NCBI RefSeq assembly: GCF_008831285.2
Contig: NC_045140.1
Coordinates: 27,670,131 to 27,734,130 of the forward strand
Direction: 5' to 3'
Length of the DNA stretch: 64,000 nt
From: Nymphaea colorata
Taxonomy: Eukaryota > Streptophyta > Magnoliopsida > Nymphaeales > Nymphaeaceae
Below the pieces are notes generated by a model. It saw only the letters and a program-made list of their open reading frames with translations. It did no database searches and was not told the DNA's origin. A program made the position numbers and the translations under genes. This document shows positions 1-64,000 of the stretch, piece after piece (positions within the stretch are counted from its first letter, which is position 1; every line of letters begins with the position of its first letter).

Positions 1-475
1 TGATATTTTTCCAATTATATTTATTTTTAAATATAAAATATATTTTAATCAATATGATTCTCGATTTGATTCACCTAAATCATTTGGCTTTTCAAATCGA
101 TTGAAAAACCCTTCTTGGTAACAGTGCTTGGCCGGCGTTATCAAATTTCACAGTAAACTGCGGATCGAGACATAAATAACCAAATCCGTTGTTCCATTTG
201 GTCCCTACCTTACCAAAATGGCCTCACTTTCCCAAAAAATTCTTCTTTCTCCATGGGCGTAAAAGTAAAACTGTCATCCATTCATCCCATCTACGTTTCT
301 AACAGCAGAAACAAGCATCAAATTTCATGAAAATTAGAGGCAGTTTGGCACGAGTGGCAAATTGATACCATCAAATAAATCTGCCTTGAACATTGGGGAG
401 GGTAGATTCATGTGCAAACGGCCACTAATATCTATATTTATTTATTTAAACTACAGTATGCATCCAGTCTTACAT

Positions 476-481
476 TTTATT
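476..481 (-). terminator. AATAAA poly(A) signal of the PR-1 gene at 574-1068
   Basis: AATAAA on the minus strand, about 95 bases beyond the stop codon. The same signal and surrounding sequence occur at 38165-38170 and 60567-60572 behind the other PR-1 copies of this lineage. Confidence 0.6.
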
Positions 482-573
482 CCAAGTAGACGAGCTGAGC
501 TGCTGCTCTGATTATTACAACGCAAAGTAAACTCAGGGCCAAGCCAAATGTTAACTTGGCACACACTATATAT

Positions 574-1068
574 CTAGTAAGGACGCTGGCCTTGAACGTT
601 ACCAGGAGGATAGTAGTTGCAGGTAATGAAGGTGCCACCATTGTCACACTCGACCCTGGCGCAGCCCAGCCGCACCGACTTGCGCCACACCATCTGAGTG
701 TAGTGCCCGCACATCTGCTCACTAGCACATGTGTTGGTGTCGTAGTCGTAGTTGGTCTTTTCATTCACCCAATCGCTCACGGCATCTGCGGCGGTCCACC
801 CAGAACCGCTGCCCTGGAAGATGTTCTCCCCATACCGGCCACCTGAGTGCTCCAGGTTGCAGTCACCAACCCTCTGGTTCGCATAGCCCTCGGCGTAGGC
901 TGCGACCTCGTCGTCCCAAGACATTGGGCCGACGCCAACTTCAGCACGAGCTGCGTTGTGAGGAGCAAGGAAGTCTTGGGGAGAGTTTTGGGCGTGGGTG
1001 CCATGGATGAGCATTCCAAGGCCCAGCACTAGGCAGACCCAAACAAGGGCACCAGTGGAGCGCTTCAT
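574..1068 (-). CDS. PR1: Pathogenesis-related protein 1 (PR-1), intact, intronless
   Basis: Predicts a 164-residue secreted PR-1 protein of the CAP superfamily; family members are apoplastic or vacuolar, bind sterols and act in defence. The first ~25 residues are a signal peptide (KRS, then a leucine-rich core, ending HGTHA before QNSPQDF). The CAP core follows: [25 protein letters not shown] (CAP1) and [11 protein letters not shown] (CAP2). The CAP-site histidines and glutamate are present, and six cysteines fit the three PR-1 disulphides. The C-terminus [11 protein letters not shown] fits the CAPE peptide pattern PxGNxxxxxPY after CNYY. The start at 1068 is the first ATG; the reading frame extends further up only through a TTG. 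A CATAAAT box lies about 107 bases upstream. The gene looks like a mosaic of its neighbours: its 5' part matches the broken copy at 34396, and its end and 3' flank match the copy at 37587. Confidence 0.95.
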
Positions 1069-1089
1069 TTGGCTAATCACAGGAAGCAA

Positions 1090-3735
1090 AGCAAAGAAAC
1101 AGAGAGAAGCCGTATTCCTTAAAGTGGAGCTAACTCTTGGCCCTTCTGATAGAAATACGGGGAGAGGTTGGCCAATTTATGGAGCACCTTGCACAGCTCG
1201 ACTTGCCTTCCAAAGTAGGAAGTCTTCGTCAAGCTTCACTTGCAAATCCTAGCTAGCTGGTGACATGGCCCACCTTTTAATATAAGGAAAAGGAAACTCC
1301 GCAAGAAAATTAATAATGGTGATTGTATTCCACTGTGATTTCCTCATCTTAGTTAGGTTACGGAATTTATTTTTCTCATGTACTTTTCTGTTCATAATTA
1401 AATGCCTGTTTCCAAGGGCAGCAAAAAGGTCCTCTTGACAAGGAACACAATGATTCTTATGAAACATACGTGTATTCAACGACGTAATGAGTACGTTTAA
1501 GAAATTAAGTGCAACGAAAATGAAAGGAAAAAAAAAACTACGACCAGGTTCCGGCGACAATCGCGTTGAGAACAAGTAAAATATAGGACGAGGAAGTAAA
1601 TGAGAGAATTGTATGTAAAGCCAAAAAACTATCTGAAGAGTGAATTTCCCATTTTAAAGGAACGGAAACTTTTGCAAGTGAGAAATGAAGTGAGTTTCTC
1701 CAAGTTAATTTCTGCTTCTTTTAGGAAGGGTAGAACTTTTAGCATTGAAAACCTTTCAAATGAAGTAGAAGTCTTTGGTATATGTGGTACCACTCCTCCC
1801 TATGAAAGTAATCCAACTGATGATGACAGCATTGGAATAGTTTCTGCTCTCCATTAATATATTTCCAAGAGCAAGACAGGGCAGAGCCAGTAACTTTTTT
1901 TTTTTTCTATGAAGCAACAAATATATAGTTAAGAAAAATTTTTCAGTTAACCTTGAGGAATTATCTTGATCTCATGAGAACATTCTATGTGAGGCTGTCT
2001 TTGAAGCGAGATTATGAGTCTGACAACCTCTCAAACAATTGGCGTTCCATTGCCGTGTTCAAAGTGCTATTAAACAAGCTGCTTTCCACGAAAACAAACA
2101 AACAGAAGAAGAAAGGAAAATAAGGCGTGTTTGATTTGTTCCCACAACTGCTTGACCAAACTTGTTCAGTTGGTGTCCACGAAGAAATTAAACAAAAGAC
2201 CTCACCTGGTCCATCGACTGTAGCACGTCCAGTTGCTACAGTTCTGATGTTTCTTGGGCCGAAATCAGCGCCTTGAACAAGTTGAAACCTGCATGAAAAA
2301 AAGCTATGGCTCCTTTCACTTATCAGCCGATAAAATATGCGAACCAAATAAACGTTGCAGCATACGCCCATGTTGGCCATTGCAGTACTCTCTTACGATT
2401 TCTTTTTTTATTTAAACAAAAAGTTAAAATATAAATAAGAAAAAATGGCCGACACTGCGCAATATCGGTCCTGATATTTAGAGACATGCATCAAAGACCA
2501 GAGTGGTGGGAACACGTCGACTGGTAGAGACATGCATGTGATACGTCCAGTGAGCCTCTGGGACTGGACCCATATTACGTTGTAGGATTTAAAAGTTTTC
2601 ATTATCATAGCGAATTCGTAAATACATAATGATAATGACTTGACATATATATTATATATAATAATAATAGAAATGAGTACAACCAGTTTCATACTAAGAA
2701 TGTCCTTTTCAGGTTTCCATCAGTATCTAGATGCTTGTAAAAACAAAAAAAACAAAAACAAAGAGAGCGAATTAAGTAAATATGTGAGTAAAAGAGCACA
2801 CGGAGAGGAGAAAGAAATCGTTTCATTTTAGAATTGACTCAAAAAGTGAAAGTGAAGTAGGGACTTATGTCGTAGACCTGTCGTTTCAAATAATTAAGTT
2901 TGTCAAGATGCAGAATTTGAGCAACAGATCTCTGGTTTTCATAACAAGTATCCTAATCGGACTTGACGAAGCACAGGTCCATTCCCAATTCAACTCGAAT
3001 CACATCATTGCTAAAGAAAAACAATGCCGGTCTGCGACGACCCCTGCGTCCGGAAAGGGTCATGAACTCCCATTTCTTCCATCATATATGCGGATGATTT
3101 ACTCCACTTTTAATGGCCGACTGTTCCGGTGGATCAAGTATGCATAATCTCAATAATTGTGTTCGATTGAACATGTCAAGCCTTTCACTATTGAAATCAG
3201 ACATTAATATGACATTTTATATACATCTCAAACACTAATGGTCTTACATTTCTCAACTCATGAAATTTAATTCAGACATTACATTTGATGATATCCGGAT
3301 TTCACATTTATCTAGAAAAACATAACGGGAAAGCAGAACCACTAGGACTAATCAAAAGGCAAAGAGTGCTAACCAGGTAGCGAAAGAAGACATGAATGGA
3401 AGTATCCATACGTCAGTGCTATTAATAATAGTAGGGCGACAGCCATTAAGGACGCAGGAGTCACAGCCGACCCACATTGTTTTTCTTAAGTTCGATATTC
3501 ATTGGACGTCTGCTATTCCAAGTTCGCTGAGTCACACATTTCTTAATTGCGTTCAGTTCAAATCCAGAGTCGGTCAGAAATACTTTTCATAAACTTAACC
3601 CTTCCCGCTATGCTGAAATCCACATTTTCCAATTTAAATAATGGAATTAACGGAGGAGAACAAATGAATATTTCCATGCATGGAAGCCATGCAAGTGCAG
3701 GGGCTACTCTGGCAAGCCTCTTCTTTTGTTTTTTC
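1090..3735. other. Non-coding promoter-side flank of arm A, no gene seen
   Basis: AT-rich DNA colinear (inverted) with about 32000-34370. Open frames occur at the same places in both copies but show no recognisable domain and differ by indels, so they are read as chance frames in duplicated DNA. The leader-side CT tract that is 30 repeats long at 34311 is only about three repeats here. Confidence 0.6.
1175..1181 (-). promoter_or_regulatory. TATA-box variant (CATAAAT) of the PR-1 gene at 574-1068
   Basis: On the minus strand the motif GGTGCTCCATAAATTGG aligns with the GGTGCTCTATAAATTTG promoter core in front of every other PR-1 copy in the window. Here the first T of TATAAAT is C, which may weaken it. 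Confidence 0.55.
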
Positions 3736-3900
3736 ATATTTATTTTCTCTGTCTACAATATTCATCATCTATTATCTTCTCTCTCTCTCTCTCTGTTGTT
3801 TTTCTTGCAAATCTATTTCATTTGATGCAATTTAATTGTTTGAGCCTAAATGTAGATCCTTTATCTGATTTTTGAGTTGCTTTCTTTGTTTCTCTTGCAG

Positions 3901-4240
3901 ATGTGTCTGCTCAAAGTTAACATTCATTGTCATGGATATCAGCAGAAGGTCAAGAAGCTGCTGCAAGAAATAGATGGTGGGTATTATTCTTCAAATTCAT
4001 AAAGTTCTGTTTTCTATTCATAACTTTTGTTTTTCCTTAGATGTGTCTGTACATCCGACTGTTTCCCCTTTTATTTTCCTATTACGTACACTCTTAAAAC
4101 ATTTGCTTTATGTTGATACTCATGTTTTCTCGTCTTGTTATGTGGTTCATTTGTCATGGCTATTGACGACCACCAATGATGCAGAACAGGGCAAGATGCA
4201 CAACATGGGAATGGCTAGATATTGATCCTGCTGTATCAGT
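3901..4240 (+). pseudogene. HMA-domain (HIPP-like) gene relic, two exons
   Basis: A TCTCTTGCAG acceptor precedes an exon at 3901-3976 reading [19 protein letters not shown] and then LLQEIDG, with a GTGGGT donor. About 180 bases later comes [10 protein letters not shown]. This is the first half of a heavy-metal-associated domain as in HIPP proteins, whose core reads like VNIHCDGCxQKVKK...IDG...NAEQGKVTVSG. The second cysteine of the CxxC metal site is Tyr here (CHGY). The first exon and the C-terminal isoprenylation end are missing, so it is a relic. The ancestral protein would have been a cytosolic or membrane-anchored metal-binding protein. Confidence 0.6.
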
Positions 4241-4393
4241 TGCTGTACTATTAGCTGTTGTTGGGGCTGGCCTTTCTAATCTTCATCTTTTTGGCTCTTA
4301 CTATTGTATTAATTTCTCTGCTCGCCTGAGACCTTCACCTTCTTTTGTTATTCATCTTGCCCTGTTCCGCATTAATGGTGGTCGTCCAACCCA

Positions 4394-4659
4394 TTATGAC
4401 AAATGAACCAGATAACAAGATAAGGAAACATGATGAGTACCATTAGAGAGAAAAAAGGTTTGAAGAGTGTACATAGATGGAAGATAAAACTGGAAAACTC
4501 TTGGATGTACAAAAATATTCATGGAAAAACAAAAAGTTAGGGATAGAAGAACGAAGCTTGAAGAATTTGAAGAACAACGTCCAACATTTATTTCCTGCAG
4601 CAGCTTCTTTACCTTCTGCTTACATCCATCCAATGAATGTTAACATTGAACAGACACGT
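4394..4659 (-). pseudogene. HMA-domain (HIPP-like) gene relic, opposite strand
   Basis: On the minus strand a TTGCAG acceptor precedes an exon with the frame-broken equivalent of VNIHC followed by [17 protein letters not shown]. One base is missing between the two halves of the CDGC site, so no single frame carries both cysteines. An intron-like stretch and TTINAEQGK follow. It faces the relic at 3901-4240 head to head. Its frame is almost identical in the copies at 30555 and 55000, so the deletion predates the segmental duplications. Confidence 0.6.
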
Positions 4660-5159
4660 CTGCAATAGCAACAAAAAACAAAGCAACTAAGGCAACAGAC
4701 AAAGGAGCTAGATTTGGTCTCAGAACAATTGAATTGCTTCAAATGAAATAGATTTTCAAGAAAAGCAGCCGAGAGAGACAGGAGAATAGAAAACGAGTGT
4801 TGCAGAAAGGAAAAAAAAATTGGGAGACTTCTGTAAGCGGAGTCCCTCCACCACCAATGGAGAGAGATAGTGGGCCTCAAGGCTTGAGTGCATGCGCACC
4901 TAAAAATTTTCTAAAATATTATCTAGTAGCCGCAGGAGATGAAATTCTAGCTCTGCCCCTACTAAGAGAAACCAAATTCAAAACTATCGGTACCATTTAT
5001 AAATGTCCTCTAAGCTAAGTGGTTAAAGATTCTACTGTGGCTTGGAAATTTAATTATTTTGATCCTCCTGTCCTGTGGCTTCCATTAAAAGCAAACAACC
5101 ACGTGAAGCAGGAAAAAGCATGAAATGCCCAAATGCTGGTCGATAATATATAACGGATG

Positions 5160-5406
5160 ACTAAAACAATTGCCAAAAGCACCATCCGACAACAGAAAGG
5201 TCGTTTTTCAAATTTGGGTGTGCATGACCGATAATCCAGAAGGTGCAGTCATACAGATCACGATGACAGGTTTCTTGTTGATGACAACGACGACGAAGGC
5301 TAGGATGAAGATTGTGATGGCAAAAGCGGTGAGTTATGAGCTCACAGGTTGACAAGAAGAAGAAGGCTATAAGGACCAATAGAAACGTATACATATGGGA
5401 ATTCAG
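5160..5406 (-). pseudogene. Defensin-like gene relic: signal-peptide exon and intron, start codon lost
   Basis: The minus strand carries a decayed version of the first exon of the defensin-like genes at 15742 and 21052. The position of the initiator ATG (5406-5404) is CTG, followed by Asn-Ser-His-Met-Tyr-Thr and a hydrophobic stretch FLLVLIAFFFLST, then a GTGAGC donor. Intron sequence similar to that of the intact genes follows, including a CTCACCGCTTTTGCCATCA-like stretch. No cysteine-rich second exon follows. The inverted counterpart is 29694-29930, which still has its ATG. Confidence 0.6.
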
Positions 5407-5483
5407 GGCCTCTTTGGCTGATGAAGGTTCCCTCTACTTGGACTTTTCGATGAGAAAGGCCTGCTGAATGAAGATGATTTTAT

Positions 5484-5508
5484 AGAGAGAGAGAGAGAGA
5501 GAGAGAGA
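5484..5508 (+). repeat. (GA)n microsatellite
   Basis: About 12 GA units, just upstream (minus-strand sense) of the defensin-like relic. The equivalent tract in arm B is the (CT)n at about 29601-29616. Confidence 0.9.
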
Positions 5509-5985
5509 CATAGCCATAAATGGTAATCTTGCATTGATGAGTGAGTAAATCATTGAAATCTAGGATATACACATATAGACAGATTCCCACAGAGTGTCAC
5601 AGCAAAGAACTTACTTATTTTGTGTTTGCTTTTTTGGGATAATTGTGAAGTCATTAGAACTTCATGTTTCTTTTTGAAAGAGTCGTCTATTAGAACCGGC
5701 TACCAGATGCTGTGAAGGAAATTTCACCAGCATTCTTAGAATGATCCGACTTTGTATAACTGGATTCTAATGAAGTTGGCTTCTTATCTTTGTTTTATAA
5801 TTCCTAGAGTAGGCAGAATAACATTCCATAAATCTGAGTTGTTCAAATCTTTTATTACCATTGATTTCTTCTTTCAATGAAAACATTTCCAAATTTGAAC
5901 TTTTTTTTTTCAGATTTTAATTTAAAAGTAACAATTAAAAAAAGGAAATAAAATCGGAATAAAATCTAAAAATATATAGCTGGAT

Positions 5986-6840
5986 TAGAAGCGTATGTGC
6001 GGTGTAATCCGTCTGAATTAGTATATTTGGTTTGGGTTCCAAGCTTCATTGCACCAAAAATCGCCCTATTTTCTTGGGAATCGGTCAAATCCGGAAAGAA
6101 TCTTGCGACTCAATGGCCTGATTTTGTCCTCCCATAAAAAAAATTGCAATGCTTGTTTGGGACTTTCTTCCTTCTTTTTCCCTTCTTATTGTGAAACTTA
6201 AAACTTTCATCTACCAAATGATGCATAAATCCGTCGACCTGAAAATGGTGGATGGTGCAACTCATGGCTGGATGGTGTGTGTACCCACGTCCTCTGTCTT
6301 GATTTTTGGAGAGTGTTAATCTGATGATGCGAGAGAAGCAAATTCAAACGCCCAAGCATGGCCCAAGGCAGGGAGTTCCTTCGCTCCGGCCGACGAACAT
6401 AGAATGAGACATCACTTACTCTAGCGCCGAGCCTTTCTTCCCCACTGGGGACAAGTTGCAGGGAGGGTGGAGGCTCTCCAAGGTAGACGGACCGTATCAG
6501 CTTTGTTCTGTTCGTCCCGTTAAGATGGGCGAAACGTTTTTCATTTGTAGCAACTTGAACAGCTCCTACTAAAGTATTGTGTTGTATTGCTTCTTTTCTT
6601 GCAATATTCTATGACCACAACCATTCTTCTAAGTTAAGCATACATACATATCTTCAACAACGTACCGCCAAGTTTAGAAAATTAGGAGTGACTCAATGAA
6701 GGAAAAGAAAACCAGGTCTCAAGTCAACTAGTTACATTAATTCAATACAAATCAATTGACTCTTTAACCAACTTATATATTTTGACGCAGTCAGTCTCTA
6801 AGCACGGAAGGTAAGGCAAAAGTGGACGTCGTGGTTGACT
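5986..6840. other. Intergenic DNA, nothing recognised
   Basis: Starts where the similarity between arms A and B ends. A more GC-rich patch at about 6280-6530 has no long frame or motif I can identify. Confidence 0.5.
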
Positions 6841-6841
6841 G

Positions 6842-6843
<2 letters not shown>

Positions 6844-6907
<64 letters not shown>
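6844..6907 (+). repeat. Compound (CT)n(AT)n microsatellite
   Basis: About 10 CT units run directly into about 21 AT units. It lies at the edge of the PR-1 promoter-like relic that follows. Confidence 0.95.
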
Positions 6908-6908
<1 letters not shown>

Positions 6909-6909
6909 C

Positions 6910-9600
6910 ATGGATGACTATTCTCACCTTCGACAGTAACGTGAAGATTAGATTTCAATGAAATAGCATGAGGAGTACTCTTTGTTCTCCAATCTAACTC
7001 ACGACATGATGTAGTTGGTTAATGAATATTCGATACCAACCATTGTATGTACCAATGGCAGCCTGTGATATCTTTCTTTTTACCCTCTTGCATGTAGCCA
7101 GGCAGCCACTTGCAGAAACGCTCGATAACATGTCGCAGACAAGGACGAAATTTAAGACCCTTTTACGAACGAGTATGAACTGCCATTCATAAAATCGGAA
7201 ACATAAATTATTGCGGCATTTTCTAGAAGTGTTTCTCTGTGCGCGTCGTTAAGTGCGTCCACGGTTTAGAGTGTTGAAGTAGAAAAGTAAGGCTTTTTAA
7301 TTAAAAGAACTGCAAGGTTGAGGTTTAGGAAGAAAACTAAAGTAAGGAATGGTGAACATCCATCTTCCTGCTGACAGGTTCAAGAAATCAAAGGGCATAG
7401 CCATTTGAAAAAGGGAAGTTGAAAGAAATAAAAATCATCTGGTTCACAGTCCTCTAGTCAACATTTTCTTTCAACAACTTTTTCAGCAGGGATTCGATTG
7501 ATGCAATCTAATATCCCACAATTTCTGTGCAACTGCGTTTCAGATTGTCTTCTCAATTCTGTTTCCAAATTGTAATAAGCTTGCAGATGTATTAAGTTTT
7601 AACAATTTAATCATTTACACTTGCATCCTTCTTTATGTAACTTGCATATACAATGACAGCCATTAGATGTCAAATTTGAATAAACATTATGAATGATCTT
7701 TTTCTGCAAAGAAATCCTATTCAGACATCAAAACAAAATCGTCTGCAAGAATCCACTTCACTTTTGAGCCATAGATGGATCATGTGTACGAAATTAGCAG
7801 GTAAGCTCGCATATTAAGAAGCGATATAGTGGTCTATTGAGATGAAAACAGGCTTTCGGTATTCGAGGTAATTGCCGATAAATATGCACCTTTGAGGATG
7901 ATAATAGTTGAATATTTTTTGAGTCAGCATTAGAGCTTCCTCTTCCTTCTTTGAGTTTCACATTCCAATTAGAAAAGAAGAGTAAAATAAAAGAAAAGTA
8001 TCTCGAATATGATCGCGGCGTTTTCCGGTGCATGCAGTTTCATTACACCGAAGCAAGACACGAAAGCTGGGGTCCGAATGAATGGCAGGCTTAGAGAAGC
8101 ATGCAGTTTCTGCAATTACACTGTACGTACGCTTCTAATCCAGATATGATTAACATCCCGGAATTTAAAAAAAAAAAACTCTATCATTTTGAATTTTTGC
8201 TGGGTTATTGCAGTTTCCTTTTCCTTTTCTTCAACTGCAATTCGATTCTGCTGTCCTAGAAAGCCTGTTATCGTATTATGCTGTCTGTCTAATCCACCAA
8301 TATATATATATATATGATCTCTTAATATATATAAATATGATTTGTGGATTTTTATATTGGAGTTTGGACAGAGAAATCGTCCACAATAAACTGTAGGACT
8401 CATTGCATTGGCAGTGTATCCAATCACAAGATTGAATAGGATCGTACGTTGTACAGACTTCCTAATAAATATTGTATGCCTTTCTTTCGCGGGTTACAAG
8501 AGGGAGTCTGATTTGGGTCGTCTATGCACACTGAATGAATGAATTAGATCCGCTCAAATCTCATTTAGACCTCATCTTTCCATCATAATTAAATAATCAC
8601 AAATGATTGATCTACATGCTATAATTATATTCGTGCAGGTATCATGCCCATTTAAAGAAAAATTTGCTCCAATGGAAGCAATTCGTTTTTCTGTAAACAA
8701 AGACCACCATTTTTCACCTTATAATAAGTATTAGGGACAATAATGTATAAGAAAATGAGGATGAAAGTTTACACTTTACAAACATCGCGCCGGGGCCCCT
8801 GTTTGGTAGTTGTTACCAAAAGTGATAGCTCAAATCGGGCACTTTTCTTATGGGAACCTTGCTTATAAAAACATACAAACAAATATTACCAAAATCATGG
8901 TAAAATATTACATATCAAATAACGAAAATTTTCCTAACAAAAATAGCAAAGGCTAGCCTAGCCCCGGAAGTTCTTTCTCCACGATAAATCGCTGGGAGAT
9001 ATCAAATTAATTTGTAACGTTAGATGAAATGGTTATACTAGGAAATCCTATGGAGGCATCAAAACAAAATCGTCCCAAAGAATCTGTTTTACTGTCTTGA
9101 ACCATGTGGATGGGAAAATATAAAAGGTTGTGGAGTTTCATCGCCTGGTCGTTTCGCTTCTGGATTAATTTCTTGTAATTTTTTGTCTTTTCTCTGTTAA
9201 AATGAGGGCCATGCATGTCATTGCGCGCAGTGGATACCGAAGGTTGACGAGAACTTTTTATTTCTGTATTCTACAACAATTTAAGGCAAAAAATACGAAA
9301 AGGTTTTGCGTTCTAGAAACATGTTACTTTAAGTTTGTTCGAAAGAATACCAAATTTGATCAAGATTGCACCGCACTTGTTTACATAATATTTTATGGAC
9401 AACGATAAGTCTTTTCCTATTTTTCCTGATGGCTTTATATATGCTGACTTAGAATTTGTTTGGAGATATTTTAGCCGCACTTTCTTATCATTTCACATTT
9501 TTGTAATGCTTATATGAGGACCAATTTTATGTTCAAACTTTAGGTTCTTTCCTCCCATTAGCTAGATAAAATTTTTTAGTAACCATCGCATATCTGCTTT
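6910..9600 (+). pseudogene. PR-1 locus relic: promoter and 3' flanks without coding sequence
   Basis: 6910-7770 resembles the distal promoter of the PR-1 gene at 37587, including the block CAAAACAAAATCGTCTGCAA at about 7730. 8480-9000 resembles PR-1 3' flanking DNA (ACTGAATGAATGA block at about 8530, as at 10981 and 43014). 9005-9215 again looks like PR-1 promoter DNA and 9420-9560 like the 3' flank seen at 44150-44240. No CAP-domain coding sequence remains in any frame, so I read it as one or two decayed PR-1 units upstream of the intact gene at 10209. The sequence between 7790 and 8460 is unassigned. Confidence 0.4.
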
Positions 9601-10073
9601 CTAGCTACGAATGCCATGAAAAGGGTTCTGCTGCATTTGGATGTAGCAATTGATCAGTAGTTTCTGCTCTCCGCTTACATAGTTGTAAAAGCTGATCAGA
9701 CCAAATATTTCCACACAAAAATGGCTCCCCATTAGTTGGTCGCGGTTCTTCTTATTTGATGCCTTTGTGGAGTGTGATATTGTACTTGATTCTCAAGTAT
9801 CAGAGCCTCCTGTTGCTTCTCTGAGTTGATGTCACCCAACCATTTTGATTAGGAAAATATTGACGGTGATTTTTAGCATGTGGAGCTCCTTTGCTTCTGG
9901 TCCTTTCGCATGGGCATTAATTAATTTCTTGTGAAACTTCACGATAACTTTCAATATTGGATGGCCTACTTTTCAAAGATGACCACCAAGCTAACCAGCG
10001 AGCCCGTTCAAATGCCATACTTTTCAAAGATGACGATGAAGGTAACCAGCAAGCCCTTACGTTCATGGTGCTC

Positions 10074-10080
10074 TATAAAT
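10074..10080 (+). promoter_or_regulatory. TATA box of the PR-1 gene at 10209-10712
   Basis: TATAAAT in the context ATGGTGCTCTATAAATTCG, 129 bases before the ATG, matching the core of all other PR-1 copies. A TTGACG motif at 9860-9865, resembling a W-box/as-1 core, lies about 215 bases further upstream; whether it works is unknown. Confidence 0.75.
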
Positions 10081-10208
10081 TCGACGACCTCTCCCCGTTA
10101 GTGTACCACAAGCCCAAGAGCCAGCTCCACTCAAGGAATAACCTGCTTCCTAGACCTGTTCTTTTCAGACATCTACATCACTTTCCTTCCTTTTTTGTGA
10201 TCATCCCG

Positions 10209-10712
10209 ATGGAGTGTTCCCCTCATGCCCGTGTTTGGGTCTCCCTACTGCTAGGCCTTGCCATGCTCATCCATGGCACTCAGGCTCAAAACTCACCCCA
10301 AGACTACGTTGCTGCTCACAACGCTGCTCGTGCCCAAGTTGGCGTCGGTCCAATCTCTTGGGACGATACCGTTGCAGCTTATGCCGAGAACTATGCGAAC
10401 CAGAGGATCGGTGACTGCAGCATGATCCACTCTGGTGGTAATGGTGGCCAGTATGGGGAGAACATCTTCGGAGGCGGTGGTTCTGGGTGGACTGCCGTAG
10501 ATGCCGTGAACTCGTGGGTGGATGAGAAGAGCAACTACGACTACAACACCAACACCTGTGCTAGTGAACAGATGTGCGGGCACTACACTCAGGTGGTGTG
10601 GCAAAACTCGGTGCGGCTGGGCTGCGCCAGGGTCGAATGCAACAACGGTGGCACCTTCATTACCTGCAACTACGACCCAGCTGGTAACGTTGATGGGGAG
10701 CGTCCCTATTAG
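10209..10712 (+). CDS. PR1: Pathogenesis-related protein 1 (PR-1), intact, intronless
   Basis: Predicts 167 residues. The open frame extends upstream to 9957, but the TATA box lies inside that extension and the protein family starts at the ATG chosen here ([20 protein letters not shown]), giving a ~26-residue signal peptide ending GTQA before QNSPQDY. CAP motifs: [47 protein letters not shown] and [11 protein letters not shown]. Six cysteines are in PR-1 positions. The C-terminal 11 residues [11 protein letters not shown] fit the CAPE pattern PxGNxxxxxPY. Compared with its neighbours it has a small glycine/asparagine insertion ([13 protein letters not shown]). Its 3' flank pairs with the frameshifted copy at 42243, so these two form a sub-pair distinct from the arm A/B/C genes. 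It is the best preserved copy of its sub-pair. Confidence 0.96.
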
Positions 10713-11700
10713 ATATGCAGGACATGCCCTGCGTTTGGCTTGTCCTTTTTGGGTATGTAATAAACAGAGCGTAGGCTCTCTCCTCTATATAAAATAAATT
10801 GTAAGGGTGGACGTATGCAACGCCACCCACCGGCCTCCGTTGCTTGATTTATCCTGTTAAAAGTATCTATACATACTTTGCAGTAAAAATTGTTTGATTT
10901 TCTTTCCCTGTTTAAGATATGTGTGTGTGTGTGAAAGAGAGAGAGAGAGTGTGTCTGATCATGATTTGGGTAGTCCAGACATACTGAATGAATGAGCTTG
11001 ATCTCCATCAAATTCCATTTATGCCGTGGAATCTCAGAATGCTTCTATGGGTCCTCCAAGGGACTGCACTTAAACGTGTATAAATTTTCAAACCAAGGCC
11101 TAAAAACGCCATTGCCGCCATTTAAACTAAAATTGCTCCGACGAAGCAGCTTGATCCACTTCAACTAATAAATTTTGATGGAATATTAGACAGCATATAA
11201 CGTCAATTTCCTCGTAACAAGAATAACAGAGCCTAGTCGCCGAAGGAGGAGCTCATTGGGTCAGCTGTTCATGGCCGCTAGGTTGTGCATCCGTGTTTCT
11301 GGTGCAGTCGATACAGCCAGCTTTTCCACACTGATGTGATCACAAAAGCCCATACCAAAATTTAAGGTCTATCAAACTTCAATCCCAATCTTGTTCATGT
11401 GTCCACTTTTGATCTTATCCCTAAGGATCTTAAATTTGAAGAATTACAAATTATATGAAATCATGATGTTATCGGAGACTGGCATCATGGAAGAAGGGAA
11501 AGGAAAAAAGGGCCCTTTCTGGCGTCCCCGTGATCTTGATATAGCATCCATTATAAGCTACCGACATCTGCAGTTCGAATACATCGACCAATTTGCATGT
11601 AAGTATAGCAAAGAGGACAATTTCAGTATGCAAAAATACGGTAATTAGGATCTGTATTCCAGAATAGTATGACATTTTAAGTTTGTTCTTAAGAATACCA
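10713..11700 (+). repeat. PR-1 3' flank shared with 42734-44130
   Basis: Ordered matches to 42734-44130: the TAGATAT...GGACATGCC start, a GT/GA microsatellite at about 10921-10950, the ACTGAATGAATGAGCTTGAT block at about 10981, and CATAAGCCCATACCAAAATT-like sequence at about 11346. The second copy holds extra DNA between these blocks. Open frames here are not convincing genes. Confidence 0.7.
10759..10798 (+). terminator. Two AATAAA poly(A) signals behind the PR-1 gene at 10209
   Basis: AATAAA at 10759-10764 and again at 10793-10798, 47 and 81 bases past the stop codon. The first is conserved in the 3' flanks of the copies at 34396 and 42243. Confidence 0.6.
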
Positions 11701-11739
11701 AATTTGACAAAGATGGTGACAGCTTAAGTGAAGCAAGGA

Positions 11740-14150
11740 TTACCCAGATCCAACCACTGGTAAGAAGGTCTCCTCCCTTGAAGGCCAACCAGCCATCGTT
11801 TTATTTAGATGGAGGACGCCAATTAGTTCCCTTGTCTCGATCAAACGCGGCGCCGTGTCCCCGTCAACGTTCAAGGTCGTCGATGCGTTCGGTAACAGAC
11901 GGCCGTGACTGAAATCGTCGATGACGTTATTTTGTTCGTCGGCACCAAGCGACCCGGTCGGGACAATGCACACTCGTTACCTTCACGTCCACTTTTTTAT
12001 TCTGATGAGTCGGTTTTCATTAGTCAGTCAGGCTGAGGTAAACAGAACAATCCATGTGTAGCAAACAGCATTCTGAAAATCATTTTCGGACCAAAATCAT
12101 AGCGGGTGTCTGGACAACAACTTTATTTGATGATTTTTAATGAATTTTGAAAACTTGGTTTATTTGTGCGTTGGGTCATACACCCAAAACTTGGGCTTTT
12201 ATAAATAGCCTGAGGAGAACTAGTTTTTTCACTCTTATTTACAAAATCCGGTTCTATCAAAACTTAAAATATGTTTTCGATGGTATCAAAACACTCAAGC
12301 AGCTTGGTTTAGAATTTATATCGTTAGTTTAAGGGAAAACTAAAAAAAAAAAAAAGCTGAGAAATAAGAACTACAGAAGTGAAAAGAATATATTCAAAAT
12401 AAATAAAATTTAACGTATGCCCACGTAGTCACGGAAAGACTACAAGAAGATGAAGATACCATAAGTTCAATATCGGAGGGCCGGCTATGAATTTCTCGAG
12501 TCTGCCGATTCTTCCTAACAATTACCCGAGCGAGGGTTTTCTTCGTTCATTTTCTCCATAGTCAAGGCCATGTCTTGTAGCATTAGTCGCGTCTTATCAA
12601 TGGCAAGGCTCATGTCATGCCTTCTATCTTTCTCTTGCAATATTCGACTCTTCTAAAACATACATATCTTCAAAAACGTGCTGCCTAAGTTTAGAAAAAA
12701 AGTATTATGAGTGACGCAAAGAAGGAAGAAAACCACAAGGCACAAGCTGCCAAATTAATCACTTTATTGGAGCGTAAAGTCTTGCAAAACAACGCACTTG
12801 ACGGAGCAATGATCGATAATCTTCGTTTCAAACAGAAATCTACGGCTGGGCCTAAGGCTTAATTAGGGTTCAATATTATATGACATGTCATTTCAAAATT
12901 TATTATATAAATGAGAACAATATGTTAATATATATGTAGCGCATCCTAGATGAGAAAATTTGAAAAAACCAGTTCTAAAATGTGACAGTTTTGCTTAATT
13001 ATGTCTAATTATTATATACGTTTTTTGGGCTCTGCACATTGTTAATGTTAGTTTATTATCGTTTATATCGTGTAGACATGGCAAATTTCAAAAGTCTGTT
13101 AATATGTGGCAAATTAGATCCCCTGCATTCATGATATTAATATTTACTATAACATAATTAGATTTGAGAACATAGAACATGCATTGGGCTGTCCAAATTG
13201 CCTTTCATCTCCAGCGCATACATTCTTTACCGTTTCACATTTTTTCTCATTTATAAAGTAACTTTTGAAAGGGTTTAATTTTTTAGGCATCATTTAAGTA
13301 AGAAACATTTGATCGCACTTTAGTTTCCTACTCCTTGCAACCTTTTTGGAGAGGGTGTGACTGACTTGAAGCCCGTCGTGCCGGCCAAACTGGACAGTCA
13401 TCGTTCCGTTCGCGCAGACCAAGAGCTACAGTTAATCGCTGTTTGCAGGAATCTTTAGGATGGACGGGAACAGTCCCGGACAGTGACCGGAGACTTTGGC
13501 ACCGAATAGTCGGCGGTTTCTTCCTGGCAAAGTGGTGGCAACGTTGGAAACAAATTACGCGAATGAAATATGATAGAACCAAAACATCATTTTTTTGTGC
13601 TGGTTTCAGAATCGACCCATTCGATAGGCAATTCTCAAGGGTGCTGGATTCCAGCTTTCTTAAACTGTTTTTAATATAAACGATTTTGTATTTTTAATTG
13701 TTTTTATTTATTTTCTTATATTAATTGTTTCAAATTTTTTTGTTGATTGACAACCAGAAAATCGACTGTGTACCAAATCCCAAACGCTGTTTTATTTTTT
13801 AGGTGAGCGAGAGGCTAATCTCACCATCGAAGGCCAAAACCTCCCTCCTTTTCCTTCATTCTCCTAAGGGTTCAGAACTGCTTGATAGTGCAATATTAAC
13901 GTATTAATGTCTCCTATTTTGAAGCTGATGCAATATATATATATATATTGCCCGGATTTACACATTAATAGGGACAAACTGATTGGAAAGCGGCCGTTCA
14001 CAAACTACAAATTCATATTGCCCGGAATGATACATTTGAAGAAACTTTTTAATCTCTCAATATTAATAGGTTGATTGTTTTGCTCATGTATCTTTGAAAA
14101 GAGAAAAAGATATCATTACTTGAGTCATCCCAATAACAAAAAAATGTTTC
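11740..14150. other. Intergenic DNA, one unassigned open frame
   Basis: A minus-strand frame at 11740-11973 (77 codons, more GC-rich than its surroundings, containing DDFSHGRLLPNASTTLNVDG) looks less random than most but matches nothing I know. A GC-richer patch at about 13330-13600 is also unassigned. The rest is AT-rich with short TA tracts (about 13932-13949). Confidence 0.4.
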
Positions 14151-15650
14151 ATGTTTGAATCTAATTGGAGTTTACGGTGGTAAGAAAAAAAAAAGGGATT
14201 TTAATTGTAAGATATCTAAGGAGAATGGGGGGCGAAGGTGCCTTTTACGATGGAGTAGGATTTGGGGGCGGTTTATGCCAAACCGTCTATTGTTTAAATC
14301 TCTGATCATCTTCCATTCATTGGTTGCACAGTTACCAGGTTGAAGATTGGAGACCCATGAAGGGGAAAACAATGTAGAGAGCCAATAACAACGTTTAGTC
14401 GCTTATGATCCTGTGGTTAAATTAGCAATAGATGGTTTGGCATGAACCTCTGAATTGAAGAAAATGTTGTTCTCATTTATAAATAACCTCACGCCTCTGC
14501 GAGTTCATAAAAGGATACATTTTTGTTAGTGCATGGCAAAAGTACTAGGATACCTGACTTCTAACGTGATAATATTTTCATCGCGATCCATGAATTTAAG
14601 ATCAAATCCTCCTTTCCCTTCTACGCTTAGGCAAGACATTTTAGCAATGTAAATTAGGAATGCGTCTCTCCTGTATATCTCTGTCTAACCTGAGATCTTC
14701 ATCGTCTTTCTACCTCAGCCTGCCATTGACGAGATATAAAGAGCCCATTTCCAAGTTCAGATTGGGTTCCCTATCTAGCACGAGTAAAGAGAGAGAGTGT
14801 GTCCCATTCTAATTTCAGATTGAGTTTGAATACCAGTAGAAGGACATTTTAGAAGAAGAATGACAATGGTCAAGTCTGAACATGGATCTACCTTGGTTGG
14901 TTCAACTCCTTTACCAGCCAAACAATCTCTTTTAACTCCTCATCGTTTTATAACTCCGAGGAGGACTTGCCAATTCATGATGTAAGTAGAAGTTTGAGCT
15001 TTACAGAAGCTACCAAAGAAATAATGAAATGTGTATAGTTGCTTTTGAATGCAAAGAGCTTGTATAACATGACAACTTCACATAACTTCCAATTAAGTAG
15101 AGCAATGTATGTTATCACGCTCCAACGATATCAAACTTAGAAGTTTGTCCCACCACAGATCGGCAAAAATATTATTGGGTATGAATTAAACTTTGGAGAA
15201 AAAAAAAAAAGAAAAGTATGCAGGAAATATATATTATTAAAAGAGGTTTTCATCATTGGCTTAACTTTGAATGGCGCCAATAAAGGAAAAGGAAGCGATG
15301 CAAAAAAAATTGGCCGATTTTTTGAATATCGTCAAATTGGCCTCGTGTTTCGAACCGAAAAGAGACCATTCAAATCGAATCAACTAGTTCGTTATTGTCC
15401 CTCTTTTATTTTGAGATTTTACAGCTATATAGCTGATTTTCTCTGAATCGCCAGCCAGAAAATTGATCAATGTGAATTGGATTTTTTGTAGATTTTTTTT
15501 TCATTTTTTAAAAATATTCTTCTGTTTTTGAAATTTTAATTTAATATAATACCTTAAAACGACCAATCAAATTCATTTTTCCCATTTTTGGCTTTTTTTT
15601 TTTCCATTTCATTCCCGAAAGTCCTTTTATGGATCGACATCATCTATCTC

Positions 15651-15657
15651 TATATAG
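15651..15657 (+). promoter_or_regulatory. TATA box (TATATAG) of the defensin-like gene at 15742
   Basis: TATATAG follows CATCTATCTC, 91 bases upstream of the ATG, and is identical in the second copy at 20961-20967. Confidence 0.6.
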
Positions 15658-15741
15658 ACACATTCTATCAGCAGCCCTTTTCACCGAAGAAATTAACTAG
15701 TGGGCAAGTCCAATTGGAGGGAACCATCAAAGAAAGAAGCC

Positions 15742-16117
15742 ATGAAATCCCAGACGTTTCTGTTGGTCCTCATAACCATCCTCATCTTCTCTTTCGGTAA
15801 GCCTATTTAACTCGCTGCTTTTGCCATCATCATCCTCCTTCTCGTCGTCAACATGAAACCTACCGTCATCAGCATCATCATCACGACTTTTAGCTGCTGG
15901 ATTGTTTTTAAATATTGCTTGGTTGGGCGCAGGTACGCAGGAAGCATTTTCCAGAGTGGTGGCGGAGGGTAAGCTGCCATGCGGCAAGGTGCTGGACGAT
16001 AAAAACTGCGTGCCGCTGCAATGCAAACTAGAGTGTGCAACTCAATACAAGGGGAATGGTGTATGTACAGTGCGCATCGATCGGCCTCCTATGTGTGTCT
16101 GTTCTTACCCTTGTTGA
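15742..16117 (+). CDS. Defensin-like secreted cysteine-rich peptide, two exons
   Basis: Exon 1 is 15742-15796, encoding MKSQTFLLVLITILIFSF plus the first base of a glycine codon. The intron runs 15797-15932 (GTAAGC donor, GGGCGCAG acceptor). Exon 2 is 15933-16117. The spliced product is 79 residues: a hydrophobic signal peptide from exon 1 and a mature part with eight cysteines spaced C-x8-C-x4-C-x3-C-x9-C-x9-C-x1-C-x3-C. CxxxC plus CxC and the glycine two residues before the fifth cysteine (GVC, gamma-core-like) fit the cysteine-stabilised alpha-beta fold of plant defensin-like (LCR/DEFL) peptides, as does one phase-1 intron just after the signal peptide. The likely role is an antimicrobial or signalling apoplastic peptide; the target is unknown. 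The twin at 21052 is nearly identical, and relics of related genes sit in the PR-1 segments. Confidence 0.85.
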
Positions 16118-16960
16118 AATGCCACCTTTATAGAAGGCGAAGGATCAAATGGCGCTCCTCATGAATGGAAAAATACGTGCATTACCCTTCCTTCCCCCTT
16201 CTGTTGTCGACCATCAACATTATTCCGGCATTAAAAACAAGAACTTTAACTTCTTGTTGCCATCTTAGGTTCTTCTACTTACTGGAGTTGAGTTCAATGT
16301 AAGAAGTTTAACTACAAGCTTATGTAACAGGACATCAGACGTATCCAATGTCTCATGCTGCTCTGTATTTGAAGTTAAAGATGCTATCCAGATGGTTATT
16401 TTTATGATGGATCAGTCCTTGAGTTGATGTAGTCCGGCGTGCATATAATTACAGTCATTTTGGATCCTTATAAATAAAAGCCTATCAAAACCTCCATGTA
16501 AACTAATTAATCTGGTTGTGGACATATATTCTTGGTTTATAGAAATTGTTCATCTGGTTTTGGAATTTTGAGAAGGAAATCGAAATAGGATTTCTAAAGT
16601 TTATGTCACGGTTCTTTTTAAATGCATTTGAGTTTCACAAGACCAATCTCGAGCTCCAAAGTAGGGAGGTCAGCAGATCGGATTCAAATAAGATATACCC
16701 TTAACCATATTTTTTTGTTCAGATTTTCACATATTCGAATTTGACCAAAGAAAAGTCGTATCTGAATTTGAATTTGATTTTAAGATCTGTATTTGATCGA
16801 AATCTGATTTTTATATTTATATCTGAATCCAAATCCGAATTTGGCCGATTTTCAAAATGCTCTTTATAGCGTTCACGACCACCTGAGAATTCCCTATAGA
16901 AACTCCACTTTTGAAGTGAGTCTTCAGACATTTCTAAACTTCCATATAGGTCATATTGCT
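16118..16960 (+). repeat. 3' flank of defensin-like gene 1, present three times in the window
   Basis: About 16370-16850 recurs at about 21690-22190 and about 26520-27000 (block GATCAGTCCTTGAGTTGATG and following). The third copy has no defensin-like gene next to it. The end is rich in ATCTGAATCCGAAT-like repeats. Confidence 0.7.
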
Positions 16961-17983
16961 AGGTAGAAGCTCATCCTCCAACATTTACCCAAAATTTTTC
17001 CTCGAATTTATGAAATGCAGAAAAGGTTGGGGAGAAATCCTGGCCTGATGCTCTGCAGGATGCGAACCACAACTCTCTGTTCATCTTCCATCCATTGGTT
17101 GCACAGTTACGAGGTTGAAGATTGGAGATCCATGAAGGGAAAAACAATGTAGAGAGCCAAGAACAACGTTTAGTCGTTTACGATCCTGTGGTTAAATTAG
17201 CAATAGATGGTTTGGCATGAACCTCTGAATTGAAGAAAATGTTGGTCTCATTTACAAATAACCTCACGCCTCTGCACGTTCATAAAAGGATACATTTTTG
17301 TTAGTGCATGGTAAAAGTACTAGGATACCTGACTTCTAACGTGATAATATTTTCATAGCGATCCATGGATTTAAGATCAAATCCTCCTTTCCCTTCTACG
17401 CTTAGGCAAGACATTTTTGCACTGTAAATTAGGAATGCGTCTCTCCTGTATATCTCTGTCTAATCTGAGATCTTCATATTTTGATGAGCGTCTTTCTACC
17501 TCAGCCCGCCAATGACGAGATATAAAGAGCCCATTTCCAAGTTCAGATTGGGTTCCCTATATAGCACGAGTAAAGAGAGAGAGTGTGTCCCATTCTAATT
17601 TCAGATCGAGTTTGAACACCAGTAGAAAAACAGTTTAGAAGAAGAAGAATGACAATGGTCAAGTCTGTAACATAGATCTACCTTGGTTGGTTCAACTCCT
17701 TTACCAGCCAAACAATCTCTTTAACTCCTGATCGTTTTATAACTCCGAGATGGACTTGCCAATTCATGATGTACGTAGAAGTTTGGGCTTTACAGAAGCT
17801 ACCAAGGAAACAATCAAATTTATGTTTTTGTCTTTCAGGAGTTGCAGCTCTTATGGTTATTACATAATAGGAGTATCTTTCGAAAATTATTCCAAAAGAA
17901 AATTTTAGATGTTTCATTCAATATGTCCTCGTCTTGTATAGTTGCTTTTGAATGCAAAGATCTTGTATAACATGACAACTTCT

Positions 17984-20440
17984 GTTAGCTTTCCAATACG
18001 GAAAGGAAACAACTGAAGGAAAAGGTGGAGCCATTAATAGGAATGAGGAAAATTCAGGCAATTGACATTCATGTTCCTCGGCTTAACATGCTTGAATGAG
18101 CGTCTCCTCATGTTAATCTGCTGTTACTTGTTTGTGAATTTAAAACAAGAGAAGGAAAATCTTCACGTTGTTGTCAAAAGAGCACAAAATCGAAAATTTT
18201 GCAATTAAAACGAGATCTTCAAGACATGCGAAAGGGAGATCTCTCCATGGTAGCTTTATCTGTTGTCAATGAAGTTGTTTCTGATGATACTATTATACAC
18301 CATACTTAATGAATTATCCACCTACATGAAAGTTCTATAACTTCAATTACCACCATGAAGAATCTGCCTGCTTTTGTTGAGATATAAGTTCTCTTGTTGA
18401 ATCATGAAAAAAGACTTTAAAATATGAATGATCATGCCTTCCAACAAGTTGAAAATTCTGTGGCCTTCTTTAGCCAGCGAGGACATGGGCGTAGTGGTTC
18501 CTATAGGGGGTGTGGTAGGGGTAGACAACAGTTTACTCAAAATAATGGAAATCAACAAAATAATTCTTATCATCAAAATCAAGGTAACAGTGGGTTTAAG
18601 GATTCTAACTCGATAAATCAGCCAGTAGTGTGTTAATTTTGGGATGTAAAATATCACACCACTCGCCCATGTTATGATATTCTTAAGTTATTTGGTGGCA
18701 TTGCCTTGAAACAACAACCTACAGATGTGGCGTGGTACCTAGACACAAGCACTTCCCATCATATGACTGCATAAGAAATCGGATTATATGGGTACAAATG
18801 GCGTGATGATCTCCAATGGATCTAATGTTCTTATCTCCAATATTGGTAATGCCTCTATCTCTGCCAATGAAACAAAATTTAATTTGCCTCAAGTTCTTTA
18901 TGTTCTTAGAATTGCAAAAAACCTACTATCCGTAGCCAAATTCACTAGGGACAATCAATGTTTATTTGAATTTGATCATCATAAATTCTTAGTTAAGGAC
19001 ATGTAGACCAAACACACACTTCATCAGAGATGAATAGGCGTGGACTTTTTGTCTGTCCCTCTTTGTTGGCCTCTCATAGTGGAGAATGGGCAGGTGTGCA
19101 ACAGTCAGGTGGAGAATCTTCAAGACTTCAGGATATCAAACGTTGTCTACTTTAGTAAAGAATAAAGATGCCACTGCTTTGGCACTATCGCTTTGGGCAT
19201 CCCAACTCTAGAATCTTGAATTTTTTGTTCAAACATCTTCTTTGTTAAATCATTCTCAATATGCTGTTTTTTCATTTTAGTTGTGTGGTTGGAAAAATGC
19301 ATTGCTTACTCATTGAAAGTTCAAATAAAGTTGCTAGTTTTCCTCTTTAAATTGTGTATGCGGATTTATGGGGGCAGCTCCTCAAGTCTCTAAAGAGGGT
19401 TATTGGTATTACTTACAGCTTGTTGACGATTTTTTTTTTTTTAAATTCTCATGCATCTTTCTTCTCACCAAAAAGTCAGACAATTTCCAATGTTTCAAAA
19501 ACTTAAAAAATATAGTTGAAAATCAAATTGGTTAGAGATTAAAATTTTTTAGAGTGATGGTGGGGGCGAATTCATGAACCATGAGTTCTCTCAATTTCCT
19601 AATGATCATGGAATAAAAAGAAGAATATCATCCCCACATACCCCTCAGCAGAACAACGTTGTCGAGCGTAAACATCGATATGTGGTTGAAACTGGTATCA
19701 CCATAATATCTAATGTTTTCCTAAAGGATTTTTTATGGTATGACACCTTCAAAACTGCAGCATACTTATTAATTACTTTCCTTCTTCGCAACTTGAAATG
19801 AAGTCTCCTTATGAAATGCTATTGAAATCCGAACCGGATTTAAAATACCACTGTGTGTTTGGATGTACATGTTATCCTTTTTTAGAGTCTTTCTTGTCAC
19901 CCAATCTTGCTCCAAAATCCAAGGCTTGCGTTTTTATTAGATATCCGTTTTGCTACAAAGGCTACCTTTGTTATGATCTCATCTCTAGAAAGACCATCGC
20001 CATGTAGATGTGATGAAGACAATTTCTTATTTCCAAGAAAAAATGTTAGTGCCCCAGAGATAACCAAATGGCTTCTAGAAGAAAAATCGTCTTCAATAAG
20101 CATGTTGCACAATGAAATTATTGAGTTCTCAATCCTCCTAATGGCACTCTTTATGGCTCACAACCTAGGTGAGAAGACGACCAAGTGATCTCTTAGAAAG
20201 ACTTGCACGAGGCAATAATGGTATAGAAATTGTTAATCAAACGTTTCAATGCAATCATCACATGGTGATCTGATAGCAAGATGGCACAAGACGACACAAG
20301 GTTCCTCTCTCTTTTCTATCATCTTATTATATAAAAGCAAGTCGAGGGGATGGGATGGAGAACCAAAACACTTTTCAGCAAGTTCAAAACAATGCCAAAT
20401 GAATGAATGCCATGAATGAAGAGATGTCTACACTACAACG
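17984..20440 (+). mobile_element. Degenerate Ty1/copia retrotransposon inserted in defensin-like unit 2
   Basis: The insert is defined by comparison with the uninterrupted unit 1. It begins TGTTAGCTTTCC, compatible with an LTR start, but no matching long terminal repeats or target-site duplication could be recognised. Coding remnants run on the plus strand in the order Gag, protease, integrase. Reverse transcriptase and RNase H are absent, so it cannot move on its own. Confidence 0.75.
18420..20035 (+). pseudogene. Copia gag-pol remnant (Gag zinc knuckle, protease, integrase)
   Basis: 18424-18636 encodes a glycine-, asparagine- and glutamine-rich Gag tail (RGHGRSGSYRGCGRGRQQF). A decayed CCHC knuckle follows, with a stop and the second cysteine replaced by Trp. 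At about 18728-18770 the protease site reads WYLDTSTSHHMT, with DTS-T where copia proteases have a DTGA-like motif. 18788-19006 contains LPQVLYVLRIAKNLLSVAKF, typical of the region before integrase, and about 19170-19215 encodes WHYRFGHPNSRIL, the GAG-pre-integrase motif. 19574-19801 is the integrase core end (GIKRRISSPHTPQQNNVVERKH), and 19798-20007 continues with YEMLLKSEPDLKYHCVFGC. Several stops and frameshifts separate these pieces. Confidence 0.85.
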
Positions 20441-20960
20441 GTATCAAACTTAAAGTTTGTCCCTCCACAGATGGGCAAAAATATAATTGGGTATAAATTA
20501 AACTTTGGAGAAAAAAAAAGAAAAGTATGCAGGAAATATATATTACTCCTCAACTTAAATTAAAAGAGGTTCTCATGATTATGGCGCCAATGAAGGAAAA
20601 GGAAGCGATGCAAAAAAATTGGCCGATTTTGAATATCGTCAAATTGGCCTCGTGTTTCGAACCCAAAAGAGACCATTCAAATCGAATCAACTAGTTCGTT
20701 ATTGTCCCTCTTTTATTTTGAGATTTTACAGCTATAAAAAGCTGATTTTCTCTGAATCGCCAACCAGAAAATTGATCAATGTGAATTGGATTTTTTGTAG
20801 ATTTTTTTTTTCATTTTTTAAAAATATTCTTCTGTTTTTGAAATTTTAATTTAATATAATACCTTAAAAGGACCAATCAAATTCATTTTTCCCATTTTTG
20901 GCTTTTTTTTTTTCCATTTCATTCCCGAAAGTCCTTTTATGGATCGACATCATCTATCTC

Positions 20961-20967
20961 TATATAG
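20961..20967 (+). promoter_or_regulatory. TATA box (TATATAG) of the defensin-like gene at 21052
   Basis: Same motif, context and distance to the ATG as in unit 1. Confidence 0.6.
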
Positions 20968-21051
20968 ACACATTCTATCAGCAGCCCTTTTCACCAAAGA
21001 AATTAACTAGTGGGCAAGTCCAATTGGAGGGAACCATCAAAGAAAGAAGCC

Positions 21052-21424
21052 ATGAAATCCCAGACGTTTCTGTTGGTCCTCATAACCATCCTCATCTTCT
21101 CTTTCGGTAAGCCTATTTAACTCGCTGCTTTTGCCATCATCATCCTCCTTCTCGTCGTCAACATGAAACCTACCATCATCATCATCATCACGACTTTTAG
21201 CTGCTGGATTGTTCTTAAATATTGCTTGGTTGGGCGCAGGTACGCAGGAAGCATTTTCCAGAGTGGTGGCCGAGGGTAAGCTGCCATGCAGCAAGGTGCT
21301 GGACGATAAAAACTGCGTGCCGCTGCAATGCAAACTAGAGTGTGCAACTCAATACGAGGGGAATGGTGTATGTACATTGCGCATCGATCGGCCTCCTATG
21401 TGTGTCTGTTTTTACCCTTGTTGA
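21052..21424 (+). CDS. Defensin-like secreted cysteine-rich peptide, two exons (second copy)
   Basis: Exon 1 is 21052-21106, the intron 21107-21239 (GTAAGC...GCGCAG) and exon 2 21240-21424, giving 79 residues. The signal peptide is identical to copy 1. Eight cysteines have the same C-x8-C-x4-C-x3-C-x9-C-x9-C-x1-C-x3-C spacing. Visible amino-acid differences from copy 1 are few and all lie in the mature peptide: CGK to CSK, QYKGN to QYEGN, CTVR to CTLR and CSYPC to CFYPC. A Lys-to-Glu change lowers the net charge next to the gamma-core-like loop, which could matter for membrane or target binding. The intron has lost one CAT-type repeat unit relative to copy 1. Promoter and 5' leader are almost unchanged, so both copies are probably expressed alike. 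Confidence 0.85.
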
Positions 21425-22519
21425 AATGCCACCTTTATAGAAGAAGAAGGATCAAATGGCGCTCCTCATGAATGAAAAAAATAGCATACGTGCATTACCT
21501 TTCCTTCCCCTTTCTGTTGTCAACCATCAACATTAGTGCTGCATTAAAAACAAGAACTTTAACTTCTTATTGCTATCTTAGGTTCTTCTACTTACTGAAT
21601 TGAGTTCAATGTGAGAAGTTCAACTACAAGCTTATGTAACAGTACATCAGATATATCCAATGTCTCATGCTGCTCTGTAATTGAAGTTAAAGATGCTATC
21701 TAGATGGTTAATTTTATGATGGATCAGTCCTTGAGTTGATATAGTCCGGCATGCATATAACTACAGTCATTTTGGATCATTATAAGTAAAAGCCTATCAA
21801 AACCTCCATGTAAACTAATTAATCTAGTTGTGGACATATATTCTTGGTTTATAGAAATTGTTCATCTGGTTTTGGAATTTTGAGAATGAAATCGAACTAG
21901 GATTTCTAAAGTTTATGTCACGGTTCTTTTTAAATGCATTTGAGTTTCACAAGACCAATCTCGAGCTCTAAAGTAGGGAGGTCAGCAGATCAGATTCAAA
22001 TAAGATATACCCTTAACCATATTTGTTTGTTCAGATTTCCACATATTCAAATTCAAACAAAGAAAAGTCATATCTGAATCTGAATCTGATTTTAAGATCT
22101 GTCAAATCTGATTTTTACATTTATATCTGAATCAAAATCCAAATTTTGAACCAAATTTGACCGATTTTCAAAATGGAAGGGCATTAGATATATGATTTTA
22201 TTTAGAAGTAAATCAGATTCAAATCCATCAGCTATTTATATATATCTTTAATCCAAATCTGATTGGATGTCATTTTTTAAATCTGAATATGATCCAATTT
22301 CTTAAACGGATATTATTATTTTTTACTTATCGGAACTTTTTTTTGGGTTCGGTTCAATCAAGATGTTCCATCCTAATCAAACGTATTGGCATACCACGTC
22401 CAAAGTACACATTCTCACACCAACCAAGTCAGAGGTCAATTGCAACACATTAATAAGCCGTGTAACTTGTATCGAGTTTGAGATGAAAGAAGTTACAACC
22501 TTATGATATTGATATAGAA

Positions 22520-24850
22520 AAGAGAGACACCTGGTCGTCTCATTATGATAAACTCGTTCGCGGATTGAAATGATGAAATTAGCACCATATCGACATGTCA
22601 TGATATGGGCGCTTGTCGCTTATCAAGGCGCACGCATGTGAATCGACTTTTCATTAAAAACATAGATTACATACTTAGTCTTTAGATTTGGTACTCTACT
22701 ACTGCTAAGGCTAAACTTCCGTAAGCAGGCTTGCAAATAATATTTGTGACAAGCAACAAGGCTTCTCCAGTTCGAGCAACTGCATCTGCACTCAAGCGAA
22801 TGCTTTCAGTGACAATTCAGAAAATTTGGAACACTAGAGGAAAAAAATTGACAGGAAGCACACATATCGACTCAACTCTATCAGCAAGCAGTCGGCAAGT
22901 CCTAGAAACTAAAATCACAAAACTGCATGCGCAAACCAATTGATTCGATATTTCAATTTGAATAGACAATCCTTGATATTCAAATCTGGAATCAAAATTC
23001 CGTCGACCGTGTTCTGCCCCCTCACCCAATGCCCTAACACGCCCTTCTCCTCCATCCCTGCCCGTTAGCTATCTTCTCTCTTTCTCCTTCATCTCCGCCA
23101 GCAGTGAAGTGCAGCCGATTGGGAGTCTTCAACTCTTCAACAACAGGTTACAGCAGGGATATGAAGATCTTCCTTGCCCTTGCTCTCTCTCTGTCTCACT
23201 CGCTCTGTCAAGGGATTGATGAGAGATGGCGTTTTCTCCACCCTTTCTCTATCTTCCCCACCCTTGTCTCTGGATCCTTCCCTGTCGTTGTGATATTTTG
23301 TCGAATTTTCATTCCAGAATCAAAATACCGGACCAATCAAACGCCCTTTTAAGTGCATATTTATCTTTAGCGGGATGAGCTACTCTAATCACAACACCAT
23401 TTCTGCGCTGCCAAGAACGAAGTGCGCGGCATAACTGCATGTTGAGGCAGCCATGGTTGGGGGCTTGGCGCGACATCCATGGCCGGCACATAAGTTGCAA
23501 TGAACTTAAAAATTCAAGCATCTAAAGGCGGAGTCAGACATTTTTGGCTCAGGTACAATAATTCAAATGGCTCAAGGGACACCCTACCCTCTATATAAAA
23601 AAGTAAATGATTAAGGGGCATATTAGCATATAAATATGCGAATAGATAGGATGGACTAATAAGCAGCTTGGGATGGTAATTCCAAACTGATGGTCCTGCA
23701 TATAATTGGATTGTGAATCGTATACTTCCTTGATCTATACGACTACTATTACAAATGTTAACAAAATGGGTCAATTATGGGTGTCTCAACAGCATATTTT
23801 CTCTCGGTACAACAGGAGGAGTAGAATAATATTCTTCTGGACAGAACAAGAATATCGAGAACATCATTTTTAGGCCTACATAGATTGAAGTTGCGATCAC
23901 CAAAATGCTCCGGAAGCAGCAGTAGATAAAAAAACATCCTATGATCTACCTTCTCCCCTTCATCAATGCATAACCAGAAAGAGCGAGTCCACTACTCAAA
24001 GACGGAAGAGAAAAATGCAAAAGACAAGCTGTCCTTCATTTCGCCGGAAATTGGATTGAGAGGACGGAAATCCGCCGGCCTATTTGATGCCCATCAGGCA
24101 TTCGTGGAATCGCCTGAGCAAAATCAAGATGGCTAGAGCATCGAACAGAACTATAGAGTCCTTACAGGATGCGCTTAGAAATCCTGTATTGCACAGTACA
24201 AGCTAACAATCAAAAGACCCATAGAACATACAAAAGCCAACTACAAGATGATTGGTTCGTGACGACGGCGAGGTTGAGATCCTCGTCCAAAAAAGAACCC
24301 CATAAATTTCCAAAGGGAACACCCAAAATGTCAAGACGTTAAAAGATGTTTGCCAAAGAATGTAAAATGGCCAAAGCAAGAATGCCGGGCACCAACGGAT
24401 GATCGTGGGAAATCGAAAATGGCCTTCAAAAATTTGTGAAACCTAAAGTCATCGGAGCTCCTTCATTCACCAAGTAGATGTTTTGCAGCCTCGATTGTTT
24501 TCATCTGCCATGAGAGGACGAGTCATCCACAGAAGAGAAAGAGGGTCGTTTCCCTTCATCGGGCAGCCTTAGGAAGAAAAAGAAGAAGGCTGCTGCCTGC
24601 TCAGGCGGTTGGTGATGGAGGTATCACAAGCGTCCGGCGGCTCCAGCGTAGTAAATAGTCAGCCACGTTTGATCACAGGAGGAAGAATTTTTCGTGAAAA
24701 AAAAAAGTAGGAGTGGAAATCCATACTATTTTCCCTTCTTTTTAACAAAAACGAGTTCTCAGTCAATGGATTAGATTTAGATGAAATACGATGGGACCGA
24801 ATGCTTTTGAAAGTTGGGTATGATTAAAAAATTGGTTCAGATTGAGATTT
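22520..24850. other. Intergenic DNA, no gene recognised
   Basis: 22730-23350 has a pyrimidine-rich, leader-like part (about 23010-23100) and short frames without known domains. 23900-24700 is somewhat GC-richer; a minus-strand 5'-gene fragment is conceivable but no family could be named. Confidence 0.45.
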
Positions 24851-24859
24851 AATAATGAC

Positions 24860-26520
24860 AGATTAGAATTACATTCCGATTTAAATAAATATTCAATTAG
24901 GTCAGTTTGATTTTTTTATATCTAATATTCATACATTTTGGAAATCGGTTGTTAATATCATAACGTAGTTTGGGTTTTTAAAAGGCCGAACTCAGATTCA
25001 TTTTTGAATGGAAAACAAAGTCTGACTTGTATTGGGTTCACATGAGCTTAAACATTCATTTGAAATATGGTACATGTTTCTTTATTCGAATCCGAATATG
25101 TAAACATTCAGTAAATCAGATGTCGGCTATAGTCAAGTGCATTTTGATTGAATCCAATCCATTGACATCTTTAATTTTACCAACAGTAGCCCCACAAAAG
25201 GTGTGAGTAAATCAATTTGAATTGACTGATAAATTGGGCGTGTTGGCAGAATTGAATGGAAGGGGCGGACTGATTTTCTCCCGCTGGCTGATTCAATGGG
25301 AAATCTGATAATTCTGTATATCTTTTGATTTTGTTCTGATTTAATTTCTTTTTTTAATTGTTACTTTTAAATTAAAATCTAAAAAAATCAGTTAAAATAT
25401 TCAAAACAATCCCGACCCTTCTGGGTGAGCCGATTTTGAAACCTCCTTTCATTTAAAGAAGAAATCAACTGATCATAAAAGATTTAACAATTCAGATTTA
25501 TGGAATTAGTTGGTCGCTCACATATAAATGAAAATACCTCCTTGGTTGGGGGAAAAATGTTATTCTGCCTATTCCGGGAATTGTAAACCAAAAATAAGAG
25601 GCCAACTTCATCATGATCAGAATCTAATTATACAAAGGCGGACCATTCTAAAAATGCTGGTGAAATTTCCTGCACAGCGTCAGGTAGCCCGTTCTCAAAT
25701 GGCTTCACAATTATCCCAAAAAAAAGGGAAAAATAAGTAGCTTCTTTCCTGTGACACTCTGTGGCAATTAAAGAAAAGAAGAACTCAAGCAAATACTAGA
25801 AACAATCATATACGTGGGAAGGAGGAGCTCTTATTGAATGAGAAATTTTCCTGCTACACTCGTTACATGGTAGAGCATCAATTTAAAGAGAGTGTAGTTA
25901 CCTTCTGCTGATATCCATGACAGTGAATGTTAACTTTGAACAGACACATCTGCAAGAGCAACAAAAAAAGCAACTCAAAAATCAGATAAAGGATGTAGAT
26001 TTAGGCTCCAAACAACTAAATTGCATTAAATGAAATAGATTTTCAAGAAAAACAACAGAGAGAGACAGGATAATAGAGGATGAATATTGTGGACGCAGAA
26101 AAAAGAAAAAACAGGAGAAGGGGCTCCCCAGAGTAGCCCCAATCATGATTTCTTTTTTTCCGAGCATTAGGCAGTTTTTTGTAATTTTTTCAAATCCATT
26201 ATTTTTCATTAAATATTAAAAAAAGGGACGTGCATATTTTTAGAAATAATATGTTCTCTAACTCTCTTCCATCTGGGTTCCGGAACTGCCTGCAGAAAAA
26301 AACAAGCAGATACTTGTTCTGAAACAAGAGCTGAGTTGACCAAATACTGCATCTTGACAAACTTAATTTGAAACGACAGTGTAGGATAGAAATCCTTCAC
26401 TTCACTTTTCCGTTTGAGTCTTCAAATTTTAAAATCCAAGAATGTAACATGGGTTCTTTCCCAGAGACTCATTGGACGTATCATACGCGTCAAAGCGGAC
26501 GTTTTCGCACTCTGGTCTAT
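24860..26520 (+). repeat. Partial segmental copy D
   Basis: 24890-25790 matches about 28800-29490 (including the GACTGATTTTCTCC and CTGATTTAATTTCTTTTTTT blocks). 25870-26240 matches about 31275-31700, and 26270-26520 matches about 32440-32960, all in direct orientation. The DNA carrying the defensin-like exon and the left HMA relic has been lost between these blocks. No PR-1 gene follows. Confidence 0.7.
25903..25949 (-). pseudogene. HMA-domain relic, exon fragment only (copy D)
   Basis: After a CTCTTGCAG acceptor on the minus strand the sequence reads ATGTGTCTGTTCAAAGTTAA-like DNA into the [11 protein letters not shown] part of the HMA exon, then is cut off. It is the shortest of seven HMA relics in the window. 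Confidence 0.5.
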
Positions 26521-27210
26521 ATTTAAAGTTAACGATGCAATCTAGATGGTTCATTTTATGAGGGATCAGTCCTTGAGTTGATATAGTCCGGCGCCCAAGT
26601 AATTAAAGTAATTTTGGATCCTTATACATAAAAGCCTACCAGAACCTCCACACAAACTAATTAATCTGGTTGTGGACATATATTCCGGGTTTTTAGACAA
26701 TAGACACTGTGTCCATCTGGTTTGCGTTTTGAGAAGGAAACTGGAATTGGATTTCTAAACTATATGTCACGGTTCTTTTTTTGCATTTGCGTTTCACAAT
26801 ACCAATCTCGGTATCTGCTTATTCGGATATTCACATAATCGGATTCAAAGTTAAACAAAGAAAAGTAATATCAGAATCCGAATCCAAAATTTGATTTCAT
26901 GATATGTATCTGATCCAAATCTGATTTTTACATGTATATCTGAATTCGAATCTCAATCTGAATTAGAAATTTGAACTGAATTTGGTTGTTTTTCAAAATG
27001 TAAGGGCATTAGATAGAGGATATTGTTTAAAAATAAATCTAATCTGAATCTGATCGGATATTTTTAGAACAGTTCAATCACATGACTGATCCAAATCACA
27101 TGTATTGACATCCCTACCAAAGTGTCACATTCTTACACCAAGTGGAGGGCCAACTGCTACAAAATAATAAGCCGTGCAACTTGTACCAAGTTTGAGATTA
27201 AGCAGATATA
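26520..27210 (+). repeat. Third copy of the defensin-like 3' flank, without a gene
   Basis: Colinear with 16390-16860 and 21690-22480 (AGATGGTTCATTTTATGAGG, TCCTTGAGTTGATATAGTCC, ATGTCACGGTTCTTTTT). It starts exactly where copy D ends, so a breakpoint lies at about 26520. Confidence 0.75.
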
Positions 27211-28790
27211 TAGATACACACGCATATACCTACAGAGCAATTCAACCACATTTCAACAATGCTGAAAAAAAGCAACCTCAAAATCGGATGTTTAGATTTT
27301 CAACCAAAAAGTAGAATGATTTTGTTCGTGTTTTAAGTTTCAAGGCACTGGAGAATCAACGTCTTAAGTCAGGGACAGGGATGGTGCAGATAGTTTTGAA
27401 AAACATCTCCGTAGTCCAATTTAAGATCCATCAGATTTACTTACAGAAAAGCCAAACAACATCACCTTTATGGGCATGGGTATGAAGGTCACAATCATTG
27501 GGGACAAATATACCACCTTTATCATATCATGAGTGGCTACTTGAGGTTGGATTAAGCCAAAAAGTTCCGACAGGATGAACTCGGGAACTGAAGGTAGAGG
27601 TGCTTTTTGCAAATCATTGACCAAGCAAACGAAAAAGGCTAATTTAGTCACAGTTATGAATGAAGACCCCGTTTAGATGTTCTATCAATGCTGTCATAAG
27701 ATCTCGACATATGTTCATGCTGTATCTTTATGGGTTTCTGCTTTTTTGCGCAGACCCTCCACCATTGATGCTGGATAGCTTTATTTTGCTGCACAAAATC
27801 ACTACTAGCGGGCATAAGGAATGTCCGGCACTTAAGAAGTGTCGGCCAAAGCCCTCATGTCCACGCGCCCCACTTGCCTGAGTTGGGTATTTGGAGCTTG
27901 ACTCGGCCGTATATATATATATTTATATGTTCTTGCTTGGCATGATGCTGGCAGTTGGCTAGTTGGAAACCTTTTTGTGCATCACTAATGTCTTCCTTAT
28001 AAACTCTTCTTGTATCATCGATGGTTCTCTTAGAAACTCTTGTCTGGTCATCAAGGATTTTTTGAGATACTAAAATGTAAAACATTAAGAGTTTCAAATA
28101 TCAGAGACGTCAAATCGAGTACCCGACATGTATAAAATTGATAGTTAGGCTCATAAGTAAGCAGGCCTGGTTTGGCCCTTAACAAGGGCTTCGGGCCGAT
28201 GGAAACCCAATTTTGTTGGGCCTCAATCCGGCCCGGCCCAACACATTGCCCAGCCTCACCTACAACCTACTACAAACTAAAAGTTGGAAAGAAAATGGCT
28301 TTCAAACAGACCTAACTTGTAAACCCACATCTCAGTTTGATTCCAAAGAGGCAGCATCTTGATGGAATTGAGAGTCTTGAGCGTGGCCTGTTGCTGTATT
28401 GTGGTAGGTTTTTTGTCTTTCCCTTTGTAGACGCCTCAATTTTTTCATTATCAAAATGATCATTTTATTCCTCTTATTGAGCATGCTCGAACAGTTTGTA
28501 AGAGAGACAGATCAGATGGTCTACTCTAAAATATTTCAGCTCCTAAGTAAAGGTTCAGCAAAAATCTAATAACTCCGACGGCCTTGACAGGAAAGTGGAT
28601 TCAAGTGAAAAACGTCATACAGATCGTTGAAAGCACAGATTTGTACCAGTAAGAAAGCTTCAGCTAGTCAACAAGTCATAACCTAGACTCTTAACGTCAT
28701 AGGCGGCCATGTAATGGATACACGCCACTATCAAATTAGTAGACAGCAAAGATCTGAAAAATTAACGTGAGGGGATCCACATGCATTTAA
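27210..28790. other. Intergenic DNA, nothing recognised
   Basis: AT-rich, with a TA microsatellite at about 27910-27928 and a GGCCCGGCCCAA-rich stretch at about 28160-28250 of a kind common in plant intergenic repeats. Frames are short and unremarkable. Confidence 0.45.
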
Positions 28791-29615
28791 CTAAATATTC
28801 AATTGGATAATAAGTATGAATATGGTGATCGGGTCAAAATTTTCTATATCTAATAATATTCATCCATTTTGAACATCAATTGTTAATGTTGTAATATAGT
28901 TTGGATTTTTAAAAGGTTGGACTCGGATTCATTTTTAAATCAAAAAAGGTCTGACTCGTATTGGATTCCAATCCGTTGACATTTTTAATTTCACCCATAA
29001 TAGTCCCACAAAAATGTGTAATTTGAGTTGGCTGATAAGATTGGCGTGAGTTGGCAGATTTGAATGGAAGGGGCCGACTGATTTTCTCCAGCTGGCTGAT
29101 TCAATGTTAATCTGATATTCTATAGATTTTTCGATTTTTTTCTGATTTAATTTCCTTTTTTTAAATTGTTACTTTTCAATTAAAATAAAAATATAAGTTC
29201 AGATATGGAAATTTTTTCATTGAAAGAAGAAATCAATGGTAATAAAAGATTTGAACAACTCAGATTTATGGAATGTTATTCTGCCTACTCTGGGAATTAT
29301 AAACCAAAGATAAGAAGCCAACTTCATTAGAATCTAGTTATACAAAGTCGGATCATTCTAAGAATGCTGGTGAAATTTCCTTCACAGCATCTGGTAGCCG
29401 GTTCTAATAGATGACTCTTTCAAAAACAAACATGAAGATCAAATGACTTCACAATTATCCCAAAAAAGCAAACACAAAATAAGTAGCTTCTTTGCTGTGA
29501 CACTCCGTGGGAATCTATCTATATATGTATATCCTATATTATAATAATTTACTCACTCATCAATGCAAGATTTTTTTTTCCAGATACCATTTATGGCTAT
29601 CTCTCTCTCTCTCTC

Positions 29616-29622
29616 TATAAAA
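29616..29622 (+). promoter_or_regulatory. TATA box (TATAAAA) of the defensin-like relic at 29694
   Basis: TATAAAA directly after a (CT)n tract and 78 bases before the ATG, at a similar distance to that in the intact defensin-like genes. Confidence 0.4.
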
Positions 29623-29693
29623 TCATCTTCAATCAGCAGGCCTTTCCCATCAAAAAGTCCAAGTAGAGGGAACATTCATGAGCTAAAGAAGCC

Positions 29694-29930
29694 ATGAAAT
29701 CCCATATGTATACGCTTCTATTGATCCTTATAGCCATCTTCTTCTTGTCATCCTGTAAGCTCATAACTCACCGCTTTTGCCATCACAATCTTCATCCTAG
29801 CCTTCGTCGTCGTTGTCATCAACAAGAAACCTATCATCATGATCAGTATGACTGCACCTTCTGGATTATCGGTCATGCACACCCAAATTTGAAAAACGAC
29901 CTTTCTGTGATAATTTCTTATCAGCAGGCC
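29694..29930 (+). pseudogene. Defensin-like gene relic: signal-peptide exon and intron only
   Basis: The leader (GAAGCCATGAAATCCC context) and exon 1 (MKSHMYTLLLILIAIFFLSS plus one base) align with the defensin-like genes at 15742 and 21052, including the phase-1 GTAAGC donor. The following DNA aligns with their intron (CTTTTGCCATCA, AACCTA, CATCATCA and CTGGATT blocks). Before the acceptor the match fails and no cysteine-rich exon 2 is found in the next kilobase. The gene is therefore truncated. The open frame running through the donor (82 codons) is not taken as a protein. Confidence 0.65.
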
Positions 29931-30554
29931 CGATGTTTTTGAATGGCTCATGTTTTAAAACCCATCATCAAAAGCATCATGAATAGTTGTTAAAAAAATA
30001 TTACACTATAAATTATTGATAATGCTTCTGTTGTCGGATGGTGCTTTCGACAATTAGTCATCCGTTATATTACACCATAAGTCTTTTTAAGAGGCCCAAA
30101 TCTTTTTCTTATTCTTTCGAAAGTTCTCCAGGACGGCCTGAACCAAAATTTTGTTGAAAAGTTTTAATTAATGAATTTAATTTTTCAAAACTTGAGGGGA
30201 CCAGAGCCCCTGCCCCCAACCCCTTGCAATTTGAGATCCAGGGTTTTTTCTTTCTTTCTTTCTTACCATGGTTGTTAAACTTAATGCATACGCTTCAAGG
30301 CTTAATGCATACGCTTCAATACTTTTTGTTTAAGATCCAGTTTTCTCTCTCTCCATTGGTGGTGGAGGGACTCCGCTTACAGAAGTCTCCCAATTTTTTT
30401 TTTCCTTTTTGCAACAATCGTTTTCTATTCTCCGGCCTCTCTCGGCTGCTTTTCTTGAAAATCTATTTCATTTGAAGCAATTCAATTGTTCTGAGACCAA
30501 ATCTAGCTCCTTTGTCTGTTGCCTTAGTTGCTTTGTTTTTTGTTGCTATTGCAG

Positions 30555-30900
30555 ACGTGTCTGTTCAATGTTAACATTCATTGGATGGATGTAAGCAGAA
30601 GGTAAAGAAGCTGCTGCAGGAAATAAATGTTGGGCGTTGTTCTTCAAATTCTTCAAGCTTCGTTCTTCTATCCCTAACTTTTTGTTTTTCCATGAATATT
30701 TTTGTACATCCAAGAGTTTTCCAGTTTTATCTTCCATCTATGTACACTCTTCAAATCTTTTTTCTCTCTAATGGTACTCATCATGTTTCCTTATCTTGTT
30801 ATCTGGTTCATTTGTCATAATGAGTTGGACGACCACCATTAATGCGGAACAGGGCAAGATTCATAACAAAAGAAGGTGAAGGTCTCAGGCGATGTGGATC
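30555..30900 (+). pseudogene. HMA-domain (HIPP-like) relic, left copy of module B
   Basis: Acceptor TATTGCAG at 30554. The exon contains [17 protein letters not shown] after a one-base deletion that splits the CxxC site between two frames. Then come an intron-like stretch and TTINAEQGK at about 30830-30860. The donor region reads TGTTGGG instead of GGTGGG, so the splice site is damaged too. Confidence 0.6.
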
Positions 30901-30945
30901 AGCAAGAGAAACTAATACAATAGTAAGAGCCAAAAAGATGGAAGA

Positions 30946-31324
30946 TTAGAAAGGCCAGCCCCAACAGCAGCTAATAGTACAGCAACTGATACAGCAGCAG
31001 CAATATCTAGCCATTCCCCTCTTGTGCATCTTCCCCTGTTCCGCATCATTGGTGGTCGTCAATAGCCATGACAAATGAACCACATAACAAGACGAGAAAA
31101 CATGAGTATCAACATAAAGCAAATGTTTTAAGAGTGTACGTAATAGGAAAATAAAAGGGGAAACAGTCGGATGTACAGACATATCTAAGGAAAAACAAAA
31201 GTTATGAATAGAAAAACAGAACTTTATGAATTTGAAGAATAATACCACCATCTATTTCTTGCAGCAACTTCTTTACCTTCTGCTGATATCCATGACAATG
31301 AATGTTGACTTTGAGCAGACACAT
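30946..31324 (-). pseudogene. HMA-domain (HIPP-like) relic, right copy of module B
   Basis: The minus strand after a TCTTGCAG acceptor carries the [18 protein letters not shown] exon, but with Val-Asn-Ile reading as Val-Asp-Phe in places. The intron follows, then [10 protein letters not shown] at about 31040. The second metal-site cysteine is Tyr. It is closest to the plus-strand relic at 3901. Confidence 0.55.
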
Positions 31325-31479
31325 CTGCAAGAGAAACAAAGAAAGCAACTCGAAAAATCAGATAAAGGATCTACATTTAGGCTCAAACAATTAAATTGCA
31401 TCAAATGAAATAGATTTGCAAGAAAAACAACAGAGAGAGAGAGAGACATGATAATAGATGATGAATATTGTAGACAGAG

Positions 31480-34200
31480 AAAATAAATATGAAAAAACAA
31501 GAGAAGGGCTTGCCAGAGTAGCCCCTGACACCTCCCTAAGGGTGTGTTTGATAGCTCGGGAAAACACTGTAGGCTGGTTGGTTTGGTCGAATCATGATTT
31601 GTTATTTTCCGAGCATTAGGCATCCTTTTCCATTATTTTTGCATTAAATATTAAAAAAAGGATGGGCGTATTTTTCAAAGTAAAGAATTTTTTTTTTTGG
31701 GTTGAAGGCATGGACCTGCACTTGCATGGCTTCCATGCACGGAAACATTCATTTGTTCTCCTCCGTTAATTCCATTATTGAAATTGGAAAATGTGGATTT
31801 CAGCATAGCGGGAAGGGTTAAGTTTATGAAAAGTATTTCTGACCGACTCTGGATTTGAACTGAACGCAATTAAGAAATGTGTGACTCCGTCCAATGAATA
31901 TCGAACTCAAGAAAAACAATGTGGGTCGACTGTGACTCCTGCGTCCTTAATGGCTGTCGCCCTACTATTATTAATAGGACTGACGTATGGATACTTCCAT
32001 TCATGTCTTCTTTCGCTTTTGCCTTTTGATTAGTCCTAGTGGTTCTGCTTTCCCGTTATGTTTTTCTAATAAATGTGAAATCCGGATATCATCAGATGTA
32101 ATGTCTAAATTAAATTTTACGAGTTGAGAAATGTAAGACCATTAGTATTTGAGATGTATATAAAATATCATATTAATGTCTGATTTCAATAGTGAAAGGC
32201 TTGACATGTTCAATCAAACACAATTATTGAGATTATGCATACTTGATCCACCGGAACAGTCGGCCATTAAAAGTAAAGTAAATCATCCGCATATATGATG
32301 GAAGAAATGGGAATGAGTCAGAAATTCATGACCCTTTCCGGACTCAGGGGTCGTCGCAGACCGGCATTGTTTTTCCTTAGCAATGATGTGATTCGAGTTG
32401 AATTGGGAATGGACCTGTGCTTCGTCAAGTCCGATTAGGATACTTGTCATGAAAACCAGAGATCTGTTGATCAAATTCTGCATCTTGACCAACTTAATTA
32501 TTTGAAACGACAGGTCTACGACACAAGTCCCTACTTCAGTTTCACTTTTGAGTCTTCAAATTTTCCCTGTATTTAATATATACATAAATCAATTCTAAAA
32601 TGAAACTATTTCTTTCTCCGCTCCTAGTGCTCTTTTACTCACATATCTACTTAATTCTCTCTCGCTCTCTTTGTTTTTGTTTGTTTGTTTGTTTTTTTTT
32701 TTACAATCATTTAGATACTGATGGAAGCCTGAAAGGACATTCTTAGTATGAAACTGGTTGTACTTATTTCTATTATTATTATACATAATATATATGTCAA
32801 GTCATTATCATTATGTATTTACGAATTCGATATGTAAGTAACGATAACGAAAACTTTTAAATCCTAGAACGTAATATGGGTCCAGTCCCAGAGGCTCACG
32901 GGACGTATCATATGCGTCAAATGAGATTTCCACCAGTCGACGTGTTCCCACCACTCTGGTCTTTGATGCATGTCTCTAAATATCAGGACCGATATTGCGC
33001 AGTGTCGGCCGTTACTTGTCGGCCAGTTTTCCTTATTTATGTTTTAACTTTTTTGTTTAAATAAAAAAATTCGTAAGATAGTGCTGCAATGGCCAACATG
33101 GCCGTATGCTGCAACGTTGATTATGTTCGTATATTTATCGGCTGGTAAGTGAAAGGAGCCATAGCTTTTTTTCATGCAGGTTTCAACTTGTTCAAGGCGC
33201 TGATTTCGGCCCAAGAAACATCAGAACTGTGGCAAATGGACGGAGCTGGACCAGGACACGTCCCTTGTTTAATTTCTTGTGGACACCAACTGAACAAGTT
33301 CAAACACGCCTTATTTTCCTTTCTTTTGTTTTCGTGGAAAGCAACTTGTTTAACAGCACTTTGAACACGGCAATGGAACGCCAACTGTTCCAGAGGTTGT
33401 GAGTCTCGCTCCAAAGACAGTCTCGTAGAGCTCAAACTCGGGTGAATTTAGGTTCAGTTGTATGGCAAAGGAATAGGAATCAGATCACTCCTCATGATCA
33501 ATTGAAAATTTGTTAACTATATATTTATGACTTAATTAAAAAAAAAAAAAAGTTACTCGCTCTGCCCTGTCTTGCTCTTGGAAATATATAATGGAGAACA
33601 GAAACTATTCCAATGCTGTCATCATCAGTTGGGTTACTTTCATAGGGAGGAGAGATACCACATTTACCAAAGGCTTCTACTTTATTTGAATGGTTTTCAA
33701 TGCTAAAAGTTCTACCCTTTTAAAAGAAGCAGAAATTAACTTGGAGAAACTCACTTCATTTCTCACTTGCAAAAGTTTCCTTTCCTTTAAAATGGGAAAT
33801 TCACTCTTCAGATAGTTTTTTTGGCTTTACATACAATTCTCTCATTTACTTCGTTGTTCTATATTTTACTTGTCCTCAAAAACTTTCTTCCTTTCATTTT
33901 CGTTGCACTTAATTTCTTAAACTTACGTCGTTGAATACATGTATGTCTCATAAGAAAGATTGTGTTCCCGGTTAATCGGACCTTTTGTTGCTCTTGAAAA
34001 CAGACATTTAATTATGAACAGAAAAGTACATGAGAAAAATAAATTCTCTAACCTAACTAAGATGAGGAAATAACAATGCAATACAATCACCATTATTAAT
34101 TTTCTTGCGGAGTTTCATTTTCTTTATATTAAAAGGTAGTCCATGTCACCAGCTAGCAAGGACTTGCTAGTGAAGCATGACGAAGACTTCCTACTTTGGA
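31480..34200. other. Non-coding flank of arm B, no gene seen
   Basis: Colinear with 3700-1250 on the minus strand. Matching open frames (for example around 31675-31869 and 32283-32492) exist in both arms but have no recognisable domain. Poly-T/poly-A runs of different length distinguish the copies (for example about 31687-31698). Confidence 0.55.
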
Positions 34201-34227
34201 AGGCAAGTCAAGCTGTGCATGGTACTC

Positions 34228-34234
34228 TATAAAT
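34228..34234 (+). promoter_or_regulatory. TATA box of the broken PR-1 copy at 34396
   Basis: TATAAAT in GGTACTCTATAAATTGGCC, conserved with the other PR-1 promoters. The (TC)30 tract lies between it and the ATG. Confidence 0.65.
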
Positions 34235-34308
34235 TGGCCAACCTCTCCCCGTATTTCCATCAGAAGGGCAAGAGTTAGCTCCACGTTAAGGGACGTGTTT
34301 TCTTAAGG

Positions 34309-34310
<2 letters not shown>

Positions 34311-34370
<60 letters not shown>
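34311..34370 (+). repeat. (TC)30 microsatellite in the 5' leader of the broken PR-1
   Basis: Thirty uninterrupted TC units end 25 bases before the ATG at 34396. The same place in arm A (about 1104-1112, minus strand) has only about three units, so the expansion is specific to this copy. Confidence 0.95.
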
Positions 34371-34373
<3 letters not shown>

Positions 34374-34395
34374 TTTGCTTCCTGTGATTAGCCAA

Positions 34396-34859
34396 ATGGA
34401 GCGCTCCCCTGCTGCCCTTGTTTCGGGCTGCCTACTGCTGAGCCTTGGAATGCTCAACCATGGTACTCACGCCCAAAACTCTCCTCAAGACTTCCTTATT
34501 CCTCACAACGCAGCTCGTGCTGAAGTTGGCGTCGACCCAATCTCTTGGGACGACGCCGTCGCAGCCTACGCCCAGGGCTATGCGAACCAGAGGATTGGTG
34601 ACTGCAACTTGGAGCACTCCGGTGGCCGGTATGGGGAGAACATCTTCTAGGGCAGCGGTCTTCAGTTTAATGCCGCAGATGCCGTGGACTCTTGGGTGTC
34701 TGAAAAGAGTGACTACAACTACAGCACCAACACCTATGCCAGTGGAAAGGTGTGCGGGCTGGGCTGGGCTGCGCCAAGGTTGAGTGTAACAATGGTGGCA
34801 CCTTCATTACCTGCAACTACGACCCAGCTAGTAACGTTGATGGGGAGAGTCCCTATTAG
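34396..34859 (+). pseudogene. PR-1 pseudogene: nonsense codon plus deletion/frameshift
   Basis: Starts [20 protein letters not shown] and runs in frame to YGENIF. There a CAG seen in the intact copy at 574-1068 has become TAG (34648-34650). The frame then continues through [27 protein letters not shown], where about 35 bases encoding the CAP1 motif (HYTQVVW...) are missing. The sequence rejoins the family out of frame at [12 protein letters not shown] and ends at TAG 34857-34859. The cysteine in TNTC is Tyr, and the C-terminal peptide has PASN for PAGN. The intact N-terminal part (84 codons) could still be translated but lacks half the CAP fold. Confidence 0.92.
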
Positions 34860-35093
34860 ATATGCAAGACATGCCCCGTGTTTGGCTTGTCCTTTTTGAG
34901 TATGTAATAAACAGAGCGTAGGTTCTCTCGTCTATATAAAATAAGTGGTAAGGGTGCACGTTGGCTAGCCCTCCCATATATATCCTACGTACGTTCTTTT
35001 GTTTCGAGATAGAGCTTCTGATCTTGGCCGGCCATGTAACTAAGGCAATTATACGGACATTAACTGTTTGAATTAAAAAAGCAACTCAAACTC

Positions 35094-35189
35094 AACATTA
35101 ACTGCTTACTGCACGAATGCAAGCAAGAGTGTGCAGATGAGGACCATGTGGACTTCTGCACACGCAAACACACATTTGGATACTTATAA
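35094..35189 (+). pseudogene. Defensin-like exon-2 relic
   Basis: A frame ending at TAA 35187-35189 reads NINCLLHECKQECADEDHVD then FC: cysteines spaced C-x4-C-x3-C-x8-C, nearly the C-x4-C-x3-C-x9-C of the intact defensin-like peptides. The signal peptide, the first cysteine and the final CxC...C are missing. Arm C has the same piece at 57528-57626, where two of these cysteines have become tyrosine. Confidence 0.45.
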
Positions 35190-35429
35190 AGCCCTTACAG
35201 AAACATCCATATATGCTCATCCGGATGTGGATACTGATCTCTAGGTTTGAAACTAGAGATATTACGTCCTTCTGGTTGGAATTTGGAGAAGGAATTCGGA
35301 ATTTGATTTTTGAATTGCAGCCCACGGTTTCTTCGCAATTGCGTTGAACATGATCCTTCATAAGCTTAGCTGCTTAGTCATCCAAGTCATACACTGTTAC
35401 GTCGGAAACAGAACGGGAGAAAAAAGAAG

Positions 35430-36520
35430 AAAACGTCAAAGGACAACTGCTACAAATCCGCCATGTAACTTGCACTCGAATTTGACAACATAAAACCCTT
35501 ATACACTGCGTTTGGGTGAGAAAGATGCAACGTTGATCTCTTGCATGTGGATTGATGATGAAATTAGAGATAAACACTCTCATGATCTGTGCTACAGGAT
35601 GGTATGGCAGAAAGGGAACCCTCCCCTTTTAACCCAAGACAAGCTCAAAAGATTTGGGATTCACTTAGCAAATGGACGTTACCTGTGTGGTAATCAGGAA
35701 CGGGCAAATTAGCAAGCATATCACTCATTGTCAGAAAGCCAAAATGGATTGGGGATTATCGGGAGGAAGGTTGAATATTGCTAGGAAGGACTGGAATTCA
35801 GTTCAAGAAGCAGATAGATGGTGGTGGCGTAGAAAGTTCAGGTTTATTAAATGGCTGAGTTGTAGTTGGCATGCTTGCTTCCCTATCCCCCTGACCAAAA
35901 TATGGAAACGGAGAAAATGCGATTCTCATGGAGATGAAGTTGATGTTTTGGACAAACTTCAGTCGAATATATGGATATAAATTAAAGAACTTGCTATTAA
36001 TGCTACTTAGAGCACGCAGGACAAAGAAGCAATATGTTCATGGTCGTCCACAGGCATCGGGCCAGACCCGTGGACATCTTTTGCAAATCATTCTGTCATT
36101 GTGCAATCTGCTTGCAGATCGCTGCATGGAAAGGGGACGACAGAAGCAGGTTTACCTGGTTAAAGTCAGAAACTGTTCAAAGACTGTTGCCGATGTAAGA
36201 TTTTTTTTATGAACGGTATAGCTCGAGTCCGCTGCAATTGCTCCACAACTTGCTTCACGACCTGCCTGATTTTGAGGGAGGATTAAAACGGCGATCAGAT
36301 TTTCATATGGTGGTTTTGGGAAATCTTTGGGTGTGGATAAGCACGGGAGAATTTTGTATATTCTGAAATTTTCTGATCCTTCAGAAGAGGCTATTGACCT
36401 TCTAAGATGGCCCATTCCCCTTAATTCCAAACTGGAATGGGGTTATTTAGTTGTGCAGAGAGGTCATACTGCCTCATTTCTTCTGTTATTTTATTCTCTC
36501 ATGTAAATCCCTTTATTATT
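35430..36520 (+). pseudogene. Unidentified coding-like block, degenerate
   Basis: Colinear with 57890-58930. Composition and frame pieces look like an old gene: a stretch with EADRWWWRRKFRF and CDSHGDEVDVLDKLQSNIW, another with FANHSVIVQSAC, and an end with SDPSEEAIDLLRWHIPLNS before a stop. No single frame spans it, and the frameshifts differ between the copies. I cannot name the family. It sits between the defensin-like relic and the promoter of the intact PR-1. Confidence 0.35.
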
Positions 36521-36529
36521 TGTAATAAA

Positions 36530-37440
36530 AAAGTTAAAAGAGCGAAACTGCTTATGGTCACAATTCCGTGAACAAAAAATTGTATACAGAATGTATAATG
36601 ATTAAAATATTACTGTTTAAATTATTAAAAAATGGTTTTTTAAAAGGACAAAACAAGGTTACAAAAAGAAGTTAAAAGTTTCTAATGTACATTTCTTTAT
36701 AAAAGACTTGGAATATACTCTAACCATCCTTTTTGTTTCTTTGTTTTGTGTATATTTGTGCATGCACATAGTTGCGCAAGCAAGAGGCCTCTTAGTCTTC
36801 CTCCCACGGGTTTGCAACGAAACATAGAACAGTTATATGTGACTTTGATGCATAAAAAGTTACAATTGGTGGTCTACGTAAAGAGATGTCACTAGAATAG
36901 TATACGGTATATTCTCTCAGAGAAGGGTTGACTATCACCTTCAACTCAAGACATGCTTGGATATGATAACTACAGCCTATGATATGATGTCTTGCTTTTT
37001 TGTTTTTTTTTACTTCCCTTTTTGCATGTACCGAGGCACCCAAGTCACCTTCACTGGCGAAATTAGAGCCTGAAGGGAAAGCGTTACAGTGGAAAGAAAT
37101 TAAACTCTTCAGCTTCACGGTTCCCTGGTCAACGTTGTCCGCCATTAATTTTTTTCATCTGTAGATATCCAACGCCATCCAATTCTGCACAACGTTTGTC
37201 CAGTCACGCTTGGCGAATCAATGTCTTAATTGCTAGTAAAAGAATTTCTAACCTTGCAGATCCATTAACAACGTAAACAACTTACGTAATGCATGCATGC
37301 GTCTTTCCTTTCACAACTTGCAAGTGACAGACGCCAACTTTCGAAAACGGTAGGTCGACATCGAGTTTTTTATACTAATAATAAGTCCTATTCAGGCACC
37401 AAAACAAAATCAGTTGTCTAACTTTGGATGACATACTTCT
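36530..37440 (+). promoter_or_regulatory. Distal promoter region of the PR-1 gene at 37587
   Basis: Intergenic DNA conserved with 58920-59860 and, more weakly, with 6910-7770. A 117-codon minus-strand frame at 36792-37145 is not conserved in the arm-C copy. GGTCAACG at about 37127 and GGTCGACA at about 37354 are possible W-box-like sites without further support. Confidence 0.4.
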
Positions 37441-37479
37441 CAAAAATGATGTCGCCTATTCAAGCTGGGCATGGTGCTC

Positions 37480-37486
37480 TATAAAT
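37480..37486 (+). promoter_or_regulatory. TATA box of the PR-1 gene at 37587-38078
   Basis: TATAAAT in ATGGTGCTCTATAAATTTG, 107 bases before the ATG. Confidence 0.75.
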
Positions 37487-37586
37487 TTGAAAACCTTTCT
37501 CCATTATGCTATCACAAGCCCAAAGTACTTGGTTCCTAGATCAGACCACTCTCTCTTTTCTTTTGTTTTCTTCTTGTGATCAGTCA

Positions 37587-38078
37587 ATGAAGCGTTCCCC
37601 TGGCCTTCTTGTTTGGATCTGCCTGCTGGGCCTTGGAATGCTGTTCCGTGGCACTCACGCCCAAAACTCTCCGCAAGACTTCCTTGCTGCTCACAACAAG
37701 GCTCGCGCCCAAGTAGGTGTCGGCCATATGGTATGGGACGCTAACGTTGCGGCCTATGCCCAGAAGTATGCCAAGCAGAGGATCGGTGACTGCAGGCTGG
37801 TACACTCCCATGGGCCGTATGGGGAGAACCTCTTCCTGAGCAGTGTGCACCAGAACACTGCAAAAGATGCTGTGAACTGGTGGGTAGCCGAAAAGAGGTA
37901 CTACAACCACGCCACCAACACCTGTGCCTGTGGACAGGTATGCGCCCACTACACACAGGTGGTGTGGCGCAAGTCGGTGCGGCTGGGCTGCGCCAGGGTC
38001 AAATGCCACAACGGTGCCATCTTCATTACCTGCAACTACTATCCACCTGGTAACGTTAAAGGCGAGCGTCCTTACTAG
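37587..38078 (+). CDS. PR1: Pathogenesis-related protein 1 (PR-1), intact, basic-looking, intronless
   Basis: Predicts 163 residues. The ATG at 37587 (MKRSPGLLVWICLLGLGMLF) is chosen over the upstream in-frame start at 37506, which lies only 20 bases after the TATA box and is not conserved. The signal peptide ends GTHA before QNSPQDF. The CAP core has [33 protein letters not shown] and [11 protein letters not shown]; the usual CGHYTQ is CAHYTQ. Six PR-1 cysteines are present, plus an extra one in TNTCACGQVC. Many Lys/Arg substitutions (AEKRYYNHA, KCHNGA, VKGERPY) suggest a basic isoform beside the more acidic 574 and 10209 proteins. The C-terminal PPGNVKGERPY fits the CAPE pattern. The 3' flank is nearly identical to that of the 574 gene, and the broken copy at 60030 is its arm-C counterpart. 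Confidence 0.95.
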   Translation: MKRSPGLLVWICLLGLGMLFRGTHAQNSPQDFLAAHNKARAQVGVGHMVWDANVAAYAQKYAKQRIGDCRLVHSHGPYGENLFLSSVHQNTAKDAVNWWVAEKRYYNHATNTCACGQVCAHYTQVVWRKSVRLGCARVKCHNGAIFITCNYYPPGNVKGERPY

Positions 38079-38164
38079 ATCTATAGTGCGTGCCAAATTA
38101 ACATTTGGCTTGGTCTTAATTTACTTTGAGTTGTAATAATCAGAGCAGAAGCTCGTCTACTTGG

Positions 38165-38170
38165 AATAAA
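38165..38170 (+). terminator. AATAAA poly(A) signal of the PR-1 gene at 37587
   Basis: AATAAA 87 bases past the stop in TTGGAATAAAATGTAAG, conserved with 476-481 (minus) and 60567-60572. Confidence 0.6.
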
Positions 38171-39299
38171 ATGTAAGACTGGATGCATACTGTAGTTTAA
38201 ATAAATAAATATAGATATTAGTGGTCATTTGCACATGAATCTACCCTCCCCAATGCTCAAGGCAGATTCATTTCATGGTATCCATTTGCCACTCGTGCCA
38301 AACTGCCTCTAATTTTCATGAAATTTGATGGTACTGGACGTTTTTTCGCTACTGCCCTTCACGTACACTATTCTATACTTGTTTCTGCTGTTAGAAACGT
38401 GGATGGGATGAAATGGATGACAGTTTTACGTTCAAGGAAAAAAGAATAATTGTTGGGAGAAGTGAGGCCATTTTGGTAAGGTAAGGAGCAAATGGCACAA
38501 CGGATTTGGTTGTGTCTCGATCTGCAGTTTATTTTGAAACTAGATAACGCGCGCCAAGAAATGTTATTTTTTCAATCATTTGAAAAGCCAAATGATTTTG
38601 GTGAATCAAATCGAGAATCATATTGATTAAAATGTATTTTATATTTAAAAATAAATAAAATTGAACAGAAATGGGTGACGAGAGGGAGAGCCTCCCCGGC
38701 CACCAAAAGAATCCGAAGAAAGGACCCCCTCTGAAAATTGAAAACCAAAAACTACAAACAGAAAAGAATACCGTGAAACTTTTTTGTCACAAGAGGATGA
38801 GCAGAGGCGACCGATTGTGCCACTATTGTGCATGTTACGCCGGCATGCTGCTGTTGCTTTAGCGAACAAAAAGGGAAAAGGTGCAAGGCAGATAGGAGCG
38901 TAAGAGGGTGCTACACTGTAAAATTTTGCAATCCTGCATGTCATGATCATTCATGTTGGATGAACAAAAACATATCAAATATTAACTTGTCTTCGTGTTG
39001 TCATTGCGAGAATCTACGAGGGATAGGACTCGACTCATCGGTATGAATCTGACCATTCTTGTTGCTTTTAACAAGAGTAATCAATCAAAAACCATATTAA
39101 GTGTTTAAGGTCCCATTGTTGTCAAACCTAAATGCAACAGGGAATCCTTAATTTAAAAATTGGAAGTTTTTGAAACTAAGTGGATCATTAAAGATTAGAA
39201 AACATGCATTAAGAAATTCTTTAATTAAGTAATATAGTTCATGATCCATGTCATCATAGATCCATGCAAGGGTTAATTCCTAGGTCTAATATAGATGCA

Positions 39300-39930
39300 T
39301 GAAAAACTAGATTCAACGCATAATTAAGATCTGGTTTCCATGTTTGGGTCGTAGACCTAGGAAAACATCAATTCAAAGTTTAGATTCAAGTTCCTCAACT
39401 AAAGATGATGCAAACATTCATTAACGATCCAGAGAGTTGAAATCCTAACTGAGAGTTGACTCAATTCATAATGATTGTTGATTCAAAGTCCATGATCCAA
39501 ATCTGAAATGAAATTTAATGATCCAATGTCCAAGATGAGGGATTTAGGGTTTTGGATAAAGGTCTGAAATCTGGATCTGAGTAACATGAAATCCAAATCC
39601 AAAGGTGTTGATATGAAATCCAGTTCTAGGATCAATCCTTCATAAGGTCTAAGTTCAATAATCCAATTCTTTCGATCCAACTCATATTCAAATTTGTCAT
39701 ATCCAAATCCAATCTTGTTTCAATCTTAAATTCGATATTTAAATCCAATTCAATGAGATCTGGATTCAATTCCTTTAAGATCCACGTGTCCAACCTTATT
39801 GACAATTGGGTTAAACTTCCTAGGCTTTAGGCTCAGTCTAATTAGGGTTTGAGTTTAACTTGGCTAAGGTTTAGCTTTAACCTGACTGTGATTTAGTTCT
39901 ACCCTGACTAGGGTTCAAACATAGGTACAT
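39300..39930 (+). repeat. Dispersed repeat, copy 1 (second copy 51230-51860)
   Basis: Starts TTTGGGTCGTAGACCTAGGA in both copies and ends in the GGTTTGAGTTTAACTTGGCT region. Internal indels of 20-50 bases differ. Non-coding; it may be part of an old LTR. Confidence 0.65.
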
Positions 39931-41412
39931 AATTTCAAATATCAAATCTTGGGTTAAGATATTGAGAGAAGACTCTGATTCAGGTAGGTTTAATACCAAG
40001 AATTAGGTTTCAATCATGAGCGAATCCAGGTTTTTAGAAAAATAAGTTTGAAAGAGGCCAATTTGACAAGGTTCATTCGAAAACTATGATTCTGAAAACT
40101 GTATTTTCATATAATCAATTGAAGCCAAGCATATGAATGAGATATTGCCGCAATTATATAGCTGACGATCATAACATGATTAAAATGAAACCTAGACATG
40201 TGCATTTTGAAGTGAATGGATGCATTACAAGAGCAAACTACGTAAATGCACACAATTAAGCAAATTAACGAGAATAAAATAAAGCAAAAGATATATAAAC
40301 GCATGAATGGTATGATATTTCAAAATTATATAGTATTCAAATTGAAATTAGGGCTTTCACCTGAAATTAGGGTTTTACTACCCCTTTCAAAGATGAAGGG
40401 TGGATGTCACACAATACAGCTTCCAAAGGTTTTTTAATTAAAAAAAAAAATTACCAAAACAGGCACTTCCATTTTTCAGGGAGAAAATCAGGCGATTCAG
40501 TCTGATTCGCCCGATACCCTAGAAGGTAGGGCGATCATTGGTGCCCCTTGAACAATGAGGCCAAGTCTGTTTAAAAAGCAGCCAAGCACGGGCCATGAGT
40601 CATGAGAATGTCAGGTTAAACTGCACATACGCTTCCAATCCAGCTGTGTTTAAGATATGGGAATGTAAAGAACACACCCACATAACACCGTGATCATGTA
40701 ATTTTAATTTCTTTCTAATTTTCTTTTCATTAATTTTGTCCGAAAAGCAATAGTTTATATTTCCATGTCAATCAAAAAACTGGCAGTTGTTTCTATCTAG
40801 ATGTCAAGGAATTTTATCATAGTCAATGACAGCATTTCTACAAAGAATGAATGGTATCCGTCATTGGCGCTTTCGGATGAATGGTATCCATCGATATTAT
40901 TAAGCTAATTAACATCTCGCTGTGGTACGGACTTAAATTGGACAACAAATACAATCCTGAATGACCATAATATCATTGATCATCAAAGTAGGAAGCTGAG
41001 AAAATTAAAAGTTCAAACAAACATTTATTTTTAAAAATTCCTAAAGTATCCCAACTCTCATTTTCTTTTTTTTTTAGGATGGATATACGTTGCGTGAACC
41101 ACCATGCACTCGGTTTGCCAAAGGATGCTCGTTATGCGCACATTCCTGTGCATAAAAATTGTGAACACGAGTGTTCAATGATCAAAATACTTTTGATAAC
41201 TTTTTTTTTAAAAGGATAAAAGAAAATGATGAAAAAGTTAGGAAGTCTAAATTTTCAATTGTTTTATAAAAAAAATAAAAAATACCCCCTAACTCATGCG
41301 TGTTGTACCCAATTTCATCTCCTTCTCCAATCCCTCTTCTTCAGCGAGAGGATAGTCCCGGAGGGTGATGCTTTCCCCTCCCACCGTCACCGCAAGAGGA
41401 GGTAAGGATCAC

Positions 41413-41416
<4 letters not shown>

Positions 41417-41476
<60 letters not shown>
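41417..41476 (+). repeat. (TA)30 microsatellite
   Basis: About 30 TA units in the distal upstream region of the PR-1 copy at 42243. Confidence 0.95.
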
Positions 41477-41479
<3 letters not shown>

Positions 41480-42102
41480 GACTTCCGGTCAATGTTTTCC
41501 ATCTTTTTATTTTTTTCGTCCGGTCAGCTTTTTCCATCATTTACTTTTCTCATCTGGAATCCAGTACAATCTAATTTCGTACAACTTGTGCGCAATCACA
41601 GGTCGCAACTCAATTTCTTAACTGCTCCATCCGATATTCTAATTCATTTTTTGACAACTTAACTGTTCATGCTTGGGTCTTTTTTTGCAACTTGCAAGTA
41701 ATTATGAGGACTCGAGAGACCAAATTTGAATTTCTATTCAGACATCAAATCAGAAATAGAATCGTCCGAAGGTTGGCGAAGTAAATTGTAAACATGAGGC
41801 TGATGTCTGTTCAGTTTCTTGAGTTTGAAAATGCTTGCACTCGTATTGTAAAGACTTCGATTCTCAATCACTAAAGCCTCTGCGCGCTTCTCTGAGTTTC
41901 ACCTACAATACAATGAGTTTCACCTCTGCGTGCTTCTCTGAGTTTCATGTACAATACAATATATATATACTTTTTGGTGTACGTCATTGGGCATACTACA
42001 TACAAAAACATCAGGGGAACCTTCTACCTTGGATGGCATACTTTTCAAAGACGATATTCACTAAGGTGACCATGGAGCCAGTTCAAGCTGTCCATGGTGC
42101 TC

Positions 42103-42109
42103 TATAAAT
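42103..42109 (+). promoter_or_regulatory. TATA box of the frameshifted PR-1 at 42243
   Basis: TATAAAT in ATGGTGCTCTATAAATTTGG, 140 bases before the ATG, with the conserved CAACCTCTCCCC block following. Confidence 0.7.
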
Positions 42110-42242
42110 TTGGCAACCTCTCCCCATTTTTCTGTCACAAGCCCAAGAGATAGCTCCGCTTTGTTAAGGAAGTACCTGCTTTCCTACCTAGAGTTGTTCT
42201 TTGAAAACCTCTACGTTTCCTTTCTTTCGTGTGATCATCCCC

Positions 42243-42733
42243 ATGGAGCGTTCCCCTGCCCTTGCTTGGGTCTCCCTATTGCTGGGCCTTGGAATGCTCA
42301 TCCATGGCACTCACACTCAAGACTCACCCCAAGACTCAGTTGATGCTCACAACACCGCTCGTGCCGAGGTTGGCGTCGGTCCAATCTCTTGGGACGACAC
42401 CGTTGCAGCCTACGCCCAGAACTATGCCAACCAAAGGATCGGCGACTGCAACCTGGTGCACTCCGGCGGCCAGTATGGGGAGAACATCTTCTGGGGCAGT
42501 GGGCGTGACTACACCGCAGTTACGCCGTGAACTCTTGGGTGTCTGAAAACAGTGATTACGACTACAGCACCAACACCTGTGCCAGTGGGAAGGTGTGCGG
42601 GCACCACATTCAGGTGGTCTGGCGCAACTCGGTGCGGCTGGGCTGCGCCAAGGTCACGTGTAACAGTGGTGACATATTCATCACCTGCAACTACCACCCT
42701 GCTGGTAACGTTGTAGAGGAGAGTCCCTATTAG
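42243..42733 (+). pseudogene. PR-1 with a single-base deletion (pseudogene or assembly error)
   Basis: Starts [20 protein letters not shown] with a normal signal peptide and runs through [17 protein letters not shown] and [10 protein letters not shown]. One base is missing next to 42521-42522, where family members read GTNGANGCCGTGAAC, so the frame hits TGA at 42528-42530 after 95 codons. From 42527 the correct frame resumes and continues to TAG 42731-42733 with all later motifs, including [28 protein letters not shown] and the end [15 protein letters not shown] is HHIQ. Everything else is intact, so the lesion is very recent or a sequencing/assembly error. It forms a sub-pair with the intact gene at 10209 by 3' flank similarity. 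Confidence 0.9.
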
Positions 42734-44130
42734 ATATATAGGACATGCCTACATTTGGCTTGTCCTTCTGGCTTTGTAATAAACCGAGCGTAGGCTCGCT
42801 CATCTATATAGAATAACTTGTGAGGGTGGACGTTGGGTAGCTAGCCCCGTTGATATATCCTACGAACTTTATCCACCGTCCTCCGTTGCTTACTTATCCC
42901 GTCAAATAGTATCTACATGTACTTTGTGATAAAAATTGCATCCTTTTCTGTCGCTGTTTGAGAGAGACAAAAAGAGAGAGTCTAATCATGATTTCGGTCG
43001 TCGTCTATTCATGCTGAATGAACGAGCTTGATCCTCATCAACTTCCATTTATAACTGGGCGGCGATGCTCCAACGAAGGAGCTTGATTCATTTTAACTTT
43101 AAAAGTGAAGACAGGCACCATCTTTCATCCTAAAAGGACAAATGATATACGGGAAAACGGCTAGGGTTACTATTTGCAGCACTTCATGAGTGATCAGCTT
43201 AATTCATACCGAGGCACTCGCTTTGCTTTGTCATAAGCAAACGCTACAGCACCAATCAGGTGTACTTTTGGATGTGAACCTTGTTACCATATTTTGATTG
43301 AATATTATGCATCAAATAATGTTAATTGCCTGTTGACAAGAATGACATAGCGTCGCTAGGCGCACCGGAAGTTGCAGCACTTCTGGTCAAGGGTCAGGTG
43401 ATGGATAAAGAGCGCAGTATAGCAGTGGAAATAACCGTCGTCTGACTAGCAGGATAAGGGGCAGCACCTGTGACAAAGAAAATAGAGAGAAGAAAGAGGA
43501 GAAAGCGAAAAAGAACTGTATGAGGGTTTACTTCTGAGAGGCGCACAGTTGATTTCTCAACGATAATGTATTAAGATAAAGACGCTGGGTTTTATAGACC
43601 GCCTCTCAAGATTTCTCCAATTACCCAGCTACGGTTATGGCAAGGAGATTTAAGGTAAGAATCAAAACGGTAACATAATATCATGATTTATTTCTTGTTT
43701 TAATTCTATAATTGCAGGATCTTCTTTGCAGTTACAAAATGAAAGGATAGGGCTCAGGGCCACTACCCAACATGGGGTTCATGGCTGCCTAGCTTGTCCA
43801 TGGTCATATTTGAATACGCCAGGTTTCTGGTGCAGTCGGTACTACCAGCTTGTCCAAATGAGTCATACTGATGTGATCACATAAGCCCATACCATGATGT
43901 GATCACATAAGCCCATACCAAAATTTAAGGTCTATCAAACTTTAAACTTCAATCCAGATCTTGTTCAGTACCGCTTCCCGATTTCCCACTAACAACACAT
44001 GAATTGAAGATGAGGTTGCTTTTGAACTTGTCCGTAAGGTTCTTACATTTGAAGAATTTCAAATTATAACAAATCATGATGCAGTTCGAATACATCGACC
44101 AATTTGCATATAAGTAATTAAGGTGGCGAC
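42734..44130 (+). repeat. PR-1 3' flank paired with 10713-11700
   Basis: Carries the same block order as behind the 10209 gene. A tandem duplication of GATGTGATCACATAAGCCCATACCA occurs at about 43871-43920. Poly(A) signal AATAAA at about 42778-42783. Confidence 0.65.
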
Positions 44131-44139
44131 TGCTTCTGT

Positions 44140-46252
44140 TTTTATAAATAGTTATGACAAGTATTTGCCGATGGCTTTTGAGATATCTTAACCGTACTTT
44201 CACACAATTTTTCGTTTCTTCTCATGCTTACTTCAGGATCAATTTTGTAAAAATAGATCAAAACACGTCGCTTGCCTGTTGCCTAAATGATACAGCGTAT
44301 CAACCTGTATTGGCCAATATTTTTAACGTGATTCTATCTTATTTTTATTTGCAGATTTGTTTATTAAGTAAATTAAAAAAACTTTAAAATTTCTGGGTCG
44401 TTATACCCGTGATGGGCCGAAGCTGCTTTTGGGTCCACCAGCGAGCCGCGTCGTAGATCACGTAAGAAGGTCTGTTTGTTGATTTAATACTTGGTAGATA
44501 CAATCTGATCTGTCCCTCATCGTAGGGCTGCGCACGAGCAGAGTTGAGCTCGAGCTCAGTCAGCTTCAGCTTGGCTCGATTCATGTTTAGTCAGCTCGAG
44601 CTTGACACGAGCTTTACATTTTCAACTCAAGTTCGACTCAGGCGGCTCGTTTATTTTTTATTCATGCATGCTTTTCCACACTGACTATGCTATGGTGGTG
44701 TGTTCGGTAATGACACCTGCCATGAGAAGTGCTTAAAGGCAGGAGAAAAAGTGTGGGCGAGAAAAAAAAAGGAAGGAAAAATAACGATCAACTTGGTGAG
44801 AAAAGAGAAATTGGTGAGAAAAGAGAAAAATGAAAGGGAAAATGAAAATGTTGATTGATTGGAAAGCTTAAGATGAAATTGAGAATTGGGAGTGACTCCG
44901 TTTGTCTCCCTTTTGCAATTCCAATGAAAATCTTGTCGGGAGTGACTCCCATTTTATTGTCCCTTTTGCAATTGAACGATTGCAAAAGCACTTCACCGAA
45001 CTTGTTGAGAAGATGGGTTTAATTTTGTTCTTCAAACCCAAAATCAAAGTCAACGGTCAAATATCATAAGAAGACGTCACTCTTGCAGTCAGTCGTGCAC
45101 CAGCAGAGCCTAGGATGTTAAAGCTTGACTCGTTTGGAATGACTGGATCATTCATGTCTTAATGAGCTCGGTCGAGTTGAACTTATTTTTGGAAGCTCGA
45201 ACCAAGTTTAAGCCAATTGAGTTTTGAAACATCAAACTTCGTTGAATGAGGTAGAATAGCAACTCAAACTCATAGGTTAAAAAGTTTCAATTTTAAGTTA
45301 ATGGGGAAAACAAAACAACTCACCCATCGTGAGGAAAGCATATCAAAACATATGCATTTTTTTTTCCGTATGTCTAAAGTTTTGTTTTTCCAAAAAAAAA
45401 AAAGAAAAAGAAAAGCCAAGTGGGGAATGAATATGAAATATTGTTTTAGTTGTGCTCTTGTGGGGAGCCTCTTTGGTAGTGGTGGTGGAGAAGGAGGTGA
45501 CCGGTTGCCCGTGGCCGGTGGGTGGTTTGGGTCTTTTTTTTTTATATATATGCCAAAGGGAGAGTGTTGTGTAATTGTAGCTTTAGAATTGTCTAGATCT
45601 GTAAAATGATTTTAATTATTAGAGGAATTGTCATCTGCGTTTATTTTTTTCCAATGAATTGCATCTTTGACATGTGCAGCGGTGAAGGAGTCGTCTCTCC
45701 TCTTTTTTTTTTTTGTACGTCAGGTTCTTTTGGAGAGGCACTTCTTGTTTTCTTTGGACATAAACTATGGAAGTTCTTGCTTTTGGGATCCGTAGGGTCT
45801 CTTGCAAAAGATGATTATAAATAGTGCTGCGCTCATTAGCATTCCATACCCTTTTCGTACAAAATGTGGACATGAATCTCAGTCATCAAAACAATAAAAT
45901 CTATCTACCTAAAATGGCATTGCGACGCATAAATAAGTTTTTTAAGAGTCAACAACATCCTTTTAAGTATATAAAAGTCACTTTTGTGTTGATTTTCATA
46001 CTATAAAACATAAAGATTAATAAAGTTTGAGTTGAAATAATAAGTGGTTGTTATGTATATATATGTTTTGTTAATTTTTTTTTTGTCTTTCATTATGATA
46101 CAGACCAAGACCCATTTGTACAGGATCTGTATTTTTACTGAATTAGTTTTTTGTTCAAGTTACCAAACAAGAACACCATTCATCTAAATCCAAACAATTC
46201 TACTGATAGTAAATGTGAGATTGGAAGAACAAATTATGACTGTGTGCATACA

Positions 46253-46290
<38 letters not shown>

Positions 46291-46400
46291 AGCACTTAAT
46301 TTAATATATTAATGTACTCATTTTATTGCATGATGATACATAGTATCATAAGTAGGATTCGGTTAATGAGCAGCAACATGGTTGAAAGTGGGAAGCAGCG
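44140..46400. other. Intergenic DNA, no gene recognised
   Basis: 44530-44660 and 45120-45240 contain oppositely oriented GAGCTCGAGCTT-like sequence, suggestive of a decayed inverted-repeat element. Open frames at 45301-45824 are low-complexity. A (GT)n(GA)n microsatellite lies at about 46254-46289. Confidence 0.4.
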
Positions 46401-46413
46401 ACTGGTGGTTTGC

Positions 46414-46671
46414 TTAGGCAGTTTGGATGGGTTCGGCAATGAGAGAGTAGACACGGTCCATGGACTCATGCTTCAAGACACCAACGCTATCTTCATAATC
46501 GTACATGCACTGGGAGACCCTCGCAATGTTGAGCGCCACGTCCATGAAGGATCGAGAGAAGGCAGTATGTTGCTGATGTTGCTGAGCCGAGTGCATCTCC
46601 CTGTTCAGCCTCCTCCATGCATCCTTTAGCAAGTGCCATATGTGCTGCCATGTTTGTTCCTCCGCTACCAT
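46414..46671 (-). pseudogene. Orphan terpene synthase last exon
   Basis: A minus-strand frame of about 85 codons ends at TAA. It reads AWRRLNREMHSA, then SFMDVALNIARVSQCMYDY and RVYSLIAEPI at the C-terminus. This is the final-exon pattern of plant terpene synthases (W-x-x-LN-x-E ... NLAR-x-x-QxxYxxxD ... DRVxSLLxxPI), closest to the TPS-b/g type. A CAG acceptor-like site lies just upstream at the exon edge. The metal-binding DDxxD and NSE/DTE exons are absent from the neighbouring sequence; repeat DNA begins within about 10 bases. I infer a fragment left by rearrangement, without catalytic capacity. Missing exons outside the expected intron length cannot be fully excluded. Confidence 0.65.
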
Positions 46672-46679
46672 TGTCTGGT

Positions 46680-47540
46680 TATGTTAACGATAAGGTTGAA
46701 AGACAATCGTTTTAGAGATATTTAAGGAAAAAATCCTCGCAAGATCAATCAAAACTAATCATAAAGAAAAAAGAAATTTTTTCTGCAAAAATCAGATTTA
46801 GTTTCTCATATGTATCATTGCCAAGATTTTAGCGTTAAATGATAAGGTTGAAAGACAACCGTTCTAGAGAAATTGAAGGAAATAATCTTAGCAAGATCTA
46901 TCAAAGTTAATGATAAAGAAAAAAAAAACTTTCCACAAAAATTAGATTTAGTTTCTCAAGTTTATCATTGCCAAGATTATAGGACCTTCAACTATTTAAG
47001 TTCGTTTCATGCATTGTGTAACCAAGGCTCATGGTGGCCTTTCAGGGTAAAAAACCATATACGTTTAATGAAAAGAATTTTTTCATGCTGGTTTTTATTT
47101 GTTTTACTTATTTTTTATTTTTTATCTTGGTATCAGAGCAGGATGCTTGATGAAAAAGAATGAAGCCCATAGGTGGTCTGCATGCAACCAAATTCATTGT
47201 TATCTTCTTCACCAAAATCTTGAGAAATCAAACTTGGGTTTTCTGAATTGCTGCCAAAGCACGATCTACCTTCACAAAAAACTTCATAAAGCAAATTTGG
47301 GCTCGTCAAATCATTGCCAAAGAGATGGCATGATCACCTTAGAGGATGTTAACGATAAGTTTGAAAGTCAATCATTCAAGAGAGATTCAAGGAAAGAATC
47401 CCAGCAAAATCAATCAAAATTAATGATAAATGAAAAATAAAATCTTTCCACAAAAATCAAATTTAGTTTTCTATGTTTATCGTTATCATGATTGTAGGAA
47501 CTTCAACTATTTAAGCTTGTTCTATGCGTAATTATTTAAG
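46680..47540 (+). mobile_element. LTR-like repeat cluster with a primer-binding site
   Basis: A roughly 150-base unit starting GTTAACGATAAGGTTGAAAG occurs three times in direct orientation at about 46684-46830, 46836-47000 and 47346-47530. Between the second and third lies TGGTATCAGAGC, the usual binding site for the 3' end of initiator tRNA-Met, followed by about 200 bases without retrotransposon coding sequence. The layout resembles a decayed non-autonomous LTR element (TRIM-like). Confidence 0.4.
47128..47139 (+). other. tRNA-iMet-type primer-binding site motif
   Basis: TGGTATCAGAGC is the standard primer-binding site of many plant copia and gypsy elements; here it follows a T-rich LTR-end-like stretch. 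Confidence 0.5.
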
Positions 47541-47544
47541 TTTG

Positions 47545-48440
47545 TTAAGTATCAATTATGATTTGGTGTTTATGATTCATTTAGGATATTTTTGTGGGGG
47601 CGGTACCTTGCTCAAGAATTATGATATTCTGAGAATGTAGCGTTATTTTTTTATTTCACCTCTCTCTCGAGGCGTATGCAAACAATCGGTTGTCTTATTT
47701 CTGAAAAGAACAAAAGAAAAAACAAACTATGTATCTATTACTGCAAATGAAACTAATTGTTCGCTCTTCATGAGTAACTAATCTTCAAAATCTAGAATTA
47801 AAGATTATCAATATTTTTTAATTAATGATAAAGCGAATTGCATATATCTATATATATATTCACATCAAGAGAAAAATGGTGCTTCTGCTCTGGTCAGACC
47901 CGTGGTACCAAGAATGATAGAAATTTAAGGAGGTTGAGTCCAATTCAAACATGGGACCTGGAGCTATTAGGAAAATGACTTCTTTTTTTGATGCATACAT
48001 TTAACTAATCTTTGTAATCTGACAACAGTCCTTCTAGAACGAACGCCTGGGACAGAGTTGCTAACAATGACTTTGTTTTCCAGAACATGATTCCTCACAT
48101 CATTTCCATTTTACATCTCAAGCGTTGTTTCTCAAACTAACTTTCGTTTAGGAAACCAATTCTAACTAGCCAACTCATGAACCATTTTTCCCATGAACAT
48201 GATTCCTCTTGCAGCCTTTCAGTTTGCAGGTAGAGCTGATGAATAAATAGCAAGCTCATGGCTAACCGACAATTTATTTTTGTAAGGGGAGCCGTGCAAT
48301 TAGCAGCTCATTATGCATAAATGGGTAATTAGCACAAACACCGAGTGTCAAGTCGGCTTGTTTTGCCCTGCCAATGCTTAGCTAACGTGTAATATGAAGG
48401 TTACAGACTTATATCTAAGCTTGATAATGTTTTGCTGGTT
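47545..48440. other. Intergenic DNA, nothing recognised
   Basis: AT-rich and without long frames; no similarity to the rest of the window noticed. Confidence 0.45.
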
Positions 48441-48447
48441 ATTCAAT

Positions 48448-49224
48448 CTAATGATCTTTCAAATCCTTAGATTTAGATATTGTTGCTAGTGGATGTTTCA
48501 TACTTGCTGTTTGTTGTTTATTTTGGATGTTATATATTCATTCTGATTTGATTTTTGTTAATTGGTTTGTGTCTTTTGCAAATTTGCCGCAGGTTTTTTT
48601 TAGTGCATGTACATGTTTTTGTATTTCCTTTTATCATTAGGAGTCGCTGAAGAAAAAAATGTTGGCGTAACTTCATTTGTTTTGGTCTATTTATGTACAA
48701 ACAAAAAACCATCAACCATAAGTCAAGGCCAAAATGCGCTTTGCTTTATTGCTTTTGCCTATTTTTATACCAAAAAAAACCATCACACATTCAAACTTAG
48801 CAAACACCAGACAACCTCATTAAAGTCCTCTGGTTATGTGTTAACCAGAGGACTTTAATGAGGTTGTCTGGTGTTTGCTAAGTTTGAATGTCTGATGGTT
48901 TTTTTTGGTATAAAAATAGGCAAAAGCAATAAAGCAAAGCGCATTTTGGCCTTCGGCTTATGGTTTTTTGTTTGTACATAAATAGACCAAAACAAATGAA
49001 GTTACGCCAACATTTTTTTCTTCAGCGACTCCTAATGATAAAAGGAAATACAAAAACATGTACATGCACTAAAAAAAACCTGCGGCAAATTTGCAAAAGA
49101 CACAAGCCAATTAACAAAAATCAAATCAGAATGAATATATAACATCCAAAATAAACAACAAACAGCAAGTATGAAACATCCACTAGCAACAATATCTAAA
49201 TCTAAGGATTTGAAAGATCATTAG
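48448..49224. repeat. Near-perfect long inverted repeat (hairpin), arms about 385 bases
   Basis: The left arm 48448-48836 and right arm 48842-49224 are reverse complements with only a few differences (for example AGTCAAGG against TCGGCTTA-side changes near 48720/48955), separated by TGTGT at 48837-48841. A transcript in either direction would fold into a nearly perfect stem of about 385 base pairs. Both arms carry the same 60-codon frame on opposite strands, which is a consequence of the symmetry and not a gene. No transposase, terminal motif or target duplication is evident. Confidence 0.93.
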
Positions 49225-49755
49225 AGAAAAAGAACAATCATAACAAAAGGAACCCATACAACCAAAAGAATTTTTATTACTGGCAAGAATCAGTCATCAC
49301 TTTTTCTTAAACAGCAAGCATAGGTTTAATACCAACCGGCATTGTCATTGACAATGCATTAACCCCAACCAGCATTCTTCAATGTTACAAGGACAAAATC
49401 AACTTAAATCGCTTTTATTATCACCTTCCACGGAGCAAATGAAAAGAAAACAAAAAGAAAAAACTTCCTCTCGGCAATTATAAAGTCTTTGTAGGAACTG
49501 CACTCGGTCCAATTGCCCATTCGGCTACCTTCCTCAGTTCAATTTCCTAATTACGGACTTGTATTGCACCAAACACATCCAGGGAACAAGTGAAAGCGGA
49601 AGGACGCAGTTCGGAAGGCAAAATCGCAGACCAAATCCAACATTAATATTTGTTCAACAAAATTGAGAAACATACTGAAGCCCCAAAAATGGAAACGAGA
49701 CATAATGGCGCCCATTTTCAATAAATAAAGGATGAAGAGAAACGGCAACCAACCA
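49225..49755. other. Intergenic stretch between the hairpin and the UPF1 relic
   Basis: No gene recognised. On the minus strand it directly follows the UPF1-like exon, so part of it could be the beginning of a former intron. Confidence 0.4.
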
Positions 49756-49759
49756 GATG

Positions 49760-50266
49760 ATTAACAATATGAGACCCGGACGTGTTGCCCCTTGAATTGC
49801 AGAACCACTTGCGGCAGGACGGGACGACGCAAGCAGGGTTCTGCACCCCGCAATACCGGGACGCATGCTCAGTGAAATCCCCTCCACATGTCCAACCTCA
49901 AAGCCCTCCTCATCGCCAGTTGCCTCGAAGCTCAGCTCACCGATACCCGCAGCCAAGGCATCTGTCACGCCCTGGTTCGACCGGCCTTTCGTCCCGGTAG
50001 GCCTGGGAGACGACGCGGCCGTGTTGGCAGACGCCGTATCCGCAGGCAGATCGCGGTTGTTCGACTCGTTGGCCGCCGCGGCACCGGTGGTAGGGAGGCG
50101 AGTTGTTGGGAGACCACACGGTCGACCTGATCGGCTGGCTGAGCTTCCTGAATTCGTAGTCGTAGTCGTCGCCTTGCGTGTTGAATTCTAGGAAGGTGTA
50201 AGGGTCGCCTGTGTCGGGCTGGGACGCTGTCTCGTAGAGGTTGGGGACGACATGCCGCGCGGCCAT
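49760..50266 (-). pseudogene. UPF1: UPF1 (regulator of nonsense transcripts 1) first-exon relic
   Basis: The minus strand begins MAARHVVPNLYETASQPDTG and contains YTFLEFNTQGD, the conserved start of plant UPF1, the RNA helicase of nonsense-mediated decay. Later pieces in two other frames carry DALAAGIGELSFEATGDEEG and then [17 protein letters not shown] and [20 protein letters not shown], which is the start of the cysteine/histidine-rich zinc domain that binds UPF2. At least two frameshifts separate the three pieces (near 50100 and 49890). About four residues are missing between NPACVV and PSCRKW, where plant UPF1 from memory has a further cysteine. Similarity stops after NHLV; no helicase exons follow. 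GC content is clearly higher than in the surroundings. Confidence 0.85.
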
Positions 50267-51225
50267 GGTGGGGGGAAACTGGAAAGGAAGGAAACCCTAG
50301 CCCCCTCGTGCTTCCCCCCTCCCGTGGAGAAAGACGATTGATTTCCGTTGAAGGGGTTCGCGCGCTGGGTTAGAGCCAGAGTTAGGGTTTCTTCTCCCTT
50401 TCGAGAGGACGAAGGAGGAAGAGGGAGAGGGGAAAGAGAGAAGAATTAGAGAGGACGAAGGAGGAAGAGGGAGAGGGAAAGAGAGAGGGAGAGGGAAAGA
50501 AAGAAGAAAAAAGCGGACAAAAAATCGATGAAGGGGAATGCGATCGCGTCCCTCAAATAGTAACGATGAGTTAAGAGAAGTAACTGCGGTTAAACCCAAA
50601 GTAACCGAGTCTTTGGTGACGCGTGGGCGTAGGGAAAGATCAAGCTCAGGGATTTCGTGCGAAAGACGTCGGACTCAATCGGGTTGACATCTCTGACAAC
50701 CGACCCGCACGGGAACATTGGTTGGAGCTGCAAACGGATCGAATATGGCTTTACGATTTGATTCGAATGCTACCCGTTATTACTGCTTTTGAACTTTAGA
50801 CCAGACCCATTTGGACCCGATACAAACAAAATTAATTCGTAGAGTGGATTTTAATACTACAAGACGGGCAATGGCTGTGGTGATTCGAACACAAGCAAAA
50901 AGGATGAGGCCTGATTAACTCACTCATTAAGTGAGACAGGCAGGAGGACCCGTTTTACAATAGGATTCTATTGCAGATTTAGGTCCAATATTTGGTTTAA
51001 TTAAGATGTTCCTTCTTCTAGCCTTTCGTTGCCCTCCTTTTGATTTGCAAGTTGGGATGAAAAGAAGCCCGAGCCTTTCTTTCTTTCTTTTGCTCTTTTA
51101 AGATCTAAACCAGTGAATAAAATTATTGCTCTTTGAGGTCCACTTTTTTTATAAATTGACCATCCAGGTGCAGGTCCAGAAAAGAAGATCCAATCGTCAT
51201 GGGCCGAAAATAGAAATTCGAGCAA
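50267..51225. other. Former UPF1 5' leader/promoter and intergenic DNA
   Basis: 50330-50530 is strongly purine-rich on the plus strand (pyrimidine-rich in UPF1 sense), as expected of a plant 5' leader. The rest to 51225 has no recognisable gene. Confidence 0.4.
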
Positions 51226-51229
51226 AAGA

Positions 51230-51860
51230 TCTGGTTTCTAAGTTTGGGTCGTAGACCTAGGAAAACATTAATTCAAAGTTTAAATTCAAGTTCATCAACT
51301 AAAGATGATGCAAACGTTCATTAATTGATCTAGGTATGGCATTTGGACTTAGGATCATCCTAATAGGGTCTTAGGTTCAAATCCCAACTGAGAGTTGACT
51401 CAATTCATATTGATTCTTGATTCAAAGTCCATGATCCAAATCTGAAATGAAATTTAACGATCCAACGTGAAAGTTTAGGGATTTAGGGTTTTGGATAAAG
51501 GTCTGAAATCTGGATCCGAGTAACATGAAATCCAAATCCAAAAGTGTTGATATGAAAGCCATTTCTAGGATTAAATCTTCACAAGGTCTAAGTTCAGTAA
51601 TCCAATTCTTTCAATCCAAATCATATTCAAATTTGTCAAATCCAAATTCAATCTTGTATTTGATCTTAAATTTGATATTTAAATCCAATTCATTGAGATC
51701 TGAATACAATTCCTTTAAGATCCACATGTCCAACCTTATTGAGATTTGGGTTAAACTTGCTAGGCTTTAGGTTGAGTCTAACTAAGGTTTGAGTTTAACT
51801 TGGCTAAGATTTAGCTTTAGACTATGATATAGTTCTAACGGGACTAGGGTTTCATCTCTG
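51230..51860 (+). repeat. Dispersed repeat, copy 2 (first copy 39300-39930)
   Basis: Direct copy of 39300-39930 with extra bases around 51330-51380. Rich in AATCCAAATCC-like motifs. Non-coding. Confidence 0.65.
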
Positions 51861-51999
51861 ATTCCTCAGTCCCTTTGCCCCTGCCCTGCTGAGAAATGCA
51901 GCAGGGGAACTCGGAGCCTTGATGGCAAGCGTTGGAAAACTCGAAGAGTCCTCTCCCAGTAGTCAGATGAAAGCCTCTGAAGGATCCATCTATAATCGA

Positions 52000-53480
52000 G
52001 GCTGGAGAAGGGATCCCAGTCTATGGCTCCCTCACCATTTCATTAGCGGCCTGTGAAGAGCTTCTGCCAATTTCCTACGAAAATTTGATCAAAAGAGCAC
52101 AAATTCTGCACCCACTCTCTCTTTCGTTTTGGGCTTTCCATTAAACCCGCTAAATGTAAGCTTGCGCTCTTTCATGTAGATCCTGCAACAACACTTTTTG
52201 CTGAAGCTCTTGGCCTTTCGTTATCACAATTTTCTGCCGCCGCGTTTCTTCTGAGCGAACGTCGAGCAGCAGATGCTTTTTTGCCTGCAAGATTGATAGG
52301 CTAAGGTCTTCTCCCTTGCCAATAGAATCACCTGATCCGACATTCTCTCGTTTCCGTCCAACTACATGCCCTTCTCTTTATAAGCCATCAACTGCCACTT
52401 TCACCAGTCTCAATCATCTCATGCGCGTTTCCTTGGGAAGGCCTCGGATTGTAATATGTTCTCCCTACTCCTCACACATGGTATACCTTTAGCCCGGTAT
52501 GTTCTGCATTGCACATTTGAAAGAACATTTTTTTCTGCACTGCCAACCTTCATTCATCTGCCTCTCTTTTATTTTTACTTCGTGTTACCATGCTACTTTT
52601 GGGTCGGCCGTTCCATGGCTCTCTCGTTGTGCCCTTTGGTTTTTGGCCATTCACCCCGTGTCATGGTTTTCGCCTGGCTCCTTCCCACATCAACACATTA
52701 GATAATTGTGATCCATATAAGTAACCATTGTTTTTTTGTCTCTCTACTGCAGAGTCAAACATCATCTATTTGTTGACTATCATTTCTTTTGTCAGTTGCT
52801 TGCCACTACGTGGTATTCCCTCCCCCCATACTCTCCTATCTCCCCTTTTCCGAAAGCAAACCTTTACATTCAGTTTTTACATGGCCGTCTTGGTTCAGTT
52901 GCCATTGGTGGTGAATTTGGGAACACCACAACAATTGCATGTCTAGAGACACAACAAAGAGTGTCACTTTTGTAGGATGTATCGTGAAGGCACATGTCCA
53001 CCTTGCCATTTCCATTGGTTGCAGATGACTTCCGCCTCAGAATAGCTAGATTAGTTTATCTTCCTCCTTTTCTTTTTTGTTCATGCTATGATATCTGTTT
53101 CTGCATGTTTTCGTTTTTTGCTTCTTTTTTTTCTATTTTTCTTTGCTGTTTTCAATTACTTGTTTTTGTCTTCAATGAATTTTCATTTTGTCGGCTCTCT
53201 CTATCTTTGCTGCTAAGTGTTTGGTTGCACTTCTTCTTTTCTAGAAGCAGCTTTCTCTTTTCACCTTCATATTCAGTTAGCAGTGGGTGGCATTTTACAT
53301 GGTGGCCGTGGCTCAATTGTTATTGGCGGTTAATTTGGAAAGAACACAACAATCACATATTTAAGGACACAACAGAGAGTGTCGCTTCTATAGAATGTAT
53401 CGTGAAGGAAGATGTGCACCTTGTCATTTTCATGGGTCTCAAGATGACTTTCGCCTCAGACTAACTTGCTCAGTTCATCT
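52000..53480 (+). mobile_element. Degenerate LINE-like (non-LTR) retrotransposon 3' part
   Basis: The plus strand contains pieces resembling the C-terminal part of plant LINE ORF2: LFHVDPATTLFAEALGLSLS at about 52160-52230, and WRLIWKEHNNHIFKDTTESV at about 53326-53385, the latter typical of the zinc-binding domain behind the reverse transcriptase (IWKERNxRIF). The final 200 bases are present twice in direct order, at about 52880-53070 and 53295-53480. Many stops and frameshifts; no intact domain. Confidence 0.5.
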
Positions 53481-53489
53481 TCCACCTCT

Positions 53490-54720
53490 TATTTTTTGTT
53501 CATGCTTTGACTTTTTGTTTCTGCATGTTTTTGTTTTTTGCCATTTTTTATTAGTGGTTGATTGGTGACGTCTTGTCATTGCTTTTATCTTCAAAGAATT
53601 TACATTTTGTCGGCTCTCTCTCTCTCCACAATGTATATAAATATAATAAAAAAGAGGAAGAGAGGGCAGATCGTGTGCTCTTTTGATCAAAGTTTGGGAG
53701 GAAACTAACACTAGAAGCTATTTCACGTGCCGTCAATAAACCTCTGCCTCCATTATGGATGGATTCTTCGACAACATTCATTGAACTAGCGGCTATTGGG
53801 AAAGGATTCTTCAGGTCTTCCAAGTTCTTTCAAAGTGTTCGGCTGCCACAACAGCCCCGAGTTCCTTTACTACATGTTTTCACAGGGCAGAGTGATAGAG
53901 AGAGGAAAAGAGAGAAGGGCAGAGAGAGATAGAGAGAGCCGGCAAAATGAAAAATGGAATAGCAAAAATTGTAACAAAAGTCACAAGGAACTGGAGACAA
54001 AATGACTACGAAAAAAATGCTAATGTTAGAAAGCATAAAATGAGGAAACAAAGGATGCGAATCGGAAGGGAGCAAAGGAAGGCAGCATCTTACGTGGTTC
54101 GGCTTGTAGCTTACATCCACGAGAGAAGAGGGGCGTTCTTCTTCATATTATTTCTCATGCTTTTACACTAGAAATTCACGATTTATATAGAGTTACAACC
54201 ATCTTTAGATGGAAACACCTTTATGAGGGAGTTACGAAAATCTTGGGATTGATTTCAACAATCATGAAGAAGATGGCGCTGAAAGGAGAAAACGCCCAAA
54301 TCTGTACTGATTGAAGAAACGCTCAAATCTGTAGATATCTCCTTCCCAAACATAGTGGATCGCCTCCTTATCTCTTTGTAACGGACAGCTAAAACAAACA
54401 AATAAAAATAGGTAAACTAAAACTGAGGAGGGGCAACTAGTGAGTAGCTGACCAAATAGCTATGTGCATTTCATCCCGAACAGAATAACCCACAAAAGTG
54501 ATCGAAGTAGCTGTGTCTCCGAAGACCCGATTGTTCTGCTCCTCTCATATTCTCTACCAATAATTGATAAACTAGGAATACCAAGTGAATTGTCAAGCAC
54601 CACTTACAAGGGTTGGGGGGAAGGAGTTGTGGAGAGGTTTAGTTTAGGAGAGTGGAAGGCAAGGAAGGCCAGACAAATAAAAGAAGGTGAAGATAAAAAG
54701 CAAGAGGGAAAAAAGATGAT
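53490..54720. other. Intergenic DNA, possible LTR remnant
   Basis: 54080-54380 contains TACGTGGTTCGGCTTGTAGC and TACATCCACGAGAGAAGAGG followed by a tract of a type I associate with LTRs of plant retrotransposons. No internal domains are attached. Frames here are low-complexity. Confidence 0.3.
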
Positions 54721-54739
54721 GCCAAGACTCGAGCCTTGA

Positions 54740-54741
<2 letters not shown>

Positions 54742-54797
<56 letters not shown>
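54742..54797 (+). repeat. (CT)28 microsatellite at the left edge of arm C
   Basis: About 28 CT units where similarity to arms A and B begins; those arms have short CT tracts here. Confidence 0.95.
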
Positions 54798-54799
<2 letters not shown>

Positions 54800-54999
54800 G
54801 TTGGTGGCAGAGGGACTCCGCTGACAGAAGTCTCCCATTTTTTTTTTCCCTTTCTGCAACACTCGTTTTCTATTCTCCTGTTTCTCTCGGCAACATTTCT
54901 TGAAAATCTATTTCATTTGATGCAATTCAATTATTCTGACACCAAATCTAGCTCCTTTATCTGTTTCCTTAGTTGCTTTGTTTTTTGTTGCTATTGCAG

Positions 55000-55330
55000 A
55001 CATGTCTGTTCAATGTTAACATTCATTGGATGGATGTAAGCAGAAGGTAAACAAGCTACTGCAAGAAATAAATGGTGGGTGTTATTGTTCAAATTCTTCG
55101 TGCACCGTTCTTCGATCCCTAACTTTTTGTTTTTCCTTGGATATTTTTGTACATTCGAGAGTTTTCCACTTTATCTTCCATCTATGTACACTCTTAAAAC
55201 ATTTTTTCTCTGTTGGTACTCATGTTTCTTTATCTTGTTATCTGGTTCATTTGTCATGGGATGGACGACCACCATTAATGCGGAACAGGGCAAGATGCAT
55301 AACAAAAGAGGGTGAAGGTCTCAAGCGATG
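55000..55330 (+). pseudogene. HMA-domain (HIPP-like) relic, left copy of module C
   Basis: A TATTGCAG acceptor precedes the exon with DGCKQKVNKLLQEINGG. After an intron-like stretch come TTINAEQGK and then, beyond a short insertion, sequence reading VSSDVDQQEKLIQL, which fits the VSGxVDxxxLIKKL part of HIPP domains. The CDGC site is again split by a one-base deletion. Confidence 0.6.
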
Positions 55331-55490
55331 TGGATCAGCAAGAGAAACTAATACAATTGTATTAGCCAAAAAGATGAAGATTAGAAAGGCCAGCCCCAGC
55401 AGTAGCAGCAACAACAACTAATAATACAACAACTAATACAGAAGCAGCAAGATCTAGCCATTCTAACCTTCATTCTTTTGGCTCTTGCTA

Positions 55491-55835
55491 CTACATTAGG
55501 TGTTCTTGGAGATCTACGTCGCCTGATACTATCACCTTCCCCTGTTCTGCATCATTGGTGGTCGTCAATACCCATGACAAATGAACCACATAACAAGATG
55601 AGAAAACTTGAGTATCAACATAAAGCAAACGTTTTAAGAATGTACATAGTAGGAAAACAAAAGGGGAAACAGTCGGATGTACAAACATATCTAAGGAAAA
55701 ACAAAAGAAATAAAAAGCAAAAAAAAAAAATTTATGAATTTGAAGAATAATATACCCACCATCTATTTCTTGCAGCAGCTTCTTTACCTTCTGCTGGTAT
55801 CCATGACAGTGAATGTTAATTTTGAGCAGACACAT
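55491..55835 (-). pseudogene. HMA-domain (HIPP-like) relic, best preserved copy
   Basis: The minus strand encodes [19 protein letters not shown] and LLQEIDGG, then intron-like hydrophobic sequence, then [18 protein letters not shown] and LQEHLM in the same frame. The last part is the textbook HIPP continuation, which secures the family assignment. The metal site is CHGY instead of CxGC. A 122-codon frame reads straight through the intron-like part; I regard this as accidental. Confidence 0.65.
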
Positions 55836-55969
55836 CTGCAAGGGTAACAAATAAAGCAACTCAAAAATCAGATAAAGGATCTACATTTAGGCTCCAAACA
55901 ATTAAATTGCAGCAAATGAAATTTATTTCCAAGAAAAACAACAGAGAGAGACAGAATAATAGATGATGA

Positions 55970-56640
55970 ATATTGTGGACAGAGAAAAAAGAAAAAAACA
56001 GGAGAAGGGGCTTCCTAGAGTAGCCTATGACATGTTTGATAGCTCAGGGAGACACTGTAGACTGGTTGAATAATGATTTCTTATTTTCCGAACATGAGGC
56101 GTTTTTTTGTAATTTTCTCAAACCCATTATTTTTCATTAAATGTTAAAAAAGGTATGTGCATATTTTTCAAAATAAATAATTTTTTTTTATTAACTTTGA
56201 GGCATCGATCTCCTCGACTTCCATGCATGGAAATGTTCATTCGTTCTCCTCCGTCAATTCCATCATTGAAATTGAAAAATGTGGAATTTTAGCTTAGCGG
56301 TAAGTTTGGTTTAAGTTTATGAAAAGTATCCCCGTCCGACTTTGGCTTTGAATCTGAACGCAATTGGGAACTCAAAGGACTTGAAATACCCGAGGTTGGG
56401 TGAATAGTAAACCTAAGAAAAACAATGTGGGCCGACTGTGACACTGACCCCTGTGTCCATCAGATCTGTCGCCTTACCAACATTAATTGGCCTGAGGAAT
56501 AGATACTTCCATTCATGTCGTCTTCCGTTACCCGGTCAGTACTCTTTTGCGTTTTGATTTGTTCTAATGGTTCTACTTTCCCATTATGTCTTTGCCTTTT
56601 GATTGGTTCTAATGGTTCTTCTTTCCCAGTATATATATAC
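55970..56640. other. Non-coding flank of arm C
   Basis: Colinear with about 31480-32050 (GGAAATGTTCATTCGTTCTC block at 56230 and 31741). A 180-codon minus-strand frame spans 56460-57002 but has no counterpart in arm B and no recognisable domain. Confidence 0.45.
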
Positions 56641-56860
56641 ATAGTCCGAAAGTTTAACCAATGACCAACTTTATACCGAAGCCATTGTTTGCTCGTCATA
56701 AGCAAAAAGCGGACGCTCCAATCAGGTATTTTTCTAGCTCGTAACAAGAAATAACAAAACTTAAGCCCAGAAGTCCCAGCAGTTCGGGTCAAGACTAGGC
56801 TTATCGGATCAGCTGATTCCAGGCTGCGGCGTAGCCAGCACATGATCATCGAATAGAGCA
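56640..56860 (+). pseudogene. PR-1 3' flank fragment
   Basis: Resembles 43190-43400 and 11160-11290 (GTCATAAGCAAA, CTCCAATCAGGT, AACAAGAATAACA and GGTCAGCTG-like blocks in the same order). No coding sequence is attached. It suggests the lost arm-C counterpart of a PR-1 gene stood nearby. Confidence 0.35.
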
Positions 56861-56869
56861 GGTATCTGA

Positions 56870-57295
56870 TCTGATGCATTTGAGACAGCCATGCTTGAGC
56901 AAAGGAGTTGTACTGATACAACACGTTCTCACAACCACATCTAAGGCTTACCAGGTATCTTAATTGTCTATTCGCAATGAGCGTTTGACATTTTCTTCTC
57001 ACTTAATAGGAGGAGCAATGTTGTGCAAACAAAAAGGATGCTGCGAGTCAGAAGCCGAAAAGACATGGCGTGTCGGCCGGTATAGCTGGTTACGTTCTTA
57101 TTTTTATTTTCATTTTGCTTTCAAAGGAATCCGCGAAGAGGTTGAGGAAATCGGGTTGTAGTGCCCGGCACTAGCATTTATCTGGTCTGTATCGAGCCCC
57201 ATCACATTGCGGAACACCAAATCATGTAAGACGGTCAAGTTTTATTTAAATGTACCTCAATTAATCATCTACACCGACATTGGAATCTTCATAAA
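56870..57295. other. Intergenic DNA, nothing recognised
   Basis: Short frames only; no similarity to other parts of the window noticed. Confidence 0.4.
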
Positions 57296-57299
57296 AGCT

Positions 57300-57452
57300 G
57301 ATAATTTCATCATGATCATCTTCAACTGCACCCGCTGGTTTTTTTTTTCATTGTTTGGTTGGGTGCAGTATGGAAGCATCTGCCAAGGTCGTGGATGATC
57401 AGAATTAGCAATGCAGTGAGATGCTGGACCCTAACATTACATGTCGTACCGA
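57300..57452 (+). pseudogene. Defensin-like gene relic: intron end and exon 2 start
   Basis: TTGGTTGGGTGCAG at about 57355-57368 matches the intron end TTGGTTGGGCGCAG of the intact defensin-like genes. The following bases align with exon 2 and read MEASAKVVDDQN, a stop, then QCSEMLDPNITCRTDA. The intact peptide at this place has EAFSRVVAEG..PCGKVLDDKNC, so two cysteines line up. A TAG stop and a following TGA end it. Confidence 0.5.
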
Positions 57453-57527
57453 TGCATGAAATTTTATGCGTCAATACGGTTAATGACAAAAATATTCCTG
57501 TTTGGATTAAAAAAGCAACTCGAACTC

Positions 57528-57626
57528 AACATTAACTGCTTCTTACTGCACGAATACAAGCTAGAGTATGCAGATCAGGACCATGTGGACTTCTGCACAC
57601 GCACACACACATTTGGATACTTATAA
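57528..57626 (+). pseudogene. Defensin-like exon-2 relic, cysteines lost
   Basis: Counterpart of 35094-35189: NINCFLLHEYKLEYADQDHV then DFC, ending TAA 57624-57626. Two cysteines kept in arm B are tyrosine here (HEC to HEY, QEC to LEY), as expected for drift without selection. Confidence 0.45.
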
Positions 57627-57829
57627 AGCCCTTACAAAAACATCCATACATGCTCATCCGGTTGTGGATGCTGATCTCTAGGTTTGAAACCATAGAAGTT
57701 TTACGTCCTTCTGGTTGGAATTTGGAGAAGGAATTCGGAATTTGATTTTTAAATTGCAACTCACGCTTTCTTCGCAATTGCGTTGAACTTGATCCTTCAT
57801 AAGCTTAGCTGCTTAGTCATCCAAGTGAT

Positions 57830-58930
57830 GCACTGTTACGTCGGAAACAAGACGAGAGGAAAAAGGCAGAAGAAAACGTCAAAGGACAACTGCTACAAAT
57901 AAGCCATGTAACTTGCTCTCCAACTTGACAACATAAAACCCTTAGACACTGCGTTGGGGTGAGAAAGATGCAACGTTGACCTCTTGCATGTGGATTCATG
58001 AAGAAATTAAAGATAAACACTCTCATGATCTGTGCTACAGGACGGTATGGCAGAAAGGGAGTCCTCCCCCGTTAAACCCAAGAGAAGCTCAAAAGATTTG
58101 GTTTTGACTTAGCAAATAGACGTTAGCTGTGTGGTAGTCAGGAACAGGCAAATTAATCATTCATTGTCAAAAAGCCAAAATGGATTGGAGTTTATCGGTT
58201 CAGGAAGCAGCTAGATGGTGGTGGCGCCGAAAGTTCAGGTTTAAATGGCTGACTTGTAGCTGGCAAGCTTGCTTCTCTAATCCCTATCTCCCTGACCAAA
58301 GTGTGGAAATGGAGAAATGTGATTCTCATGGAGATGAAGTTGATGTTTTGGACAAACTTCAGTCGAATATATGGATAGAAATTAAAGAACTTGTTATTAA
58401 TGCTACTTAGAGCAGGCAGGACAAAGAAGCAATATGTTCGTGGTCGTTCACAGGCATCAGGCCAGACCCGTGGCCATCTTTCGCAAATCATTCTGTCATT
58501 GTGCAATCTGCTTGCGGGTAGCTGCATGGAAAGGGGACGACAGAAGCTGGTTTACCTGGTCAAAGTCAGAAACTGTTTAAAGACTGTTGCCGATATGAGA
58601 TTTTTTGATGAACGATATAGCTGGAGTGCGCAGCAATTTCTCTACAACTTGCTCCACGACCTGCCTGATTTTGGGGGAGGATTAAAAGGGCCATCAGATT
58701 TTCATCTGGTGGTTTTGGGAAATCCTTGGGTGGTGTGGATAAGCATGGGAGAATTTTGCATATTCTGAAATTTTCTGATCCTTCAGAAGAGGCTATTGAC
58801 CTTCTAAGATGGCACATTCCCCTTAATTCCAAACTGGAATGGAGATATTTAGTTGTGTAGAGAGGTCATACTGCCTCATTTCTTCTGTTATTTTGTTCTC
58901 TCATGTAAATCCCTTTATTAATTGAAATAA
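57830..58930 (+). pseudogene. Unidentified coding-like block, arm C copy
   Basis: Colinear with 35390-36540. Frame pieces include EAARWWWRRKFRFKW, CDSHGDEVDVLDKLQSNIW, NLLHDLPDFGGGLKG and SDPSEEAIDLLRWHIPLNS. About 50 bases present in arm B (around 35765-35810) are absent here. No family recognised. Confidence 0.35.
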
Positions 58931-59907
58931 AAAGGTTCAGCGAAACTGGTTATGTTTACACTTCATTGAACAAAAAATTGTATACAGAATGTGTCGTGAT
59001 TAAAATATTACCCTTTAAATTAAAAAAAAAAAAAACTTTTTAAAATGACAAAAAAGGTTATAAAAAAAGTTAAAAGTTTCCAATGTACATTTCTTTATAA
59101 AAAAGACTTGGAAAATACTCTAACCATTCCCTTTTTTTTTCTTTGTTTTGTGTAAATTTCTGCATGCACATAGTTGTGCAAGCAAGAGGCCTCTTCCTCC
59201 CACGGGTTTGCAACGAAACGTAAAACACTTATATGTGATTTTGATGCATAAAAAGTTACAATTGGTCGTCTAGTACATGATAAATTCATCGACCATGCGT
59301 GAGGAGGGACGTCACGTGAATAGTCACTATAATAGTATACGGTGTATTCTCTCATAGAAGGGTTGACTATCACCTTCAACTCACGACATGAATATGCAAA
59401 CTCATTTTAATTTTTAAAAGTATACGACTCGGATATGATAACTACAGCCTATGATGTCTTGGCTTTTGTTTTTCTTCACTTCTTGCATGTACCGAGGCAC
59501 CCAAGTCACCTTCACTCACGAAATTAGAGGGCATCAGCTCACCTGAAGGGAAAACATTACAGTGGAAAGAAATTAATTTTTTCATCTGTAGATATCCGAC
59601 GCCATCCAATTTTGTACAACGTTTGTCCAGTCACGCTTGGCGAATCAATGTCTTAATTGCTTTTCAAAAAAAATTCCTAACCTCACAGATCTATTAACAA
59701 CGTACGACTTACGTAATGCATGCATGCGTTTTTCCTTTCACAACTTGCAAGTGATAGACGCCAACTTTCGAAAACATTAGGTCGACATTGAGTTTTTTTA
59801 TACTAATAATAAGTCCTGTTCAGGCACCAAAACAAAATCAGTTGTCTAACTTTGGATGACATACTTCTCAAAGATGATGAAGCCTTTTCAAGCTGCGCAT
59901 GGTGCTC

Positions 59908-59914
59908 TATAAAT
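59908..59914 (+). promoter_or_regulatory. TATA box of the broken PR-1 at 60030
   Basis: TATAAAT in ATGGTGCTCTATAAATTTG, 122 bases before the ATG; the promoter is nearly identical to that at 37480. Confidence 0.65.
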
Positions 59915-60029
59915 TTGAAAACCTCTCTCCATTATGCTATCACAAGCCCAAAGTACTCGCTTCTTAGAGGTGCTTTTCGGACCACACTCTCTTTTTTTTT
60001 CTTTTGCTTTCTTCTTGTGATCAGCCAAA

Positions 60030-60479
60030 ATGGAGCATTCCCCTGGCGTCCTTGTTTGGTTTAGCTTACTGCTGGGCCTTGGAATGCTAATCCATGGCGC
60101 TCACGCCCAAGACTTCGTTGCTGCTCACAAAGTGGCTCGCGCCCAAGTAGGTGTTGGTCCTATGGTATGAGATCTTACCGTTGCGACCTATGCCAACCAG
60201 AGGGTCGGTGACTGCAGGCTGAAATGCTTGGGCGGGCCGTATGGGGAGAACCTCTACGCTACGTGAGTACACTATAGAAGATGCCGTGAACTTGTGGGTA
60301 GCCGAAAAGAGGCACTACAACTACACCACCAACACCTGTGCGACAGCCACTACACACAGGTGGTGTGCCGCAAGTCGTTGCGGCTGGGCTGCGCCAAGGT
60401 CAAATGCAACAACGGTGCCATCTTCATCACCTGCAACTACGACCCTCCTGGTAACTTTGTGGGGCAGCGTCCCTACTAG
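60030..60479 (+). pseudogene. PR-1 pseudogene with several lesions
   Basis: Arm-C counterpart of the intact gene at 37587. It starts [20 protein letters not shown], lacks NSP-type residues after the signal peptide (HAQDFVAAH), and meets TGA at 60168-60170 where the family has TGG (Trp). Downstream about four codons are missing in VATYANQR. A second stop follows GENLYAT, and about 13 bases are deleted in TNTCA...HYTQ, restoring the last frame. That frame ends [11 protein letters not shown] and [11 protein letters not shown] at TAG 60477-60479. VVW is VVC. The poly(A) signal at 60567-60572 is intact. Confidence 0.92.
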
Positions 60480-60566
60480 GTATATAGTGCGTGCCAAATT
60501 AACATTTGGCTTGGCCTTTAATTTATTTTGCGTTGTAATAATCAGAGCAGCAGCTCGTCTACGTCG

Positions 60567-60572
60567 AATAAA
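60567..60572 (+). terminator. AATAAA poly(A) signal behind the broken PR-1 at 60030
   Basis: AATAAA in CGAATAAAATGTAAGACTGG, conserved with the copies at 38165 and 476 (minus). Confidence 0.5.
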
Positions 60573-61084
60573 ATGTAAGACTGGATGCATACGGATACAG
60601 TTGTGTAAATAAATAAATGTATTTGATATATTAGAGGCCATGAATCTACCCTCCCCGATGTTCAATGCAGATGCATGAAATTCCCAAAAAAAGACGAATA
60701 GAAAAGGATGCCATGAAACTTTTTTGTCGCAAGAGGGTTAGCAGCGGCGACCGATTGTGCCACTATTGTGTATGTTACGCCGGCATGCTGCTGTTGCTTC
60801 AGTGATCAAAAAGAGAAAGGTGGAAGGCGGATAGGAGGGTAACATGTCATGATTGTTCATGTAGGATGAACAAAAAAATATCATATTAATTTGCCTTCGT
60901 ATTCTCATTGCGAAAATCTACTAGATATAGGACTCAACTCGTCCGTATGAATCTCAACATTCCTGTTGGTTTTAACAGGAGTAATAAGGTCAAAAGCCTT
61001 TAAGGTCCCAAGATATGATTGTTGTCAAACCTAAATGGCAAAAAAGAGAACCTTGATTTTAAAAATTGGAAGTTTTTGATCTGA

Positions 61085-62100
61085 GCTCTTGAATTTAAAC
61101 TCTAAATCCGCAATCTAGCTCTGTAGTCTTTAATGTTTCCTATCTGGATCTCAAATCTGATATCCAAAATAATTCTTCCCAATTCAAAACCAGGTCGAAG
61201 CCTCTGATCTAATAAAAAATCCAAATTCACAGTTAGAATTCAGACCACAATCCTGATTAAGCATCAAATCCATCTTGAACTAGATCAATTTTAGTCGTCC
61301 TTGTTAGGTTTGCCCATGGTTTTTCATATTTTTTAAAAGCAAGCCCTAGGAGTGCCGCCCCCACTCCTATTTTCTTGGAATTAATTCAAAAAGTCAATCT
61401 CATCTCAAATTTTCAGCTAAATCTGCACCGTAAATCTGTCTAACACATCGTTCAAAGGAAAATCAATTGGCTCAACTGACTAAAATCTGGCCAAAACACT
61501 TATGAAAAAGGGTTTGGGGGCAGGGTGGTTTTCCAACCTTTTTATTCCTCCTCTTTTGTGTATGGTTCCAATGTTTTTTCTAAGGTACTCCAAGAGGTCT
61601 GGACGTGGTAACAAATGAAGGAGGAGGTTTGGACCTGCTCTAGAAAGACTAAACGAAGGAAGAAGAAGAGAAGAAAAAGAAATAAAAAGGCACGTCGCTT
61701 TTTCATTATATTCATGTATTTAAGTTTTATTTTATCATTTTCTTTCATCAGACTTAAATTTTAGTATGATCAGTTGACTGATTCACATTATTAACGTGGT
61801 CACATTTGGAGAGTTTCATTACAATCTAGTTTAATATATACACACGTATATATTAGCGTGGAAGGAGGGGTGGAGCCAAGATTTTTTTCGTGGGTGGGTT
61901 AAATGGGGGATGAGTTTTGTGGGTTGGATTTGGGTAGGGTTAAACTTAACTCACACTAAAAAAAATACATGAAAGCAAAAAAAAAAAATTAATTAATTTT
62001 TACACTATATATATATTTTTTTCATTTGGTTGGGGTGGGCATAGGCGCGCCCCCTGCGTGGAAGGGATAACAAAAATTAATGGCATGGTTGACTATATAT
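61085..62100. other. Intergenic DNA, nothing recognised
   Basis: 61085-61300 is rich in AATCTGATATCC-like motifs resembling the 39300/51230 repeats only loosely. The remainder is AT-rich with short frames. Confidence 0.4.
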
Positions 62101-62174
62101 AGTCAACCATGCCTTCACTTTTTGCTGCCCCTTCCATGTTTATATATATATAATTGAAGATTTGCATGGTGGTC

Positions 62175-62181
62175 TATAAAT
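62175..62181 (+). promoter_or_regulatory. TATA box of the decapitated PR-1 at 62307
   Basis: TATAAAT in CATGGTGGTCTATAAATTTGG followed by CAACCTCTCCACATTA, the family promoter core. Confidence 0.65.
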
Positions 62182-62306
62182 TTGGCAACCTCTCCACATT
62201 ATTGTATCACAAGCTCCACATAAGGAAGTAGTGGCTTCCTAGAGCCGTTCTTTTGTGACCTCTGCATCATCTCTTTTCTTTTGCTTTTTTCTTGTGATCA
62301 GCCAAA

Positions 62307-62357
62307 ATGGCTGGCGCCCTTGTTTGGCTCTGCTTACTGCTGGGCCTTGGAATATGA
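62307..62357 (+). pseudogene. PR-1 remnant: promoter, leader and signal peptide only
   Basis: GTGATCAGCCAAAATGG is the PR-1 leader. The frame reads MAGALVWLCLLLGLGI and ends at TGA 62355-62357, where family members continue [11 protein letters not shown]. The sequence after it is unrelated to PR-1, so the CAP domain has been removed by a breakpoint at about 62353. The 16-codon product would be only a hydrophobic peptide. Confidence 0.75.
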
Positions 62358-62599
62358 CAACTCACAATGGCCAGCGGCCCCGGAGAGAAGAAGTCGGTGG
62401 TGGCTGCTTAAACCGAATTCTATAATTTTATTTCATTTTATTTTATCTTTAACCATTACGTTTGAACACGACTTTCAAAAAGGAGGCTCACGGTCACAGA
62501 TTTTTGAGCTTTCAAGATTTTCTCCAAGAATCGGCGGCGATGACTCTCTGCCGTCTGTCTTAAGCCGGCCGGTTTGGCATTGGGGTTTTAATTTGCTCA

Positions 62600-62790
62600 C
62601 GACCTGATGAAAAGGACGCGAGCCTCGGCTTTTCTCATCAGCTTTTGCGTTTGCATAAATTCAAACCACTGATCAGGAGATACACTGGTTACAAAAACTT
62701 GTATCTGATACGAGAAGCGTTCTTTGAAAAGGACAAGAATCATGAAACCCAACTTTGTGAAAATCAGTCCCCGAACTGGATCCATATGTG
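62600..62790 (+). other. Possible exon fragment, unidentified
   Basis: A plus-strand frame from about 62605 to TAA at about 62790 reads HQLLRLHKFKPLIRRYTGYK and further LIREAFFEKDKNHETQLCEN. It looks protein-like but matches no family I recognise. It follows the PR-1 breakpoint and could be DNA brought in by the rearrangement. A minus-strand frame over the same bases (62597-62785) is an equal alternative. Confidence 0.2.
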
Positions 62791-63039
62791 TCCTTGGTAA
62801 GCAGATTTTATATGAGTCAGATCTGCAACTAAACCAACTCTATGGTTTTCCCAATTAACTCATACGTGCTTTACATTTGCAGAAAAGCGCCACTATTTTC
62901 ATTCCTTCTTCCGCATGATAGGAATCGCTTACTCACGTCACTGTTTGATTTAATTTGGCCTGTAGCTAGAAATATAATTGTAGCATGCATGTACAACTCT
63001 TGGAACCTCCGGAGATTATATATGGGCTCAAATTAAAGA

Positions 63040-64000
63040 TGATGCATGTCCAATGGAATTTGATGGGGATCAAGCTCATTAACTCACCACGCATAGCCGG
63101 CGCATGCAGATCAGACTAACATGAAAGAAAAATCACACAATCTTTTATCATGAAGTAATCACGCAAACGGTACTAGAAAACTACTACGGACATGAAGTTG
63201 GCCTGTAACATGAGCAGGACACAGGGGGCAGGTCAATGTCCACCCTTACGATTTATTCCGTAAAGACAAACCCATACATGCATGCATGGCCCAGATTTTA
63301 ATATAAAGAAGATGAAACTTAACAAGAAACAGATGGCGATGATAAATTGTCATGAGCAATGGAGCTGCACACGAAACAGTGCCGTTATAATTCATGAAAT
63401 CTCTTATATTTTTTTGTACGTGAAACTCAGAGAAGCATGTGGAGGCTTTGGTGATTGAGAATCCAAGTATTTATAATACGAGATCATCATCAAACTCGAC
63501 AAACTTCGGCCTAAAGTTCACAATTTATATCGCCAACTTTCAAACGATTCTGGTTTGATGCCTGAATAGGATTTCATAATATAGGATTAGTGAATTAATC
63601 TTTTTCAAACTTGATGTCTAGAGTCTCATATAATTACTTGCAAATTGCCAAAAAAAAGAAAAGAAAACAGAAGAAGACGCAAGCATCAACTGTTAAGATA
63701 TCAATGTATCTTCAAGGTTAATTAAAATATCGGAAGGAGCAGTTGCGAAATTGATTTGCGAATTGTGATTGCAAAGAAGTTGTAAGAAATTAGATAGTAT
63801 TGGATCCCAGATCAAAAAGTAAATGATGAAAACGTTGACGGCAAGTCAACAATGAACCTCATCTTATGAATTTAATTTATTCCTATAATTGCACAGAAGT
63901 TGTAAGAAATTAGATTGTATTGGATCCCGGATGAAAAAGTAAATGATGGAAAACGTTGACCGGAAGTGAACTATGAACTTGATCGCATAGTTTTAATTTA
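63040..64000 (-). pseudogene. PR-1 flank relic in inverted orientation, no coding sequence
   Basis: On the minus strand, about 63280-63236 reads GGAATAAATCGTAAGGGTGG, the PR-1 poly(A) region seen at 10788 and 42815. About 63560-63400 reads like the distal PR-1 promoter at 41700-41960 (GATTCTCAATCACCAAAGCC and CTTCTCTGAGTTTCACGTAC). The promoter and terminator parts are separated by only about 100 bases without CAP sequence. 63700-64000 holds two near-copies of AAGTTGTAAGAAATTAGATN (about 63777 and 63897). It probably continues beyond the window. Confidence 0.4.

Follow-up and report, generated by a model that had tools for sequence, protein, structure and literature searches.

Long palindromes with short loops are regarded as unstable. 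In plants, such structures have been considered as possible starting points of small RNA genes, and the inverted-duplication model of MIRNA birth is said to go back to Allen et al. in 2004. According to accounts of this model, a piece of a gene or pseudogene gives rise to a long hairpin (PMC1820830, PMC3237417). In yeast and human, inverted duplications with a very short centre, in which one arm copies the adjacent sequence, have been described and related to fold-back or template switching (PMC10622511, PMC3907307, PMC10766186). The yeast centres are reported to lie at natural inverted repeats of 3-15 bp and were taken as pointing to intra-strand fold-back annealing (PMC10622511). Template switching has also been proposed to both create and maintain hairpins, a single event being able to give a perfect stem and later ones to restore pairing, and the largest pattern quoted in that report measures 59 bp (PMC8794818). 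In the sex chromosome W of willow, where two palindromes were described over a 200-kb region, differences between lineages that agree between the arms are presented as evidence of conversion (PMC7023750).

This article describes a near-perfect inverted repeat of 779 nt in the water lily Nymphaea colorata, contained in a window (the whole stretch of DNA that was analysed) of 64,000 nt on NC_045140.1 (C3:27670131-27734130; genome of 407.8 Mb in 783 contigs). The locus shares with the yeast and human cases the very short centre and an arm that copies its neighboring sequence. It differs from them in that its arms are shorter than 400 nt, it resides in a plant genome, it was later segmentally duplicated and its mechanism is deduced from sequence only. 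Its size (about 390 nt per arm) also separates it from the template-switch hairpins mentioned above. As with the willow palindromes, differences on which both arms of a copy agree are read here as a sign of conversion, but the structure spans 779 bp with a 5-nt loop, lies within a duplicated gene cluster and offers two informative columns only. We consider it likely that the palindrome arose by inverted duplication during DNA repair or replication and not from a mobile element, through fold-back template switching followed by a microhomology join. Each of the ingredients, namely fold-back duplication, microhomology joining, pseudogene hairpins and conversion between arms, is already known, and it is not claimed that a comparable case is absent from the literature. 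The features of the locus are listed in Table 1.

Table 1. Features of the palindrome and its surroundings, in window coordinates unless a contig is given; copy 2 is the second palindrome on the same contig.
Feature	Position	Strand	Remarks
Inverted segmental duplication	42789-51239	inverted	Other copy at C3:27281442-27289840; 95.8% over 8533 columns
Left flank, dispersed repeat cut at the palindrome	45444-48446		Parts recur twice on C9 and once on C4
Microhomology ATCTAAT	48446-48452		Where left arm and left flank meet
Left arm	48447-48836 (390 nt)	+	Inverted copy of right arm
Left arm, outer part	48447-48665	+	UPF1-intron-like; mirrored at 49007-49225
Inner arm	48666-48836	+	Mirrored at 48842-49006
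Tip deletion	48822-48848		27 nt over the hairpin tip, absent in copy 2
Loop TGTGT	48837-48841 (5 nt)
Right arm	48842-49225 (384 nt)	-	Native; terminal part of the UPF1 fragment
Base deletion	49224-49226		17 nt gone from the window; right base of the hairpin
Right flank, UPF1 intron sequence extending the right arm	49226-49425	-	Based on the match of 49045-49425
UPF1 upstream region, exon 1 (broken frame) and start of next intron	49418-51118	-	86.4% to C4:21422875-21424580

Alignment of the left arm with the reverse complement of the right arm gave 379 identical columns out of 390, with 5 mismatches and one 6-nt gap, which bears out the near-perfect hairpin with a five-base loop recognized in the initial annotation; the limits of 48448 and 49224 given there proved one base too narrow at each end, the real ones being 48447 and 49225. 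The RNA folding proposed there as a check confirmed a strongly stable structure: the predicted energy of 48447-49226 was -639.6 kcal/mol, the mean for dinucleotide shuffles (n=20) was -158.9 (sd 7.5) and none of the 20 shuffles was as stable as the native sequence. Among perfect stems with a loop of 3-20 nt, the longest that the window contains measures 50 bp with a loop of 5 and is found at the centre of the palindrome, while five resamplings of the window by a first-order Markov model contained longest stems of 10-11 bp. A chance origin is excluded. The window contains no match to an Rfam family at gathering score, and a tRNA scan of it found none.

The palindrome is surrounded by a cluster of PR-1-like genes and gene fragments (574-1176 on the minus strand; 9948-10712, 34279-34650, 37491-38078 and 60223-60612 on the plus strand), whose blocks have been duplicated several times in direct and inverted orientation. 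A CAP domain was detected in all three of the proteins tested (574-1176, 9948-10712 and 37491-38078), and the members at 34279-34650 and 60223-60612 were assigned by eye. Short perfect or near-perfect self-palindromes also occur at 41417-41476 (60 nt) and 6861-6908 (46-48 nt).

The origin of the arms was traced by searching the genome for related sequences; in all whole-genome searches only the best candidates were scored and very common words were skipped. The left arm returned 7 matches, corresponding to the two arms in the window, two arms of a second palindrome at C3:27283440-27284197 (copy 2), about 434 kb from the first, and short pieces on C4 (two) and C13 (one). The C4 locus encodes UPF1, an RNA helicase: the Pfam domain UPF1_Zn_bind was detected in its exon 1 frame, and a frame farther downstream has regulator of nonsense transcripts 1 as its PDB match (E 6e-16). 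Segment 49045-49425 aligns on the minus strand with C4:21429810-21429406 (85.0%), and parts of the left arm match the same gene at 48451-48600 (92.7% to C4:21429634-21429783) and 48624-48665 (92.9% to C4:21430158-21430198). The C4 stretch matching the right arm lies between two UPF1 exons and is presumably an intron, the order of the exons being assumed from general knowledge of the gene. A likely donor of the arm sequence, which the initial annotation had suggested looking for elsewhere, is thus the UPF1 intron on C4. Compared with C4, the UPF1 fragment of the window shows an internal jump of 4.8 kb, and exon 1, a single open frame on C4, is broken into three frames in the window, hence this region is a pseudogene, a decayed 5' fragment of UPF1. 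The alignment of the right arm with C4 crosses the outer end of the arm and proceeds into the right flank, with no breakpoint seen on that side; it includes a 17-nt gap in the window copy at a place where copy 2 has none. Since the UPF1 alignment continues across its outer end, the right arm is the native one and the left arm the copy.

The inner part of the arms could not be related to UPF1 in this way. A whole-genome search with 48660-48841 returned 4 matches among the best candidates scored, each of which is an arm of one or the other palindrome; comparison with the four fetched regions gave a best E value of 0.003, and neither a source of these roughly 170 nt nor any unrearranged copy was found in the genome search. 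This counts against the preferred explanation, as the end of the fragment before fold-back is uncertain.

The left side of the palindrome is of a different nature. Sequence 47500-48446 gave 8 matches in the whole genome: one each in the window and in copy 2, and six pieces distributed over four further places. Three of these repeat copies reach the point of the join (C9:19705309-19706049, C4:21496563-21497124 and C9:2619749-2620007), and were compared, whereas the fourth place (C4:23977150-23977394) matches the far part of the repeat only. Past the join all three continue into unrelated sequence containing GCAATGAGGCAAC and never into the arm. The left arm is therefore joined abruptly to a repeat, while the right arm is continuous with the UPF1 intron, as fold-back would predict, and the new junction carries a 7-nt microhomology: ATCTAAT is present in the donor (right arm of copy 2 and UPF1 on C4) as well as in two of the three repeat copies, the third having ATTTAAT. 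On its left side the palindrome thus ends at a microhomology of 7 nt, where two sequences that differ in origin meet. No target-site duplication was seen at the palindrome, whose flanks differ and whose right arm extends into native sequence. When the continuation of the repeat (first 1500 nt past the join at the three loci) was sought in the window, two of the three had no match and the third showed one weak match (66%) at 15455-15552.

Other observations concern the sequence left of the palindrome. Within the flanking repeat, 46681-47497 consists of three units of about 152 nt, the later ones being 63% and 80% identical to the first. Farther out, 44904-45403 (minus strand) matches C4:21422087-21422584, immediately upstream of UPF1, so this piece and the UPF1 fragment lie on opposite sides of the palindrome in a circularly permuted order, which may reflect integration of a DNA circle or simply a repeat.

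Copy 2 belongs to an inverted segmental duplication that includes the palindrome and both flanks (Table 1). Its left join is the same as in the window; according to a four-arm alignment the arm bases and the centre differ, and within each locus the two arms differ from one another. We infer that the palindrome is older than the duplication of its region. Between the segment copies, substitutions were counted at 66 of 4567 sites to the left of the palindrome (1.4%), 52 of 1949 sites to the right (2.7%) and 9 of 753 sites inside it. Inside the palindrome, substitutions have accumulated about as fast as in the flanks, with no sign of constraint; an early impression of sequence constraint on the hairpin, taken from the 95.8% blast identity of the entire segment, vanished once substitutions were counted. 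Near the right end of the duplicated segment, at 50844-51093, substitutions are much denser than in most other parts (22 in 233 aligned sites), possibly owing to misalignment beside gaps or to conversion with another copy.

Comparison of the four arms also provided hints on the later behavior of the structure. Leaving out the centre, two columns of the alignment group the arms by copy and none groups them by side, therefore the arms were identical or nearly so when the segment was duplicated. One of these columns has G in both arms of the window and C in both arms of copy 2; the other is a 1-nt T indel (TT versus TTT). The remaining variable columns are private to single arms, including a compound 6-nt loss in the right arm of the window. 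The C13 relative has G near the substitution column, as judged by eye in a loose alignment, in which case the C of copy 2 would be derived in both arms. Resting on these two columns, conversion between arms, or template switching within the hairpin, is suggested as the better reading, favoured also by how seldom parallel substitutions arose in the simulation without conversion described below. Of the two columns the substitution carries more weight than the indel. Assembly polishing could homogenise the arms. The initial annotation had proposed that such symmetry must be either very young or under repair by conversion. This comes close: the palindrome is older than a duplication whose flanks have since diverged by 1.4% and 2.7%, and the two columns suggest conversion. 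The observed/expected CpG ratio is 0.46 in the palindrome (9 CpGs), 0.62 in the stretch to the left and 0.73 in that to the right. A clear deamination pattern was considered and discarded, as the few arm changes in the four-arm alignment are mixed.

The two copies also differ by losses at the tip and at the base of the hairpin. Copy 2 retains the 17 nt missing from the base in the window, and UPF1 on C4 has them with two differences. The aligned flanks, about 6.5 kb, contain six gaps of at least 10 nt (30, 14, 10, 28, 12 and 17). Two more such gaps, placed at the tip and the base, would fit cleavage of a hairpin or cruciform extruded in vivo.

These observations can be ordered into a probable history of the locus. 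A piece of UPF1 comprising the upstream region, exon 1 and part of a later intron would have been transferred to this site, where it decayed. Next, a break or a stalled replication fork may have exposed an end of the pseudogene fragment, which would have folded back and primed synthesis, copying about 390 nt of its own strand, after which the new end would have been joined to the dispersed repeat through the common 7-mer ATCTAAT. A second copy of the segment would afterwards have arisen about 434 kb away in the opposite orientation, and the palindrome would have persisted in both copies, its arms exchanging sequence and short stretches being lost at the tip or base.

Other explanations of the origin and the likeness of the arms were weighed against this one. 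Artificial palindromic long reads are reported as a known error after whole-genome amplification (PMC6218980), and a self-reversing read incorporated into the consensus would produce a structure of this kind, as the initial annotation had considered. This is very unlikely and hardly credible here because a second, differing copy exists about 434 kb away: the two separate loci have different arm mismatches and different centres together with an identical left join, and the arms inside each locus are not identical to each other. The palindromic form would also be expected if a piece of UPF1 had been captured by a transposon of fold-back or MITE/MULE type whose terminal inverted repeats are very long, and the window does harbor three further fold-backs, long and older, that belong to a single family. 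These are located at 3738-4205/4346-4820, 30437-30866/31022-31439 and 54838-55994, measure about 1.0-1.2 kb each with arm identities of 71-78%, show no match to the palindrome and possibly represent a fold-back transposon family that expanded as the gene cluster was duplicated. When the left arm (48447-48841) was compared with the window by blast, the right arm was the only match and none of the other fold-backs appeared; the left flank is a repeat and the right flank UPF1 intron, with neither a right element end nor a target-site duplication; and among the best candidates scored, the inner arm was found only in four arms, all belonging to one duplicated segment. A transposon with terminal repeats was rejected on account of the missing target-site duplication and of the right flank that continues the arm; this makes the fold-back element put forward initially an improbable source, and inverted duplication followed by a microhomology join is retained. 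As to the exchange between arms, the two by-copy columns might instead be parallel mutations or polishing errors, with recency alone accounting for the likeness of the arms. The columns are only two, one of them differing by a single nucleotide within a short run of T, and a simulation without conversion (200,000 runs), which models substitutions only and leaves the indel outside, still produced one or more parallel substitutions in 2.1% of cases when the flank rate was applied and in 0.5% when that rate was halved. However, a substitution and an indel both group by copy and none the other way; this alternative is considered rather unlikely, and arm exchange is preferred.

A different matter is whether the palindrome has a function, for which a neutral scar is the default reading. 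It might be a natural hairpin-RNA locus in which a transcript from the UPF1 upstream region runs through the palindrome and gives rise to siRNAs of 21-24 nt acting on the UPF1 intron or on the locus itself, a proposal that can be reconciled with an origin by inverted duplication. The predicted RNA stem is near-perfect, the UPF1 upstream region and exon 1 are located 5' of the palindrome on the minus strand, and 28 of 756 24-mer positions (both arms) exactly match the fetched UPF1 region of C4, 18 of these 24-mers on the C4 plus strand at C4:21429654 to 21429737, in the intron. Moreover, inverted duplication is the main origin reported for pseudogene-related plant miRNA genes (PMC3237417). The likeness is to an intron and not to the mRNA, however, the 9 substitutions in 753 sites follow the flanks with no sign of constraint, and in plants, methylation and self-silencing are reported for hairpin transgenes built as a perfect inverted repeat (PMC9263138). 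The locus resembles the MIRNA birth model in the passage from a gene or pseudogene piece to a long hairpin, and departs from it in that its arms consist of intron plus sequence with no source found and that it is known from sequence alone. A hairpin-RNA function is viewed as unlikely. A more elaborate version, in which the UPF1 pseudogene is transcribed from its own captured upstream region, siRNAs from its hairpin act against the UPF1 intron and conversion keeps the hairpin perfect, is distinctly improbable. UPF1 itself limits RNA silencing; were this version true, self-targeting siRNAs would tune UPF1, a core RNA-decay factor.

With inverted duplication as the preferred reading, the palindrome can be read at the level of single bases, including its source gene, its join, its later duplication, signs of arm exchange and the losses at tip and base, which are the points where an extruded cruciform would be cut. 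The two copies serve as a natural replicate. The locus thereby offers a plant test case for the birth and decay of inverted duplications, from which hairpin RNA genes have been proposed to originate.
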